Origin: Acidimicrobiaceae bacterium
GTDB lineage: Bacteria; Actinomycetota; Acidimicrobiia; Acidimicrobiales; Acidimicrobiaceae
Direction: 5' to 3'
Length of the DNA: 64,000 nt
Assembly (NCBI GenBank): GCA_013044385.1
Contig: JABEUN010000051.1
Span: 1-64,000, forward strand
Shown one piece after another: positions 1 to 64,000 of this stretch. A program made the position numbers and the translations under genes. The first letter of the stretch is position 1. Every line of letters starts with the position of its first letter. The notes beneath the pieces were generated by a model, which was not told the origin of the DNA, made no database searches, and saw only the letters and a program-made list of their open reading frames with translations.

Positions 1-2
1 CT

Positions 3-110
3 TACATGACTACGACAACGGTGCTATCAGACATGGATGAGCTGGCCAGGCTAGAGAGAGGTGCTACCGAAGCAGTGTTTGGGGGGAACTACGGACTAAG
101 AGACAACTAG
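3..110 (+). CDS. C-terminal tail of a plus-strand protein cut by the window edge
   Basis: An open frame enters from the left edge and ends at TAG 108-110. Its last residues read DELARLERGATEAVFGGN and then YGLRDN, which looks like an ordinary protein C terminus. An internal ATG at position 6 could instead start a 34-residue peptide, but no ribosome site can be seen because the sequence begins there. The family cannot be recognised from this tail. It converges on the liv operon, with about 145 bp and a strong hairpin between them. Confidence 0.4.
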   Translation, partial: YMTTTTVLSDMDELARLERGATEAVFGGNYGLRDN

Positions 111-194
111 TCAGAATCAGCAAAGACTATCGCAGCCACCGTAAATTCAAGGATCACGTCACATGCGGAACCATGAGTTCATCCCTGCCAACGA

Positions 195-225
195 GAAGGG
201 GCAGACCAACTTGGTCTGCCCCTTC
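195..225 (-). terminator. Strong hairpin ending the liv operon
   Basis: Two perfect 15-nt inverted arms (195-209 and 211-225) are separated by one base, so the folded stem would be about 13 bp with a tiny loop. It lies 32 bp beyond the livK stop codon and between convergent genes. The flanking T-tract is weak on both strands, so it may terminate from either side or act as a 3-prime stabiliser. Confidence 0.75.
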
Positions 226-256
226 AACATCTTGACTGATCGTCAATTCCCGATTG

Positions 257-1666
257 TTAGCCGGCCAAAGCTGCAGGCGGCGGAGTCTCGACCGAACTGG
301 CGGTCGTTACCGGACCCGTTGCATTCGACACGTAGATCGGTCCTTGTGGCACTGCCAACGTGCCAGTGATCTTCGTGAGCTGCGCTCCAAGATAACCCAA
401 GTGATTTGTCGCGCTGAATCCGAACGGAACCAAGCCCGGTCCGGTGAATGACGAACCCTTTGAGTTGAGCGCCGCAATGATACTTTGGCGTGTGGGATTC
501 TGTCCGGCAGCATTCAACGCCTGATAGGTTGCATACGCCAATGCCATACCGAAGATCATGTTTCCATCCATCGGTTCACTCGCGTCATACTGAGCATGAA
601 CCTTGGTGAAGAGCTGGATCCACGGATCATTTGGAGTCGCAAAGCCAGGAAGATATGCGAGCGAGTAGATGCCGCTGATAGCTGACGCCCCAGAGACAGC
701 GCCCTTGGAGAAGTTGGACACCAGCCCGGAAAGAGTAACCGGATCTGCAGATACAGACGACGTGTACATAGTCGGATGGAATCCCGCCTGCGCCTCAGCG
801 AGTAGTTCAAGTGCTGTCGCCGCCGGAATTGTGAAGCTAACAACAACATTTGCCCCTGCGGCTTGCAGCGCTGCTACTTGAGTCCCTAACCCGTTTGAGA
901 GGGTTGTGGGGTCGTATGGCTGCTTTGCAACGATCATACTCGCAGGTAGAACTTGCTGAAGTCCCTGGAGTCCGCCGCCACCAAAGTCGTCATTCTGGTA
1001 GAGAACTCCGACCTTTGCTGTTGGATCTGTTGCCATCAGGATCTTACCGATGATGCGACCCTCGATGGTGTACTCAGGCTGGAAGCCGTATGTATATGGG
1101 TACTTCGACGGATTGTTCCAGCAATCACAACCCGACGCCACAAACAGGTCCGGAATCTTGTTGGTATTCAGGAAGGGCTCGACTGCCTGATGGGTAGGGG
1201 TGCCGAGTCCGCCAACGATACCAAAGACGTTGTCCTGCAACACAAGCTTCTGAACAACCTGGGTAGTCAGGGCGGGGTTGTAGGCGTCATCCTGATAGTT
1301 GAGAGTTATACTCCTGCCGTGGACCCCGCCGTGGGCGTTGACCCACTTGAAGAACGCTTCGGCCGCAGGAGCAATCTCGCTATAGCCAGGAGCGGCTGGG
1401 CCGGTCAATGGCTGATGACTTCCGAGCAGAATGCTTGTTGCCGTGATGCCTGGAGCCGAAGCCTGATTGGTGGCTGCTGTAGTGCTTGAACCAGACGATG
1501 TACCTGATGAACTTGATGATGACGTTGACGAACCACAGGCCGCAGCGGTGACAGAAAGCGCAACCGCAACTGTCGCCGTCTTTAGCCAGGTAAGTCGTTT
1601 TGAACTTCCCCTGAACAAATTTCCCCCTTTGGCAACGTCCTCGAGATCTCCCTCGAAGGACATCAT
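257..1666 (-). CDS. Branched-chain amino-acid/amide ABC transporter substrate-binding lipoprotein (LivK/UrtA type)
   Basis: Extracytoplasmic receptor that delivers a ligand to the LivHM permease encoded just upstream. An N-terminal hydrophobic stretch (KTATVAVALSVTAAACGSS) ends in a lipobox with Cys near residue 44, followed by a Ser/Thr/Gly-rich linker, as in actinobacterial lipoproteins. The periplasmic-binding-protein fold follows (ILLGSHQPLTGPAAPGYSEI, then VGVLYQNDDFGGGG). The 469-residue reading includes about 16 residues before a possible TTG start (near 1618) preceded by AAAGGGGGAA; that start would give a more typical signal peptide. It is the last gene of the transporter operon, after a 130-bp gap with a small hairpin. 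The ligand cannot be fixed from sequence: branched-chain amino acids, amides or urea are all served by this family. Confidence 0.88.
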   Translation of the reverse strand: MMSFEGDLEDVAKGGNLFRGSSKRLTWLKTATVAVALSVTAAACGSSTSSSSSSGTSSGSSTTAATNQASAPGITATSILLGSHQPLTGPAAPGYSEIAPAAEAFFKWVNAHGGVHGRSITLNYQDDAYNPALTTQVVQKLVLQDNVFGIVGGLGTPTHQAVEPFLNTNKIPDLFVASGCDCWNNPSKYPYTYGFQPEYTIEGRIIGKILMATDPTAKVGVLYQNDDFGGGGLQGLQQVLPASMIVAKQPYDPTTLSNGLGTQVAALQAAGANVVVSFTIPAATALELLAEAQAGFHPTMYTSSVSADPVTLSGLVSNFSKGAVSGASAISGIYSLAYLPGFATPNDPWIQLFTKVHAQYDASEPMDGNMIFGMALAYATYQALNAAGQNPTRQSIIAALNSKGSSFTGPGLVPFGFSATNHLGYLGAQLTKITGTLAVPQGPIYVSNATGPVTTASSVETPPPAALAG

Positions 1667-1700
1667 TCCACTTCTACTTACTTAGTTGCACGGGGCACTT

Positions 1701-1717
1701 GGGATCCAAAGGATCCC
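1701..1717 (-). other. Small intercistronic hairpin between livM and livK
   Basis: GGGATCC, a three-base AAA loop and GGATCCC form a 7-bp perfect stem within the 130-bp gap between the livM stop and livK start. Hairpins placed just before a binding-protein gene in ABC operons often protect or separate that message so the receptor is made in excess. That role is inferred from position only. Confidence 0.45.
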
Positions 1718-1796
1718 GCTGAGTCGATCGCCCCCGCTCGACCCAGACATCTGAAGGGCATTTCCACCCATATTTCGGGAAACACGCCCCACAGCA

Positions 1797-2948
1797 TCAC
1801 TTCCCCAAACCTCCAGCTATTTCGGAGCTTCCTCGTGACCGGAATCTGATGGAGATGTATTTAGCCAGCCTCAGTAGACCTCCTTGGACGCCTCCTGGAA
1901 ACACCAGTATGACAGCAATTAGAAGCAAGCCGTATATCGCAAGTGCAAGATTCGCAACTACACCTTGAGAAAGATTGAGCCTCTGTGAATAGTCAGTAGC
2001 GAACTGAGGAATAAATACAAGGGCGAGACCGCCCCAAACCGCACCGCCTAGTGTCCCAACCCCTCCAATAACGATCGCAGCAAGTAGCGAAATCGATAGA
2101 GCAACCGTGAAGGATTCCGGCCCGGCATTCTGAGCCACCATCGCCTGCAGGCTCCCTGCAATCCCAGCACAAACAGAAGCGATCATGAACGCAGTGATCT
2201 GCGTCCCGGCAAGTGGGATTCCATTCAGTTCCGCAGAGACCTCGTCGTCTCTGACTGCCCTCAGCTTTCTGCCCTGCCGGGAGCTATAAAGGTTCGCGAG
2301 TCCAAAAATGACTAACACAGTGACAACGAGGACGATACTCACCATGAAGCGCTGTTGCGTATAGGTAGCGCCCAAAAAAGCGGGAGTGTTCGGCGGAGAG
2401 ACGATCAGTCCAGCGTCACCGCCGAAGATTGACGAGAACTTGGATGCAAGCTCCGGTAGAGCTAGCGCAATTGACAATGTGACCCCTGCGAGGTATGGAC
2501 CCCTCAATCGGGCCGCCACTATGCCCACAAGGATTCCGAAGAGTCCTGCGACGATTGCCGACAAAAGTATTTCTAGGGGAAACGCCAGATTTAGATGCTT
2601 ATTGACAAGTGCCGTCGTATACGCACCCACCATCATCACAGCGCCCTGACCAAGCGTGATCTGTCCGGACTGACCGACCAGCAGAGATAAACCGGCCAAG
2701 GCGATCACATACACACCGACCTGGGAGAATTGCAGATCCCTGTACGGACTTATCTTTCCAAGCAGTATATAGCCGACCACTATGACAACGATCGCCAGTA
2801 AACCGTTTCTAACGGCTGGAACACCGAATATCCCACTGCTCCTATTACCGCCCTGGGCTGACCGCTTTGATTTTCGTGGCCTACCTTTGGACCGCTTCAT
2901 TGAGGGAACGATTATCTCGTCCTGATTGGAGACCGGCGAATTCATCAC
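1797..2948 (-). CDS. livM: Branched-chain amino-acid ABC transporter permease LivM
   Basis: Second membrane subunit of the high-affinity branched-chain amino-acid-type importer. After a basic, Ser-rich cytosolic N terminus of about 45 residues come eight or more hydrophobic segments, beginning GLLAIVVIVVGYILLGKISP. The LivM/LivH signature region appears as VRDDEVSAELNGIPLAGTQI, the coupling helix that docks to the ATPases. At 383 residues it is the usual LivM size. Its start overlaps the livH stop by 4 bp, so the two permease subunits are probably translationally coupled. Confidence 0.9.
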   Translation of the reverse strand: MMNSPVSNQDEIIVPSMKRSKGRPRKSKRSAQGGNRSSGIFGVPAVRNGLLAIVVIVVGYILLGKISPYRDLQFSQVGVYVIALAGLSLLVGQSGQITLGQGAVMMVGAYTTALVNKHLNLAFPLEILLSAIVAGLFGILVGIVAARLRGPYLAGVTLSIALALPELASKFSSIFGGDAGLIVSPPNTPAFLGATYTQQRFMVSIVLVVTVLVIFGLANLYSSRQGRKLRAVRDDEVSAELNGIPLAGTQITAFMIASVCAGIAGSLQAMVAQNAGPESFTVALSISLLAAIVIGGVGTLGGAVWGGLALVFIPQFATDYSQRLNLSQGVVANLALAIYGLLLIAVILVFPGGVQGGLLRLAKYISIRFRSRGSSEIAGGLGK

Positions 2949-3823
2949 ACCCTCCTGGCCGCCGAGGCGGCGAAAATGCCTTGGGGTCTGAATGAGAGCA
3001 CAATCAACAGAACGATAAGTCCCCCGATCGTCTCAAGGCTGGACCCTAAATATCCACCCACGTAGGAGACTACGAAACCCATCCCGAGCCCCCCAACCAG
3101 AGCTCCAACAGGACTGTCAAGCCCTCCAAGTATGGCAGCGGTAAATGCGAAAACGTTTACTCCGTCCATGTTGTTTGGATAGAGAAGAACGTTAGGAGCC
3201 GCAAGGACTCCGGCCACAGATGCCATGCCGACGGCGAGCGCCCATCCCAAGGTGAGCATGCGTCCAACCCGGACTCCGAGGAGGCGGGCAATCTCGGGAG
3301 AGAAAGCCGCCGCTCTCATCTTGAGGCCGAGTGAAGTCCATCTAAACAGAATCAAGAGCGCTACCATCAGAACAAGAACCGCGACCATCACATAGATGTC
3401 GAATGCCGAAAGAGCGATCCTCGATGTGCCGACCTTAATACCGGTCACCGAGAAGTTGGATGGGAATTCGCGGTACTTTGCCCCCCAGATCATCCCCGAA
3501 ACCGCCTCAAGAACAATAAGCATTCCAATTGCAATGATCACGGGATTCAGCGGGTTTGTGTTGGCAATCGGCCTCATCAGTAGCCGCTCGGTGAGTGTAC
3601 CTATGATCAGCCCAGTGACTATCGCTGCCAGCAATGCCAGCCAATAAGAGACGTTCCTATCAATCAACGTTACAGCCACGTAGGTTGAGAATGTGGCCAT
3701 TGCACCTTGGGCAAAATTTACGGTTCGAGTGGCGCGCCAGATCAGGACAAGACCCATCGCAACTGCTGCGTAGACCGCTCCAGTCGTGATACCTATGAGC
3801 GTTAGATTAACGAACTGGTGCAC
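2945..3823 (-). CDS. livH: Branched-chain amino-acid ABC transporter permease LivH
   Basis: First membrane subunit of the importer, 292 residues, the normal LivH length. The start is typical of the family (FVNLTLIGITTGAVYAAVAM followed by GLVLIWRATRTVNFAQGAM), and the cytosolic coupling motif is AAAFSPEIARLLGVRVGRM. About eight membrane helices are evident. A GTG start at 3821-3823 is used. It follows livF by about 60 bp and overlaps livM by 4 bp. Confidence 0.9.
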   Translation of the reverse strand: MHQFVNLTLIGITTGAVYAAVAMGLVLIWRATRTVNFAQGAMATFSTYVAVTLIDRNVSYWLALLAAIVTGLIIGTLTERLLMRPIANTNPLNPVIIAIGMLIVLEAVSGMIWGAKYREFPSNFSVTGIKVGTSRIALSAFDIYVMVAVLVLMVALLILFRWTSLGLKMRAAAFSPEIARLLGVRVGRMLTLGWALAVGMASVAGVLAAPNVLLYPNNMDGVNVFAFTAAILGGLDSPVGALVGGLGMGFVVSYVGGYLGSSLETIGGLIVLLIVLSFRPQGIFAASAARRV

Positions 3824-3885
3824 TGTGCTCCCAACCCTTCGGGATTAATGGCTCATAGCTTTGGCGGCTCAAAACTCACTCCTCA

Positions 3886-4593
3886 TCAGAAACCCAGATA
3901 GTGGTGACGAAGGTCCGAATCTGATGCCACTTGTGCGGCGTCTTTCGCTATAACGACCTCGCCAACAGACAGTACGACCGCAAAGTCGGCGATCGACAAG
4001 GCGGATCTGGCATTCTGTTCCACCAACAGGACGGTTAATCCCTTCTGATGACATAGTCCCTTGATGAATGACATAATCGATGCCGTGATCAAAGGTGCGA
4101 GTCCGAGGCTGGGCTCGTCCAGCAGCAAAAGGGTTGGCCTCGCAACTATCGCCCTGCCGATTGCGAGCATCTGGCGCTCGCCACCTGAAAGAGTGAATGT
4201 AGGTTTCGACCGTCTCTGCGCCAATGGTGGAAAGAATTCGTAAACCTCATTGATATCTGATTTCGTTCCACTCGCATCTCGTCGGAAAAGTCCTCCGAGT
4301 CTTAGGTTCTCTTCGATCGTCAGTTCCCCGATTACGCCCCTTCCTTCGGGGACCTGAGCGACACCGAGGTAGACAATGTCCTCTGGCTTCTTTCCGATCA
4401 GTTCGGTACCGTGGTACTTCGCCGAACCTGTCGTTGCGTGGACAAGCCCTGAAAGTGCCCTGAGCAGGGTTGTCTTTCCAGCTCCGTTTGCACCGAGCAC
4501 TGCGGTGATCTTCGCCTCATTTGCCTCGAAGGATACCGACTTCAATGCCTTGACTGCCCCGTAGGATACGGTCAGGTCCTCAATCTGAAGCAC
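3886..4593 (-). CDS. livF: Branched-chain amino-acid ABC transporter ATPase LivF
   Basis: One of two nucleotide-binding subunits powering LivHM. Walker A is GANGAGKTT at residues 34-42, the ABC signature is LSGGERQML, Walker B is LLLLDEPSLGLAP, and the H-loop region is LLVEQNARSAL. Its 235 residues match the family. The GTG start directly follows the livG stop, so the ATPases are made together. It lies in the livG-F-H-M-K minus-strand operon. Confidence 0.92.
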   Translation of the reverse strand: MLQIEDLTVSYGAVKALKSVSFEANEAKITAVLGANGAGKTTLLRALSGLVHATTGSAKYHGTELIGKKPEDIVYLGVAQVPEGRGVIGELTIEENLRLGGLFRRDASGTKSDINEVYEFFPPLAQRRSKPTFTLSGGERQMLAIGRAIVARPTLLLLDEPSLGLAPLITASIMSFIKGLCHQKGLTVLLVEQNARSALSIADFAVVLSVGEVVIAKDAAQVASDSDLRHHYLGF

Positions 4594-5472
4594 CTATGAC
4601 TCCCCCGCCGAAGAGACTACTGGCCCATAGTTTTCCCCTTCGATCTCCTCGCCGAGGTAGGCCTCCAGTACTACTGGATCAGACTTAATCTCCGCCGGAG
4701 TCCCTTCAGCAATCACTCGACCAAAATCAAGCACAACGATCCGGTCGCATACCGCCATCACCAAGTCCATGTGATGCTCGACTAGAAGTAGGCCAGCACT
4801 ACCCTTGAGGTCAGTTATCCTCTGGCCGAGCTCGTCCATCTCGTCGTTGGACAGTCCTGAGGCTGGTTCATCCAACAGGAGGAACTTTGGCTTCGAGACC
4901 ATAGCCCGTGCCAGTGCGACCTTCTTCTGCAGTGCGTATGGAAGGCTGGACGGAATACGGTCGCCAAAACCGGATAGCCCCAGTTCGTTGAGTATCTGCT
5001 CCGCCCGTTCGGCCAGGTCTCTCTCCTCCCGTCTTACCCGAGCCATGCCCAATACCGAAGGTCCCATTCCCACTTTCGCCAACGCCTCTGCACCGCACAT
5101 TACGTTCTCGAGCACAGTCATCTTTGGGAAGAGCCCTAAACCCTGAAGTGTTCGAGCGATTCCTCTCTTTGTTAGCGAGTTCGGCCTGATTCGGGGTATC
5201 TCCTTATCCTCGTACACGATGGACCCCCTGGTTGGCCTCACAAACCCACATATGACATTGAATAGCGTGGTCTTCCCGGCACCGTTTGGACCGATGATCC
5301 CTAGGACCTCTCCCACTTGTGCCTGTACTGTCACATCGTCGAGTGCAACCAGTCCCCCGAACCTGACGGTCACCCCTCGAACTCCTAGTCCCCCGTGGTT
5401 CATCGGTTCAGTATTGCATGAAGATTGCAGGATTCTGCCACGCCGACCCATAAATGTTGTGAATTTCGTCAC
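4594..5472 (-). CDS. livG: Branched-chain amino-acid ABC transporter ATPase LivG
   Basis: The other ATPase of the importer. Walker A is GPNGAGKTT at residues 61-69, the degenerate signature typical of LivG is LPYALQKKVALARAM, Walker B is FLLLDEPASGLS, and the H-loop is LLVEHHMDLVMAV. Homology to LivG begins near residue 28, so Met24 (about 5403) may be the real start; neither candidate has a clear ribosome site. The reading frame begins only 15 bp after the dnaE2 stop on the same strand, which raises possible read-through from the SOS promoter. Confidence 0.88.
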   Translation of the reverse strand: MTKFTTFMGRRGRILQSSCNTEPMNHGGLGVRGVTVRFGGLVALDDVTVQAQVGEVLGIIGPNGAGKTTLFNVICGFVRPTRGSIVYEDKEIPRIRPNSLTKRGIARTLQGLGLFPKMTVLENVMCGAEALAKVGMGPSVLGMARVRREERDLAERAEQILNELGLSGFGDRIPSSLPYALQKKVALARAMVSKPKFLLLDEPASGLSNDEMDELGQRITDLKGSAGLLLVEHHMDLVMAVCDRIVVLDFGRVIAEGTPAEIKSDPVVLEAYLGEEIEGENYGPVVSSAGES

Positions 5473-5487
5473 ATTTTTGTAGCTCGG

Positions 5488-8400
5488 TCAGTGAAAGTCC
5501 CTTGACTTGGTGGCAGCTGCCAGTTCTAAGGGGGAGATTTTGGTTGCGACGATATTAAGAACTCCGTCCCTACGTTCCAACATTCCCGTCACCAGTAGAG
5601 CGGGGTTGAGCTTCGCCACTTCCCTAAAGCGAACCCAGGCACCTTTGGTACAAATAATATTCATCAACCCGGTTTCGTCCTCCAGATTGATGAAGGTAAC
5701 CCCATTAGCAGTCGCAGGTCTCTGTCTGTGGGTTACAACGCCGGCAACTTTGACCCTGGTACCGTCTTCACGCTCCCAGAGCTGAGCTGCCGACAACACA
5801 CCCCCAGAGCCGAGATCTCGTCGGATCAGTTCCATCGGGTGACCAGAGGGGGTCACTCCGATCGATTTAGCATCGAGGGACATCTCCTCCAACGGGGTGA
5901 GTTCGGCAAGCTCCGGTGGTCGAATAGGATCCATCAACAACGGAAGACTGTCCCGCTTCACCCTCTGGGCGGCCGCAGCCATCCAGAGCGCCTCCCGTCT
6001 ACTGAGTCCCTTTTCGGATCCGCCGCCGCCGCCGAATCCAGAGAGTGCACCCGCTCGCGCCAACGCCTCCATCTGAGGTCTACTGAGCGAGGCTCTCTGA
6101 GCCAGATCAACCAAGGAAACGTATGGAACTCCTTCAACTATCCTCTTGGCGACGTTGCGACCTATGCCAAATATGGAGTCGATCCCCAATCTGATCACCG
6201 GCCATATCTCATCGGGTGGACGGCTCGGATATATGTACGGGATGGAACGGTCGTTCTCCATCGAGGGCTGGGCACCCTCCTCCAGAGTTGCCCAGTGTTG
6301 ACTGATTCCCACAACCGGCCCCTTGACAACCACGCCATGTCTCCTCGCATCAGCGAGGAGCGTCTGAGGCGACCAGAACCCCATCGGCTGTGATCTGAGG
6401 AGGGCTGCGCAGAAGGCTGCTGGATAGTGAAGCTTAAACCAAGAGCTGGCGTAGACGAGGTAAGCGAAGGATGCAGAGTGGCTCTCGGGGAAACCAAAGT
6501 TGGCAAATGCCGACAACTTCTCGAATATCTGATCGGCAACATCACCAACGATCCCGTTCTCCGCCATCCCCCGATAGAAACGATCCTTGAGTCTGTGCAT
6601 CTTCTCAGTGGATCGCTTGGACCCCATCGCCTGTCGGAGCTGGTCCGCCTCAGCCGGTGTAAATCCCGCCACGTCCATCGCCATCTGCATAAGCTGCTCC
6701 TGAAAAAGTGGAATACCCAGGGTCTTAGAGAGTGACCTCTCAAGAAGCGGATGCAGATAAGTAACCGCCTCTAAGCCATTTCTCCGTCTGATGTAGGGGT
6801 GGACAGAACCCCCTTGAATCGGACCCGGCCTTATGAGGGCGACTTCTACAACGAGGTCGTAGAAAGATCTTGGCTTCAACCTCGGCAGAGTCGCCATCTG
6901 GGCTCGGCTCTCGACCTGGAACACCCCGACCGAGTCCGCCACGGATAACATTTCGTACACCGCATCTTCTTGGTCAAGCATGGATATATCGACCTTCCTA
7001 CCATGCACCTGGTCGACAATGTCGACCATCTCGTGCAGTGCTGATAACATCCCCAGCCCTAGTAGATCGAACTTCACTAAGCCAACGAGAGCACAGTCAT
7101 CCTTGTCCCACTGCAGAACCGTTCTGTCTCGACTCCTTGCCCACTCGATCGGGCAAACCTCTGATATCGGCCTGTCACAGATGACCATCCCGCCCACGTG
7201 GAGCCCGAGATGTCGCGGATTGTGTTCGATCGCAGAAGCTAGCTCCCTCACCTGATCCGGAAGCTCGAGTATCCTGCGGCCCCTGTGATCCAGAACCGAA
7301 GCAGAGGCATCCACCGACCCCCACCTCTCAACCCGTCTCGACCAACCGTTGACGACCTCCAGCGGATAACCGAGCGCCTTACCCACCTCTCTGATGGCAG
7401 ACTTCGACCTGAATGTGATAACGCTGGCGACCTGGGCGGCCATCTCGCGTCCATATCGAGAGAAGACGTACTGTATGACCTCCTCCCTGCGATCACTCTC
7501 GATATCGACGTCGATATCGGGTGGACCGTCCCTCTCTGGGGAGAGAAACCTCTCGAACAGGAGTTTCAGCGAGACAGGGTCTGCGTTTGTTATGCCTATC
7601 GCGTAACAGACCGCAGAGTTAGCGGCCGACCCCCTACCTTGGCAGAATATCCCTTGCTTCCTGCAGAACTCCACTATGTCCCAAACCACCAGGAAGTAGC
7701 CGGCGAAACCGAGTTCATCTATGATCCTCAGTTCGTAGTCGATCTGGGCGTAAGCACCTCTGACCCTCTCCTGTGATCTCGGTCCGTACCGGGATTCAGC
7801 CAGAGAGTAACTGATGCTCCTCAACCATCCGATCTCCGAGTAACCGGTTGGAACCAAAAAACCCGGGAGGTTGGGCGCCACCAACGAGAGGTCAAAGGCA
7901 CACCTAGAGGCCACCTCCAGAGACGTCTCGACCAGGCCAGGAAAGGAGCTGAACCGCCGATACTGTTCAGCGGGAGATCTCAGGTGTCTAGCAAACGAGG
8001 ACGGGAGCCAGCCATCGATCTGATCCATGGTTCTATTGGAACGTATCGCTGAAACCAGATGGGCCAGTCTTCCCCAGGAAGGAGATGGGTAGTGGGCATT
8101 CCCCGTTGCCACTGGAGTGACTCCCTCGGAGAGGGCGATGCTCACCATCTCCCTGTTCCTCTGAGTGTCTATCGGATCCGAATGATCCCAGCACTCTACG
8201 TACACATCCTCTCGTCCAAATCGTTCGATAAGTTTCCGCAGCTCCTTTTTGGCTGCACTTGGCCCGGAAGTCATCAAGGCGCTCGGAACAGATCCCTTCC
8301 TGCACCCCGTGAGAACGAGGCAGTCGCCCACGCACAATTCAGCTAACCCATCCAGATCTAGACGGAATCTCCCCTTCTCTCCAGATGCCAAGTGGCCTTT

Positions 8401-8724
8401 AGTTATCGCCGTGGAGAGTCGCGAGTATCCCCTCGGCGACTTTGCGAGTACCACTAGGTGGTGGCCGGCGGGGTCGGTATTACCGGTTCGCTTGTCCACC
8501 GCTTCCAAAGTGAGTTCTGCTCCGAACACGGCCCGAACCCCGGCATCCGATGCCGCTCTGGCGAAGCGGGCCACAGCGTACAGGCCGTTGTGGTCGGTGA
8601 TCGCCAGCCCGGAGAGCTGCAGTCTCGCGGACTCCAACACCATCTCCTCGACAGATGCGACCCCATCCAGAAAGCTACTGTTCGAGTGAGCGTGGAGCTC
8701 TGCGTAGCCCAGGTGGGAGTCCAT
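5488..8724 (-). CDS. dnaE2: Error-prone DNA polymerase III alpha subunit DnaE2 (ImuC)
   Basis: C-family polymerase that, with ImuB and ImuA, carries out damage-induced translesion synthesis. The N-terminal PHP domain is present (ELHAHSNSSFLDG, residues 9-21; ITDHNG near 42). The polymerase catalytic acidic motif PDIDVDIES is at residues 402-410, and the active-site loop RGSAANSAVCYAIG near 364. A helix-hairpin-helix region and a C-terminal OB-fold (VKVAGVVTHRQRP) follow. Its 1078 residues fit DnaE2 rather than the longer replicative DnaE1. A perfect SOS palindrome lies 12 bp before the ATG, so LexA control is very likely. The partner genes imuB and imuA lie upstream on the same strand, beyond a lipoprotein gene. 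Confidence 0.95.
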   Translation of the reverse strand: MDSHLGYAELHAHSNSSFLDGVASVEEMVLESARLQLSGLAITDHNGLYAVARFARAASDAGVRAVFGAELTLEAVDKRTGNTDPAGHHLVVLAKSPRGYSRLSTAITKGHLASGEKGRFRLDLDGLAELCVGDCLVLTGCRKGSVPSALMTSGPSAAKKELRKLIERFGREDVYVECWDHSDPIDTQRNREMVSIALSEGVTPVATGNAHYPSPSWGRLAHLVSAIRSNRTMDQIDGWLPSSFARHLRSPAEQYRRFSSFPGLVETSLEVASRCAFDLSLVAPNLPGFLVPTGYSEIGWLRSISYSLAESRYGPRSQERVRGAYAQIDYELRIIDELGFAGYFLVVWDIVEFCRKQGIFCQGRGSAANSAVCYAIGITNADPVSLKLLFERFLSPERDGPPDIDVDIESDRREEVIQYVFSRYGREMAAQVASVITFRSKSAIREVGKALGYPLEVVNGWSRRVERWGSVDASASVLDHRGRRILELPDQVRELASAIEHNPRHLGLHVGGMVICDRPISEVCPIEWARSRDRTVLQWDKDDCALVGLVKFDLLGLGMLSALHEMVDIVDQVHGRKVDISMLDQEDAVYEMLSVADSVGVFQVESRAQMATLPRLKPRSFYDLVVEVALIRPGPIQGGSVHPYIRRRNGLEAVTYLHPLLERSLSKTLGIPLFQEQLMQMAMDVAGFTPAEADQLRQAMGSKRSTEKMHRLKDRFYRGMAENGIVGDVADQIFEKLSAFANFGFPESHSASFAYLVYASSWFKLHYPAAFCAALLRSQPMGFWSPQTLLADARRHGVVVKGPVVGISQHWATLEEGAQPSMENDRSIPYIYPSRPPDEIWPVIRLGIDSIFGIGRNVAKRIVEGVPYVSLVDLAQRASLSRPQMEALARAGALSGFGGGGGSEKGLSRREALWMAAAAQRVKRDSLPLLMDPIRPPELAELTPLEEMSLDAKSIGVTPSGHPMELIRRDLGSGGVLSAAQLWEREDGTRVKVAGVVTHRQRPATANGVTFINLEDETGLMNIICTKGAWVRFREVAKLNPALLVTGMLERRDGVLNIVATKISPLELAAATKSRDFH

Positions 8725-8736
8725 TACTCAATTCTA

Positions 8737-8752
8737 TCGAACATATGTTCGA
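8737..8752 (-). promoter_or_regulatory. LexA-binding SOS box upstream of dnaE2
   Basis: The 16-bp perfect palindrome TCGAACATATGTTCGA matches the actinobacterial LexA consensus as I know it. It ends 12 bp before the dnaE2 start codon, so bound LexA would cover the promoter or transcript start. An identical box precedes imuA at 12215-12230. Confidence 0.93.
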
Positions 8753-8780
8753 TTTCAATAGCTTCCCAAGCAATTCGGAA

Positions 8781-9614
8781 CTACGGTGATACACACCATG
8801 ATGCCGGAGGCCTCGTGGTCGCAATTGGATCGGCGCACGAACCGGCCGAGTCCTGAAACCAGAGTTCTCCCAAAACCGGGTCTGTCAGCACCTCTCCAGG
8901 CATAAAAGCCCAAACCGGCTTATTCAAAGAGGAGAACTGAGTCAGCTGGCCAGTCGGACTGACTTCCTCTATCGAACAGGATCCCCCTTTTGGAGGCGAG
9001 AAGAGCCCGACGAAGGAGTAGCGAGCATAGGTCGGCAGCGCGAACACCGAACTTGTGAAGTAGGCACGAGCTTGACTGTTCACAGGGAAGAGCTTCAGCT
9101 TTGTAGGAAACAGGTAGCAGTCAGGAACTGATACTGTCCCGCCAGCCGAAAAGACGTTATCGAACGGAGCCTCCCATAACTGAGGAATCTGGATCTTCTG
9201 GAAGAAATCCCTCTGCGCGAACTTCTCAGCGAACTGCGTCCAGATCTGATCTCTGTAGAGGTCATCGGCCCACGTCTGCGCCTGCACCTGCGATACCTTC
9301 CCACCGGTCTCGTTGATGACTACGGGCGGCTTGGGGGCTGCTGAAAGAATCCAGTACGGCGGAGCGACGGAGAGGTTGTACTGCGCAAGTAGGTGCTGGC
9401 ATGAACTTGGTGTGCTCGACACACTGACTGGCTCGCCAATCTTCCCGCACGCCCGAGCGAAAGACGCCGGAAGCGATCCCAGCCCGTTCACATTGGCGAC
9501 CGGTGGCTTTGACAACGGCGCCGCAGTAGTTGCTGTGGCGGATCCCTGACTCGCTCCGCACCCAGCCAGAATAAATGACAGTAAAAGCCCGAACGGTGCA
9601 GCCCTAAATCTCAA
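8781..9614 (-). CDS. Secreted lipoprotein of unknown function between dnaE2 and imuB
   Basis: This 277-residue protein begins with a lipoprotein signal (FGLLLSFILAGCGASQGS; Cys about residue 19) and a Ser/Thr/Ala-rich tether. The mature part has several cysteines (FARACGKIGEP, SSCQHLL, VPDCYLFP, GGSCSIEEV, GSCADPI, SWCVSP) that could form disulfides outside the membrane. I do not recognise the family. It shares strand and neighbourhood with the mutasome genes but has no SOS box of its own, and is separated from imuB by about 250 bp containing a tandem repeat, so it may be unrelated to DNA damage. Confidence 0.8.
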   Translation of the reverse strand: MRFRAAPFGLLLSFILAGCGASQGSATATTAAPLSKPPVANVNGLGSLPASFARACGKIGEPVSVSSTPSSCQHLLAQYNLSVAPPYWILSAAPKPPVVINETGGKVSQVQAQTWADDLYRDQIWTQFAEKFAQRDFFQKIQIPQLWEAPFDNVFSAGGTVSVPDCYLFPTKLKLFPVNSQARAYFTSSVFALPTYARYSFVGLFSPPKGGSCSIEEVSPTGQLTQFSSLNKPVWAFMPGEVLTDPVLGELWFQDSAGSCADPIATTRPPASWCVSP

Positions 9615-9790
9615 CCTAAACCCCTGACAGAACCCTTTGAACTCACACAGTCCGCGCCTCGGACCCCGAGTCTACCCATTCGAATCAGTCATCAGGAGAA
9701 CTGAGGACCATCGGTGCTCGACGGTTCTGGGGGATCGGGGAGATCCGAAGAACAAAGTGGCCCACGTCGACTGCAACAGATTCTCACTCT

Positions 9791-9828
9791 ATAGAAGGAA
9801 GTTCTCTTCATAGAAGGAAGTTCTCTTC
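9791..9828. repeat. Two perfect tandem copies of a 19-bp repeat
   Basis: ATAGAAGGAAGTTCTCTTC occurs twice without spacer (9791-9809 and 9810-9828). Each copy contains a small GAAG-TTCT-CTTC hairpin (GGAAG/CTTCC in the second). The pair lies 39 bp beyond the imuB stop and about 180 bp upstream of the lipoprotein start. It could be a regulator-binding site, a processed imuB 3-prime end, or a chance duplication. Confidence 0.8.
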
Positions 9829-9866
9829 CAAAGTGGAGGGGTGTACTACCCACACCGAGGTCAAAC

Positions 9867-11489
9867 TCAGTCATAGATCGCCTCTAGGAACCAACGACCC
9901 GAATTCACTACGACCAGATAGGCACTGCCGTCATGAAGGAGCAGGAGCAGTCGCCCATAGCGCTGGCTCCTCTCATCGTCCCACCACCTCTGTTCCACGA
10001 GCCAAGGGCCAAGATGGCTCCTTACCAAGAAGCTTCCCTTGGGCGAATTCAGTTGAAATGGCACACCGTGAAGTTCGCCCCTTCCGGACAGAGAGATCAA
10101 GGATCCCGCCTGATCCAGTAGTTCTACAGCCGGACGATCCAGATAGACAGCCGCCGGCCTTGGATCTGCAATGCCTCCGGGCCACGGAGGATCTTGCGCG
10201 TCAACCGGCAACTTTCTGGATCCGATCAACCTCCGTCTGCCGGAACCTCTGGAACGGGCTGGCATCTTCCGACCGGCAGAGACCTCACCAACCGGCCGTT
10301 GCCATGGGAGAAAGTCAACCGTCTGGTCCGGCGATCTCGCTCCAACTGCCACCGGCACCACAAGCGACTCTGGACCAAGGATCGCCTCCGCACGAGCCAT
10401 AGCTCTCGTCATCCCCTCCGGGATGACCCCCGGAATACCGAGCAGGTCGAGCTGGGAACCATGGCTGGGAACGAACTCGATCAGATCTACCCTCCACCCG
10501 ACCACTCCGTCCCAACCAGACTCTTCCACCTCACAGTTCATCATCCCCTCCAACTGCCATCGAACCCTCTCGGCAAGAGATCTCTCGTCAAAACCCGAGA
10601 AGAGGGTCCAGGAGCGGGAGGAAGATGTCTTAGAGGTAATGGTCGTCACTTCGGCACTGGTCACAACCATCCCCCTGTCCAGGAGCTCTGTAACGGGAGC
10701 ACGAATCTCGGCAATTGCGGAGAACACCACCGGCTCCACCTCACGAATCGGCTGTTCGAAGGATGATTCGATCGACACCTTCCGGTCGGGTAGCTGCAGC
10801 AGGTCTGGAACCTCCTCCTCCCCCAGTGCCAGACGGTAGAGTGCAATCCCTTCCGATCCAAAGCGGGTTGAGATATCGGAAACCCTCATCGAGAGCAGGT
10901 TGGCGATGGACTTTATCCCAAGTTGAGGAAGAAGGGAGAGCATCTCGGAGTCCCCAAGAACCGAGACCGGCATAGCATCCATAAATTCTCTGGTGGCACC
11001 TGGCGGAACTATCAGGTTCATCCCGGCGGCCAGAGTAGCTGCGAAGTATCCATCCGCCGCACCACAGACGACGTCGGAGTCGGAGATTTCAACGCCATCG
11101 ACGACATCTGTCCCGGTGATCGCCTCCCTGATGGCTCTCACCAACTTCTCTTCAGAGCCAAAGTACCTGCCAACGGAGGACCAGTGCAGATACCCACTCC
11201 CGGCTGACACATAACGGAAGTAGGGTGACACCGAGGTCAGCGCCTGTTGCACTGGGAAGAACCGCCTGAGCTCCTGGATGGGATCCCTCTCCAGGAGTGC
11301 GATCGCGTGGGAGCGCCCCCTAGCCGATCGGGTGGACATCCCTATCCTTATTCCGATCTCGAAGGCCGATCGAGACAGCCCAACCACCTTCCGATCGGCA
11401 ACAACGGCGGCCTCAAGACCACTATCACTGGTCCAACCGCGACTTATAGCCGACCAGTTCGGAATGGCAAAGTGGACGACTCTCGGCAT
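9867..11489 (-). CDS. imuB: ImuB, inactive Y-family polymerase subunit of the mutasome
   Basis: Adaptor of the ImuA-ImuB-DnaE2 translesion complex. The Y-family fold is recognisable, but the N-terminal site reads FAIPNWSAIS and the palm region LTSVSPYFRYV, so the carboxylates of active Y-family enzymes are missing, as in mycobacterial ImuB. The C-terminal family blocks are present: WPGGIADPRPAAVYLDRPAV and GPWLVEQRWWDDER ... YLVVVNSGRWFLEAIYD. At 540 residues it is family-sized. It starts 14 bp after imuA and is presumably co-transcribed from the SOS promoter upstream of imuA. Confidence 0.92.
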   Translation of the reverse strand: MPRVVHFAIPNWSAISRGWTSDSGLEAAVVADRKVVGLSRSAFEIGIRIGMSTRSARGRSHAIALLERDPIQELRRFFPVQQALTSVSPYFRYVSAGSGYLHWSSVGRYFGSEEKLVRAIREAITGTDVVDGVEISDSDVVCGAADGYFAATLAAGMNLIVPPGATREFMDAMPVSVLGDSEMLSLLPQLGIKSIANLLSMRVSDISTRFGSEGIALYRLALGEEEVPDLLQLPDRKVSIESSFEQPIREVEPVVFSAIAEIRAPVTELLDRGMVVTSAEVTTITSKTSSSRSWTLFSGFDERSLAERVRWQLEGMMNCEVEESGWDGVVGWRVDLIEFVPSHGSQLDLLGIPGVIPEGMTRAMARAEAILGPESLVVPVAVGARSPDQTVDFLPWQRPVGEVSAGRKMPARSRGSGRRRLIGSRKLPVDAQDPPWPGGIADPRPAAVYLDRPAVELLDQAGSLISLSGRGELHGVPFQLNSPKGSFLVRSHLGPWLVEQRWWDDERSQRYGRLLLLLHDGSAYLVVVNSGRWFLEAIYD

Positions 11490-11503
11490 CAGGAGGCAAG
11501 ACC

Positions 11504-12184
11504 TTAGGGGACAGCGTAGCCGGCAAGCATCTCCACCGGAAATGACTGTCGATCTGCAGTGATCACCCTGAGCATCGGTCTAGAGATTATTCCCGAATCC
11601 AGAGTTCCACCCAACGACCAAGCTGGCCCCTCAACCAGAAATCTCAGATCCGCCTTGACCATACTGTTTGTGGGCAGTGAGGTCGAATTCGGTGGGAGCC
11701 TGTCCAGCACGAGCAGGGTCGACCTCTTCTGCCGGGCTCTTGAGGAGAGTCGCGATGCAGCGACAGAGGCGACGTCGTGGTCAACCACCACCACCTGATA
11801 GCCATCTGTCAACGCAAACGCCGCTCTGGCAAGAGCGCTGCGGTCGAACCTACGCCTCGGATCAGTCATCACGACCCCGCTCAGATCTACCCCCAGAGAT
11901 CTTGCAGCCGAGAGGCTGTAGTCAGGAATACCGAGGATGGCCACACCTAGGCCAGCGGCTGATGGTCCAACCAACAGCATCGACAGCAAGCTGTACGTTC
12001 CGGATCCAATACGGCCGGAGATTACCACCGTGCTACCCCTCCTGATCGTCGAGACTGGCAGAACAACACGTGCCTCTTCGGAGATCGGCAGCCCCAAATC
12101 TGAAGCAAGCGTCAAGGGGGAGACCATATAGGACAACACCCCCATATCCACTACCCGACCTGCAACTCCCCGAGACTCACCCAT
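11504..12184 (-). CDS. imuA: ImuA-like RecA-fold protein of the mutasome
   Basis: Small RecA/SulA-like partner of ImuB, 226 residues. Position directly before imuB and behind a perfect SOS box is the main evidence. The expected P-loop region reads SGRIGSGTYS (residues 56-65), which lacks the Walker A lysine and so probably does not hydrolyse ATP in the usual way. Other RecA-fold-like strands are QVVVVDHDVASV and STLLVLDRLPP. ATG start at 12182-12184; SOS box 31 bp upstream. Actinobacterial ImuA' proteins are very divergent, so the call rests mostly on context. Confidence 0.8.
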   Translation of the reverse strand: MGESRGVAGRVVDMGVLSYMVSPLTLASDLGLPISEEARVVLPVSTIRRGSTVVISGRIGSGTYSLLSMLLVGPSAAGLGVAILGIPDYSLSAARSLGVDLSGVVMTDPRRRFDRSALARAAFALTDGYQVVVVDHDVASVAASRLSSRARQKRSTLLVLDRLPPNSTSLPTNSMVKADLRFLVEGPAWSLGGTLDSGIISRPMLRVITADRQSFPVEMLAGYAVP

Positions 12185-12214
12185 GAGGGTATTCTACCCA
12201 CCTCCTACTCGTAT

Positions 12215-12230
12215 TCGAACATATGTTCGA
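12215..12230 (-). promoter_or_regulatory. LexA-binding SOS box upstream of imuA-imuB
   Basis: Perfect 16-bp palindrome TCGAACATATGTTCGA, identical to the dnaE2 box, ending about 30 bp before the imuA start. It lies in the 249-bp gap between imuA and the divergent chemoreceptor gene, about 200 bp from the latter, so its target is most likely imuAB. Confidence 0.93.
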
Positions 12231-12433
12231 GAAAGAGCAGGAGGTGGGTATCTCAGAATGAAACCCGAAACCGTCACCCATCTCGAACAGATACCCGATT
12301 GAAAATTTGAGCAGATGGCAAATTTGATGCCAGAACAACTACAGAGGGTGACAGAACTCGTCGAAGAGAAAAACACTGATGCACAGGTGGAGAAGTGGGG
12401 CCATAGGACGGCACATCACTCAAGGAGCAGTAG

Positions 12434-14128
12434 ATGGAAATCAAAAATCTGAAAATCTCACAGAGGCTGGCCCTCGGGTTTGGGATTATCAGCCTGTTAC
12501 TCGTGGCTACGACGGCCTTAGGGGTGACATCGGCGGCCTCAATCCAGACACGCCTAAATAGCGTCCGTCAGGCCGAGCATACATCAAACCTGACCCTGAC
12601 CGCGGTTGGAGATGCTACCGCAATCGCCTTGGCGGAGAACTCAGTAGCATATGACTACTCATCGCACTCCTCCCCAACCGGGGATCTCCAGGGCCTTAGC
12701 CAGGCCATAGCTGCATTCACGAAGGACCTCAACTCCCTCAAATCGAGTATCACCACAGGTCCGAACAAGGCGCTGTTGGATCAAGCTCAGGCCGGCTTCA
12801 CCACCTACCAGTCGATGTCCAACCAGGCCAACAGCGACTTGGTACAAAACACGGCAAAGTCGGTACAGGCAGCTGCTCAATTGATCGGACAGCTCTCCTT
12901 CGGAACCATGGCCAAGCCCCTAACTACCCTTTCCGAAAATTTCGCCCAAGTCTCCCAGCATGAGAAAGCTCTGGCCAGCTCTAATGCAAACCAAGCTAAA
13001 ACTCTGGAACTTCTACTAGGACTTCTTGCAATCATCTTGTCAGTTGCAATCTCCCTAATGACAACGCGCAAGATCGTAAGGCCACTTCAGACCGGCGTGC
13101 GGGTGATGAAGAAGGTATCACAAAGGGACTTCACCGAAAGACTTGAGATAGCCGGAACAGACGAGATCTCAGAGCTATCAGCCTCGATAAATGAGATGCT
13201 CGAAAACGTGTCGTCTGTCTTGTACTCGATTGCCGACAACTCCAAAGCACTCGGATCAACCGCATCAGAGCTGGCAGCTACGTCCACCGGCCTCTCCAAA
13301 ACCGCCGAGGAGACATACTCTGAGGCATCGACCGCATCCGCAGCAGCGGAGGAGATCAGCGTCTCCGTAGCATCAGTTGCCACAGGAACCGACCAGATGA
13401 GGAGTTCCATTCAAGCAATCGCGCACAGCGCAGAGGAGGCCTCCAAGGTTGCAGACGAAGCAGTGCTGCAGGCCAACACGACCACCGAAGCGGTCTCCCG
13501 ACTGGGTGTTAGCTCGGCTGAGATAGGTGAGGTCGTCAGAGTCATCACATCGATCGCCAAGCAGACGAACCTGCTTGCTCTGAATGCGACCATCGAGGCA
13601 GCACGAGCGGGTGAGGCCGGAAAGGGCTTCGCCGTGGTCGCGAACGAAGTCAAGGACCTTGCAAAAGACACAGCTGATGCAACCGACGAAATTGCAAGGA
13701 AGATCGAAGCTATCCAGGACAACACCGAGTCAGCCGTCCATGCGATAGGTCAGATCACCGAAATCATCGCCCGGATCGCAGAACTCCAGCAGTCGATCGC
13801 ATCGGCGGTCACCGAACAGTCTGACGTAGCCAGAATCGTCTCGCAGTCGATCACCGAGGCGGCCTCTGGATCCAGTGAGATCGCACGAAGCATCGCTGGT
13901 GTCGCCACCGCCGCCGACGCCACCACCAGAGGATCTGCCACGGCACAGAAGGCATCAGCTTCACTAGAAGAGATGTCAAATGAGCTGAAGCGCCTAGCGG
14001 AGACCTTCAAACTGCGCAAGGACGATACCACTTCGTCATACCGCACCAGCTCCAACTCTGCCGACAACCGATTCAAGCCAAACTCGGGCCGCAGGGAGAG
14101 CACCACCGAGAAGAGCAACGTCAGCTAG
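12434..14128 (+). CDS. Methyl-accepting chemotaxis protein
   Basis: Membrane receptor that would signal to a CheA/CheW array. Order: short cytosolic N terminus, TM1 about residues 14-36 ([19 protein letters not shown]), extracytoplasmic helical sensor of about 150 residues (four-helix-bundle type), TM2 about 188-208 ([19 protein letters not shown]), HAMP, then a long coiled signalling domain with the hairpin tip [26 protein letters not shown] lies before the ATG. No other chemotaxis or flagellar gene is in the window, so its pathway is elsewhere. It is divergent from the SOS operon. Confidence 0.93.
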
Positions 14129-14143
14129 ATAGAAACAGTACTT

Positions 14144-14179
14144 GGAACCCCGGGGCCCATTGGTGGCGTCCGGGGTTCC
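14144..14179 (+). terminator. Hairpin after the chemoreceptor gene
   Basis: GGAACCCCGG (14144-14153) and CCGGGGTTCC (14170-14179) make a perfect 10-bp GC-rich stem with a 16-base loop, 15 bp beyond the stop codon. There is no strong T-run afterwards, so termination strength is uncertain. Confidence 0.6.
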
Positions 14180-15089
14180 TCGCGCCTATGCAAACTTCGC
14201 GCGCGGACTCCAAATGGCTTCGGCCATTCACATGCGTTGCCAGGCCGCGAACCCAACAAGGACTACCTTTTCCTAAACCCAAAAGCTCCGTACAATGGCG
14301 ACCCACGCGACGTGGATCCTTTCCAGGAGCGAGGCACTTCTCAGTGGCATCGAGAATGGTCGCACAAAGTCGTCAATCTAGGTCAAGTGATCCGCCGGTC
14401 CAACGGATGAGTTCGCCCCTTGACGGTAGGTCGGTCATCCAGGTATGGAAGCCGTGGTCGTTACACACTTTATGCAAGATGACATGGAGGAGTCTCATCA
14501 CCACCTCGACTGGGTCTTCATAAAACGACGGCTTGCTACCTCGACCAAGTACCACCTTTCAGTAGCAGTCGAGTCCGTTTTATTCGAACAGCCATACCAA
14601 CATCTGCACCTATTTACGATTCACACACATTGATTGGGCAATCTCCTTTTCCACAACACCCCCAACCGCTAACAACCGAACTCGACGATGCTGGACCGCT
14701 AAATCCAGAACTGCACAGCAGTAGCGAGCCTCTCAAGCCGAGACGCAAGAACTTGGCAATCGACAGGGCTGCAAAACATCAGTGCGGACCATGCAGTAGC
14801 TCCATCCCACTCGGTAATTTCCATTACGGACGGCGTTGACAGCAGTTTGCACATTTGGCCGGCAAGCAACTGGTTTAGATAGTTTGACCGCTAAAGAAGG
14901 CGGCGGTCTCGACAAAGCGTTATCCCGCGTTATCCCGGTAGTGAGAATACAGCAGTCGCAACCACGTAGGCATATGAAGTCTGCCAAAGCCGCTTTCGGA
15001 GGCTAATAGGACCGGTTCGTCGATCCCATCAGCACCACCAGAAGGTGCTTGATTGCTGGCATGAAAGCGTCAGCTATAGCAGACGCCGC
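14180..15089. other. Gene-free stretch of about 0.9 kb
   Basis: I see no convincing gene here. Short open frames on both strands lack ribosome sites and have unlikely composition (runs of His, Ser, Arg). Small-scale structure: a tandem copy of the 10-mer GCGTTATCCC (14917-14926 and 14927-14936) and a 6-bp hairpin AGCACC/GGTGCT (15031-15036 and 15044-15049) just beyond the ABC exporter stop, which may help end that transcript. A decayed gene or an unrecognised RNA cannot be excluded. Confidence 0.5.
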
Positions 15090-18000
15090 TCACACAGCCC
15101 GATCAACTTCCGATAGCCCCCACAGTCGTGCATAAGGTCCGTCCGCCGCAAGCAGTTCAAAGTGGCCGCCCATCTCGACAGTCCTACCCCCATGAACAAC
15201 GACAATCAAGTCTGATGACGCAGCGGTAGCGAGCCGATGCGCGATGATCAGCGTTGTCCTTCCTGAACTCAGCTTCTCGAGTGCCTCCTGCACCATCGCT
15301 TCGGCGGCTAGGTCAAGGCTAGAACTGGCTTCGTCCATCACCAGCACCCGAGGCGCCGCCAGATAGAGGCGGGCGAGTACCACCAGCTGTCGCTGGCCCA
15401 AAGACAGACCTTGGCCCCTCTCACCCAGTTCGGTCTCGATACCGTCAGTAAGTTTGGAAGCAAATTCGAGCACGCCGACCTGCCTGCACGCCTCCATCAC
15501 CTCGTCGTCGGAGGCATCCGGTCTTGCGAAGGAAACGTTGCGGGAAATCGACCCTGCAAAAAGAAATGGCTCCTGAGGTAGATAGCCCACCTGCCCCCTT
15601 AGCCAACCCAGGTCGTAATCGCGAAGGTCTACACCATCCAATTCTACCGAACCATCGTTTGGATCGTAGAAGCGGGCAAGCAACTTTGCGATCGTTGACT
15701 TACCGGCCCCGGTTTCACCAACAAGTGCAATGCGGCTCCCCGCCGGAATGTCAAGGTCCAGATTCTGAAGTGCCGGTTCGGCCGAACCTGGATAACGAAA
15801 CGAGACCGATCGAAACCTGATTCGACCGACCGCTTGCCTCCTAGGTAACTCTGGCTCAACAGCTTGAGGTACGTTCGTGGATATTGACATCAGACGTGAA
15901 ATCTGTTTCGAAGCCACTCTGACCTGCTGGACCTGGTCAAAAGTCTGCGAAAGCTGCTGGATCGGAGCGAAGATTCGGCCCACATAGAGGACGAATGCCA
16001 ACACCGTACCAATGGTCAAAGCGCCGCTCAAAACTAGACCCCTGCCGACTCCAAGAACAATTGCAGCAGCCAGATCCGACAAGAACCCGACAAAGGGGAA
16101 GTACGCAGCTACGAGTCTCTGCGCACCCATGCGCGCATCACGGTACTCAGCTGAGACGCTCCTAAACGTCGAGGACTTGGCATCTTCTCTCCTGAAGCTC
16201 TGGGTCACCTTCAATCCGGCGACCCCCTCTTGGAAGTTCGCATTTACTACTGCTATCTTTTCCCTTGCGCGTTCGTATGCTCTGGCCGAATAGCGCTGGA
16301 AGAGGTAGGTCGCCAACAGGAGAATCGGCATTGTCGCCAGCGCACCAAGTGTGAGCTGTGGGCTGAGTCCAAGCAGAATCACAAGTACTCCTAGGAACGA
16401 GACCAGGCTTACTAGTGCTCCCACCAAGCCAGTCTGCATCAGTTCCGAAAAGGCATCGACGTCGGATGTCATCCTGGTCATAATGCGACCAGCCATCTCG
16501 GATTCGTAATAGTCCATTCCAAGAAACATCATGCGCTCGAAAATCCTGCTCCGAAGTTGGTAGAGAAAGCGCTCCGACGTTCTGCCTGTCACGATTCCCT
16601 CTCTCCAGACCACAAGTGTGTCGACAAGGGCTACCAGACCCATAGCCAAACCTCCGAAAAGGATGAGGCTCAACTCCTTGTGTTGGATCCCCCCGTCAAT
16701 ACTTGACCGCAGGATCAAGGGACCAGCTAGACCTAGCACTGCGTCCATCCCGATTAGAAGGGCACCCATAGACAATCCTCGTCTCACCGATCGGAGGCCG
16801 GACAAGAACGAATAGTTGACGGGTTTAGCAACATTAAAGGCCCCAAGATCCATCTGCGGTACCTCGGTGGCAGGCGGAAGCCTATTCAAGGCCTCCATCA
16901 GAGATTTGGTCGGGGCTAGCAGCGAGCCACTTGGGCCCATCCCGCGTGTCCTGGGGATCGCTGTAGCCCGATCGGCAAAGGACTTCTGCCCACTTGCAAT
17001 TTGTATGGGTAAGCTCTCCGCACTTACTGTTTCTTCGACCTCAGAGAGCATGTCTGTCTTCCCTCCAATGAGGGTTCTGTAGAGGGAACATCTCGACGAC
17101 AACTCTTGATGGGTACCTTGATCGACTATCCTCCCGCCGTCAAGAACCACAATTCTCGAAGCAAGTGTGAGGGTAGATCTCCTATGGGCGATAAGGATGA
17201 GGGTCTTGGTCCGTCCGAATTGCGCCAGGGCCGAGTGAATTTCGGCCTCCGTCTCTGCATCGACTGCAGATGTAGCATCGTCAAGGATAAGGACGTCGGG
17301 CGAGGAAAGCAGCGCCCTAGCCAATGCCACCCTCTGCCTCTGCCCACCCGACAGGCTCAGGCCCCTCTCCCCAACCACCGTCTGGTATCCGTCACGAAAC
17401 TCTGAGATGAACTTGTCGGCTCCCGCCGCAACTGCTGCCCTTCGCACAAGTTCGAAATCGACCTCGGGATCCGACATGGCGATGTTTCGGAAGATGGTAT
17501 CCGAAAATAGGAAACTCTCCTCGAAGACGACCCCGACGGTCGACCTTAGGCTTGCAAGGGACATCTCCCTGATGTCGATTCCGTCGATGGAAATGCGGCC
17601 AGAACTGACGTCATAGAATCGAGGCAGAAGGAGCGCAAGGGTCGACTTTCCGGATCCGGACCGTCCTGCTATGGCTACCGTTTCATTCGATCCAATTTCG
17701 AGATCCATCTCCTCTACAATGCTTTCACCCTTTCGGTATCCAAAGCTCACGCCCTCAAGGCTTACCTGTCCTCTCCTCGCCCAATCTACGATAGGCATCT
17801 CAGGTTCCACCACCAGTGGGTTAGCATCCAGCAGGTCAAAGATTCTCTCTGCTCCAGCTCGCGCCTGCTCGGATACCGTCACCAAAGTTGCCATCTGCCT
17901 GACCGGGTCGGACAGCGCGGCAACGTAACTCGAGAAGAGTAAGAAGGATCCCAGGGATAGCTTGTGGTCGTAGGCCGCTAGTCCACCGAGTCCGATTATG

Positions 18001-18731
18001 AACGCCTGCGCGACAAGTGGAACACCTTGGAGTACTGCCTGGAGCTTGGACTGGATCTTGATAGTCCTCACTCGGGAGGAGAAGAGTCGAGCTGCTCGGT
18101 CCCGCAATTCGCTGACCATCTGGCTCTCCTGCGAGAAACCCTTTACGATTCGGATTCCGGTTACCGCCTCCTCGACGGTGACGGTGACCTCACCTTCTCT
18201 CTGTTGTGAATCCCAGCTGGCTGGAAACACTTTGGAACGGAGACGAATAGAGATAAACAGCAGAGTCGGCAGAGTTGCCGTCACCAGCAGCGCAAGTGGC
18301 CAGTAAACAAAAAACATTACGACGACCGAGATGATCGTCATGAGTAGATTCCCCATCAAGATGGGCAAGAAGGAGAGGAGGCCCTGGATGATACCGACAT
18401 CCGAGTTTGCCCTCGAGACCAATTGACCAGTCTGCAATTCGTCTTGTCTTGCGAAATCGAGTCTTTGCAGGTGCTCGAATATGTCGGTCCTAAGTCTGTA
18501 CTGTGTAGCGAAAGCGAGCCTCCCTCCGCAGTACCTTCGCACAAACCCAGCACCAAAAGTGGTTGTACCCATGAGCACAAGAAGAATTAGCAACGGGACC
18601 ACCGACTCTGAGTGCTTGACAATGGTGTTGTCGACGATTGCCCTCTCCACAATCGGAACGGCAGCAAGTACCGACATCCCTGCCAGGGACGCACCAAAGG
18701 CGAGCGTAAAGCCGAGCCTGTCTTCGAGCAC
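15090..18731 (-). CDS. Fused double ABC exporter (two TMD-NBD halves in one chain)
   Basis: ATP-driven exporter of lipid, drug or peptide type. Two half-transporters lie in one 1213-residue chain. First half: six-helix membrane domain, Walker A GRSGSGKST near residue 355, signature LSGGQRQRVALARAL, Walker B VLILDDATSAVD, H-loop LIAHRRST. A linker of about 60 residues follows, then a second membrane domain and NBD: Walker A GETGAGKST near 980, altered signature LSLGQRQLVVLARLY, Walker B VLVMDEASSSLD, H-loop IIAHRLAT. The first NBD has DD where the catalytic glutamate normally sits, so the two ATP sites are asymmetric. The GTG start is uncertain: the frame continues upstream with plausible sequence (KQGWIRRLARV) but no usual start codon. 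Substrate unknown. Confidence 0.9.
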   Translation of the reverse strand: MLEDRLGFTLAFGASLAGMSVLAAVPIVERAIVDNTIVKHSESVVPLLILLVLMGTTTFGAGFVRRYCGGRLAFATQYRLRTDIFEHLQRLDFARQDELQTGQLVSRANSDVGIIQGLLSFLPILMGNLLMTIISVVVMFFVYWPLALLVTATLPTLLFISIRLRSKVFPASWDSQQREGEVTVTVEEAVTGIRIVKGFSQESQMVSELRDRAARLFSSRVRTIKIQSKLQAVLQGVPLVAQAFIIGLGGLAAYDHKLSLGSFLLFSSYVAALSDPVRQMATLVTVSEQARAGAERIFDLLDANPLVVEPEMPIVDWARRGQVSLEGVSFGYRKGESIVEEMDLEIGSNETVAIAGRSGSGKSTLALLLPRFYDVSSGRISIDGIDIREMSLASLRSTVGVVFEESFLFSDTIFRNIAMSDPEVDFELVRRAAVAAGADKFISEFRDGYQTVVGERGLSLSGGQRQRVALARALLSSPDVLILDDATSAVDAETEAEIHSALAQFGRTKTLILIAHRRSTLTLASRIVVLDGGRIVDQGTHQELSSRCSLYRTLIGGKTDMLSEVEETVSAESLPIQIASGQKSFADRATAIPRTRGMGPSGSLLAPTKSLMEALNRLPPATEVPQMDLGAFNVAKPVNYSFLSGLRSVRRGLSMGALLIGMDAVLGLAGPLILRSSIDGGIQHKELSLILFGGLAMGLVALVDTLVVWREGIVTGRTSERFLYQLRSRIFERMMFLGMDYYESEMAGRIMTRMTSDVDAFSELMQTGLVGALVSLVSFLGVLVILLGLSPQLTLGALATMPILLLATYLFQRYSARAYERAREKIAVVNANFQEGVAGLKVTQSFRREDAKSSTFRSVSAEYRDARMGAQRLVAAYFPFVGFLSDLAAAIVLGVGRGLVLSGALTIGTVLAFVLYVGRIFAPIQQLSQTFDQVQQVRVASKQISRLMSISTNVPQAVEPELPRRQAVGRIRFRSVSFRYPGSAEPALQNLDLDIPAGSRIALVGETGAGKSTIAKLLARFYDPNDGSVELDGVDLRDYDLGWLRGQVGYLPQEPFLFAGSISRNVSFARPDASDDEVMEACRQVGVLEFASKLTDGIETELGERGQGLSLGQRQLVVLARLYLAAPRVLVMDEASSSLDLAAEAMVQEALEKLSSGRTTLIIAHRLATAASSDLIVVVHGGRTVEMGGHFELLAADGPYARLWGLSEVDRAV

Positions 18732-19065
18732 GACTCGTGCCAGACGTCTGATCCAACCCTGCTTGACCGCCGCGTCGTTCGCGTCTCCGCTTGAGCGAGA
18801 TGTACCTATCGGAATCGTCCTCCCGCAAATTTGACTTTCGAAGCTCGTCGGGCGAACACACGCCAGAACAGAAGTGGGCCTGATAGAAAAGCCGACGATT
18901 TCGAGAAGATCAGCCCAATACCCGCCGCCATCGGCTGAATATCATCAACTCTCTGTTGCCATCACAACCTAACGAAGTCCAACGTATGTTGTGGCGGTCA
19001 TAATTCCTAAACCCGTAAATCCATCCGCAAGCGTCATTGCATAACCTTCGATGGATTAGCTAGTC
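18732..19065. other. Gap upstream of the ABC exporter and downstream of the GntR gene
   Basis: The 130 bp nearest the exporter remain open in its frame but contain no ATG, GTG or TTG. A different frame has a GTG-type start near 18861 and codes DELRKSNLREDDSDRYISL before losing plausibility around 18780. A frameshift there would join it to the exporter. The remaining part, to 19065, shows no gene, repeat or clear terminator. Confidence 0.4.
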
Positions 19066-19836
19066 CTAAGCCGACGACTCAGTTCCCCAACGGGCGTAAA
19101 ACTGGAAGCGGTCAGCGCATAAGAGTGTTCGTCGCAATTCAACCGGCTGTCGGTGCACGTATGCCAACCGCTCAATTTCGATTACCGGATCACCTTCACT
19201 CATTTCGAGAAGCTCTGCTTCGCCACCGAAGAGTTGAACAGCCCTCAACCTCTCTACGCCTGAAGTTACGCGCAGTCCGCAGTGGACATAGAGCTGCTTG
19301 TATAGAGAACCACTCGTCAGGTCCAATTCAAGTAGTGGCTCTGCGATCCGTAGACTAAGAAAACTGTGGTCGATCGCCACCGGTTGTCCCGATGCAAATC
19401 GGATTCTTTTAATCTCAACCAAGCCTGACCCCGGCTCAATCTGGAGAAGCTCGGATGCCTCCTCGTCTAGACAGACTCCAGCTATTAGAACCTTGGAGCT
19501 CTCCTGCATGCCCTGATTGGCTATCGATTCGGCCAGCGAGTAACCGGACGTGAGTACTTTGTCCCATGGATCGCCGGAAACAAATGTACCTCGACCCTGG
19601 ATTGACTGGATTAGTCCTTCTGTCCGAAGCGCTCTTAGGGCCTCCCGTACCGTGGCTCTTGAGACCGAATACTCTCTTGAGAGTTCTGGTTCGGACGGAA
19701 CCTTCGCGTCGAACTCACCCCGTTCGATCCTCAACCTCAGTGTCGCCGCCAGCTGCGCCCACAGCGGAATAGGACTCTCGATGCTAAGCGACTCTTCGTT
19801 GGCCATTCCGTCTGGGAGAGGCAACCATCCCGACAC
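19066..19836 (-). CDS. GntR-family transcriptional regulator with UTRA sensor domain (HutC type)
   Basis: DNA-binding regulator of 256 residues. The N-terminal winged helix carries the GntR pattern (LWAQLAATLRLRIERGEF, then LSREYSVSRATVREALRALR and LIQSIQGRGTFVSG). The C-terminal half has UTRA-like sequence (LLQIEPGSGLVEIKRIRFAS, then GQPVAIDHSFLSLRIA), which binds a small effector. It starts 3 bp after the DUF1634 gene and is the last gene of the TauE-DUF1634-GntR set, so it probably controls that transporter or its own operon. Start may be the internal ATG near 19806. Confidence 0.9.
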   Translation of the reverse strand: MSGWLPLPDGMANEESLSIESPIPLWAQLAATLRLRIERGEFDAKVPSEPELSREYSVSRATVREALRALRTEGLIQSIQGRGTFVSGDPWDKVLTSGYSLAESIANQGMQESSKVLIAGVCLDEEASELLQIEPGSGLVEIKRIRFASGQPVAIDHSFLSLRIAEPLLELDLTSGSLYKQLYVHCGLRVTSGVERLRAVQLFGGEAELLEMSEGDPVIEIERLAYVHRQPVELRRTLLCADRFQFYARWGTESSA

Positions 19837-19839
19837 CGA

Positions 19840-20289
19840 CTAGCCCCCGGTCTTGCCCAAGAAAAAACTGAGGATCAGGACAGCAAGGACATATCCCGTG
19901 ATAATCATGAACTTGCCGTCCTTTTGATAAAGGAACGTGAAGATCGAAACTGCTACTCGCACCACCGGCGTAAGGACCAGAAGTAAAAGTCCCAGAACGA
20001 TGATCGATGTGCCATCGAAATGTGATAGGCCACTGAACATCGCCCCGAGCGTGTGCGGGAAATGGTATGCCCTGGAAATGTAGAACTTCTCACGAACTGA
20101 CGAGTTCACCAGCGACCCAGAGTTGTGAACGAAGGAGACAATAAGACCAACGACCACCAAGGTCAGGGAGGTGAGAACGCCAACTCGTAGGACGGTCGAG
20201 ATGATTATCTCGACCTTGCGCACCTTCTCCTCAGCTAGGTCCAGTTTGCTCTGTTCTTTCCTCTCTTGGCCATTTGAAATGTCACTCAT
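19840..20289 (-). CDS. DUF1634 membrane protein
   Basis: A 149-residue protein with three membrane helices (about residues 34-54 VLRVGVLTSLTLVVVGLIVS, 93-112 SIIVLGLLLLVLTPVVRVAV, 130-147 MIITGYVLAVLILSFFLG) after a charged N terminus. Pattern and length match DUF1634, which is commonly encoded next to TauE/SafE transporters, as here: its start overlaps the transporter stop by 4 bp. It probably acts as a small partner subunit; its mechanism is unknown. Confidence 0.85.
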   Translation of the reverse strand: MSDISNGQERKEQSKLDLAEEKVRKVEIIISTVLRVGVLTSLTLVVVGLIVSFVHNSGSLVNSSVREKFYISRAYHFPHTLGAMFSGLSHFDGTSIIVLGLLLLVLTPVVRVAVSIFTFLYQKDGKFMIITGYVLAVLILSFFLGKTGG

Positions 20290-21122
20290 AGAATCCCCTT
20301 ATAGAGCATCTGGATGGAGATGATCAAAAGCACAACCACAAAGAGCAGCCTCACCGACTCGGCGCGCAGCTTGGGAAGCAACTTCGACCCAACGAGTGCT
20401 CCTATGAGTACACCCGAAGCAACTGGCGCCGCAATGTAGGGATCGATATCCCCTCTTGCGAAATAGACGCCTGCACTGGCTGCTGCGGTAACACCAATCA
20501 TAAAGTTCGAAGTTGCAGATGACACCTTCATCGGAAGCCTCATAGCAAGATCCATTGCGGGAACCTTGAGTGCACCAGAACCTATACCGAGGAGGCCAGA
20601 GACGGCGCCCGCTACATACATGAGCACCAGTCCTACTTTGGTGTTAGTCACCTTGTAGGGGATCTCCTTGCCCTCGGCTACGTCGTAGTAAGAAGAGTGC
20701 AGGACGAGCGAGTTCGCCCACTTATCCGTCGATACCTCAAGTGGCGGATGGCCGTGCCGTTTCCGAAACATTTGAAGCGATGAGTAACCCAGGATCACAC
20801 CGAAGAGGACGTATAGCACACGACCGCTCACCAGCCCCGCGATGTATGCACCGGTAATTGCTCCAGTGGTGGTGGCGATCTCGAGAAACATCCCGATTCT
20901 CAGATTGGTTATCCGCTCCCTGACATACGCAGCAGCCGCTCCGGAAGAGGTCGCAATCACCGAGACAATTGATGCACCGATCGCAAGCCGGATGTCCACG
21001 TGAAACAGCAGCGTCAGTACTGGCACAACGACCAGTCCGCCTCCGATACCGAGAAGGGACCCCAGCACACCTGCAAGCACACAGATCGCAAAGAGCACTA
21101 GCGAGAACACTAAAACCGACAT
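20286..21122 (-). CDS. TauE/SafE-family anion transporter
   Basis: Predicted transporter for sulfite, sulfoacetate or a related organic anion. It has about eight membrane helices and the duplicated family glycine motif: GVLGSLLGIGGGLVVVPVLT in the first half and GAVSGLLGIGSGALKVPAMD in the second. At 278 residues it is normal length. It is translationally coupled to DUF1634 and followed by a GntR regulator, suggesting a substrate-inducible unit. Substrate not determinable from sequence. Confidence 0.9.
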   Translation of the reverse strand: MSVLVFSLVLFAICVLAGVLGSLLGIGGGLVVVPVLTLLFHVDIRLAIGASIVSVIATSSGAAAAYVRERITNLRIGMFLEIATTTGAITGAYIAGLVSGRVLYVLFGVILGYSSLQMFRKRHGHPPLEVSTDKWANSLVLHSSYYDVAEGKEIPYKVTNTKVGLVLMYVAGAVSGLLGIGSGALKVPAMDLAMRLPMKVSSATSNFMIGVTAAASAGVYFARGDIDPYIAAPVASGVLIGALVGSKLLPKLRAESVRLLFVVVLLIISIQMLYKGIL

Positions 21123-21160
21123 GACTATATATTAGCCACTTGTCCGGACAACCGTACAAG

Positions 21161-21859
21161 TCAACTAGAAATTCGCCAACTTCTTCGGTGGAGCCGACTC
21201 AAGCCCAGTTGGGAGATGGCACGCCGGTGACTCTCGGTTAGATACCCTTTGTTGGAATCGAGTGCGTAGTCCGGCAACAACCGCGAAACACTGGCCATGA
21301 AACGATCTCTCTCAACTTTTGCGATGATGCTCGCAGCGGCAATTGACGCACACCTCCCGTCACCCCCCACGACGGTAACAACTCTCTCCGGGGCCCACGA
21401 CGGCTGTGAATGCGATGCATTCAACCGGAACTTCCATCCAGAAAGACCTGCTTCCGAGTCGGTGTCCGCACAACCAACCCGCAGAAAATTGTGCTTTCCG
21501 TCAAGAAGCACTACCGCATTTGAGGCAACCTGTAATCCAACGACCGCTCGGCCACTAGCTAGTTGAAGTGCTCGGGTTAGTCCGACTTCGTCGATTTCCG
21601 TGACTGTCGCGAAACCAATTGCGCACCGTATTCCGACACCGGTTATGGCGCGAGCAAACTCCTCCCGCTTCATCGGGCTAAGCCGCTTCGAATCATCTAG
21701 GCCAGCTGGGAGAAGGTTCAGTTCATTCAGGTTGAGTAAGACCGCTCCCACTGCAAGCGGACCCGCCGCAGATCCCCTACCGACTTCGTCAATCGCCACA
21801 ACTTCTGAGTGATCGCCAGAACGTAGATACTCCCGCTCCAGATCGGTGTCAGCTACCAA
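21161..21859 (-). CDS. rnhB: Ribonuclease HII
   Basis: Cuts the RNA strand of RNA/DNA hybrids and removes single ribonucleotides from DNA. The first active-site motif is AIDEVGRGSAAGPLAVGAVL; later motifs are GLDDSKRLSPMKREEF, VVLLDGKHNF, VVGGDGRCASIAAASIIAKV and DSNKGYLTESHR. The frame is open for about 77 further codons upstream, but that extension looks non-homologous. I chose the TTG at 21857-21859, which has AGGTGG about 10 bases before it and gives a normal N terminus ahead of the active site. It lies about 40 bp from the divergently placed end of the TauE unit region, on the same strand. Confidence 0.9.
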   Translation of the reverse strand: MVADTDLEREYLRSGDHSEVVAIDEVGRGSAAGPLAVGAVLLNLNELNLLPAGLDDSKRLSPMKREEFARAITGVGIRCAIGFATVTEIDEVGLTRALQLASGRAVVGLQVASNAVVLLDGKHNFLRVGCADTDSEAGLSGWKFRLNASHSQPSWAPERVVTVVGGDGRCASIAAASIIAKVERDRFMASVSRLLPDYALDSNKGYLTESHRRAISQLGLSRLHRRSWRISS

Positions 21860-22351
21860 CTCAATCCAACCACCTTTTACGCAATAAGCACGGGTCGGGT
21901 TTCGGAGACAACCATACCGCAGAGTCACGAGAGAGTCGCAACTTGAACGCCATAGAGTGCCCTGCTCAGCTGGAACAACTACTGCTCTGGGACAAAAAAG
22001 ATCAGAACTGCACCGCATCCACCTCTCCCGTTTAGCGGTCATTTGGGTAGCGCACTGGAACTGCCTCATTGGAAAGAGTAGAAGTACCACTCGGAAATGC
22101 TGAATTGAGATCTAAATCTCACCCCGACGCACGGTACCAATTGCCTGATGGCAGCTAGGTTTCAAGCGACCCCCGTTCCGGTGCAAACTGAAACTCACAT
22201 ATGCATCCGCCACACTTACGGACCAGGATTTTCCAGCGGATTCGAGGGGCCGAAAGAAGGGACTTGGTTTGAGTCAAGGACCGACGATTTGTACAACTGG
22301 CCCAATTTGGAGCATCACTCAAACCTACGGTCAAGTGGATCCCAGGATCGC
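21860..22351. other. Gap between rnhB and the cyclase gene
   Basis: Nearly 500 bp if rnhB begins at the TTG. The first 231 bp are the open upstream extension of the rnhB frame, which has a cysteine- and arginine-rich composition unlike coding sequence around it. I see no terminator, repeat or small gene in the remainder. Confidence 0.4.
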
Positions 22352-23479
22352 CTAGTTGGCACCATTCACCCGAACTCCTCGCCTTACCCTATACAGCTGC
22401 ACGTAGCCAAGGTCCTTGAGGAATCGAGGTTGTAGGGCTTTCACGTCGGTGGCAAACTTACCCCTCAACCGATCAGCTACCGGCTCAGAAATCAGGATGC
22501 TACTCGGCGTGGCGATGTTCACTATTCGACTAGCCAGGTTGACTATCGGACCGTAGTAGTCACCATCTTTGGCTAAGACTCGTCCGGTTGCAACACCCGC
22601 CCTCACCTCTGAAAGATCGCGGTCCCCTTTGTACTCCTCCTGCAACACAAGCGCTATTTCCACCGCAACCTGGGGATCCTGACAGACGAACATAACCTCA
22701 TCGCCAATCATCTTCACCAGTCGACCACCGAGTGAGGTGACCGTGTTGTGCGCCACTTCCTCAAACCGATTGACTACACGCGCCAACTCCTCTGTCGTCA
22801 GCTGTTGAGACAGAACGGTAAATCCAACTAGGTCTAGAAATCCGACCGAAAGATCGAATTCACTAAGGTCCGCTCCTGTTGAGTTGTCGCGCATCAATAG
22901 GACCCGTCTCGACGCAGCATGAAGGTGCCTTAACCAGACGTATCCGAGCAGCTGGGGAACTGACGGGACTATCGCTGTCGAATAAAGTGCAAATCTCTCA
23001 GCAATCTCAGTATTGCTGAGCCATCTATTTGGTCGATTGAGATCCTTCAAACCATTGGACGAGAGGATCTCCGCCTCTGCCACTCGAGCCATTGAAGAAC
23101 CGATCACTCGGGCAAGCTGTATCGCCACGTCGAGCTCCTCGGGTCGCGTGCCAAGCAACCCACTGAAAGATCTCGAGGCCGCTATGTCAACGGGGAAAAA
23201 TACCTTCTCGCCCGGTTGTGGTTCGATAAATCCCAGAGCACGCCAAACTCTCCGAAGATCCGTCGCCGATATACCGGATTGGGCCGACACCTCCTCAGAT
23301 GTCAGCCGAAGGCTTGGCGCCCCGATCATTGTGTCGACAACCAGTAGGTGGAGCTCGTCCCTCGCAGCGGCTTCGGCAATTTCGGAAGGGGAAACCCCGA
23401 GTTCTTCTAATATCTGCAAAAGCCTGAGCGGTATTCGATCGATCAGGTCTTCGCTCACCTCCCTTGGATCTGTTGACAT
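22352..23479 (-). CDS. Class III adenylate/guanylate cyclase with N-terminal regulatory domain
   Basis: Makes a cyclic nucleotide, probably cAMP. The N-terminal 160 or so residues contain a helix-turn-helix-like segment (RLTSEEVSAQSGISATDLRR, then VWRALGF) resembling the autoinhibitory pH-sensing domain of mycobacterial Rv1264; this comparison is from memory. The C-terminal catalytic domain has the metal-binding aspartates (VGFLDLVGFT and MIGDEVMF) and the transition-state Asn/Arg (VNLASRIVNIA). Start chosen at the ATG behind AGGGGTGGGGGG; an upstream GTG at 23524 would add 15 residues. It is divergent from cofC with under 100 bp between them. Confidence 0.85.
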   Translation of the reverse strand: MSTDPREVSEDLIDRIPLRLLQILEELGVSPSEIAEAAARDELHLLVVDTMIGAPSLRLTSEEVSAQSGISATDLRRVWRALGFIEPQPGEKVFFPVDIAASRSFSGLLGTRPEELDVAIQLARVIGSSMARVAEAEILSSNGLKDLNRPNRWLSNTEIAERFALYSTAIVPSVPQLLGYVWLRHLHAASRRVLLMRDNSTGADLSEFDLSVGFLDLVGFTVLSQQLTTEELARVVNRFEEVAHNTVTSLGGRLVKMIGDEVMFVCQDPQVAVEIALVLQEEYKGDRDLSEVRAGVATGRVLAKDGDYYGPIVNLASRIVNIATPSSILISEPVADRLRGKFATDVKALQPRFLKDLGYVQLYRVRRGVRVNGAN

Positions 23480-23568
23480 TCGACCCGACCCCCCACCCCT
23501 AGCCGACTCACTCGGGTGCAGCACGCATTCCGATCGACAGTTGAGCCACAGTAGCCTATTGTCGATCT

Positions 23569-24288
23569 GTGGAACGACATGGGCTTGAAGATAGAAACTA
23601 CATCAACCGCTCCGCACTTCTGGTTCCAATCAAACCTTTTGGCATGGCTAAATCACGCCTATCTCCCACTCTCGCACCAGAAGCGAGAATTACCCTAGCC
23701 ATAAGTCTTTCGAGGGGGGTTCTAGAGTCCACCCCATCGCTAGACACATTCGTGGTCTGCGAAACTGACGAAATAGCAGAGTGGGCCGTACTTTCCGGCT
23801 ACCGATGCATCCAAAATGGGACAAGGGGCCTGAACCGATCGCTATCGATGGCAGTGGACACCCTTGTTGCAGAAGGATACATACACGTCGTGATAGCACA
23901 CTCAGATCTACCCCTCATCTACGATCTGACCGGATTTGTTCTAGACGGAAAACTGACTATTGTGCCGGACAGGCACCTGAAGGGAACGAACCTCCTTTCA
24001 CTTCCAATTCCCACCAGTTTCAAATTCCACTTTGGGCCGTCCTCGTTTAATGCCCACCTCAAAGAGGCCTCACGCATTTCGCTCCCAACCTTCGTTGTGA
24101 GAGATGCCAGGATAGGGTTGGATCTCGACCTTCCAAGTGATCTCGAACTTGTAGTGCAGTATGAAAACGAACCATGGAAGCTAGTTTCACCACCTGAGCA
24201 ACAAACACCATCGAGCGGAGGCGAATGTGACCAACTTGGCAACCTATCTCAAGGATCAGAGGACGGGAACCACAACCGACCTCGATAG
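23569..24288 (+). CDS. cofC: 2-phospho-L-lactate/phosphoenolpyruvate guanylyltransferase of F420 synthesis (CofC/FbiD)
   Basis: Activates phospholactate or phosphoenolpyruvate with GTP for coenzyme F420 assembly. The family start ALLVPIKPFGMAKSRLSP is clear, followed by a Rossmann-like nucleotidyltransferase core (VVCETDEIAEWAV, GLNRSLSMAV, VVIAHSDLPLI, IVPDRHLKGTNLL) and the C-terminal LDLPSDLELV. GTG start at 23569. Its last 62 bp overlap the PIG-L gene in another frame. The rest of the F420 pathway (cofD/fbiA, cofE/fbiB, fbiC) is not in this window. Confidence 0.88.
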   Translation: MERHGLEDRNYINRSALLVPIKPFGMAKSRLSPTLAPEARITLAISLSRGVLESTPSLDTFVVCETDEIAEWAVLSGYRCIQNGTRGLNRSLSMAVDTLVAEGYIHVVIAHSDLPLIYDLTGFVLDGKLTIVPDRHLKGTNLLSLPIPTSFKFHFGPSSFNAHLKEASRISLPTFVVRDARIGLDLDLPSDLELVVQYENEPWKLVSPPEQQTPSSGGECDQLGNLSQGSEDGNHNRPR

Positions 24289-25000
24289 GCCGGACGTTGC
24301 GCTCGCAGTTGGCGCTCACCCCGATGATATCGAGTTTGGCTGCGGTGCCACTCTGGCACGTTGGGCAACAGCTGGTACCGAGATCCACTATGTGGTTTGT
24401 ACCGATGGTTCCAAGGGCAGCTGGGAACCAAACAGGGATCAGAAGGAGTTGGCGGCGACACGCGAACGGGAATCCGAGGAGGCGGCAATGGTCATTTCCA
24501 AATCGGCCCAAGTGACGTTCCTGAGGAACGTCGACGGGAACCTTGAGCCCGATCTAGATAACCGTTCTAGGCTTGCCAAAGTGATCAGGGCCACTCGCCC
24601 CGACGTGATACTCGGCCACGACCCATGGAAGCGCTACCGGATACACCCCGACCACCGCAACGCAGGCTGGTTGACCACAGATGCAATCGTCGCAGCGAGG
24701 GACCCTCTCTTTTTCCCCGAACACAAACTCGCAGTCCACAGGCCAAAGGCACTCCTACTCTGGGAGGCGGACGAACCTGACCACATTGAGGAGATTAGTG
24801 AATACTTGCAGAAAAAAGCGACCGCTTTACTGAAACACGTATCACAGTATGAGACCACAATGGGATTGAAGAACGGCAAAGTGTCCGAATCTGAAGCGGC
24901 CATGTTGTTCAGCAAGATCAGCATGGCCGCCGAGATGGTCGGAAAGAGATGGGGCCGAGCGGGCCTCTATGAGGAGTTCAAGTTGATCGAGGAGCTATGA
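24227..25000 (+). CDS. PIG-L (LmbE-like) family deacetylase
   Basis: Zn-dependent N-acetylglucosamine-type deacetylase family, which includes mycothiol (MshB) and lincosamide enzymes. The metal and catalytic motif AVGAHPDDIEFGCGATLARW is at about residues 27-46; the third ligand region is HPDHRNAGWLTTDAIVAARD. At 257 residues it is usual length. A GTG start inside the end of cofC gives a 62-bp overlap, implying coupled translation. The tie to cofC may reflect shared control or a shared product; the actual substrate is not evident. Confidence 0.85.
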   Translation: MTNLATYLKDQRTGTTTDLDRPDVALAVGAHPDDIEFGCGATLARWATAGTEIHYVVCTDGSKGSWEPNRDQKELAATRERESEEAAMVISKSAQVTFLRNVDGNLEPDLDNRSRLAKVIRATRPDVILGHDPWKRYRIHPDHRNAGWLTTDAIVAARDPLFFPEHKLAVHRPKALLLWEADEPDHIEEISEYLQKKATALLKHVSQYETTMGLKNGKVSESEAAMLFSKISMAAEMVGKRWGRAGLYEEFKLIEEL

Positions 25001-25010
25001 CCTTGCCCTC

Positions 25011-26561
25011 TCAGTTCACTCGCCTTTCGAGCCCCTCCCAGAATGGACCCCTCAGTTTGAACTTCTGGAGCTTGCCAGTAGCTGTTCGGGCAAGTTCTGT
25101 TCGAAATTCGACCGACTTCGGGCACTTGTAATGAGCGATCTTTGTACGGCAGAATTCGATTAGTTCTGAATCAGTGACCTCCCCGTCGGGCCTGAGCACG
25201 ACGAGGGCCTTAACTTCTTCTCCCCACTTCTCACTTGGTACTCCGATCACTGCCACCTCTGCGACCGCGGGGTGTTGGAATAGCGCATCTTCAACCTCGA
25301 TGGAAGAAACGTTTTCGCCTCCAGTGATGATTACGTCCTTCTTCCGGTCTGAGATAGTGAGATAACCGTCGGTCATATATCCACCGTCTCCGGTATGAAA
25401 CACGCCTCCCGACATCGCTTCGGCCGTCGCCTCCGGATTGTTCCAGTATCCGCCGAATACCACATTCGACTTAGCGAGAACCTCACCCTGACTATCCACC
25501 GTGATCTCTGTACCGATTGCAGGAGTGCCCGCCCTAGATAGCAGTTTGGATCGATCAGCGATGGAGAGGTCGTCCCACTCAGAACGACGTCGATTGACAG
25601 TTAGCACCGGAGAGGTCTCAGTCAAGCCATAGATCTGGATGAACTCCCAGCCAAGTTCGGTCTCGACCCGTTCGATGGTCTTCGATGGAGGTGGGGCGCC
25701 CGCCATCACAATCCTCATCAGGTCCCTCCCGGGTACGTCGAAACCATTCTCTCTGCGCTTCTCTGCAGCATCGAGTGTCGCAGCCCAAACTGCTGGAGCG
25801 CCGCAAGCAAGAGTGACCCCCTCCTGCTCGACCCTCTCGAGTATCTGCTCTCCGACAATTTTCCGCTGGATCACGTGAGTTCCGCCCATGGCGGTCACTG
25901 CATAGGGCATCCCCCAACCATTGCAGTGGAACATGGGCAGCGTGTGCAGCAGTACGTCTCTGTCGGTAACGGTCGTGTGCCAACCAAACATTGCCGCATT
26001 CAGCCATGCGTTCCTATGCGTCATCTGGACACCCTTAGGCCGGGCCGTTGTCCCCGAGGTGTAGTTGATGGAACAGGTAAAGTCCTCGTCTCCCTCCCAC
26101 GGAGTGGGGGGTTTTTTGCCCTCTGGAAGCTCACAGAAGTAGGCTTCATCCTCAATTCCATCGAGGACTATGACTTCCTTGGCGTTCACTCCGGCAACCA
26201 GGTGCTGAAACTCCTTGTCTACCAAAACGACCTGAGAACCCGAGTGATCCACGATGTACTCGATCTCCTCTGAACTAAGTCGATAGTTCGCAGGAACGAG
26301 AATCCTTCCATAACCACTCACCGCATAGTACGAAACCAGGAACTTCCCAGAATTCGGGCTGATCAATGCAACTCGATCGCCAACCCCAACCCCCATGTCC
26401 TCGAGCATCCTAGCCATATTGAGCACCCTGGAATTAAGTTGCCGGTAGGTCAATCTACCCAAATGGCCCACTGCATCCGGATCGTCGACTAACGCGAGTC
26501 GATCAGGATATACCTCTACAGCACGCCTAAGAAAATCGGCCACGTTCAATGGAACCTTCAT
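25011..26561 (-). CDS. Fatty-acid/carboxylate-CoA ligase (AMP-forming)
   Basis: Activates a carboxylic acid through an acyl-AMP. The phosphate-binding loop INYTSGTTARPKGVQMTHRN, the motif YGLTETSPVLTVNRR, and the hinge/C-terminal block (YLTISDRKKDVIITGGENVS, then SIEVEDAL) with the catalytic Lys near the end (RTATGKLQKFKLR) are all present. The chosen ATG follows GGGGGGAG; an upstream start would add 10 residues. It is convergent with PIG-L by about 10 bp. Sequence style is that of medium/long-chain acyl-CoA synthetases; substrate uncertain. Confidence 0.88.
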   Translation of the reverse strand: MKVPLNVADFLRRAVEVYPDRLALVDDPDAVGHLGRLTYRQLNSRVLNMARMLEDMGVGVGDRVALISPNSGKFLVSYYAVSGYGRILVPANYRLSSEEIEYIVDHSGSQVVLVDKEFQHLVAGVNAKEVIVLDGIEDEAYFCELPEGKKPPTPWEGDEDFTCSINYTSGTTARPKGVQMTHRNAWLNAAMFGWHTTVTDRDVLLHTLPMFHCNGWGMPYAVTAMGGTHVIQRKIVGEQILERVEQEGVTLACGAPAVWAATLDAAEKRRENGFDVPGRDLMRIVMAGAPPPSKTIERVETELGWEFIQIYGLTETSPVLTVNRRRSEWDDLSIADRSKLLSRAGTPAIGTEITVDSQGEVLAKSNVVFGGYWNNPEATAEAMSGGVFHTGDGGYMTDGYLTISDRKKDVIITGGENVSSIEVEDALFQHPAVAEVAVIGVPSEKWGEEVKALVVLRPDGEVTDSELIEFCRTKIAHYKCPKSVEFRTELARTATGKLQKFKLRGPFWEGLERRVN

Positions 26562-26717
26562 TGCTCTCCCCCCTAAGGCCCCGGGCGCCAAGCGACACCG
26601 TTCGCGATGGCGATCCTCCTCAGTAGCAACAATAGATTACACAAATACTGGCTGTCCTAAAAGGGATGAACCCGCCAAGTCAATCAATTATGTGAAATCA
26701 AACGTCGATAGAGCTCT

Positions 26718-29084
26718 TCAAAGGGTTGACATCTCCATCATGCGCCCAGTCCTGGCAGAAGTGATTTGCTTTGAAAGCTCTATCGTTCTCGAACGCTCGA
26801 GGCATACCTCTCCGCGTCGTTCGAGCGTCAGCGATTGCCCTTTTGCTAGACTCCACAGGGCAGCGGTAACAAGCTGATTCCCTTCGAAATGAGAACTTGC
26901 TAGGCCAGAGACCCTAAGGGAAGCAATGATTGCGACACGCGAAAGGTCAAACTTCTTTCTCGCTCCAATCCAGTCCATTTCCGAGTCGACCGCTGGCCGG
27001 TCATGCATTACAAGCTCGTCGTACCCTAGCCGAATATCTCTATCTTCGGGAACGGCCCCCTGTAGCATCCGGATGAAATCTGCCTGAAGGGCCGCTGCAT
27101 CACAATCTTTGTCTACCGTCCCAAGACTCCTCAACATCGTACGAGCAGGAAGATCGAGCACCAGCGCCGAAACCGATACAACAACTTCACCGGCTGCAGG
27201 CACGTCACCTTTCAATGTCGGCTGATCTGGTCGGGTCTGCAGTACGGTCAGTTCAGCGGGCCCATTCTCAAATCCGACCTCATCGATGGTGCGAACTGAT
27301 GAGTTTCGGAAGTACTTGAGTTGTCGCTCGTTTAAGACCCTACTACCCTCCCCACATTCGAGACGGTACTCTCCTCTGTCTCCAAATAGCGTGCCGGTGC
27401 AGGTCTCTAAACCCTCCGGCCTGAATGATGGTGGCACAATCACTCCGACACCATCTGGTCCTGATCTTTCGATCTGGATCTTCATTTCTCCGAGGTGCCA
27501 TTCCGAAATATCCCTCGCCTCTTGTGCACTTGCTACCACGACAGCCCTGGAGCATGCCTCTGAAAACTCGTCCAGTTTCTGCTGCACTCTTCCAACTGCC
27601 TGACTATTGGTCGGCCAAATGGTTAGTCCGAGATCTTCGGAGACTGCGAATCTAAGGTGCCCTTGGGCTTCTCGCCTCAGATCAAGGCGATGCTGGATAT
27701 CGTCACTGGCGGACCTCAACAGTATGATGCTGTCCTTCCCGTCGACCAAGACTCTGTCTACGATCTCCGAAGGGGCAACGGTGCCGGAATGGACAACGAC
27801 AAGGGTGCCTCCAGCCGAAGTCGAACCATCGGAAAGTTTGGCAGAGAGATAAGACGACCAGAGCGAGCTGGACTTAAGCGGTGACGGATGAAGTTCCACC
27901 AATTCTTCGTCAGGCATCCGCCTAACTTCGGAAGCTAACCGATAGTTCGCAAGTCCCGATCCCTTGGCCCGTAAGACCTCCCGTATCGACTCAGGGTCGC
28001 CTCCACGCCTAGCAATGATCCTCTTTGCCAGTTCGAGAGTACCCAAATCGTCCGCAAGTCTGCCTAAAACGCCTCCGTAACTGGACGAACCGCCGTCGAA
28101 GCACGACTTGATGCCGAGCAGTTCAATCGCTGCGGCCAGCGCATCATCTATTTCCCCTACCTCTGCAGATTTAAGCGCCTTCCTAACTTCTGCATGCAGT
28201 GGTCCACGGGCAACCCCTTCCAAACGATTCAAGAACAGCCGCTCTAGAACTACCGCCGGATCTGGCGAAATCCCATTCGATCGATCGAGCCATGACCGCC
28301 GCAAATCTGTTAGGTTCGAAACCACCTTGGAAGGTCGGTCCGTTAAAGCCGCAATCTGGCGTGCTCTTGGGGATCCGCCATACCGCTTTGCGGACGAAAG
28401 TACGGTGGCCCTACGCGAACTGAACTCCTCCTCCAGCTTGAGAATCCGTTCAAATTCCACTGCCTTCGAGCCGACATCGCCACTCGACATCAATCCGGTC
28501 ACTCGATTAAGTTGGAGCCAGAGTTCATGGCGGTAGACGTTCCGAAACATCGACTCAGCCCTGTACAACCTGCCACTATCGACAGCCCGAGATTGTAAAG
28601 CATCCTCAGCGAAATCTGGACGTATTGAATTTATTATCAAGAGGTGGCTGTGCAGGTGCGGATCATGGCTCCTCGATAGGGCGTGATCGAAGCTGACAGA
28701 GGACAGTCCAGAACTCCTGCGCCACCTCGGGCCAATTGTCACTGCGGATTCAGTCTCCTCTATGTACCGGTGGGTGGCGTCTACAGCAGCGACATGTGCT
28801 GAATGAATCGCCGATGCCCACTTGTCCTCAGTCAATGCCCAGAGAACTGAGACGGACTTAGGAGCGGAAAGTACGAGTTCAAAGCCAGCTACCGTCCGCC
28901 TAGATCCGAAGAACTCTGTCCGCAAAATCGTTTCGATTTCGCGTAAATCCAGCAACTCTGCCTCAGAAGAACCAAATACCGCCCCCCGTCCCAACTTTCT
29001 ACCACGACCGCTCCCTAGCTCATTTAATCCGGCAAGTTCTGATCTGGAGTAGTATTCGAGTCCCTCAAACCTTACAGATCGCAT
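26718..29084 (-). CDS. MobF/TrwC-type relaxase-domain protein with no recognisable helicase P-loop
   Basis: N-terminal half matches a TrwC relaxase: tandem tyrosines at residues 11-12 followed by a Gly-rich GSGRGRKLGRGAVFG segment, the family block FELVLSAPKSVSVLWAL (about 69-84) and the metal-binding histidines in FDHALSRSHDPHLHSHLLI (His134, His145, His147). Such enzymes nick DNA at oriT and bind the 5-prime end. The rest (about 550 residues) occupies the helicase position, but I find no GxxGxGKT Walker A; the nearest match reads GTLVVVHSGTVAPSEIV. It stands alone, with no traG/virD4, oriT or plasmid genes nearby. The ATG at 29082-29084 follows GAGGGTG. Either a domesticated relaxase or a remnant of an integrated element. 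Confidence 0.75.
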   Translation of the reverse strand: MRSVRFEGLEYYSRSELAGLNELGSGRGRKLGRGAVFGSSEAELLDLREIETILRTEFFGSRRTVAGFELVLSAPKSVSVLWALTEDKWASAIHSAHVAAVDATHRYIEETESAVTIGPRWRRSSGLSSVSFDHALSRSHDPHLHSHLLIINSIRPDFAEDALQSRAVDSGRLYRAESMFRNVYRHELWLQLNRVTGLMSSGDVGSKAVEFERILKLEEEFSSRRATVLSSAKRYGGSPRARQIAALTDRPSKVVSNLTDLRRSWLDRSNGISPDPAVVLERLFLNRLEGVARGPLHAEVRKALKSAEVGEIDDALAAAIELLGIKSCFDGGSSSYGGVLGRLADDLGTLELAKRIIARRGGDPESIREVLRAKGSGLANYRLASEVRRMPDEELVELHPSPLKSSSLWSSYLSAKLSDGSTSAGGTLVVVHSGTVAPSEIVDRVLVDGKDSIILLRSASDDIQHRLDLRREAQGHLRFAVSEDLGLTIWPTNSQAVGRVQQKLDEFSEACSRAVVVASAQEARDISEWHLGEMKIQIERSGPDGVGVIVPPSFRPEGLETCTGTLFGDRGEYRLECGEGSRVLNERQLKYFRNSSVRTIDEVGFENGPAELTVLQTRPDQPTLKGDVPAAGEVVVSVSALVLDLPARTMLRSLGTVDKDCDAAALQADFIRMLQGAVPEDRDIRLGYDELVMHDRPAVDSEMDWIGARKKFDLSRVAIIASLRVSGLASSHFEGNQLVTAALWSLAKGQSLTLERRGEVCLERSRTIELSKQITSARTGRMMEMSTL

Positions 29085-29354
29085 TTTCACCCTCACTTAA
29101 ACCACTCACGGCATTCAACAACCGCAGAATCTCGAGTCCTTTGAGGGACTAATACACTCCCAGCGGTCGTCACCACTAAAGTTCGCCGACGACACGTCGA
29201 AATATCTTGAAGAGAGACAGGCGGATAGCGATATCGTTAGAAGCGGATTCGGGGCCTCGATCGACTCGATAGTCTGGGAAGACGTGCGTCCGTCGTGCCA
29301 GTGGCAACGAAGTCGCAATCGAACTCTAGCCTGTCCAGTGGTGGAGGTGGAGCT

Positions 29355-29930
29355 ATGTTCGAATATGAGATTGAAAGAGCCACCGACACTAGGTTGCGTC
29401 TGATCACACACTATGACAGCTTTGCCCTGTTCAACCTCATCGATTCTGACAGGGAACATCTTGGTGAGTTCCTTAGCTGGGTACACGACACAAAGTCAAT
29501 CGAGGACACCGACAACTTCGTTACAAACTGCCTACTTCAGTTGACCACCGGGACAGGCTTCGTCACCGGCATGGTACTCGCAGGAAAGCTCGTTGGCGTC
29601 ATTGGATTCCAGCCAATCAATTTCGAATCGCTAACAGTAGACCTGGGATACTGGATCCACAGTGACTATCAGGGTCTGGGAGTCGTAACCAAGTCAACCG
29701 TGGCGATGACTACTATCGCTTTCACAAGGATGGGCCTTCAGACGGTGACTATCACCGCAGATCAGCGCAACATTCGATCGCGCGCAATTCCGGAGAGACT
29801 CGGCTTCCAACCCGAGTCGGAATTGGAAGTTGAAGGATCTACCCAGATCGTTTATGCGATGAAGCGTTCGGCTTGGATCGGTGAGAGAAATGGACCAACT
29901 GACAGCCTTGATGGACAGCTGACGGCCTAA
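29355..29930 (+). CDS. GNAT-family N-acetyltransferase (RimJ/RimL type)
   Basis: Acetyl-CoA-dependent acetyltransferase of 191 residues. The family core is LVGVIGFQPINFESLTVDLG, then YWIHSDYQGLGVVTKSTVAM (acetyl-CoA pyrophosphate-binding region) and NIRSRAIPERLGFQPE. The ATG at 29355 is chosen because GGAGGTGG lies 8 bases before it; a longer frame reaches 29295. Its end overlaps the convergent pafBC stop by 4 bp. The substrate (protein N terminus, antibiotic or metabolite) cannot be told. Confidence 0.85.
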   Translation: MFEYEIERATDTRLRLITHYDSFALFNLIDSDREHLGEFLSWVHDTKSIEDTDNFVTNCLLQLTTGTGFVTGMVLAGKLVGVIGFQPINFESLTVDLGYWIHSDYQGLGVVTKSTVAMTTIAFTRMGLQTVTITADQRNIRSRAIPERLGFQPESELEVEGSTQIVYAMKRSAWIGERNGPTDSLDGQLTA

Positions 29931-31885
29931 GAAATTACCCCTGCACCTGAGATTACAGATAGGGCGAAATCCAGAAAGTCCCGCTTCCAGTCAGGTTCCC
30001 CAACTACCCGCGCATTCGGCCCAAGCGAGCAAAGTGTCTCGAAAAACCACTTCTTTGAAACGATGGGTAACTCAAGCAACCATCTTTCGTCCCTACGAGC
30101 AAGTCGCCTGTAGTAGCCGCGCGCGACCTCGTCAATCTTTCTGAGACCAATCTCGTCAACCTCCAAGTACCCCAATGTCGCATCAGCCGGAAGCCTCAGT
30201 ACTTCGGGTTTTGAGAACTCCACCGCAACCTGCTCTGATCCGTCTAGTGCCTTAGATTCCGACATGCTGAGAATTCGAGATACCTTGAAAATCCGGACCT
30301 CGCTTATCTCGAGATCCAGGGCCTCAAGATACCAGTTCCCATCTCGGCTGAAGAGTCGCACCGGGCTGACGGTTCTGTCTTTCAGGCGGCCACTTGAATG
30401 CGAGTTGTAGAGCATGTCTATTCCATGACCAGTAGATATGCAGTCACTAATGACAGATAGGCGACCGTCTCCATCGATCTCAATTGAAAGTGGATCCTCC
30501 ACTCCTCTGTCCCTGAAGGCCTTACCCAACTTTTCCACAGCCGAACTCAGTGCGGGAGAGTCGATACCAGTCGCGGAAATGACCGATTTCGATGCTGCGA
30601 AAAGTAGCAAAGCTGCCGGATAATCCAGTCGTTGAGGCAGTGCAAGAGCCGAATCAACATTTACTAACACCTCATCGGCCTCGGGATCGACTATCAGTTC
30701 AAAAAGCATCTCGGGCGTATACGGCGGCAAACCACACGTAGCAGCTGCCTCAAGGAGTCCAATCAGGCGTTCCCTGTCTACCTCAAATCGCTCCGCCAAG
30801 TAGGAGATGGATGCCCTCTTCATCGTCTGCAGAACCGGAAGAATCGAACACAAAAGCCTAAATCTGTCATTGGCATTCCTAATGGCCGCAGGGTGCTTAG
30901 ATCGCCCCTGCACTGCCCCGTTATCGTCAATCGATCCACCGAAGTCCGATTCCTGCCAATCGACGAAGGCTCCGTCAGCATGCCCCGTCATCGTCCGGTG
31001 GATCCAATCCGACAACTGCTCCAACATGGTGTCTGGTCCAATGATCTTCAGACGTCCACCGAACTGGAAGATGAGGTCTAAGAATGCAGATGAATTCGAT
31101 ACCGATACCTCGAATAGATCGGCTCCAGATCCATCATCGCCGATCGGATCAATCCCGAGTTGGGATGCAAGAATGGTGGAGTCATCTCCACGAACCGATA
31201 CGCAGACTAGCGCACTCTCCTCCACCTGTAGAGACCATTGATCCGATGGAAATACCAATTGAAGATCAAAATCCACCGGAATCTGGTACCGCTCACCATC
31301 TTCGATCGTCGCAGGTCCCTGAATCCGATCGACCCTGAAAACTCGCACCGCGGCCCTTGTCCTGTCGTATCCGACCAGGTACCACACACCCCAGCGGAAG
31401 ACAATCCGATAGGTCTCTACCTCTCGTCCAATTCCGGAGTAATCGAAGCGCAGCAACCGACTCTTAGATGCCGCTTCGTATATGACTGGTAGCGCAGTGG
31501 GGCTGGGAATGTCGACGAATATAGGAGAGTCCGCTTCCAGCGCGAATCCGAGTCGTCCAGCCGCATCCAGCGGACTTGTACTTCCGAAACTCACTGACGC
31601 CAGTGCCGAACCCAGCGCCACCAGCTCATCCTCATTAAATTTGACATCCAAAACTATGTCTGCAGGATCGATGAAGTACCCATAACCTGCGTGCCCCTCA
31701 ACGTCAACCGGAACTGTACGAATAGGCATTCCTGCTCGCTTCAGATCAGCCTTTGCGCGCTCGAAGATCTGCCGCCTTGCGGCCTCTCCCTTAGGCATTC
31801 CTTCGAGTGAATTCTGGATCTCATCCTGTGTAAGTGGTCTAGGCGCCTCAAGGAGCATCTGGACCAAATTGACGAGTCGAATCAT
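29927..31885 (-). CDS. pafBC: Fused PafB-PafC WYL-domain transcription regulator
   Basis: In actinobacteria PafB and PafC form the activator of the LexA-independent DNA-damage response. Here two such units are in one chain of about 652 residues. First half: winged HTH (IRLVNLVQMLLEAPRPLTQDEI), then a WYL domain (LLRFDYSGIGREVETYRIV, then FRWGVWYLVGYDRTR). Second half: HTH-like region (FRLLCSILPVLQTMKRASIS, then YLAERFEVDRERL) and a second WYL domain (LFSRDGNWYLEALDLEISEV). A longer frame starts at TTG 31930, but the ATG at 31885 fits the PafB N terminus. It sits 20 kb from the SOS mutasome genes. No paf or proteasome genes adjoin it. Confidence 0.85.
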   Translation of the reverse strand: MIRLVNLVQMLLEAPRPLTQDEIQNSLEGMPKGEAARRQIFERAKADLKRAGMPIRTVPVDVEGHAGYGYFIDPADIVLDVKFNEDELVALGSALASVSFGSTSPLDAAGRLGFALEADSPIFVDIPSPTALPVIYEAASKSRLLRFDYSGIGREVETYRIVFRWGVWYLVGYDRTRAAVRVFRVDRIQGPATIEDGERYQIPVDFDLQLVFPSDQWSLQVEESALVCVSVRGDDSTILASQLGIDPIGDDGSGADLFEVSVSNSSAFLDLIFQFGGRLKIIGPDTMLEQLSDWIHRTMTGHADGAFVDWQESDFGGSIDDNGAVQGRSKHPAAIRNANDRFRLLCSILPVLQTMKRASISYLAERFEVDRERLIGLLEAAATCGLPPYTPEMLFELIVDPEADEVLVNVDSALALPQRLDYPAALLLFAASKSVISATGIDSPALSSAVEKLGKAFRDRGVEDPLSIEIDGDGRLSVISDCISTGHGIDMLYNSHSSGRLKDRTVSPVRLFSRDGNWYLEALDLEISEVRIFKVSRILSMSESKALDGSEQVAVEFSKPEVLRLPADATLGYLEVDEIGLRKIDEVARGYYRRLARRDERWLLELPIVSKKWFFETLCSLGPNARVVGEPDWKRDFLDFALSVISGAGVIS

Positions 31886-32130
31886 TGGATCAAGTTGAGC
31901 CACATTGAGATGGTAGCGGTTCGACAACAAGTTCGATTAGAGAGCGGAATGGGCCTCTCGAATGGTTGGAGTGCCAAATGATGACAGTATCTATTTCTGC
32001 CACAGTCTGGAATTTCTTGGATACAGATTCTCGGGTAGAATCGAATAAATCAAAGGAAGGGCTATTTGCTCTCCACTTGTTTCAGCAGCTCAGGCTTTGT
32101 TTTCCCAGCACAAGAAGGGGAGGTTACAAG

Positions 32131-33087
32131 TTGGTCTCAGTCCTTGCCGCGATTCGGACCTACCAAGTCGATCTCTCCTTCAAGTTCCACGTCACCGAGA
32201 TATTGGCAACTTTCCTGGCCCTACTCGCCTACTTCATAGTCATGGCGCACCACGGTAAAAATGCCCAATCACCGGGTTCTGTCGGTGCTCACCCAGCTAG
32301 CGGAAGCCGTCAATCCGGCGTCAGAGGCCTGATTAGGTCCTTCTTGGCGGCGAGCTCTCCGAAAGAGCGACTGCTGTTTCTGATTGGTGCTTCGTTCCTT
32401 TGGCTAGTGGAAGGTTGGCCTTTGGCCGATTTAGCCAACGCCTCGATATTCGCGTATCTGATGCAGAACTTGCTCTTGAGCCTAGTGGCCGTCCCATTGA
32501 TGCTCATGGGCACCCCGAGGTGGGTCTTCTCAAGACTAACTAAACCTCGCTACCTGGACTGGGTCCTTTCCAAGCTCACCCGTTCGCTGGTCGCAACGTC
32601 CATCTTCACCTTGACCATGACCTCCGTGATGCTCCCGGACGTGGTCAACTCAGAGACTGGCTCCATCTTGGTGAGCTCATTGGTTCACCTTTGGGTTGGT
32701 TTGGCCGCCGCAATCATGTGGATCCCTGCGCTTCGTCTACTACCGGGCATTCGACAACTATCTACAGCAGGTCGAATTGCATACCTCTTCACGCAGAGCC
32801 TCCTCCCGAACATACCTGCGATCGCCCTAATCTTTGCCAAACACTCTTTATATCCTACAATCGCACCATACGTCAGGTCCTTGGGAATCTCCGCAGTAGC
32901 TGACCAACAATTGGCAGGTGGCGTGGGGAAAATCTTCTCATTACTCATACTTTGGGGCGCCGCAGTCGTCATTCTGATTAGGGCAAATCGAGACGAAGAG
33001 CTTGGGCTTGACCCAGAACTAATAACATGGGATGACGTGGAGCGCGAATTCGAGCGCACTTCTAAGCGAGTTACGCCGGAGGCATAG
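32131..33087 (+). CDS. CtaG-like (caa3-type) cytochrome c oxidase assembly membrane protein
   Basis: About 318 residues with seven or more membrane helices. The block RLLFLIGASFLWLVEGWPLA, then YLMQNLLLSLVAVPLMLMGT and the C-terminal helices match the Caa3_CtaG family, thought to help deliver copper to cytochrome oxidase. I chose TTG 32131 because GGGGAGG precedes it by 7 bases and the preceding frame (from 31966) is not membrane-like. It is divergent from pafBC and 60 bp upstream of typA on the same strand. No oxidase genes are in this window. Confidence 0.8.
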   Translation: MVSVLAAIRTYQVDLSFKFHVTEILATFLALLAYFIVMAHHGKNAQSPGSVGAHPASGSRQSGVRGLIRSFLAASSPKERLLFLIGASFLWLVEGWPLADLANASIFAYLMQNLLLSLVAVPLMLMGTPRWVFSRLTKPRYLDWVLSKLTRSLVATSIFTLTMTSVMLPDVVNSETGSILVSSLVHLWVGLAAAIMWIPALRLLPGIRQLSTAGRIAYLFTQSLLPNIPAIALIFAKHSLYPTIAPYVRSLGISAVADQQLAGGVGKIFSLLILWGAAVVILIRANRDEELGLDPELITWDDVEREFERTSKRVTPEA

Positions 33088-33149
33088 CCACCACACAATC
33101 AAATCGATTGGATTGCAACGCGCCAAATCCAATGGTTCCTAGGAGAAAA

Positions 33150-34985
33150 GTGCCCGTTCGGGAAGATTTACGCAACATCGCAATTATCGCTCATGTCGAC
33201 CATGGCAAAACCACGCTCGTAGACGCAATGCTACGGCAGTCTGGTGCGTTTAGGGACAATCAAGAGGTGCTTGAGCGCATACTCGACTCGGGCGATCTTG
33301 AGCGGGAGAAGGGGATCACGATCCTCGCCAAAAACATCTCCATCAACTGGCATGGCATGAGGGTGAACATTGTCGACACGCCAGGTCACGCAGATTTTGG
33401 AGGTGAGGTTGAGCGAGGACTCCTGATGGTGGACGGTGCTGTTCTGCTGGTAGATGCTGCAGAAGGACCATTACCTCAGACACGCTTTGTACTTCGCAAA
33501 GCACTCGACCTCAAGCTACCTATCATCACTGTTCTAAACAAGATCGACAGGCCAGATGCCCGCCCCAAAGAGGTACTTGACGAGATCTTCGAACTTTTCT
33601 TCGACTTGGGTGCGGATGAGCACCAGATAGAGTTCCCCACTCTATACGCATCTGGTCGGTCGGGTTGGGCCAGCCTCAGCCCCGACGAGCACGGTGACGA
33701 CCTGTCTGTCCTATTCGACGCGATCCGGGACGACGTACCGGCGCCCACCTTCGAGGCAGACGGCAAACTAGGCGCTATGGTCTCGAACATAGATGGTTCC
33801 CCCTATCTCGGAAGACTTGCCATCTGCAGGATCGACAGCGGCAGACTTAAAAAGGGGCAGCAGGTCGCATGGTTCTCACGCGAAAACGGAATGAAAAAAG
33901 TCCGCATATCCGAACTATTCGTTCCTGACAACCTCGACAGGAAGCCTGTGGACGAGGTCGGTCCCGGCGAGATCGCCATTATTGCAGGACTCGAGGATGC
34001 CTCTATAGGAGACAGCATCTCCGATCCAGACAACCCAGTGCAGCTACCACCGATCACGGTCGACGAGCCAGCCATCTCGATGACCTTTTCTGTCAACTCT
34101 ACGCTCATGTCCGGTCGTGAGGGCTCAAAAGTCACCGCCAGACTGATCGGCTCCCGGCTGACGCAGGAGTTGATCGGAAATGTCTCGCTTAAGGTCCTCA
34201 ACACAGACAGAACCGACACCTGGGAAGTACAGGGCAGGGGCGAACTCGCCTTGGCCGTTCTGATAGAGACGATGAGACGAGAGGGGTTCGAACTCACCAT
34301 TGGTAAGCCACAGGCGATCACGAGGGTCATCGATGGCAAACTCTGCGAGCCTTACGAGCGTCTTGAAGTCGATATACCGGAAGAGTACTTTGGATCGCTG
34401 ACTCAATGCGTCTCGCCTAGGAAGGCCACGTTGGTATCGATGACATCCAACGGCAGCGGATGGACAAGGGCGATCTTCCATATTCCTTCCAGGGGTCTGC
34501 TTGGCCTAAGAAGTGATGTCCTGTCCCAGACGAAGGGCACTGCGATCATTCACCACGCCTTCGACGGCTACGCAGCTTACGCTGGCGACATAAAAGCCCG
34601 AGCCTCCGGTTCACTTGTTGCAGATAGGACCGGTGCGACCACCGCATACGCACTTATTAACCTTCAGGACCGAGGTCAACTATTTGTCGGACCGGGCGAA
34701 GAGGTCTACGAGGGAATGGTGATCGGCGAGAACTCTCGAACAGAGGACATGGACGTCAATCCAACCAAGGAAAAGAAGCTGACAAATATGAGATCGTCAA
34801 CTTCGGAAGAGCTGGTCAGACTGAGCCCTCCGAAGCGCCTGTCCCTTGAAGCGGCTCTGGAGTTCATTGCCGAGGATGAGTGTCTTGAAGTCACACCCCT
34901 TTCGGTAAGGATCCGCAAAACCGCCCTCCAGCAGACTGACCGAGCAAGGTCAAGAAGCTCGAAAAGAGTCTCAGAACAAGACTAG
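33150..34985 (+). CDS. typA: Ribosome-associated GTPase TypA/BipA
   Basis: Translational GTPase of the EF-G type that works on the ribosome in assembly and stress adaptation. G1 IAHVDHGKTTLVDAML, G2/G3 RGITILAK-type region and DTPGHADFGGEVERGL, G4 NKIDRPDARP are present, followed by domain II, an EF-G-like domain III/V, and the BipA-specific C-terminal domain with FVGPGEEVYEGMVIGENSR and LTNMRSSTSEELVRLSPP. The GTG at 33150 follows AGGAGAAAA and gives the canonical start MPVREDLRNIAIIAHVDHGK. It overlaps the convergent lipoprotein gene by 4 bp. Confidence 0.96.
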   Translation: MPVREDLRNIAIIAHVDHGKTTLVDAMLRQSGAFRDNQEVLERILDSGDLEREKGITILAKNISINWHGMRVNIVDTPGHADFGGEVERGLLMVDGAVLLVDAAEGPLPQTRFVLRKALDLKLPIITVLNKIDRPDARPKEVLDEIFELFFDLGADEHQIEFPTLYASGRSGWASLSPDEHGDDLSVLFDAIRDDVPAPTFEADGKLGAMVSNIDGSPYLGRLAICRIDSGRLKKGQQVAWFSRENGMKKVRISELFVPDNLDRKPVDEVGPGEIAIIAGLEDASIGDSISDPDNPVQLPPITVDEPAISMTFSVNSTLMSGREGSKVTARLIGSRLTQELIGNVSLKVLNTDRTDTWEVQGRGELALAVLIETMRREGFELTIGKPQAITRVIDGKLCEPYERLEVDIPEEYFGSLTQCVSPRKATLVSMTSNGSGWTRAIFHIPSRGLLGLRSDVLSQTKGTAIIHHAFDGYAAYAGDIKARASGSLVADRTGATTAYALINLQDRGQLFVGPGEEVYEGMVIGENSRTEDMDVNPTKEKKLTNMRSSTSEELVRLSPPKRLSLEAALEFIAEDECLEVTPLSVRIRKTALQQTDRARSRSSKRVSEQD

Positions 34986-35389
34986 AAGGGGTGATAGAAC
35001 CTCAGCTTTCCCTTGGAAAGTTCGAACTCTCCGAGCTTGCTAGATGTCTTCAGCCGGTACACCTCGACAACTACTGACTTATGTCCGTTGTGCGCCGTAC
35101 CATTGACGAAGCCGACCAGACATAGCGGTGCGTTACCAGAGTAGTTATGAAGGTCTGTCGCCTTCTTTGCCACGGCTTGGGAGATTTCCCTTAGGCCGAT
35201 GAAGGACCACCCACTCGGGGCGGTTGCAACGGCCCTAGTTAGTGAACCCACACAGTTCGAAGCCGAGGTACCTGCAACGGAGTTTGACCCTCCACAAGCC
35301 GAGATGGCGACAGACATTGATAAGGCAGCAGTACTCGTAGCTAATTTCCGATACCAGCTGCGCGACAAGAAGTTTCGATTCGAACTCAC
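34982..35389 (-). CDS. Small lipoprotein of unknown function
   Basis: 135 residues with an N-terminal lipoprotein signal (KLATSTAALSMSVAISACGG; Cys about residue 32). The mature part of roughly 100 residues has two cysteines (SNCVGSLTRA, APLCLVGF) and no recognised motif. Its GTG start overlaps the stop of the upstream membrane-protein gene by 4 bp, so the two are translated together and probably act at the same membrane. Function not recognised. Confidence 0.75.
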   Translation of the reverse strand: MSSNRNFLSRSWYRKLATSTAALSMSVAISACGGSNSVAGTSASNCVGSLTRAVATAPSGWSFIGLREISQAVAKKATDLHNYSGNAPLCLVGFVNGTAHNGHKSVVVEVYRLKTSSKLGEFELSKGKLRFYHPF

Positions 35390-36468
35390 ATCACACCACC
35401 GCGTCCCTGACCCTCATCCACTGCTAGCACCGGCTCGACGTTCTGACGGTTTGAAACCAGCGCAAGTATGCCGTAACTTGCCGCACCGAGCGGAAGGATC
35501 ATCCAGAAGCTGAAAAGGCGATAGAGGATGACTGCGGCGACCGCAGAGGTCTCATGACCACCAAACGCTACCAGGGCGACCGTCATAGATCCCTCGACCA
35601 CTCCGAGCCCACCCGGCGTTATCGGCAGATTCGCGGCAAGTGCGCCAAGAGCATATGCAAGGATCACCCCAAGAACTGCAACTTTTGACTTGGTGGCCAC
35701 AAGCATCAGAAACAGGACCGCCAGATCAAATATCCAATTAAACAACGCCCAAGTGCCGCTTTCAAGCAGTTCGGCTGGCGTGAAGTCAATGTCTGGCGTC
35801 CACTTACTGCGTTCTGGAAGCACCTGCCGGTTGAATTTGTGTCTCACCGCACGGAGCCACACAATCATCCTGAACGCAGCACCTACGACTCGATCAGAAT
35901 AGATCGCTCCCAAGAGCATCAACCCGAACACAATTACCACCGTTAAGACGGTGCCTATCGATACAGCGCTCTCGGCCTGATTCTCTGCGCCTATCACCCC
36001 TACCAACGCCAACAGACACAACGACAGCACGGTCATTACGTTGACACCTGCAATCGCCACTGCAGAACTTGACGACGACACGCCCCTGTGCTTTAGCCGC
36101 CTGAAGAAGTAGACCGTCGACGCTGCTGCTCCGAGCGGAACCGAATTACCTAGCGCTGTCGCTGCTGCGGAGACCAAGAAGAGGTAGGACCTGCTCTGTG
36201 GCGCCCCAAGTCCCCTCAGTAAGCTTCGCGAGACCGATGAGTAGCTGAGAAGCGAAAGTAACTCCAGCACAACAGCCAGCATGACCACGTACAGAGGTAA
36301 TGATTCTGCATCGCGCACGACGCCTGCCAACTCAGCTGTCTTGCCGGCCAAGAACCAGACAGCAAATCCGAAGACAGCCGCGAGTGCCAGCACCGAGATC
36401 AGAATCCTCGCACGCACCGTGCTGAACCGACTTCGAGCAACTGAGTCGGTTGTCCTCATACACATCAC
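35386..36468 (-). CDS. Flippase-like integral membrane protein (UPF0104/LPG synthase TM region)
   Basis: A 360-residue protein with about eight to nine membrane helices. Family blocks include SRSLLRGLGAPQSRSYLFLV, LGNSVPLGAAASTVYFFRRL and NLPITPGGLGVVEGSMTVAL, diagnostic of the lysylphosphatidylglycerol synthase membrane region. The synthase catalytic domain is absent, so it is probably a lipid flippase-like or related membrane protein. Coupled to a downstream lipoprotein by a 4-bp overlap. Confidence 0.85.
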   Translation of the reverse strand: MMCMRTTDSVARSRFSTVRARILISVLALAAVFGFAVWFLAGKTAELAGVVRDAESLPLYVVMLAVVLELLSLLSYSSVSRSLLRGLGAPQSRSYLFLVSAAATALGNSVPLGAAASTVYFFRRLKHRGVSSSSSAVAIAGVNVMTVLSLCLLALVGVIGAENQAESAVSIGTVLTVVIVFGLMLLGAIYSDRVVGAAFRMIVWLRAVRHKFNRQVLPERSKWTPDIDFTPAELLESGTWALFNWIFDLAVLFLMLVATKSKVAVLGVILAYALGALAANLPITPGGLGVVEGSMTVALVAFGGHETSAVAAVILYRLFSFWMILPLGAASYGILALVSNRQNVEPVLAVDEGQGRGGVM

Positions 36469-36609
36469 TCTAGGAAGAGTCGGAATTCAGAACTGTCAAA
36501 CGCTCAGGCAACTAAGGTCGACAGTTGAATTAGAGGGGAAGCAGTCGATACTGTGGGCGCCCTCTCAGCCCGCCCATCTGAGCGGTTCAATTAGTTTCGG
36601 AGTTTCAAT

Positions 36610-37905
36610 TTGGGGTGGGAATCAAACCAAGGCGGCGAGGTCGTCATTGTTGGAGCTGGATTGGCCGGACTTTCGTGTGCCGCGCAACTCGAGAAGCTAA
36701 AAATCAATTATACGATCGTCGAAGCCGGAACAAGAATCGGGGGAAGAGCGACAAGTGAGAACGTCGACGGCTACACAGTCGACGTTGGCTTTCAAGTTTA
36801 CGCTGAGTCCTATCCCGAGGGCAGGAGGCTACTTGACTACAATCACCTGGAGTTCCAGTCTTTCTATTCGGGAATTTACGTCCAAAATGGGCCGGACAGA
36901 GCAGATAGAAAACTGATTTCTGATCCACGTCGATATCCAGATGCTATCTCCGAGCTGATACGACAAAGACTCATAACGACGTCCGATCTGTGGACGCTAC
37001 TCTCAGTCGGTTCGAAACTGATCTACCCATCTGGGCGGCGAAGGGTGAAAGAAGAAAGATTGGCAGATCTGTTGGGTGCCGTAGAAGACACCACATTCGC
37101 CGGTGACGTCCTCGTCCCGTTTTTGCAGGCAGTTTTCCTTGAAGATGTTCTCGACACGAAACTCGACACGGCGCTGTTTGTATTGAAGAGTTTTCTCACC
37201 GGAAATGTATCGGTACCTCTCAGAGGCATGTCCGCCATCTCAGAGCAGATTTCACGTCGACTCTCTGGTGAGATTCGACTGAACTCAAGAGTGCTATCGA
37301 TCTCTGAAAAGAAAGTCACATTGGAAGACGGAACCTCCATAAGTGCCGATGCCGTCGTAGTAGCTACAGATGCGTCATCTGCAAACTCCCTTCTCGGCTG
37401 GCCACCTTGCCAACCAGGTCGGTCTGTGGGTTACTTCTATTTCAAGGCGGACGAACGACCGCTGGACCATGCAGCAGTCTTCACGCCGGGAACCAGATTC
37501 GGCCCGATCTTGACAGTCGCCACAATCAGCGACGTGGCTCCGTCATATTCGCCTAACAACTCCCACCTGATCTCTGTCTCCTGCACAGCCAACTCAGCCG
37601 ACAACCTTCACCACCTCCCTACCGAGGCGGTCTATCGTGAACTACTCGAGCTCTTCGGTCCGTCAGTAGCAGAATGGGAAGAGGTAGCAGCCGGGGTCAT
37701 TCCCAACGCCCTCCCTACAGAGTTCGGTCCGAGGCTTCTAGCCACGCCGGATCCCAAGCTCGGCGCGTCAATATTCGTTTGTGGGGATTACACGGACACT
37801 CCATCGATTAATGGCGCACTCTATTCCGGTCGACGAGCTGCGGTCGCTGCTGCAGACCTGCTGCTTTCGGGCAAGCGACACTTCGAGCCACTGGTAGGAG
37901 GCTGA
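36610..37905 (+). CDS. FAD-dependent amine-oxidase-like oxidoreductase
   Basis: Flavoprotein of 431 residues. The dinucleotide-binding start is VVIVGAGLAGLSCAAQLEKL, followed by the second family motif VEAGTRIGGRATSE and the C-terminal FAD block IFVCGDYTDTPSINGALYSG, as in phytoene-desaturase/amine-oxidase-like enzymes. A TTG start is used (36610), without a strong ribosome site. It ends 1 bp before the carboxyltransferase reading frame, within the RBS region of that gene, so the two are one transcript. Substrate unknown. Confidence 0.85.
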   Translation: MGWESNQGGEVVIVGAGLAGLSCAAQLEKLKINYTIVEAGTRIGGRATSENVDGYTVDVGFQVYAESYPEGRRLLDYNHLEFQSFYSGIYVQNGPDRADRKLISDPRRYPDAISELIRQRLITTSDLWTLLSVGSKLIYPSGRRRVKEERLADLLGAVEDTTFAGDVLVPFLQAVFLEDVLDTKLDTALFVLKSFLTGNVSVPLRGMSAISEQISRRLSGEIRLNSRVLSISEKKVTLEDGTSISADAVVVATDASSANSLLGWPPCQPGRSVGYFYFKADERPLDHAAVFTPGTRFGPILTVATISDVAPSYSPNNSHLISVSCTANSADNLHHLPTEAVYRELLELFGPSVAEWEEVAAGVIPNALPTEFGPRLLATPDPKLGASIFVCGDYTDTPSINGALYSGRRAAVAAADLLLSGKRHFEPLVGG

Positions 37906-37906
37906 A

Positions 37907-39289
37907 TTGCTCAGACGACAACCGGTATCCACTGAGACTGAGACATCAAGGCTCGTCTCGGCAGCCAAGGGAGTGCCCGGCTCCACGGACCTGTCTATCC
38001 GCGAGATGGGCGGCCGGGAGGTGATATGGCTAGAGTCCAAACCTACCTCGAGAAAAGGCGCCTTATCCGAGCAAGACGGCCAAAGAATAGCATCGGCGGC
38101 CAGGCTTGCGCTTGCCCTCCACAAGCCATTGGTGCTCATGCTCTCAACTTCGGGGGCAGCTATTGATGATGGTATTCCAGCGCTTGCAGGATGGGGTTCG
38201 GCCGCAAAGGCCATTTCGGACTGTTCGGGCACGGTTCCGGTTCTTGCGGCGCTCGTTGGTCCTGCGGTGTCGGGCCCCGCTCTACTGCTAGGACTGGCGG
38301 ACTACGTCGTCGCGACCTCGGACTCGGTAGCGTACCTTTCCGGACCGTCAATGGTCCAGAGTTTCACTGCCGTTCCGATAAGCTCCGCCGAACTCGGCAG
38401 CTCATCAATCCATTCGTCCAAGACTGGTGTCGTCTACGAAGAGGTTTCTGACTCCAACGAGGTCATAGCTGCGCTCGAGGCCATACTCAGCTTTCTTCCG
38501 GATTCGACCGACTCATTACCTCCGAACATAAACACCATGGACAAGACCGATCGAGGCTCAGAAGGACTCCGGGAGGTGATCCCATCGTCGTCGACGGGAT
38601 CTTATGACGTAAGGAACATTATTGCCGAGATCGTCGACGACGGTTATTTTCTTGAGATCAGACGGCTTTGGTCGCCGCACCTGGTCATCGGTTTGGCCAG
38701 AATTGGAGGTCGGTCAGTCGGAATTCTCGCAAACCAACCCATGATTATGGCCGGCACGTTGGACATCGCAGCTGCACAGAAGGGAGCTCGCTTTGTAAGG
38801 TTCTGCGACGCATTCAATATCCCCTTAATCACCATCGTCGATACTCCTGGCTTTCTTCCAGGAAAGGATGTCGAATGGCGGGGCATGATTCGCCATGGCG
38901 CTGAACTCGCATTCGCATACGCCTCTTGCGGAACCCCAAGGATATGCCTCATCACACGTAAGGCTTACGGCGGCGCATATATCGTTATGGACTCGAAGGG
39001 AATGGGTAACGACCTGACGCTTGCTTGGCCTTCAGCGGAGATAGCGGTCATGGGATCCCTTGGAGCGGTTCAGATCCTTTATCGAAGGCTCGATGAAGCG
39101 GAGCAGAAGGTACGCCAGAACGAATACGAGAATATCTACCTGACTCCTTGGCTGGCTGCCGAACGGGGATACGTGGACGAGGTAATTGATCCCTACTTCA
39201 CCAGGCCGCTGCTCGCAAACGCAATCGAACTTCTAGTCACTAAACAGGAACTGCTGCGGTCGGCCAAGCATGCAAACTCCCCGCTTTAG
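37907..39289 (+). CDS. Acyl-CoA carboxylase beta-subunit-like carboxyltransferase
   Basis: Would transfer CO2 from biotin to an acyl-CoA. The C-terminal half is a clear carboxyltransferase: SVGILANQPMIMAGTLDI, VRFCDAFNIPLITIVDTPGF, GGAYIVMDSKGMGNDLTLAW, then PSAEIAVMGSLGAVQILYRR. The N-terminal half is shorter and more divergent than in PccB/AccD (460 residues in total against about 520), with PVLAALVGPAVSGPALLLGL at the expected oxyanion region. TTG start at 37907 with AGGAGG upstream. No biotin carboxylase or biotin carrier gene is adjacent, so it either works with subunits encoded elsewhere or has taken another role. Confidence 0.85.
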   Translation: MLRRQPVSTETETSRLVSAAKGVPGSTDLSIREMGGREVIWLESKPTSRKGALSEQDGQRIASAARLALALHKPLVLMLSTSGAAIDDGIPALAGWGSAAKAISDCSGTVPVLAALVGPAVSGPALLLGLADYVVATSDSVAYLSGPSMVQSFTAVPISSAELGSSSIHSSKTGVVYEEVSDSNEVIAALEAILSFLPDSTDSLPPNINTMDKTDRGSEGLREVIPSSSTGSYDVRNIIAEIVDDGYFLEIRRLWSPHLVIGLARIGGRSVGILANQPMIMAGTLDIAAAQKGARFVRFCDAFNIPLITIVDTPGFLPGKDVEWRGMIRHGAELAFAYASCGTPRICLITRKAYGGAYIVMDSKGMGNDLTLAWPSAEIAVMGSLGAVQILYRRLDEAEQKVRQNEYENIYLTPWLAAERGYVDEVIDPYFTRPLLANAIELLVTKQELLRSAKHANSPL

Positions 39290-39346
39290 GACAGTGAGCT
39301 GGAAAGATCTGGCAAATACAGAACACGAGACCGATCCGGGTAGGAC

Positions 39347-39739
39347 ATGACAATCACAGACGATCAGTGGGGACTCTTTCTTGGGAGCAAACAGGCGACG
39401 CTTTCCTGCATGTCCTCCGAATTCGGCATCCACAGCGTGCTCGTCAACTTCGTACCATCACCTGACAGATTCAGACTCTTTGTACTTTCGAGGCCATCGT
39501 CACGGAAGGTTGCCAACATTGAACAACACCATGTGGCATCGTTGCTCGTATCCGTGGGTACCTCTTATGCGAGCCTCTCCTGTACAGCTCACGTTGACAG
39601 ATCAGAGGAGTTGAGACACTCTGTCGAACAAATGTTCAGCGCGCGATACGGACGGCCGCCTCGAGTCGCAGATTCCAGAGTCATTCTCGTACTAGAGCCA
39701 ATTAGGTCACACGGACAGATACAGAAGGACCAACGTTGA
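39347..39739 (+). CDS. Split-barrel flavin/F420-binding protein (PPOX class)
   Basis: 130 residues with the look of a pyridoxamine-phosphate-oxidase-like split barrel (FRLFVLSRPSSRKVANIEQH, then VASLLVSVGTSYASLSCTAH and VDRSEELRHSVEQMF). In actinobacteria this family includes F420-dependent reductases and F420- or heme-binding proteins, which fits the F420 gene elsewhere in the window. ATG preceded by GGGTAGG. Its stop overlaps the start of the antiporter gene (TTGA). Confidence 0.65.
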   Translation: MTITDDQWGLFLGSKQATLSCMSSEFGIHSVLVNFVPSPDRFRLFVLSRPSSRKVANIEQHHVASLLVSVGTSYASLSCTAHVDRSEELRHSVEQMFSARYGRPPRVADSRVILVLEPIRSHGQIQKDQR

Positions 39740-40677
39740 TTCCGGCGCTGGTACTGATTCTGCTATCCATCGCAGTTCTCGCGATTGCATCAGACCAGTT
39801 CGTCACCGCGGCGCAGGCGATATCCCGACGACTTGGATTATCCGACCTACTCTCCGGCGTCGTGGTTGTTGGCTTTGCATCCTCACTACCCGAACTCGCC
39901 ACGGCAGTTCTTGCTTCGGCACGCAATCGCACAGACATCGCGATCTCCTCCTCGATCGGTTCCACCGCCGTAAATGCCACTCTCGTCGCCTCAATTGCAG
40001 CACTCGTTGCAGCACCGCTGATCCCAGCCCCGACGATCCGACGAGAAGGTCTCGCTGCAGTCTTATCGGGAATCGCCCTTGCAGTCGTAATCTTTACTCA
40101 TGGAGGGAGGATTGCGGCGGGCCTTCTGATATTCATGTTCGTGGCATCTACCATCTACGTGCTGCGTGGCGCCTCAGATCATAAGAAGCACGCCGAAAAA
40201 CAGCAGGGCGGTGTCACCAAGGACGTCTCAAAGTTGAGGAGTTCGAGGTTGGTCTTCAGGGGTCTCGTGGCCCTCGCCTTTACTCTGGGCTCGGCAGAAC
40301 TCTTCCTTACTTCCGCTCTCAAAGTTGCCTCTGACCTTGGCATATCCGGTGGTATCGTTGGCGGAGTCATAATAGCCATTGGAGCTTCCCTACCCGAAAT
40401 AGCAACCGCTATTCAGGCGACACGAAAGGGGGCTGGGGCTATGGTGATCGGCAATGTCGTCGGGGCCTCCTACCTAAACTGCACCTTGGCCACTGGAATT
40501 GCAATGATGATTACACCCCTGTCGAGATCTGTACGGCTTGAAGTTCCGGTAACCGTTATGGCGGGATGCCTTCTGCTCCTCTGGGTCTTCATGACGACAT
40601 CGTCAAGACTGAAACGATCCGAAGGAGTACTACTTCTGCTGCTATATGGAGTCTTTATCGCTACCGTAGGCGGTTGA
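39736..40677 (+). CDS. CaCA-family sodium/calcium (cation) antiporter, YrbG-like
   Basis: 313 residues with ten to eleven membrane helices and the two inverted alpha-repeats of the exchanger family: VVVGFASSLPELATAVLASA and the second copy IIAIGASLPEIATAIQATRK. Glutamate in each repeat is the expected ion ligand. TTG start overlapping the upstream stop, so translation is coupled. It exchanges Ca2+ or another cation against Na+ or H+; the direction is not known. Confidence 0.88.
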   Translation: MIPALVLILLSIAVLAIASDQFVTAAQAISRRLGLSDLLSGVVVVGFASSLPELATAVLASARNRTDIAISSSIGSTAVNATLVASIAALVAAPLIPAPTIRREGLAAVLSGIALAVVIFTHGGRIAAGLLIFMFVASTIYVLRGASDHKKHAEKQQGGVTKDVSKLRSSRLVFRGLVALAFTLGSAELFLTSALKVASDLGISGGIVGGVIIAIGASLPEIATAIQATRKGAGAMVIGNVVGASYLNCTLATGIAMMITPLSRSVRLEVPVTVMAGCLLLLWVFMTTSSRLKRSEGVLLLLLYGVFIATVGG

Positions 40678-40689
40678 CACAGGATTCGC

Positions 40690-41376
40690 TCATGCTTTTG
40701 CAGTGAACGGTTCACCATCAAACCGGTCTACTGAGACGAACTGCTCAACTGGACGACGCCTCAGTCTGGTGATCTCATGCTTAGGTTCTCCCAATACCAC
40801 AAGAGATGCGATGCCAAAGCCCTCTGGGAAGCCGATAATCCTTCGCACCTCCTTTTCTTGGCGACAAAGTACAGTAGTCATCACACCTCCAAGGCCTTTC
40901 TCGCGCGCCGCTAGCAGGATATTGTGGCAAAACGGGTACACGGAGGCACCGCCAACAATACTCTGCCGATCCAGCCCATTGTCCAGCACCGCCAACTGAG
41001 CCAGCTCGACCAGGACCAGAAGCATTACTGGAGAGGCATCAATATGGTCGGAGAACTTATATGGACGCGGGGTATCCCTCGCTAGCTCAAGATCGACGAC
41101 TGGCCCCCGCCATTGACCTGCATCTACTGGGGCGAATGGGACAAGGTCAGCCACTACGTGCGCCATGTACTCCCGCCAACTGAGTACATAGAGGTCCCGT
41201 ATCTGCTCGCGCAAAAGCCTGTCTTTTATGACTACTACGCGCCAACCTTGCCTATTGCCTCCTGAGGGAGCAAACCTCGCCACGTCGAGGATTTCATACA
41301 GCTCGACATCTTCTATCTGTCTATCGGTGAACTCCCGGTATGCAGCGTTACTGGCCAGAAGACTACTCAGATCCAT
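40690..41376 (-). CDS. Nitroreductase-family FMN oxidoreductase
   Basis: 228 residues. FMN-binding motifs RFAPSGGNRQGWRVVVIKD (N-terminal) and the later block NILLAAREKGLGGVMTTVLC are typical. The tail IIGFPEGFGIASLVVLGEP is also family-like. It probably reduces a nitro, quinone or enone compound with NAD(P)H. Convergent with the antiporter gene (12 bp apart). The 264-bp gap upstream shows no gene. Confidence 0.88.
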   Translation of the reverse strand: MDLSSLLASNAAYREFTDRQIEDVELYEILDVARFAPSGGNRQGWRVVVIKDRLLREQIRDLYVLSWREYMAHVVADLVPFAPVDAGQWRGPVVDLELARDTPRPYKFSDHIDASPVMLLVLVELAQLAVLDNGLDRQSIVGGASVYPFCHNILLAAREKGLGGVMTTVLCRQEKEVRRIIGFPEGFGIASLVVLGEPKHEITRLRRRPVEQFVSVDRFDGEPFTAKA

Positions 41377-41640
41377 TTGCCGAGGATAGCCGAAAAAATG
41401 CCACCTGACCTTGAGCTCGGCCGGTCATCCTAATTTAGCCTTGGTACTAACGAGACACTCTCCACAAATGCAGTTCAGTCAATCGAGTACCTAAGCCTGA
41501 ATTGGTTGCTTAGAGTTGGACTCGGCCAAGACAAAATACTTTATCGGTGTCGGAATAATCCTTCATAATGGATAGTTTTGAATGTTGGACTTTTGCCAGC
41601 TGAAGTTCGGCCGCATTCGATATCGTAAAGAGGGGACGTC

Positions 41641-42099
41641 GTGGGTAACGAAGATGCGACCGATATCCTGCACCTCCTACACATGCTGATTCGCAACCTC
41701 CGCCCTTCGCCAAGCGGCTTGGAGTTGAATGATGGAAACCGGATCGCTCCAAGGCACGTTCAGGTCCTAATACACCTCGGCAGTAATGGACAGCTGTCGG
41801 TCTCAGAGATCGCACAGAAGTTGGGCGTCAATCTGACCACTGCATCGTTGTCTGTAGCCCAGCTAGCACAGGCTGGCATGGTCGAACGGAGCGAGGATCC
41901 AAAAGACCACAGACGAACAATAGTGAAGATATCGGATAGGTACGAGAAAATTTCCAAGCTGATAATCGACGAGAAGGTCACACCTCTACAGCGAGTACTA
42001 AATGAGATGGGACCAGAGAAGACAAAAGGGCTCACAGAACTTCTGACTGACCTCAACAGGAGACTATCGAGCCAACCGGAGTTCTATACCCAGGACTAG
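41641..42099 (+). CDS. MarR-family transcriptional regulator
   Basis: Winged-helix regulator of 152 residues: VSEIAQKLGVNLTTASLSVA, then QLAQAGMVERSEDPKDHRRT is the DNA-binding helix-wing with the DxR signature. GTG start with GAGGGG before it. The same-strand MMPL exporter gene starts 130 bp downstream, so this is likely its ligand-responsive repressor. A phenolic or lipophilic ligand is likely for this pairing but cannot be shown. Confidence 0.9.
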   Translation: MGNEDATDILHLLHMLIRNLRPSPSGLELNDGNRIAPRHVQVLIHLGSNGQLSVSEIAQKLGVNLTTASLSVAQLAQAGMVERSEDPKDHRRTIVKISDRYEKISKLIIDEKVTPLQRVLNEMGPEKTKGLTELLTDLNRRLSSQPEFYTQD

Positions 42100-42229
42100 A
42101 TGCATCCGGATCAACAAGCGTACTTGTGCCATGGCGTGGCACACAGGATCGGGCAACCACAACTACGACTAAAGAGATGAAACAAGTGATATACACAAAA
42201 TTCAAGAAAGCTATCAAGGGGTAGGAACG

Positions 42230-44557
42230 TTGAGCAAGTTCTTCACATCGATCGGGAAGTATTCGGTAAAGTTCAGGTATCTGATCATCCTCGCCTGGCT
42301 CGCAGCTGTAGTCCTGCTCGTCCAATTCGGCACCCCCTTGAGCAGTGTCGTCAAGACAAATAACAGCACGTTCCTTCCGAAGAACGCGCCGAGCATACAA
42401 GCTGCAAAGCTGGCGAACCAGTTCCAGAACGTCAACGACTCCTTGGTAATCGTGGTCGCCTACCGAAATGGTACGCCGCTGACCACGGCCGACCAGCAGG
42501 CAGTACAGTCACTTGACTTCAGTTTCAGATCAGTGCCGACGGTACTGGTTTCCAAGGTACTGGCTGTCTCCAAAGATGGCGAGGCGCTGCAAAGTGAAGT
42601 CCTCTCATCAACATCCCAGTTCGACCAGACCAAGGTCGCCAACTTGGTCAAAGAGATAAGGGCGCGAATCTCAGCATCCGCCCTCCCGGCAGGACTACAG
42701 GTACACCTGGCAGGACAGCTCGCCACGACGGTGGACCAACAGTCAACCAACAACTCATCTGTCTCATCATCTCAAGGCTTCTCTGCTCTAATCATCCTTC
42801 TTATCCTCTTCGCAGTTTTCCGATCGATCCTCGCACCGTTCTTGACTCTGATACCTGCATTATTGGTCTCGGTTGCCGCTGGGCCGGTGGTCGCTTGGGC
42901 ATCCAAAGTCATAGGTTTCCAGGTAAGCTTCGTATCCCAAATACTGCTCATCATCCTGGTTCTTGGCGCCGGTACTGACTACGGGCTGTTTCTCGTCTTC
43001 AGGGTGAGAGAGGAGATGCGCAGGGGTCTGGACTCCAAGTCAGCGGTAGTCTCGGCAATTACGAAGGTCGGGGAATCTATCACCTTCTCCGGCTTCACAG
43101 TAATAGCCGCATTGCTCAGCCTCACCACCGCCACCTTCGGCTTCTACTCAGGCTTGGGATACCCGCTTGCCATAGCCATCACCCTCATGCTGCTCGCGGG
43201 CCTCACACTTCTGCCTGCACTACTCGCGATCTTCGGGCGGGCGGCATTTTGGCCTTCCAAAACCAAGGCTCAGGCGGTGAGAGATGGACTTTGGGGTCGC
43301 ATCGCCGGCCGGATTATAAAGAGGCCGATCGTGACCATCTCCCTCGGTTTGGTCATATTCGGCGGACTTGCGATCGCATCGCTCGGTAACTCTCCGTCAG
43401 GATTTGCCTCGACCAATACACCAGCCAAGGGAGCAGACTCGACCTACGGCAACAACGCCCTTTCAGCCCACTTTGCAAGCTCCAACTTCAACCCAACAGA
43501 GTTAATCTTCAAATTCAATTCGCCTGTCTGGTCAAATCCAACACCAATTGCCGAACTTCAAAACTTCCTGTCCTCAAAGAGTGCATTTACGCATCTCATC
43601 GGACCACTAGATCCGCTTGGTTACGTAGCCTTCCAACCACAGGAACTACCCGGCCTTTATGCGAAATTGGGAGATCCACATAGTCTGACCCCTATTGAGC
43701 CAGCTGGACTCGGCGTGCCCACGCATGTCTACCAAAGCTACAGAGCACTATCACAGATGATCACGCCGAACGGCAAGACTGTCCTTTTTGCCACATCGCT
43801 CACCGCAGGAGATCCATCGACGAACACCGCCATAAACGCTGTACCGGCTGTGAGGTCTATTGTCTCTCAAGCAGCGACAAAGTATGGTGCAGCCAGTTCC
43901 GGTGTTGCCGGCGAGGCTCCAGCTGCATACGACATCTCAAGTGCATCCAACAGCGACCTGTTCAGAATCGTCCCAGTCGTGGTAGTAATTATCGGTATAC
44001 TCCTAGCCATCGTCCTCCGAAGTGCCGTAGCGCCTCTCTATCTAGTGGTGAGTGTCGTGCTGTCCTATTTGGCGGCACTTGGACTCGATGTTCTGGTATT
44101 CATTGACATAAAGGGCAGCAAAGGGCTATCATTCGTCCTCCCCTTCCTCCTCTTTCTATTCCTCCTCGCCTTGGGAGAGGACTACAACATCCTGGTCATG
44201 ACGAGGATCCGTGAGGAGTCGCATCACCACAGTCTCAAAGAAGCAGTAAGGATCGCAATCGGCGCGACCGGTACCGTGGTCACTTCTGCCGGACTAGTGC
44301 TGGCCGCTACATTTTTTGTCCTCGGTACCGCCGGCGCTGGCGGTAGCTCGCAGGTGCAGGAGATAGGAGTGGGACTTGGTATCGGAATACTCATGGACAC
44401 ATTCCTGGTTCGAACCCTCCTCGTTCCATCTGCCGTTGTCCTGCTCGGCAAGTACAACTGGTGGCCATCGAAGCTCTTCAACTTCCACGCAGAGCTTGAG
44501 GCGGCCGAAAATGGTGACGCCACCGACGACGACCCTAAAACATCCATCATGGTCTGA
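42230..44557 (+). CDS. MMPL/RND-family membrane exporter
   Basis: 775 residues, about 12 membrane helices in two repeats with large external loops after helices 1 and 7. Family motifs: ILVLGAGTDYGLFLVFRVRE in repeat 1 and LFLLALGEDYNILVMTRIRE in repeat 2, both with the proton-relay Asp-Tyr. It is the type that moves lipids or drugs with proton motive force. TTG start with AGGGGTAGG before it. It is probably controlled by the MarR gene upstream and its stop overlaps the enoyl-CoA hydratase start. Confidence 0.92.
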   Translation: MSKFFTSIGKYSVKFRYLIILAWLAAVVLLVQFGTPLSSVVKTNNSTFLPKNAPSIQAAKLANQFQNVNDSLVIVVAYRNGTPLTTADQQAVQSLDFSFRSVPTVLVSKVLAVSKDGEALQSEVLSSTSQFDQTKVANLVKEIRARISASALPAGLQVHLAGQLATTVDQQSTNNSSVSSSQGFSALIILLILFAVFRSILAPFLTLIPALLVSVAAGPVVAWASKVIGFQVSFVSQILLIILVLGAGTDYGLFLVFRVREEMRRGLDSKSAVVSAITKVGESITFSGFTVIAALLSLTTATFGFYSGLGYPLAIAITLMLLAGLTLLPALLAIFGRAAFWPSKTKAQAVRDGLWGRIAGRIIKRPIVTISLGLVIFGGLAIASLGNSPSGFASTNTPAKGADSTYGNNALSAHFASSNFNPTELIFKFNSPVWSNPTPIAELQNFLSSKSAFTHLIGPLDPLGYVAFQPQELPGLYAKLGDPHSLTPIEPAGLGVPTHVYQSYRALSQMITPNGKTVLFATSLTAGDPSTNTAINAVPAVRSIVSQAATKYGAASSGVAGEAPAAYDISSASNSDLFRIVPVVVVIIGILLAIVLRSAVAPLYLVVSVVLSYLAALGLDVLVFIDIKGSKGLSFVLPFLLFLFLLALGEDYNILVMTRIREESHHHSLKEAVRIAIGATGTVVTSAGLVLAATFFVLGTAGAGGSSQVQEIGVGLGIGILMDTFLVRTLLVPSAVVLLGKYNWWPSKLFNFHAELEAAENGDATDDDPKTSIMV

Positions 44558-45342
44558 TGATGGAAGGAAACATTTGGCAGAAAACAGAAGCGTCGGGCAT
44601 ATGCACAGTCACGATTGACAACCCGGGGAAGAGCAACGCAATTAATTTCGAAATGTGGGAGGATCTGCGTCGGCTCGCATCAGAAATCGATTCTGACAAC
44701 TCGATCCGCGTCGTTGTACTTACCGGTCAAGGAGGGACATTCGCCGCTGGTGCAGACATCTCAGAATTTTCGGCAATGAGGACGGGTGACAACGCTCCTG
44801 CTTACGACAGACTCACCGAGACTGCGATCGAGGCCTTAGCATCGATTTCAAAGCCGACCATCTCAGCTATCAGAGGATTCTGCATCGGTGGTGGCGTGAA
44901 TCTAATGCTCGCAACCGACATACGTATCTGTGCGCGCTCGTCTATATTTGCCATTCCACCTGCCCGACTGGGAATCGCATACCCAAGGCGATCGCTCGAG
45001 CGCTTGGTCGAGGCGGTTGGAGAGCAGCAAGCCAAATACCTGCTCTTCTCAGCCCGACGAATCGACGCCCAAAAAGCGCAGTCGATCGGCCTGATCTCCG
45101 AAACTGTAGAGGCGGACCTCTTGGATGAGGTGGTCTCAAGTCTGGCTACTCAGATCACCAAGAATGCTCCACTATCGATCAGGGCGGCGAAGCTCGGGAT
45201 CACGGCGATGAGGTCTGGAAGCGAAAAGACGTGGCTATCAGCAGCCGAGGAGTCCGCAGAAAAATGCTACCTCTCTGAGGACTATCGCGAGGGGGTAGAC
45301 GCCTTTCTGAACCACAGATCCCCTCACTTCCATGGCAGGTGA
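44557..45342 (+). CDS. Enoyl-CoA hydratase/isomerase family protein
   Basis: Crotonase-fold enzyme of 261 residues. Oxyanion-hole segments VVVLTGQGGTFAAGADISEF and ISAIRGFCIGGGVNLMLATD are present, and the Glu-type catalytic region lies around PPARLGIAYPRRSLERLVEA. It hydrates, or otherwise acts on, an acyl-CoA. ATG directly at the MMPL stop (TGATG), so it is coupled to the exporter. The convergent acyl-CoA ligase ends 9 bp away. Confidence 0.9.
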   Translation: MMEGNIWQKTEASGICTVTIDNPGKSNAINFEMWEDLRRLASEIDSDNSIRVVVLTGQGGTFAAGADISEFSAMRTGDNAPAYDRLTETAIEALASISKPTISAIRGFCIGGGVNLMLATDIRICARSSIFAIPPARLGIAYPRRSLERLVEAVGEQQAKYLLFSARRIDAQKAQSIGLISETVEADLLDEVVSSLATQITKNAPLSIRAAKLGITAMRSGSEKTWLSAAEESAEKCYLSEDYREGVDAFLNHRSPHFHGR

Positions 45343-45351
45343 CCCGGGCGG

Positions 45352-46839
45352 CTAGCCCTTGAGTGACTCCCGCAGCTGCTGGTACAACACCTTTCCCAGT
45401 GCGTTCCTCGGAATGGAGTCGACAAATATGAGGCGCTTGGGAACTTTGTAGTTTACGAGATTACGACGGAGGTGGTCGAGTATCGCCGTCTCATCGCCAC
45501 GAATTCCCTTTACAAACGCTACTACCTCCTCACCCCACGCGTCAGACTCCGCCCCTACAACAGCCGCCTCACTGACTCCACTGAAGTCGCGGAGTACGGC
45601 CTCCACCTCACCAGGGAATACGTTAAAACCGCCGGTAATGATCAGATCTTTCAACCTGCCAGATATCCTCAAGTGGTCCTGATCCTGCCAGATTCCCGCA
45701 TCCCCCGATCTGAACCAACCTTCCCCATCGAAAGCTGCCGACGTCGCAGTTGCGTCTCCAAGGTACCCCTGGAACAGACTTGGACCTTTGACCTTTATCT
45801 CCCCCGTTTCGACGTCAAGTTCAACCTCGACAGATGGCAGCGCTCCGCCGACCGTACCCGGTATACGCTCCCCATTTAGTGGGTTAGAGGTGATCATGGC
45901 CGTCTCGGTCATTCCATATCGCTCAAGTACATACTGGCCAGTGGCTTCCTTGAGCTCCCGATGAAGATGCTCTGACATGGGGGCTGAGCCGGAGACGACC
46001 AGCCTCAATTTCGAAAGTGAATCACATCGCCCCGAATCGGCGAGACGCTGGTACATCGTTGGTACCCCGAAGAAAGCACTGAACTGCTCGTCCTCTATAC
46101 TTCCTGCGATCCGAATTGGATCGAACGATGGCAAGAGACTGAAGAATGCACCTAGAGCAAGACTGCCACAGACACCAATTCCGAAACCATGCATGTGGAA
46201 CACCGGTAAGGAGAGCAGAAGTCTGTCATGGTCTCCCCACTGCCACGCTTCAGCCAAAGCCGCAATGTTCGTTCCGAGGTTCCTGTGCGACAACAATGCA
46301 CCCTTTGGAAGTCCGGTCGTACCTGATGTAAACAGCACCACGGCCGCGTCATCTGGCAATGCATTGTCGATTCGGTGATCCGAAGTGGACACTGAGCCAC
46401 TAGCAATTCTGAACATGGGACGTAGCGTAGAAGGCAGTGCAGAACCCGGCCCGTCGAACCCTCCCAAATTCACACCTACGGACCCAAGCATCTCAAGTAG
46501 CTCAGATACCGGCTCGCTCGCACAGTAAAAAGCTGTAGGTCGGCTCACCACAACCGCGTGTCGAAGTTCGCGCTCGGTGTAAGCGGGGTTCACTAATACT
46601 GCAACCGCACCGACTCGCAAGGTCGCAATACATATTCTCAGATACGCAAACGAAGGATCTGCAAGGAGGAGTACTCTGTCACCCGGTCCAATGCCAACAT
46701 CCATTAAGTGGTTCGCCAGTAGGCGCGTCTCCGACTCAACCTGAGCCCGGCTGAGTGCCCCCCTGTCGGCGGTCTGGAGCTGAAGCTGAGATCCATCGCT
46801 GGCCCAGCTCCAAAGCATCATCTCAATTAGTGAATCCAA
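45352..46839 (-). CDS. Class I AMP-forming acyl-CoA ligase
   Basis: 495 residues. Motifs: VVLFTSGTTGLPKGALLSHR, ERYGMTETAMITSN, HLRISGRLKDLIITGGFNVF and a C-terminal RNALGKVLYQQL with the catalytic Lys. Sequence style resembles malonyl-CoA or fatty-acid ligases, but the acid substrate is not clear. A TTG is used as start; an ATG seven codons in is possible. It faces the hydratase gene. Confidence 0.88.
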   Translation of the reverse strand: MDSLIEMMLWSWASDGSQLQLQTADRGALSRAQVESETRLLANHLMDVGIGPGDRVLLLADPSFAYLRICIATLRVGAVAVLVNPAYTERELRHAVVVSRPTAFYCASEPVSELLEMLGSVGVNLGGFDGPGSALPSTLRPMFRIASGSVSTSDHRIDNALPDDAAVVLFTSGTTGLPKGALLSHRNLGTNIAALAEAWQWGDHDRLLLSLPVFHMHGFGIGVCGSLALGAFFSLLPSFDPIRIAGSIEDEQFSAFFGVPTMYQRLADSGRCDSLSKLRLVVSGSAPMSEHLHRELKEATGQYVLERYGMTETAMITSNPLNGERIPGTVGGALPSVEVELDVETGEIKVKGPSLFQGYLGDATATSAAFDGEGWFRSGDAGIWQDQDHLRISGRLKDLIITGGFNVFPGEVEAVLRDFSGVSEAAVVGAESDAWGEEVVAFVKGIRGDETAILDHLRRNLVNYKVPKRLIFVDSIPRNALGKVLYQQLRESLKG

Positions 46840-46930
46840 TTCAGCCAGACACTCCCTCGAAAAGTCCGCATTTCAGAGACTATCCACCCGAGCTTCATAG
46901 AAAGACGTCGGGCTGAATTGGAAAAGTAGG

Positions 46931-48322
46931 CTACAGCTCTGCCCAGGCCTCCTCGAAGACCTGATGCAGAATAGACACTATCTCGTCGAATTGAGCGGAA
47001 TCGCTGATTAGTGGTGGCGCTAGCTGAACTACCGGGTCGCCTCTGTCATCGGCTCGACATATGAGTCCGAGCTCGAAAAGCCTCGGCGTTAGTATCCCCC
47101 TGAGTAGCCTCTCGGACTCGTCGTCGTCGAAGCTCTCTCGAGTTTCCTTGTTCTTGACTAGTTCAATACCGTAAAAGAACCCAGCACCACGAATCTCTCC
47201 TACGATTGGCAGCTCAGCCAGAGTGTCCAGCTTCGCCCGAAACTCCCCTTCTTTGGACTGAACGTGATTGAGAATGTTCTCTCGCTCAAAGATATCCAGA
47301 TTTGCCAACGCTGCTGCGGCCGAGACGGGGTGTCCGCCAAAAGTGAATCCGTGCAAGAATGTCGTGCCTCCCGTTAGGAAGGGCTCCATAAGGCGATCGG
47401 ATGCAAGCATTGCCCCAATCGGCGCATATCCGGAGGTCATACCCTTGGCACAGGTGATGATGTCAGGCTGGAACTTATACCGCTCTGCACCGAACCAGTA
47501 GCCGAGACGACCAAAGCCGCAAATTGTCTCGTCAGACACAAGCAGTACGTCGTACTTGTCGCAGATCTCCCTTACTCTGTCGAAGTAACCCGGAGGTGGA
47601 ACAAAGCAGCCACCCGCGTTCTGAACCGGCTCAAGGAATACTGCCGCAACCGTGTCGGGACCTTCATACTGGATCATCCGCTCTATATCGTCTGCACAGT
47701 GGAGCGTGCAAGACTGTAGTCCGGCACAATCTGCACAACGATACCTATTGGTATTTGCTACCTTGAAAGCACCAGGTATCAAGGGTTCATATGCAGCCTT
47801 GATTCCCGCAAGTCCCGTGATCGATAGTGCCCCGAGCGTAGTTCCGTGATATGCAAGGTTCCGGGAAATCACCTTGTACTTGGTCGGCTTTCCAACCGCC
47901 TTGAAGTACTGTCGCGCAAGCTTCCATGCCGTCTCCACCGCCTCAGCTCCACCGGTGGTGAAAAATACTCTGTTTATGTCGCCGGGAGCTATTGAAGCAA
48001 GACGTTCTGCGAGTTCGATGCCTGGCGCATGAGCGTAACTCCAAAGCGGAAAGTATGCGAGCTCGGATGCCTGCTTGGAGATTGCCGACGCTATCTCCTG
48101 GCGACCGTGACCCACCTGTACGAGAAAGAGGCCAGAAAGTCCGTCTAAGTACCGTTTGCCATTGGAATCCCAAACGTAGGGACCCTCTCCCCTTACGATA
48201 ACAGGAACATCGTTGGTAGCGTAGCTAGACATCCTAGTGAAGTGCATCCAAAGGTGTCGCTTAGCCACCTCCTGCAGCCGCTCGGCGTCCCCTTTGCTCA
48301 TGCCTTGATTTTCGTCGGTCAT
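46931..48322 (-). CDS. Class III PLP aminotransferase (omega-amine/polyamine:pyruvate type)
   Basis: About 463 residues. PLP features: FFTTGGAEAVETAWKLARQY, NLAYHGTTLGALSITG, VLLVSDETICGFGRLGYWFG (Asp) and the catalytic Lys in IITCAKGMTSGYAPIGAM. Unusual is a cysteine cluster CADCAGLQSCTLHCADDIE about residues 204-222. Start set at ATG 48322, which overlaps the AsnC stop (ATGA). Such enzymes transaminate putrescine or other omega-amines, often to pyruvate; the neighbours support this. Confidence 0.86.
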   Translation of the reverse strand: MTDENQGMSKGDAERLQEVAKRHLWMHFTRMSSYATNDVPVIVRGEGPYVWDSNGKRYLDGLSGLFLVQVGHGRQEIASAISKQASELAYFPLWSYAHAPGIELAERLASIAPGDINRVFFTTGGAEAVETAWKLARQYFKAVGKPTKYKVISRNLAYHGTTLGALSITGLAGIKAAYEPLIPGAFKVANTNRYRCADCAGLQSCTLHCADDIERMIQYEGPDTVAAVFLEPVQNAGGCFVPPPGYFDRVREICDKYDVLLVSDETICGFGRLGYWFGAERYKFQPDIITCAKGMTSGYAPIGAMLASDRLMEPFLTGGTTFLHGFTFGGHPVSAAAALANLDIFERENILNHVQSKEGEFRAKLDTLAELPIVGEIRGAGFFYGIELVKNKETRESFDDDESERLLRGILTPRLFELGLICRADDRGDPVVQLAPPLISDSAQFDEIVSILHQVFEEAWAEL

Positions 48323-48879
48323 CTCGCCCCCCATGTATAGGTTTGTTTTTCGAGTTGTAAGTAAACAAAGGTCTCGATCGTCGTGACCCCATCTATTGAT
48401 CTCAAATCATCATTGAGAAGTTCAAGAAGGTGGCTATCATCCTGGCAAACCACCTCGGCAAGAAGGTCGAATGAGCCGGCACAAATGACGACGTAGTCAA
48501 CCTCCTCAAGGGCACCTATCTGAGACGCTACCAACTTCAGATCCCCGGTCGCTTTGATCCCGATCATCGCCTGTCGTCTAAAACCCACCAGCAATGGATC
48601 GGTAACGGCTACTATCTGCATCAATCCCGATTCGATGAGCCTTTGGACACGCTGCCTAACGGCGGCCTCCGAAAGGTTCACCTCCTTAGCCAGCGCAGCA
48701 TATGAACTACGTCCATCGATCTGTAGGAGCTCGATGAGCTTCTTGGAGACATCATCCAACTGAAGCGGAATGGCTTTGGTAGCCCGAGCAAGATCAGGAG
48801 TTCTCGATCCTCCCGTCCCTCTCAGGGGCTTGACGGCAGAGAGCCTCTCAGACTCCCGAAACTCCTGACCCAATCTCAT
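48319..48879 (-). CDS. Lrp/AsnC-family transcriptional regulator
   Basis: 186 residues, 30-40 longer than usual at the N terminus, so the real start may be internal. HTH: LDDVSKKLIELLQIDGRSSY, then AALAKEVNLSEAAVRQRVQRLIESG; the RAM sensor domain follows (AMIGIKATGDLKLVASQIGA, VVICAGSFDLLAEVVCQDDS). It is translationally coupled to the aminotransferase and probably senses an amino acid or amine to control this catabolic region. Confidence 0.9.
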   Translation of the reverse strand: MRLGQEFRESERLSAVKPLRGTGGSRTPDLARATKAIPLQLDDVSKKLIELLQIDGRSSYAALAKEVNLSEAAVRQRVQRLIESGLMQIVAVTDPLLVGFRRQAMIGIKATGDLKLVASQIGALEEVDYVVICAGSFDLLAEVVCQDDSHLLELLNDDLRSIDGVTTIETFVYLQLEKQTYTWGAR

Positions 48880-49151
48880 CCCCCTGAAAACTCGTCACCT
48901 TGGTCCAAGCCAAGAGAAAAGGTGGGGCCATCACATATCGCAGGGGCCGCTACCACAAATCCAGCGAAGGGTGAACCGCCGAATTTTCAGTTGCCAACCG
49001 ATTCTCTGGTTCAAGCCTGAACCTTCTCCCAAGCTAGTCCACTATTTCGAATGAATCGAGAGTTTTACAGAGAATTTTTAGCAGAATCACTTGAATTCAT
49101 GCCAGCTCATGTAGTTTTCTTGAGTAGTAAGCGTATTACACAGGGGCAGGA

Positions 49152-49469
49152 ATGCGACTCTTGTTCGTTGATGTCGGCGGCGTAGGCGACTCCACCGGGG
49201 GAATTGCGGAAAAGTACAATCAATTTGAATCGCTCGGTCCGGATGATATCAACCTCGAGTCTTTCGGCACGACAGTCGCGCCCGAAAAGGTCACGCCTAG
49301 CAAGATTGACTCGGCAGCCACCGAAAATGTGAACCAGCTGGCCGAGGGCCTTCGAGTGAATGCTGTTCTTTGCGCTTACGACTCAAGATTTGTGACGCCA
49401 ATTTTCGAGGAGCGGCCAAGGTTTATGGCCTCGAAATTCTCCCAGCAGAAGCACCTCTTGGATTATTGA
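49152..49469 (+). CDS. Small protein of unknown function
   Basis: 105 residues beginning LLFVDVGGVGDSTGGIAEKY; GGGGCAGGA lies just before the ATG and codon use looks ordinary. It is rich in acidic residues and has no membrane segment or known motif. It lies 120 bp upstream of the aldehyde dehydrogenase on the same strand, so it could be a leader gene or a 5-prime remnant. I do not recognise it. Confidence 0.45.
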   Translation: MRLLFVDVGGVGDSTGGIAEKYNQFESLGPDDINLESFGTTVAPEKVTPSKIDSAATENVNQLAEGLRVNAVLCAYDSRFVTPIFEERPRFMASKFSQQKHLLDY

Positions 49470-49592
49470 ATGTACGCAACTGCCGCAGGAGCATAGTAGA
49501 CATATGAAGGCGGCGGTCGAGTTGGTCTAATCGGGTAAAGCTACTACCTGGTCAGAACAGGTTGGGACTAAGTGGAAGTTGAAAGAGGGGAA

Positions 49593-51032
49593 ATGTCAGA
49601 GAAAAAGTTAGTCGCAAAGAACTTCATCGGGGGCGAGGAGGTGGACGCGCAGTCGGGATCATATCTTGACATCGTCGACCCTTCGACGGGAGTGGCCTAT
49701 GCAACCTCGCCAAACTCCGACGCTAAAGACGTGGATCTTGCATTTGCCGCAGCGTCTCGAGCCTTCGCAGTCTGGGGACAGAGCACTCCATCACAGCGAA
49801 GTCTGGCACTCTTCAGGATCGCAGACGCTATAGAGGCACGGTCCGAGGAGATGGTCGAAGCAGAGGTTCGGAACACCGGCAAACCTACTGCAATGACTGC
49901 TTCTGAGGAGATACCACCCATGGCGGATCAGATCCGCTTTTTTGCTGCAGCTGCGAGGAATCTGGAAGGAAGAAGTGCAGCGGAGTACATGCCGGGCCAT
50001 ACCTCGATGATCCGTAGGGAACCGATCGGTGTTTGTGCCGCAGTGACACCGTGGAACTACCCGATGATGATGGCGGTTTGGAAGTGGGCGCCGGCTATCG
50101 CTGCGGGCAACACCGTAGTAATCAAGCCATCCGATACAACACCAATGTCGACCATCCTCATGGCCAAGATCATGTCTGAATTCCTCCCAGCTGGAGCGAT
50201 TAACGTCATATGCGGAGATAGATACACCGGACGCCGACTAGTAGAACACCCCACACCACAGATGGTCTCGATTACCGGTTCTGTCCGGGCCGGAATCGAA
50301 GTTGCAACCACCGCTGCCAAGGATCTGAAGAAGGTCCACTTGGAACTCGGGGGTAACGCCCCGGTAGTCGTATTCGATGACGCCGATGTCGAGAAGGCTG
50401 CCGCCGGTATCGCCATGGCCGGGTACTTCAATGCTGGACAGGACTGCACCGCCGCCTCGCGCGTACTGGTAGGTTCCAAGATCTACGACGCCTTCGTTGC
50501 GGCTCTAGCCGATCAGGCCAAGGCCACTCACGTTGGTCCACCTTCGGACGAGGACGCCTTTTTCGGTCCACTCAACAATCCAAACCAGCTAGCCCGGGTG
50601 AACGGATTGATCGAGAGACTTCCAAAGCACGCCGAGACCGTCGCTGGCGGATCGAAGATCGGCAACTCCGGTTACTTCTTTGAACCGACTGTTGTAGCAA
50701 ACCTTCTGCAAAGTGATGAAATAGTCAGGAACGAAGTGTTTGGCCCGGTCATCACAGTGCAAAGATTCACCGACGAAGCCGAGGCACTTACCTGGGCCAA
50801 TGACGTCGAATACGGACTTGCATCCAGTATTTGGACCAGGGACCATGGTACAGCCATGCGGATGGCAAAGGGACTCAACTTCGGAGCCGTGTGGATCAAT
50901 ACCCATATCCCGATTGTTGCCGAAATGCCCCACGGAGGCTTCAAGCATTCCGGGTATGGCAAGGACCTGTCGATGTATGGATTCGAGGACTACACCAGAA
51001 TCAAGCATGTGATGAGCAACATCGAGGCATAG
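49593..51032 (+). CDS. NAD-dependent aldehyde dehydrogenase (aminobutyraldehyde/betaine-aldehyde type)
   Basis: Oxidises an aldehyde to an acid. The 479-residue chain has the Glu motif [19 protein letters not shown], the catalytic Cys in [18 protein letters not shown] and the NAD-site block [20 protein letters not shown]. Closest in style to gamma-aminobutyraldehyde or betaine-aldehyde dehydrogenases. ATG 49593 chosen behind AGAGGGGAA; a GTG at 49572 is the alternative. In context it would convert 4-aminobutyraldehyde to GABA. Confidence 0.9.
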
Positions 51033-51077
51033 TTGGATTGCAGGGTCAAAGTAAATAGTTGATCTGGCAGAACAGCT

Positions 51078-51107
51078 GAAGATGGGGGCTAGGTAGCCCC
51101 CATCTTC
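51078..51107. terminator. Bidirectional hairpin between the aldehyde dehydrogenase and gabT
   Basis: GAAGATGGGGGCT and AGCCCCCATCTTC form a perfect 13-bp stem with an AGGT loop, placed between two converging genes. The arms end in A-rich/T-rich flanks on the two strands, so it can stop transcripts from both sides. Confidence 0.88.
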
Positions 51108-51211
51108 AATCTCATCAGTCCATCCAATCCTTAACTGCCCGTCAAGTCACACGTAGCAGAAAAATAGCGGTAGCGTCGAACCAATCCGCCAAGACCGCGC
51201 CACGTCTGCGT

Positions 51212-52477
51212 CTACGAGGTCGCTTTCAACGCCGCACCAAAGGCCGCCAAACCTTGACCGATCTGCGCCTCCGAGACAATAAGAGGAGGCATCCACCTGA
51301 GAACATTTCCCCAAGTACCGGCGTTCATGAGAAGTACTTTCCCATTCTCTTTAGCATGAGTAAGCATCTGCGAAACCCTCGTCCCATCCGGAGTACGAGT
51401 CCCCGACTTGACAATGGTTGAACCGACCATCAAACCAAGTCCCCTTACGTCTCCGATGGAGTCGTCCTGCCTCATCAGCTCCCTTAGGCCCGATGCCAAC
51501 TGCTCACCACGCTCGACCACGTTGTCCAAGAAGCCATCTGAAGTCAGAACGCCAATCGTCGCAAGTGCGGCGGCACATCCAATTGGATTGCCTCCGTAGG
51601 TTCCACCATGGCTGCCAACTGGCCACTTCGCCATAATCTCACTTGATGCACCGATAGCAGAGATTGGAAAGCCTGAAGCTATACCCTTTGCCATTAGGAG
51701 AATGTCTGGCTCGAGTCCATAATGCTCGATTGCGAACATCTTTCCGGTCCTTCCAAATCCGGACTGGACTTCGTCAACGACAAAGAGGATTCCGTTGTCT
51801 CGACATCTCTTGGCCACACCTTCGAGAAATGCCTTGGGGGCGGGGAGGTAGCCTCCCTCACCCTGCACAGGCTCTATCACCATGGCCGCCGTCTCCGATG
51901 GAGCCGTCTGCGCTGCTAGGAGGTAGTCAAGATAAGCGAGGGCCCTGTCCACGGCCACATTCTCGGCCTCGCCGGTAGCGGCAAAGTCGGGAAATGCTGA
52001 GACGAAGACTCCAGATGGCAGTGGACTATGACCGGCCCGGTAAGAGGTCTTAGAAGTGGTCATCGCCATAGTTTGGGCCGTACGTCCATGGAAGCTGCCT
52101 TGGAACACGATGATGTTCGGTTTCTTGGTGTATTGGCGCGCCAGCTTGACCGCACCTTCGGTCGCCTCCGCCCCGGAGTTTGAGAAGAAGAAGGTGTCAA
52201 CACTACGAGGGGTGATCTCGTTAAGTTTCGCAGCCAACGGCTCTAGCAGATCGTGCGTATACACGTTAACCTGCGCGTGTATAAACCGCTCTGCCTGGTC
52301 CTTGATCGCTTGCACGACCTTCGGATGTGAGTGACCGGTCGATGTGACTGCGATACCACTCGTAAAGTCCAGATATTCGCTGCCGTCTTTGGTTGTAACA
52401 ATCGCGCCGGAGCCTGAGACGACTTCGAGGTCCGTCAACTTTGACCAAACCGGTGCCAAATGAGATCTATCTGTCAT
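51212..52477 (-). CDS. gabT: 4-aminobutyrate (GABA)-type aminotransferase
   Basis: Class III PLP enzyme of 421 residues that would move the amino group of GABA to a keto acid, giving succinic semialdehyde. PLP-site motifs: FFFSNSGAEATEGAVKLARQ, VFQGSFHGRTAQTMAMT, LFVVDEVQSGFGRTGKMFAI and catalytic Lys in ILLMAKGIASGFPISAIG. ATG behind AGGAGGAGAG, a very strong ribosome site. First gene after the terminator and part of the amine-catabolic region. Acetylornithine or other omega-amine substrates remain possible. Confidence 0.85.
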   Translation of the reverse strand: MTDRSHLAPVWSKLTDLEVVSGSGAIVTTKDGSEYLDFTSGIAVTSTGHSHPKVVQAIKDQAERFIHAQVNVYTHDLLEPLAAKLNEITPRSVDTFFFSNSGAEATEGAVKLARQYTKKPNIIVFQGSFHGRTAQTMAMTTSKTSYRAGHSPLPSGVFVSAFPDFAATGEAENVAVDRALAYLDYLLAAQTAPSETAAMVIEPVQGEGGYLPAPKAFLEGVAKRCRDNGILFVVDEVQSGFGRTGKMFAIEHYGLEPDILLMAKGIASGFPISAIGASSEIMAKWPVGSHGGTYGGNPIGCAAALATIGVLTSDGFLDNVVERGEQLASGLRELMRQDDSIGDVRGLGLMVGSTIVKSGTRTPDGTRVSQMLTHAKENGKVLLMNAGTWGNVLRWMPPLIVSEAQIGQGLAAFGAALKATS

Positions 52478-52656
52478 TCTCTCCTCCTAAATATCCAGTT
52501 TTTAGCCTGCAAATTCCTGGCGCTTGCCAGGAGGACCCAAAACGAAGTCAGTCCCAGATCTGTCGAACTTGGACCTCATTCCCAATTCACCAAGTGGGAG
52601 CCCGTACAGTCCAACTCTACTCACTTTCACCAAAGCACTCCAGGAAGCACCATCGC

Positions 52657-54039
52657 TCAAGTTCGGCCCCTTACCAAGTCGGCTAGGCGACCTTGCCAAG
52701 GGTGTGGAGTTCCGTTTGATTCACGCCTATCAGCAGCCTTGGTCAGGCGGATAGCAAGGTTCACTCCGGCAAATCGGAGAGGCTCGACCTCCCACTTCCT
52801 CGAGCGATGCCCGACCCAAGGTAGGCGTACAAGAGCGGAGTCTGTCGAGCAGATCAGGTCTGCAAGGGTTCGTCCAGCAAGATTCGTAGTGGTGACCCCA
52901 TCACCAACGTAACCCCCAGCCCAGCCAATTCCAGACTCATTATCCAAGCCAACTGACGCCATCCAGTCACGCGGGACCCCGAGAGGTCCTCCCCAGTGGT
53001 GAGTAACACCGACCTTTGCAAGCGAAGGAAACAGTTCAATCAGACTTTGTCGAAGCAGGGCTGCCACTTCGACATCCCTGTCGAATGCTCCACCGATCCG
53101 AGATCCAAAGTGGTACGGAGCCCCTCTCCCCCCGAAAGCAATTCTGCCATCAGAGGTAAGCTGCCCGTAAATAATCATCGAACGTGCATCTGTAAAGGTC
53201 TCCCGATTTGCCCAGCCGATCGAGTCGAGTTGTTCTCGATCAAGCGGTTCAGTCGCGATCATCATCGAATAGATCGGCATCAGTGTACGGTGCTCGCCTC
53301 TAAGTTGGCTGGTATAGCCCTCGGTCGCCCTGATGACCTTTCCCGCCTTCACCGAGAATCTCTCGAACTCAACTCGTCCAGGCGCGATTGCAAGTACTCG
53401 AGAACCCTCGAAAATCTTCACGCCAATTCGCTCGCAGACCTCCGCTAGACCGCGAACCAATTTCGCCGGCTGTATCCGCGCACAGTGCGGGGTGAAAAGG
53501 GATGATAACGTGCCACTCGCCCGCATACGCTCGTCGGTCTCCGACTTGTCAAGAAACCTTAGATAGTCCTCCCCAAAGCCAAATTCACGCGCCTCCCCTA
53601 GCTCACTCCTGAGCTTTGCTACCTGCACTTTCGTTCGACCGAAGGTCAATGTCCCGCCGGCGTGGAGATCGCACTCGATGCCTTCGGCAGCGACAACTCG
53701 CCTCACCTCGACCAGAGAGTCGACCATCGCTTGCACCATTGCTATTGCAGCGGATCGCCCGAAACGCGCGGCGAGTGAGGCCATGGACTGAGGGAATAGA
53801 GCAGACGCCCAACCTCCATTCCTACCAGAGGCCCCGAACCCACAGATCTCCCGCTCGAAAACCGCCACATTGAGGTTCGGATCCGCAATCTTGGCGTAGT
53901 ACGCAGTCCAAAGTCCAGTGAGGCCCCCTCCGACGATTGCTACATCGAATTCCGCAGGAGCATCGATCGGCGACCTCTGCACTGCGGGAAGTTCAATCGA
54001 ATCCATCCAGAAACTCAAGCCCGGGTAGTTGGTGGTCAT
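52657..54039 (-). CDS. FAD-dependent amine oxidase (gamma-glutamylputrescine oxidase-like, DAO family)
   Basis: 460 residues. N-terminal FAD fold DVAIVGGGLTGLWTAYYAKI, then GASGRNGGWASALFPQSM and the C-terminal WGGPLGVPRDWMASVG, all typical of PuuB/DadA-like oxidases. It would oxidise a primary or secondary amine, releasing ammonia or an amino aldehyde. Its place between gabT and ald supports polyamine-type catabolism. The glycine/sarcosine oxidase style cannot be ruled out. Confidence 0.85.
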   Translation of the reverse strand: MTTNYPGLSFWMDSIELPAVQRSPIDAPAEFDVAIVGGGLTGLWTAYYAKIADPNLNVAVFEREICGFGASGRNGGWASALFPQSMASLAARFGRSAAIAMVQAMVDSLVEVRRVVAAEGIECDLHAGGTLTFGRTKVQVAKLRSELGEAREFGFGEDYLRFLDKSETDERMRASGTLSSLFTPHCARIQPAKLVRGLAEVCERIGVKIFEGSRVLAIAPGRVEFERFSVKAGKVIRATEGYTSQLRGEHRTLMPIYSMMIATEPLDREQLDSIGWANRETFTDARSMIIYGQLTSDGRIAFGGRGAPYHFGSRIGGAFDRDVEVAALLRQSLIELFPSLAKVGVTHHWGGPLGVPRDWMASVGLDNESGIGWAGGYVGDGVTTTNLAGRTLADLICSTDSALVRLPWVGHRSRKWEVEPLRFAGVNLAIRLTKAADRRESNGTPHPWQGRLADLVRGRT

Positions 54040-54075
54040 GCTGTTGATCCCCTGCTCCCTTCCAGAGATCTATGA

Positions 54076-55131
54076 CTAGGCCGAGAGAGCCTTGGCAACG
54101 GCCGGATGAACCAGCTTGCCTTGTGAAACGTTGAGAGCGCCTACGAGCCTCTCTGAATTCACATCTCGAGCGAGGTCTAACAACCTTGGTGCGACCGCAG
54201 CGCTAAGCGCCCTAGAGGCGGTTCTTGGATACTGGCCCGGAACGTTGGTGACGCAGTAGTGGATTACGCCGGACTCGATATAGGTGGGATGCGAAAGCGA
54301 AGTCGGCTTCGATGTTTCAATGCATCCGCCTTGATCAATTGCCAGATCAACGACTACCGACCCTGGCCTCATGGAGGCGATATGGTCTCGCTTTACTAGG
54401 TGCGGCGCTTTCGCACCTGTAACAAGAGCGGCTCCGACAACGAGATCGGCAGTTGCTACCGCCTCAGCGATAGCTGTTTCCGAAGATGCAAGGGTTGCAG
54501 TTACAGTGCCCTCCATATGGGCTTGGTAAAGGCGATGAAGGTCGATGTCGACGCCGGTTACCTCTGCGTCCATTCCACGAGCTCCACGGGCCGCCAAGGT
54601 TCCGGCCACTCCGAGACCAACGACAACTACTCTTGCTGGTTGCACGCCCGCCGCGCCTCCCAATAGGGTGCCTGATCCAGCGGCCAGATAGTAAGCGCCG
54701 ACAATCGCAGCAGCTCTACCGGCTATTTCACTCATCGGAGCTAGCAATGGAAGCCCGGCTGGATAGGTCAGAGTCTCAAATGCATAAGCTTCCACTCCAG
54801 AGTCCTGAAGGGCCTTTGCAAGCTTCGGCTCAGCGGCAAGGTGAAGGTAATCAAAAAGGATTAGCCCGTCTCTAAAGAACTTGTATTCGCTCTCTTGAGG
54901 CTCCTTCACCTTTACAACCAGGTCTGATGACCAGACTTCGTCGGCTGTAGGTACGATCTTGGCTCCAAGTGATGCATATGAGGCATCGTCGAACCCAGCA
55001 CCTAAGCCAGCCGACTGTTCAACCCTGACTTCGAAACCTGCAGCGATTGCTGAGGCCACAGCACTGGGTTCCAACGCAACTCGGCGTTCCCCATCCTTAG
55101 TCTCCTTGGGCAGTCCAATACTACGAACCAT
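54076..55131 (-). CDS. ald: Alanine dehydrogenase
   Basis: Interconverts L-alanine with pyruvate and ammonia using NAD. About 351 residues against a usual 370. Family blocks: SIGLPKETKDGERRVALEPS, VKVKEPQESEYKFF, FDYLHLAAEPKLAKAL, VVVVGLGVAGTLAARGARGM (NAD fold) and VVDLAIDQGGCIETSKPTSL. The ATG at 55131 follows AAGGAGCTTTG. It could recycle alanine formed by the aminotransferases nearby. Confidence 0.92.
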   Translation of the reverse strand: MVRSIGLPKETKDGERRVALEPSAVASAIAAGFEVRVEQSAGLGAGFDDASYASLGAKIVPTADEVWSSDLVVKVKEPQESEYKFFRDGLILFDYLHLAAEPKLAKALQDSGVEAYAFETLTYPAGLPLLAPMSEIAGRAAAIVGAYYLAAGSGTLLGGAAGVQPARVVVVGLGVAGTLAARGARGMDAEVTGVDIDLHRLYQAHMEGTVTATLASSETAIAEAVATADLVVGAALVTGAKAPHLVKRDHIASMRPGSVVVDLAIDQGGCIETSKPTSLSHPTYIESGVIHYCVTNVPGQYPRTASRALSAAVAPRLLDLARDVNSERLVGALNVSQGKLVHPAVAKALSA

Positions 55132-55389
55132 CAAAGCTCCTTACTCGGTGGGCCCCCGAACACACTCGCGAGCCCGTACCTCTCCCAACCCCGAATAGCA
55201 CAAGGGCAACCTCACCACTGTAGACAATCCAACTGTCAAGCACCTAGGGAAAGCGTAGGAAATCAAGGAATTTTCAAACGAAAACATGAAATGAAGTCCA
55301 ATTCACGACGCTTTCGTAGCAGAGGATCGATCGCAAATTCAAGATGCGCCAGCGCCAGCCTATTTGAGGGCACTTGGTAGCCTTACGTA

Positions 55390-57024
55390 ATGCCTATCGA
55401 ACAGCCAACCAGTGCGCAAAACCTACGTCCTGCAGTCGGCACGGGCGCTGCGATGGTATCAACCATCGAGGCCAGTGCAACCGAGGCCGCCCTTCAGATC
55501 CTCCGCGAGGGTGGCAATGCAATCGACGCTGCGATCACAGCCAACGCAGTTCTAAGCGTGACGGCTCAGAACATGTGCGGGATCGGAGGAGATCTTCTCG
55601 CCATCATCTACGACCCAGGTCGAGAATCGAAAAGACCCGAAGTCACAACTTTGAACTCGTCTGGTCGAAGTTCGCGACGGGCAAGCGCGAGTCGCCTCAA
55701 ATCCGAGGGGCTCAGGAAGATGCCGAGACATGGCCGAATCGAATCGGTAACTGTTCCGGGTTGCGTTGATGGCTGGATCGCACTGTCTGAGAGGTTCGGC
55801 ACCCTACCGCTTGAAAGACTTCTAGACAGCGCTATCACACTTGCCGAGACCGGATTCGCATCCTCGGCGCTACTTGCAGAAGATGCTGAGGAGATTTCAC
55901 ACTTAAAGGGTGCGACGGAGTACCGCACTGCATTCAAGGGCGGCTACTCCACTGGAACTATAGTTCGCAGGCCGGGAATTGCAAAGGTACTGAGAAGCAT
56001 CGCCTCGTCTGGCAGGGACGCGTTCTACCAAGGGGACTTTGGGAAAGAGCTTATCGGGATTTCCATGGGGTACTTCGACTGGGAAGACCTGAAGAAAAGC
56101 AGTGCAGAGTGGTCGCCACCTGTTCAGAATTCGGCGTTTGGTTATCAAATCCTTTCGCTCCCTCCAACTTCCCAAGGCGGCCTCACAGTGGCATCGGCTG
56201 CCATCGCAGAACGTATTGGCTTACCTATGGACCAGCAGGACCCACAGTTCCTACATACACTAATCGAATCCTCGAGGCTCGCCGGTTTCGACCGGGACCT
56301 GTGGATAGGAGAGGGTGCCGACTTCGACGGTCACTTCTCCGAATCAGAATTAGACCGCAGGGCATCGATGTTCAATCGATCTCACCGAATCCAGCTCGAC
56401 GAGTCGACGCCAACTAGCGGAGATACCACCGCATTGTGTGTAATCGACACCAACGGCATGGGCATCTCACTCGTCCAGTCCAACGCGAGTGGCTTTGGAT
56501 CACTTCTCTTCACACCGGAAAGTCAGATCTTTCTGCACAACAGGGGAATCGGATTCAGCCTAGATGAATCACGTCCTAACTTCTACTCGTCCTCGGCGCT
56601 ACCAATGCACACGCTGAGTCCGACCCTTGTGACCTCAGACGACTCAAGACTGAAGTTGCTTACAGGAACCATGGGCGGCGATGCACAACCGCAGATTCTC
56701 CTACAGCTCCTAGCAACTGCGCTTCACCTCGGAATTGACTCGAAAACGGCAGTATCAAATCCCAGATTCGTGTTTGCACCACAGCGGCACAGTGGTTCCG
56801 ATGGATTCTCAACTTGGGATTCACAAGGTGAAGTTACCGTACTGCTGGAGCCCACCCTTTCAGTCACACATGGCGATTCGCTGAAGTCCCTGGGACATCG
56901 CGTGGTCGCGTCGCCCAGATCTGACTCGACGTTTGGACACGCCCACATGATCAAAGTTGAATCCGATGCAATTGAGGGCTTCGCCGACCCCCGATCCTTG
57001 GGTGGGCTCTGCGCAGGGATCTGA
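55390..57024 (+). CDS. Gamma-glutamyltransferase family protein (Ntn hydrolase)
   Basis: Proenzyme-type N-terminal nucleophile hydrolase of 544 residues. The start STIEASATEAALQILREGGN, then AIDAAITANAVLSV is typical of the family. The autocleavage/nucleophile site is GDTTALCVIDTNGMGISLVQ, with Thr as nucleophile, and MGGDAQPQILLQLLAT lies in the small-subunit region. No signal peptide is seen, so it seems cytosolic or uses another route, as in YwrD-like members. Linked by position to ald and puuB; gamma-glutamyl amides may be its substrate. Confidence 0.85.
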   Translation: MPIEQPTSAQNLRPAVGTGAAMVSTIEASATEAALQILREGGNAIDAAITANAVLSVTAQNMCGIGGDLLAIIYDPGRESKRPEVTTLNSSGRSSRRASASRLKSEGLRKMPRHGRIESVTVPGCVDGWIALSERFGTLPLERLLDSAITLAETGFASSALLAEDAEEISHLKGATEYRTAFKGGYSTGTIVRRPGIAKVLRSIASSGRDAFYQGDFGKELIGISMGYFDWEDLKKSSAEWSPPVQNSAFGYQILSLPPTSQGGLTVASAAIAERIGLPMDQQDPQFLHTLIESSRLAGFDRDLWIGEGADFDGHFSESELDRRASMFNRSHRIQLDESTPTSGDTTALCVIDTNGMGISLVQSNASGFGSLLFTPESQIFLHNRGIGFSLDESRPNFYSSSALPMHTLSPTLVTSDDSRLKLLTGTMGGDAQPQILLQLLATALHLGIDSKTAVSNPRFVFAPQRHSGSDGFSTWDSQGEVTVLLEPTLSVTHGDSLKSLGHRVVASPRSDSTFGHAHMIKVESDAIEGFADPRSLGGLCAGI

Positions 57025-57130
57025 AGTCGACCAAGCTTTCTAAAACCGGATCAAAAGATTCTGATATGCTACAGAAAACTTCGACTAGGAGGCCAAAGCG
57101 GACATAACCATACAGCCAGCCCAGACGAGG

Positions 57131-57898
57131 TTGTCTCATACCTTGGGGTCAAGTGGTGGCAAGACATTCACCTCGGACCTATCAGTATCCGAATTTGCCC
57201 TACTCGACGATGTCGGCTTCCAGCCGCTCGGATTCGTAATGGGAACCTCGATCTACCACGTCGGCATTCAAGTTGCACGATGGGGGTCCTCTCAGGAACT
57301 CACCGTACTCACGCAGGCCATGTACTCAGCCCGGGAACTGGCTATTTCTCGCATGGAGGCCGAAGCAGAAGAGCTCGGCGCAGATGGGATCTGTGGCGTC
57401 CATATCGAGATGAACATGTACGCCTGGGGTCAGGATGTGCTTGAGTTCGTCGCAGCCGGCACGGCTGTCAAGCTGAGAGAATCACCAGGTGCAGCTAAGC
57501 GTCCGGACGGAAAGGTGTTCACATCCGATCTCTCAGGTCAGGAGCTATTCATTCTTGCCCAAAGGGGTTACCTTCCCGTAGCATTCTGCCTAGGAACCTG
57601 TGTTTACCACGTCGCCCACCAGAGCTTCATGGCGACACTCAAGCAGACCGGCACGAACACCGAAATGGGTCAATACACCCAAGATGTCTACACCGCTAGA
57701 GAACTTGCCCTCTCAAGGATGCAGGCCGAGGCAGAGAAGGCTGGTGCGGTCGGAATCGTTGGAACGACGCTGACTGTGGCAAATCACATCTGGGGCGAAC
57801 ATGCTACGGAATTCCTAGCTGTTGGCACGGCCATTAGACCCACATCCCAGCGACACAGCTCTGAAACGATCACGCTAACTCTTCCCCTCACCAAGTGA
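57131..57898 (+). CDS. Tandem YbjQ-type (UPF0145) domain protein
   Basis: 255 residues made of two related halves. Both contain FTSDLS..., GT.IYHV or GTCVYHV, YSARELAISRMEAEAEELGA or YTARELALSRMQAEAEKAGA, and a final AAGTAVK or AVGTAIRP. Single YbjQ domains are about 100 residues and form pentamers; here one gene makes two, so assembly may differ. A TTG start is used; no better start is seen upstream. It converges on the XdhC gene. The function of the family is unknown; the name heavy-metal-binding is weakly supported. Confidence 0.8.
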   Translation: MSHTLGSSGGKTFTSDLSVSEFALLDDVGFQPLGFVMGTSIYHVGIQVARWGSSQELTVLTQAMYSARELAISRMEAEAEELGADGICGVHIEMNMYAWGQDVLEFVAAGTAVKLRESPGAAKRPDGKVFTSDLSGQELFILAQRGYLPVAFCLGTCVYHVAHQSFMATLKQTGTNTEMGQYTQDVYTARELALSRMQAEAEKAGAVGIVGTTLTVANHIWGEHATEFLAVGTAIRPTSQRHSSETITLTLPLTK

Positions 57899-57913
57899 AA
57901 GCGCTACACGCGG

Positions 57914-58918
57914 CTAACCATTGATCGGTCCGTCTCCGAAACGGAGTGACGACGCCGAACGTCCAGACCGGTAAGCCAAGAACTCAGCAGCAATTGCCAG
58001 TGCGGTCTCGGGTGGGGTCTTAGATCCCAGATCAAGACCTACTGGTCCATGCAGGCCTACCAGCGAATCGACAGATACGCCAAGCTCTGTCAACCTCCTC
58101 CGACGTTCGGCTTGCGTATGGCGAGAGCCGAGGCTACCTATGTATATTTGTGGAGTCTTAGCAACCACTGCCGCCACCACCGGTGTAGTCAAGTCATGGT
58201 CGTGGCTGAGCAGGATGAGTGCATCGTTTGGTCCCAACTCGGCCGAGGCTTTAGCGGCTGACTCTGCATCGTCATGGGTAAAACTACTCCAGCCAAGGAT
58301 CTGAACCTGGTTCGATATAGCTTTAGATAGTCCGCTGGAGCCAACAATTACAAACTTCGTCGGAGGTGCAAAAACTTCGATTACAACCCTTGCTCCTCCA
58401 AACTCGTACTCTTCAACCAGGTCTCTAGTTTGATTATGAAGCTGACGGGCACGTTCACCAATCGTCGCACCCACGCGATCTGAGAACTGTTCAAAAAGTC
58501 CCTCCCTAATGCCAACCAGAGAGCCGATAACACCTTCATCCAAATCGGTGATGAGTGTCGCTGGGACTCTTTTTGCTAAGGCATCTACAAATCCATTCGG
58601 AAGATGGGAAATCCTCTGGGCTAAGACGGTAGCTACGCCTCCACAGGCCAAGCCGGCCCTGACGGCTTCAACGTCTCCGAGTTCGATCTCAATCAATCTC
58701 GACTGGTGAGATTCGAAGGTACTCTCGTTGCGCAGGCGATCGACTACCTCCGCCTGACGACCCCCAAGCAGCGTTCCAATGTGCCGGTCGCCCATGTCAA
58801 TGAGGACCTCACCAGCTTCCCGTCCACCAAATCCAACCAACTTAATAGCCCTTAACATGAGTGCATTATCTGTGCTATTCGCACTGATTAGGTCGGCGAA
58901 AGCCACGGCACGTTCCAT
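57914..58918 (-). CDS. XdhC/CoxI-family protein
   Basis: 334 residues. An N-terminal XdhC/CoxI domain (MERAVAFADLISANSTDNAL; EAVRAGLACGGVATVLAQRI with its conserved Cys-Gly-Gly) and a C-terminal Rossmann-like XdhC domain (VIVGSSGLSKAISNQVQILG, ALILLSHDHDLTTPVVAAVV, IGSLGSRHTQAERRRRLTEL) are present. XdhC proteins deliver sulfurated molybdenum cofactor to xanthine dehydrogenase-type enzymes. No such enzyme is in the window. AGGAG precedes the ATG, and the left inverted repeat of the island lies 30 bp upstream. Confidence 0.88.
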   Translation of the reverse strand: MERAVAFADLISANSTDNALMLRAIKLVGFGGREAGEVLIDMGDRHIGTLLGGRQAEVVDRLRNESTFESHQSRLIEIELGDVEAVRAGLACGGVATVLAQRISHLPNGFVDALAKRVPATLITDLDEGVIGSLVGIREGLFEQFSDRVGATIGERARQLHNQTRDLVEEYEFGGARVVIEVFAPPTKFVIVGSSGLSKAISNQVQILGWSSFTHDDAESAAKASAELGPNDALILLSHDHDLTTPVVAAVVAKTPQIYIGSLGSRHTQAERRRRLTELGVSVDSLVGLHGPVGLDLGSKTPPETALAIAAEFLAYRSGRSASSLRFGDGPING

Positions 58919-58947
58919 TACCTACTCCTCAGTAGCTTGACTAAAGC

Positions 58948-58992
58948 GCTCCCCACTCGGCGTTTCGTGGAGATGAGGGAGATTTTAGGCCG
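58948..58992 (+). repeat. Left 45-bp terminal inverted repeat of the island
   Basis: GCTCCCCACTCGGCGTTT at its start continues through GTGGAGATGAGGGAG to AGGCCG. It matches the reverse complement of 63035-63079 at 40 of 45 positions, all differences being single substitutions. No target-site duplication is visible in the bases just outside. Confidence 0.85.
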
Positions 58993-59182
58993 GATAGGGC
59001 CCAAAAGGACCGCTTTGGCGAAGTGTCACGATACGCGGGTCAAAGAACTCAACGGGTGCCCTACGTAAGTGAAGCACTACCCATGCCCTAAACGGTATGC
59101 CGGCGCAAGGGCGCCGCTCCGGATGTTTGGAACTACCCGTCGCCGAGCCCTGCACGCGAGGCGTCGAGCGGTCTACCTGCGG

Positions 59183-60214
59183 CTACCGAGTTACTGGGCG
59201 CCTTTGGTGGGAGGCGGTTCGGTTCAGAGAGTCGAAGGAGATGTGGTCGAATGAGAGTTTGGGTTCGTTACACATCCGAAGTATTGGGTACTCCATCGTA
59301 CTGATAGCTTCGGCGCCGACAACTTGAACCCTGCCCGCCCGATCGGCCAACTTTGCCCACTCTCCAGCCAACAACTGCCAAAGGTAGTTGCGCTCCTCGG
59401 GCAATCCCGTTTTGGTCAAGCGCGTAACGATCTCCTCGATCTTCGGCGACTTGTCGGCCCATTCACGGAGTGTGGGGTCGAGGACTGGATGTGACGCGCA
59501 TTGGTCGAGGCTCGGTAGTGATGACGGCTCAATGAGGAAGATGAGCTCAATCTCAATCTGGTCGGCATCCCACGTTGAAACTGGCCTGACTCGAATCTCG
59601 TTGACATTCCTCATGAGAGCACCTTCGTTCCTTTGACCATCGTGCTTGTCCCTGAAGCGCCTCCGAAGCACGGTGACTGCCTTTTCCATCTGATCGGGAA
59701 AGGCAAAGCGGCCGAAGTAGTCCGCAACTGCTTGCGCGAACCGAAGACGTGCTTCGTCGCTGCCGCAGCCATCACCTTTTCCATTGGCCGCAGACAGGAC
59801 GGCCTTCTCGAGAGTTGCGAAACGGTCTAGGTCGGCGAAAGCGTTAGGCGCCAGTCCTGGGAGGTGCGCATACCTCGGAGTCCAGCCCTTCGCAGCTCGA
59901 GTCTGCTCGTCACCATCCAACCTGACGACTGAACATACTTGGACGAAGGGTCGACCACCACCAGCTTCCGGCGGCTGCCAGCAAGCTCTGACGATGTCGC
60001 AGGTCTGTGAAACGACAACCAAGAAGGCGTCGCGCGCCCTGGTCACGCCCAATCCGGTGGCACTGAGTTCGGCTGTCGTGGAGGTAAGGGGCCGGTCACG
60101 GTCAGCGATCCAGACTGTGTCGCCTTGCTCGAACACGTGACCTTGCTGCCACAGCTTCTTAGTTGCATCGGTTGCCGCGACTACTTCTTCGCTGGGTTGC
60201 CAGATCTCGGTCAC
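59183..60214 (-). CDS. 343-residue protein of unknown function with SQTCDI motif (island module)
   Basis: GTG start 23 bp after the HTH gene. The sequence has a striking FLVVVSQTCDIVRACWQPPE at about residues 84-103, with adjacent Cys and Asp as in a possible active site, then EARLRFAQAVADYFGRFAFP and IELIFLIEPSSLPSLDQCAS. No membrane segment, signal peptide or P-loop. I do not recognise the family. Its co-localisation with TIGR04255-like and HTH genes on an inverted-repeat island suggests it is the effector or a partner of that module. Confidence 0.75.
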   Translation of the reverse strand: MTEIWQPSEEVVAATDATKKLWQQGHVFEQGDTVWIADRDRPLTSTTAELSATGLGVTRARDAFLVVVSQTCDIVRACWQPPEAGGGRPFVQVCSVVRLDGDEQTRAAKGWTPRYAHLPGLAPNAFADLDRFATLEKAVLSAANGKGDGCGSDEARLRFAQAVADYFGRFAFPDQMEKAVTVLRRRFRDKHDGQRNEGALMRNVNEIRVRPVSTWDADQIEIELIFLIEPSSLPSLDQCASHPVLDPTLREWADKSPKIEEIVTRLTKTGLPEERNYLWQLLAGEWAKLADRAGRVQVVGAEAISTMEYPILRMCNEPKLSFDHISFDSLNRTASHQRRPVTR

Positions 60215-60237
60215 TGCGGCCTCGTCACCTCGTCTGT

Positions 60238-60819
60238 TCAGGACAACGGGATGTCCACCGTGGCAACGGGGACGGTGGGGCCGATCGAAATAGCTGGTCG
60301 CGAACTCTCGATTGGCGGACCGGCCATCAACCGCGGACCTGTAGGTGCGATCTCGCTGAGGAGCTTAGCGAAGGGGGACTGGCCGTTCGCAGTTACCGTG
60401 AAGAAGCCGTTGCGGACAGCGGTCGGGCCCACTCCATTGATTGCCCTGCGTGCTTCTTCTAGGCGAAGTAGGCGCGCCACGTTGTGAGCCACCATGTTGC
60501 CACCTTCAACCCAGAAGTGGACGGCCCGACGGCTAACCCTGAAGAGTTCAGCGATCTGCCCCCAGGTGAGGCCACTTTCCTCCTTGAGCTTGCTCACCCG
60601 CTGCGATGGCGTGAGTTGGTTCGTACCGTGGATCACGTGCTGAGACGTCAAGACCGACGTGCTCGCCCCAATGTCTTGGGGTACTACCGCTGAACTCATC
60701 GTGAAGCCGCCGGGCACGAGGAGGCCAGCGCCGAAGAGACGTAATGCGGACGTTGATCGCGATCTACTACCACTGTCCGTCACGCTGCCCGACAGCGCCA
60801 CTCTTGGCATCAGGTCCAT
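60238..60819 (-). CDS. Helix-turn-helix protein of the island module
   Basis: 193 residues. Residues about 70-115 read QRVSKLKEESGLTWGQIAEL, then FRVSRRAVHFWVEGGNMVAH, an XRE-like or sigma-like helix-turn-helix with a Trp after the recognition helix. The N terminus (about 65 residues) and the Pro/Gly/Ser-rich C terminus look unstructured. GGAGGTGAGG precedes the ATG. It starts 40 bp after the TIGR04255-like gene and likely regulates or targets the operon to DNA. Confidence 0.72.
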   Translation of the reverse strand: MDLMPRVALSGSVTDSGSRSRSTSALRLFGAGLLVPGGFTMSSAVVPQDIGASTSVLTSQHVIHGTNQLTPSQRVSKLKEESGLTWGQIAELFRVSRRAVHFWVEGGNMVAHNVARLLRLEEARRAINGVGPTAVRNGFFTVTANGQSPFAKLLSEIAPTGPRLMAGPPIESSRPAISIGPTVPVATVDIPLS

Positions 60820-60859
60820 GCTCAGACCTCACCTCCGAATCGCCGTAGGAACTCGTCAG

Positions 60860-61621
60860 TCACGGCCCAGCGGAGAAGGCATATGCCCTCTTGGCCCCAA
60901 GGCGCGTTTCCTCTACAACGCGATTTGTCGAGAACAGCTGGTCACTCTCCTCGACAAACGCGTCGACGTCGAGAATCCAACTTCTTTCGGGTACGGCTTC
61001 GATACCAGGGACGATGACGGTGTTCGCGGGAACAACGCCCCAGGTGGCTTTGACCTGCATCGAGTTCAGGTGGAAAAGTGCCTGCGAAACACTGGCCACG
61101 AGCACCTCGCCGTCCGAGCGCTCGATGTTGCTAGGAGCAAGGATCTCTGATCGAACCAGCGTCGACATGGCCTCAACAAACTCGTCGCCCTCGACCTGAT
61201 CCACGTAGCGCACTCCGATCCGATCGACTACCGTGGGACCGGGATCGAGCGCGCTGAGGGCATCTAGCACCTCGCGCCATCGTTCGAGAAGATGATCACG
61301 TGTCGTGTACGTCGAGGTCTCAAGAGCGACAAAGTCCTGTGCGAGAACGACCGCCCAGGGGCCATTGGCCTCCGACATCCGCCAAACCGTTCCCGAAAGT
61401 TGGCTCTGAATCGGACCGGCAGGACCGACCATCAGTACCATAGGAGACTCCTGGCGTGTGACGGGATAGCGCGCGCGGAGCCGCTCTTGGAAGCCCAAGA
61501 TGCCCTCCGAGGTACCGATCTTGGCGATCATCGGAAACCGAACCTGCGTCAGGACCTTGACTAACGGAGCGTCGGGCAAGGGGACCTCGGTTAGATTCTC
61601 GTCTGCGAAGATGCCAGCCAC
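60860..61621 (-). CDS. TIGR04255-like protein of the island module
   Basis: Resembles the sporadically distributed TIGR04255 family: the N terminus TEVPLPDAPLVKVLTQVRFP, then GFQERLRARYPVTRQE, WRMSEANGPWAVVLAQDFVA, YTTRDHLLERWREVLDALSA and VVDRIGVRYVDQV fit that pattern from memory. About 253 residues from the GTG at 61621, which has GGGAGG 5 bases upstream; a longer frame starts at 61645. First gene of the three. The family is of unknown function, patchy in distribution, and often found in accessory regions. Confidence 0.72.
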   Translation of the reverse strand: MAGIFADENLTEVPLPDAPLVKVLTQVRFPMIAKIGTSEGILGFQERLRARYPVTRQESPMVLMVGPAGPIQSQLSGTVWRMSEANGPWAVVLAQDFVALETSTYTTRDHLLERWREVLDALSALDPGPTVVDRIGVRYVDQVEGDEFVEAMSTLVRSEILAPSNIERSDGEVLVASVSQALFHLNSMQVKATWGVVPANTVIVPGIEAVPERSWILDVDAFVEESDQLFSTNRVVEETRLGAKRAYAFSAGP

Positions 61622-61841
61622 CAATGCCTCCCTTTCCCACTTCACGCTCTACTACACATTTGATTGTCCTGGTTCTCGCGGAAGCGGCAACCTGTTACTT
61701 GCTAGGTTTCGGAGCAGCCTCTGACGCTGCAAGGACTCACCGTCTTGCACCAGCCCTGTCGTGATGGGGCGTGCTTCGGTGCACTCGGCCACGCTTGCGA
61801 GCGAGAGCCCTCGCCCAAGCCGGCGTGGGCGCCGTCTACCA

Positions 61842-61994
61842 TCACTCGCAGCGTACGAGGCCCGCGAGTAGGCGACCTCCAGTAGCTGCTTCTACCATGC
61901 GGCCCATCGGCATGTCCCGCCCGGAGGTCAGGGTCTCGCGTAGTCCGAAATCCTCACCCACGATGAGCAGGAGGTATGGGTCGTCCGCGCTCAT
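61842..61994 (-). CDS. Possible 50-residue ORF in the decayed part of the island
   Basis: ATG at 61992-61994 to TGA at 61842-61844 encodes DDPYLLLIVGEDFGLRETLT followed by a Met/Gly-rich stretch. It has a coding look but lies just downstream of a frameshifted remnant, so it may be a broken gene. A plus-strand frame of 51 residues at 62283-62438 (containing YNLWDLKGRKILSGVVVAIN) is a similar weak candidate. Confidence 0.2.
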   Translation of the reverse strand: MSADDPYLLLIVGEDFGLRETLTSGRDMPMGRMVEAATGGRLLAGLVRCE

Positions 61995-62009
61995 TTCCGC
62001 CACGAGGTC

Positions 62010-62265
62010 CTAGCGTGTGAGCGGGAGTGAAACCCGCTGCTCGATGACAGGCTGCATGTTGATGACGAGTTCGAGTGCCGAGAGGTCGACTCGGACGAAG
62101 TCCTCAGCTATCTCGGAGGGGCGGCGGGACTCGCTGAAGTCCGAACGAGCGAAAGACGGCCTCCCGGGAGTTCACGGGCTGCCCGTCTATCTCCAGGCAG
62201 ACGCCGACCAGTTCGAGCAGGAGCATTCCGTTCTCGAGGCCGATCAAGTAGTCCAGAACTCCCAC
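62010..62265 (-). pseudogene. Frameshifted remnant of a small gene
   Basis: Starting at a GTG near 62265, one frame reads GVLDYLIGLENGMLLLELVG, then VCLEIDGQPVNSREAVF, and stops soon after. A second frame takes over with SESRRPSEIAEDFVRVDLSA, then LELVINMQPVIEQRVSLPLT and a TAG at 62010. Together they look like one protein of about 85 residues broken by a single frameshift. Family not recognised. Confidence 0.4.
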
Positions 62266-62476
62266 GGTCCCATGCTACAAGCATGGATACCTCACTCACA
62301 GAGCCGCGTGCCCGTCGCGTCTACAACCTTTGGGACCTCAAAGGACGGAAGATCCTCAGTGGCGTCGTTGTAGCGATCAACGATACGACGGCGGCCAACG
62401 AGCGCTCAGCCTCGCCGTCGGACAAGCAAGACAGTTGATCCTCGGTCGCTCCCGCTGGCTCCAGTGAAGACCCTAT

Positions 62477-63005
62477 CTACAGTGCCTTAGTTGACTTCAT
62501 CCCCTCGGCGAGCTGGATCAGCGACTGGGCGGCGATGGCCGACGTGCAGCGGTGCCATGGCGGCGTTAATGTCACCTTGGTTGATTGCCCGGTGAGTCGC
62601 GCTGGTCGGACAGGCGTCGCCGTGGTTCACGACGACGCGTGAAAGCGCGGGAGTGAAGCGGTGAGGCTCATCACCGTTCTTAGGAAAGCAGCGGTAGCGC
62701 CGGCGCTCGACGCATCGCGCTCCACTTGTCTTGCCGTCACGAAACATACGGCTGATCGGGTGGTTCGGGCAATTCTCGGGAGGCGAGGGTGGGGCAGGCT
62801 GGACTGGCTCATCGCCTGCCTTCGGAGCGAAGAACTGGTGTGCAGGGTCGCCGATGGTCGGCTGGCATTTGTAGCGCTGGACCGTGACGCCATGCTGGAC
62901 ACGAACCCCGTTGCGGCGGATCTCACTGGTGGCGGGCCGACCGAGATCTGACGACCTAGCGGTCGCAACTTGGTCGGCTGGGGTCCGCGCGTCTGACAAG
63001 GGCAA
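62477..63005 (-). pseudogene. Decayed zinc-ribbon transposase-like gene
   Basis: The open frame codes paired zinc-ribbon-like repeats: VQRYKCQPTIGDPAHQFFAP and then CPNHP with RRRYRCFPKNGDEPHRFTPA, followed by HGDACP. This pattern is one I know from transposase-like proteins of actinobacteria. After HGDACP the frame loses sense, while a shifted frame continues with SAIAAQSLIQLAEGMKSTKA to TAG at 62477. The catalytic part is absent. It begins just inside the right inverted repeat, the usual place for a transposase start. Confidence 0.6.
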
Positions 63006-63034
63006 GTCCTAAAGAGGTGGTCCAATCGTCAGAA

Positions 63035-63079
63035 CAGCCTTAAACCTCCCTCATCTCCACCAAACGCCAAGTGGGGAGC
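63035..63079 (-). repeat. Right 45-bp terminal inverted repeat of the island
   Basis: Read on the minus strand it begins GCTCCCCACTTGGCGTTT and runs through GTGGAGATGAGGGAG to AGGCTG, 40/45 identical to 58948-58992. It lies 37 bp beyond the stop of the class IV PLP gene and 30 bp before the transposase-like remnant. Confidence 0.85.
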
Positions 63080-63115
63080 AATCAATCACTCGATTCCATC
63101 GAAGCAAAATAGGGA

Positions 63116-63943
63116 TCAACGACGCAACTCTTCGACGAGAATGTCGGCAAATGTGGTGGCGGTCCGCTTGGTTACAGGCCCCGGGGCATTCAGGAAGGTT
63201 CTATCATCCACAGCCATAATGGGTTGAACCTCACGAAGTGAGGACGACAGGAACGCCTCTTCTACCTCGACTGTATAGAGGAGAGCTGCGGGTATTTCCA
63301 CCTCCTTTGCTCCGACCCTCTCCACAATCAGGTCTCGAGTGACGCCGGCCAAGCAACCAGTCCGCATCGAAGGTGTCATCAACTCTCCACCGATTACGAC
63401 AAAGATATTGCTGCCAGACCCTTCACACAGCATTCCCTGAAGGTTCTCGAAGATGACCTCACTTCCACCCCGCTCCTTTGCCCAGTCGAGAGCGATTACA
63501 TTCTCGGCGTAAGAGGTGGTTTTCAACCCGGCAAGTACTCCCCTCTCGTTCCTCGGCCAAGGCGCCAAACACACCTTGGTCGGCTCGGTCGATCTCCCCC
63601 CAGCCTCAGTAGCGATGATGGTGCGGGTCGGACCACCCGATCGTCCCGAACCTAACCCAGAATTACCGGCAGTGTAAGTGATCCTGACTTTTCCATCTAA
63701 GACGGCGTTCCGCTTCGCAAGATCCCTGACCTGGACGGCGAGTTTGGAGCTATCCGGTGGTGTCAGTCTCATTCCAGTGCATGTCCGCTCAAGACGATCT
63801 AGATGGCGTTGCAGTGCGAATGGCTCGCCACCGTATACCGCAACTGTTTCGAACGCTCCATCTCCTGTAACCAGTGCGTGGTCAAAAACCGATACCGAGG
63901 CCAACTCGGAATCCAAAAGCTCACCATCGACATAGACCAGCAT
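63116..63943 (-). CDS. Class IV PLP enzyme: aminodeoxychorismate lyase or branched-chain aminotransferase-like
   Basis: Fold type IV enzyme of about 275 residues. Start: LVYVDGELLDSELASVSVFD; then GDGAFETVAVYGGEPFALQR; PLP Lys region TSYAENVIALDWAKERGGSE; and LCEGSGSNIFVVIGGELMTP; TGCLAGVTRDLIVERV. The size and the short GAFET start fit 4-amino-4-deoxychorismate lyase (PabC) of folate synthesis best, but D-amino-acid or branched-chain transaminases share these motifs. The chosen ATG at 63943 follows GGGAGGAAG; an earlier in-frame ATG is 6 codons upstream. Confidence 0.85.
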   Translation of the reverse strand: MLVYVDGELLDSELASVSVFDHALVTGDGAFETVAVYGGEPFALQRHLDRLERTCTGMRLTPPDSSKLAVQVRDLAKRNAVLDGKVRITYTAGNSGLGSGRSGGPTRTIIATEAGGRSTEPTKVCLAPWPRNERGVLAGLKTTSYAENVIALDWAKERGGSEVIFENLQGMLCEGSGSNIFVVIGGELMTPSMRTGCLAGVTRDLIVERVGAKEVEIPAALLYTVEVEEAFLSSSLREVQPIMAVDDRTFLNAPGPVTKRTATTFADILVEELRR

Positions 63944-64000
63944 TCCACTTCCTCCCGACACGTCTCCGAATGAGTGTCCGCGATCAGCCGATCGCCCTGC

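Follow-up and report, generated by a model that had tools for sequence, protein, structure and literature searches.

What keeps a gene for a MobF relaxase, an enzyme family that serves as a hallmark of mobile elements, alone among ordinary chromosomal genes? The question is raised by a gene in the window, that is the whole stretch of 64,000 nucleotides analysed here from an Acidimicrobiaceae bacterium (contig JABEUN010000051.1), which a preliminary description had read as an orphan relaxase without helicase, being either a domesticated nickase or the trace of an integrated plasmid. In our reading, it is probably a chromosomally domesticated MobF relaxase forming, with the regulator PafBC and a soluble VirD4-type ATPase, a module around a helicase-less HUH relaxase in about twenty Acidimicrobiales families.

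The relaxase domain and the lost helicase

The gene and its parts are the following:
26718..29096, minus strand: domesticated MobF relaxase-like gene, 792 aa from GTG 29096; likelier start ATG 29084, giving 788 aa
28278..29054, minus strand: TrwC relaxase (HUH) domain, aa 15-273, with nucleophile Y15 and the H138/H149/H151 triad
26721..28199, minus strand: C-terminal extension, aa ~300-792, without P-loop or detectable helicase homology

The ATG at 29084 is preceded by a plausible Shine-Dalgarno sequence (AGGGTG) and agrees with the end coordinate given in the preliminary description. The window protein matches Pfam TrwC (PF08751) at E=1.9e-37 (129.9 bits against a cut-off of 25) over aa 15-273 only and NCBIfam MobF at E=1.3e-33 (116.9 against a cut-off of 100); no other TrwC match occurs in its 2.8 Mb genome. 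Its nearest solved structures are the relaxase domains of F TraI and R388 TrwC; the best match of its AlphaFold model is TrwC 1omh (Foldseek E=5e-13, relaxase region only), and the relative L213 matches TrwC at E=6e-18 with a TM score of 0.86. The features shared with the MOBF relaxase-helicases (R388 TrwC, F TraI; PF08751, NF041492) are the N-terminal HUH fold, the Tyr nucleophile, the His triad and the SAPKSVS block. In GTG numbering, the tyrosine pair Y15-Y16, SAPKSVS and H138 with H149/H151 were all found. Since Y15, K80, S83, H138, H147, H149 and H151 do not vary among 31 relatives of 16-29% identity to the window protein, the motif match is not due to chance. In a second alignment (32 rows, other families) Y14, H151, H162 and H164 are invariant, and the first tyrosine, the FxH histidine and the HxH pair are kept without exception in both. 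The relaxase identity and the motifs first noticed (tyrosine pair, SAPKSVS, His triad) are consequently upheld as present and invariant in relatives, with the precision that the tyrosine pair is the first of two such motifs and the second is absent.

In the C-terminal part of the window relaxase no helicase or AAA family of Pfam or NCBIfam was found, even at E<=1, and the Walker A pattern [AG]x4GK[ST] occurs nowhere in the protein, in agreement with the earlier claim that Walker A and helicase are missing. A degenerate helicase in this half was considered and set aside as unproven (HHalign probability 0.1-0.5%). Structure prediction, proposed as a check at the outset, brought Foldseek matches for the relaxase region only, the model being of low confidence (pLDDT) beyond about aa 375. 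Orthologues at the same locus in Acidimicrobiaceae are also devoid of Walker A, as are all relaxases linked to PafBC (0 of 73, all loci collected), whereas most unlinked long relaxases have it; conversely, almost every relaxase with a helicase met in these searches stands away from PafBC. A second tyrosine motif, EDYYxGxGEaPGRW or RYYaExGtPPGRW, is typical of the relaxases with a helicase; it is absent from the window protein and not conserved in PafBC-linked and Acidimicrobiaceae proteins. Of 90 Walker A relaxases, 71 have two tyrosine clusters. The scoring relied on tyrosine clusters and a reading of the N-termini, as plain counts of tyrosine pairs misread spacing variants. One clear exception to the correlation was met, an unlinked Walker A relaxase of 984 aa (L168) that also has no second tyrosine motif.

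Judging from their sequences, the proteins of family f28 look like intermediates in helicase loss. HHalign matches their C-terminal half to the long relaxases' helicase (100%, E=3.5e-61), with the P-loop GPAGTGKT turned into GARWAGSS, Walker B lost and EDYY of the second motif changed to EDHR. The L140 relaxase still matches TraI_hel_assoc_N, the TraI helicase-associated domain. For the C-terminal half of the Acidimicrobiaceae proteins, unlike that of f28, helicase homology was not detected by HHalign.

Chromosomal position and descent

The neighbours that define the locus are these:
25011..26591, minus strand: AMP-binding ligase, downstream syntenic flank conserved in Acidimicrobiaceae
29295..29930, plus strand, opposite to the relaxase: GNAT acetyltransferase, between relaxase and pafBC in the window's genus
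29927..31930, minus strand: fused PafB-PafC (HTH-WYL-WCX twice), of the ssDNA-sensing DNA-damage activator family; in most relatives it immediately precedes the relaxase
31966..34985, plus strand: ctaG and bipA/typA, upstream syntenic flank, conserved

The neighbours scanned, over about 12-45 kb of the window, comprise RNase HII, a cyclase, a CofC-like protein, PIG-L, the AMP-ligase, GNAT, fused PafBC, CtaG, BipA and others. As first noted, no mobile-element family, integrase included, was found among these proteins. The relaxase orthologue is flanked by the same gene order in most Acidimicrobiaceae genomes, across genera, and the gene is also present in a single-contig genome of 2,158,157 bp. 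Relaxase and PafBC are no longer neighbours in genus groups g4, g5 and g7. In genus group g3 (L045, L046, L051, L054, L059, L062), 1.1-2.8 kb separate relaxase and PafBC, leaving room for an extra gene. Synteny in relatives had been named as a way of telling domestication from plasmid integration; the position, fixed over most of the family with pafBC linkage across the order, favours domestication. An integrated plasmid or integrative mobilizable element is not supported, the position being fixed rather than variable and the flanking genes scanned holding no integrase.

That the gene is the decaying remnant of an integrated plasmid would agree with the missing helicase, the fast sequence evolution and the poorly conserved C-terminal half. 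However, about 30 members of the family have open frames free of stops, most of them at one and the same locus, and the active-site residues are invariant. In addition, both halves have a dN/dS well below 1: most close pairs lie at about 0.13-0.33 over the relaxase domain, and the C-terminal part also stays <1. The gene is therefore not decaying. Synteny and dN/dS together led us to reject the remnant, which we regard as extremely improbable. Of the two origins first offered, domestication is thus favoured by synteny, purifying selection and the missing P-loop, and the plasmid trace is not supported for the present gene.

Relaxase-domain phylogeny was another check named at the outset. The grouping of domesticated and Walker A relaxases is far from random, and in a balanced tree of 51 rows the domesticated relaxases fall on one side with a support of only 42, while a larger tree places the fast Acidimicrobiaceae clade among Walker A forms; the branch of this family is long and its placement unsure. 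Common descent is argued better by the fixed synteny than by the tree. From these sequences, domestication may have occurred once or a few times.

Upstream of the relaxase, the intergenic region aligned within the genus displays no clear nic-hairpin. A short stretch around AGACTATC (window 29097-29294) is common to the genus there and is a candidate promoter or nic-like site. Elsewhere in the window, positions 59000-63000 have a G+C of 0.59-0.63, against about 0.54 in the remainder.

Linkage to PafBC and to a coupling protein

The fused protein at 29927-31930 carries PF13280, PF19187 and PF25583, with two HTH-WYL-WCX modules and the PafC HTH, matches the PafBC structure 6sj9 (E=5e-25) and is the sole PafC-type protein of the window genome. 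It shares the HTH, WYL and WCX domains with mycobacterial PafBC (PDB 6sj9; PMC6789036, PMC11804915), of which it is a natural PafB-PafC fusion; in mycobacteria PafBC is linked with the proteasome locus (PMC6789036), whereas PafBC of the window type is linked with the relaxase. In other Acidimicrobiales families pafB-pafC, as two genes or as one fused gene, is followed directly by the relaxase in the same orientation; the gap is often 0-60 bp, and in some cases the ORFs overlap. These short gaps suggest that pafBC and relaxase would be co-transcribed in many relatives. The relaxases of these families are shorter, mostly 345-580 aa, which corresponds to the relaxase domain and a small C-terminal part, and in family f23 a TrwC match was present in 38 of 41 genomes, including genomes of 1.5-2 Mb. 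Related loci were found by an alignment-based scan, a single-protein scan having given none. In a class-wide sample, relaxases at the loci fetched from other orders are long and have no PafBC nearby. A literature search brought no paper joining PafBC with a relaxase, nor pafB with relaxase and Actinobacteria.

WYL control in the manner of BrxR or CapW raises the idea of an immunity to plasmids or phages, in which a relaxase-like nuclease and an ATPase would act on incoming ssDNA. HUH relaxases do act on ssDNA, and two reports (PMC9122601, PMC9122588) describe WYL regulators governing several defence systems. We hold this very unlikely, given that the genes keep a fixed place between core genes in many families and are found in almost every genome of some, unlike patchy, mobile defence islands, and that the regulator is homologous to PafBC, with no other PafC-type protein in the genome.

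The window genome also encodes VirD4/TraG-like proteins, of which the partner considered here (L280:7894-9147) lies on a contig other than the relaxase's. It has 417 aa, the Walker A GPPRSGKT and a match to Pfam T4SS-DNA_transf (PF02534, E=6.5e-26), and its neighbours, whose N-terminal sequences we take to be thiL-like and recG-like, are presumably chromosomal. At 47 loci, nearly all from other families, a coupling protein of the same type directly adjoins the 3' side of the relaxase in convergent orientation; at adjoining loci the proteins match T4SS-DNA_transf and GP[PST]RSGKT is intact in nearly all. With VirD4/TraG/TrwB coupling proteins (PF02534, PF12696) the partner shares the RecA-like ATPase, Walker A and the TraG-D_C domain, from which it differs by its chromosomal location, its convergence with the relaxase, the lack of an N-terminal transmembrane segment in nearly all of 52 proteins (hydropathy scan only, maxima <1.9) and the lack of a detected VirB4. 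VirB4 (PF03135, a family that may miss divergent actinobacterial VirB4) had no match in the window's own genome and 10 related ones, 11 module-bearing genomes in all.

Among 297 genomes of the order, a relaxase match was found in 87 of the 88 with a strong coupling-protein match (E<1e-55) against 65 of the 209 others (Fisher p=1e-31, a test that ignores shared ancestry), the count pooling domesticated and plasmid-type relaxases. In a phylum-wide sample, strong coupling-protein matches are almost wholly within Acidimicrobiales. At the level of sequence, these comparisons show the domestication, the fixed locus, the loss of helicase and second tyrosine motif, and the partnership with PafBC and coupling protein. 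PafBC linkage, loss of the second tyrosine motif and coupling protein are points on which the preliminary description was silent. It had named conjugation genes adjoining the relaxase in related strains as evidence against its reading, and a VirD4-like coupling protein does adjoin there; however, it stands at the same fixed spot and lacks an N-terminal membrane anchor, and no VirB4 was detected in 11 module-bearing genomes; it is therefore read as a second domesticated part.

Conjugation processes DNA with two parts, a relaxase and a VirD4-like ATPase; that these adjoin in many families, with the catalytic residues kept, would fit the core of a fixed integrative mobilizable element, whereby the chromosome would be mobilized in an Hfr-like manner with a T4SS acting in trans and PafBC would tie transfer to damage. 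The second tyrosine motif and the helicase, which serve to complete a conjugative round, are nevertheless lost, nearly all coupling proteins are without the N-terminal membrane segment, VirB4 went undetected in the genomes scanned, and relaxase and coupling protein lie apart in Acidimicrobiaceae. Such a mobilizable core seems unlikely to us.

Possible role of the module

Relaxases such as TrwC and TraI cut ssDNA by linking it covalently to a tyrosine, and coupling proteins such as VirD4 and TrwB are ATPases moving DNA or nucleoprotein. Mycobacterial PafBC, for its part, is activated by ssDNA (PMC11804915). Combining ssDNA sensing, ssDNA cutting and a coupling ATPase, we propose an intracellular ssDNA-processing module; more specifically and more tentatively, it may be an undescribed DNA-damage module in which the DNA-processing core of conjugation was turned into an intracellular machine for ssDNA processing or repair under an ssDNA sensor, a possibility we place somewhat short of an even chance. 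Its biochemical role, namely cleavage, contact between partners and a part in DNA damage, is what we infer from the sequences. In such a mechanism, ssDNA arising from damage or stalled forks would be sensed by the window PafBC, following the mycobacterial precedent in the literature. Probably co-expressed with PafBC in most relatives, the relaxase would then bind and cut ssDNA via Y15 and, as its invariant residues suggest, form a reversible 5'-phosphotyrosyl adduct. As it has a single tyrosine motif and lacks a helicase, it would act at individual sites, which it would cut and reseal or otherwise process, rather than carry out a full conjugative round, and the coupling ATPase might serve as the motor in place of the lost helicase, moving or stripping relaxase-bound ssDNA within the cell.

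Several observations weigh against this PafBC-module reading: the coupling protein is on another contig in the window genome, the GNAT gene interrupts the pair in the window's genus, relaxase and PafBC lie apart in g4, g5 and g7, and the promoter motif of PafBC was not found. The latter (TTGTCRGTG-N8-TAnnnT) was sought upstream of relaxases and of pafBC without success and with no excess upstream of pafBC; regulation by PafBC therefore stays a proposal. A lone half-site, located 419 bp before the start of the window gene, falls inside the GNAT gene and is not conserved, and was dropped as evidence.

A relaxase fold could also modulate PafBC activation as a non-catalytic ssDNA-binding adaptor, acting as a sponge or carrier of the ssDNA signal. 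The tight pafBC linkage and the dependence of PafBC activation in vitro on ssDNA concentration (PMC11804915) are consistent with this. The Tyr nucleophile and the metal-binding histidines are however invariant in both alignments, and binding alone would not need them, so that we consider the adaptor quite unlikely.

As to known systems, the domesticated relaxase differs from R388 TrwC and F TraI by the absence of helicase, Walker A and second tyrosine motif, by having no T4SS found, and by its fixed chromosomal locus with PafBC and vertical pattern. RAYT/TnpA-REP proteins are mobile-element HUH nucleases that became resident chromosomal genes; they belong to another HUH family (Y1 transposase) with other partners, and REP sequences are not implicated for the window relaxase. 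Built from known families, the gene is, on sequence grounds, a real, conserved and chromosomally fixed relaxase. Relaxases are taken as a sign of mobility, yet here a relaxase family passing MobF cut-offs is a permanent part of the chromosome in many families, and surveys count such genes as mobilizable elements. A 2011 survey noted actinobacteria with many relaxases and few T4SS (PMC3158045), and domesticated copies would account for part of this excess. The hosts form a large group from soil, peat and acid-mine settings, and the link between an ssDNA-sensing damage regulator, an ssDNA-cutting enzyme and a motor partner is testable in culturable species, e.g. Ferrithrix thermotolerans.

Two other proteins of the coupling type were seen in the window genome. 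A second VirD4-like ATPase (G000:C1:21306-22280, L281) has neighbours that look like flagellar and chemotaxis genes, and similar proteins of 430-480 aa occur in most genomes of the family. The third, a TraG-D_C protein (G000:C7:9300-9641, L282), belongs to a cluster whose members look von Willebrand-type, Hsp70-like and DnaJ-like.
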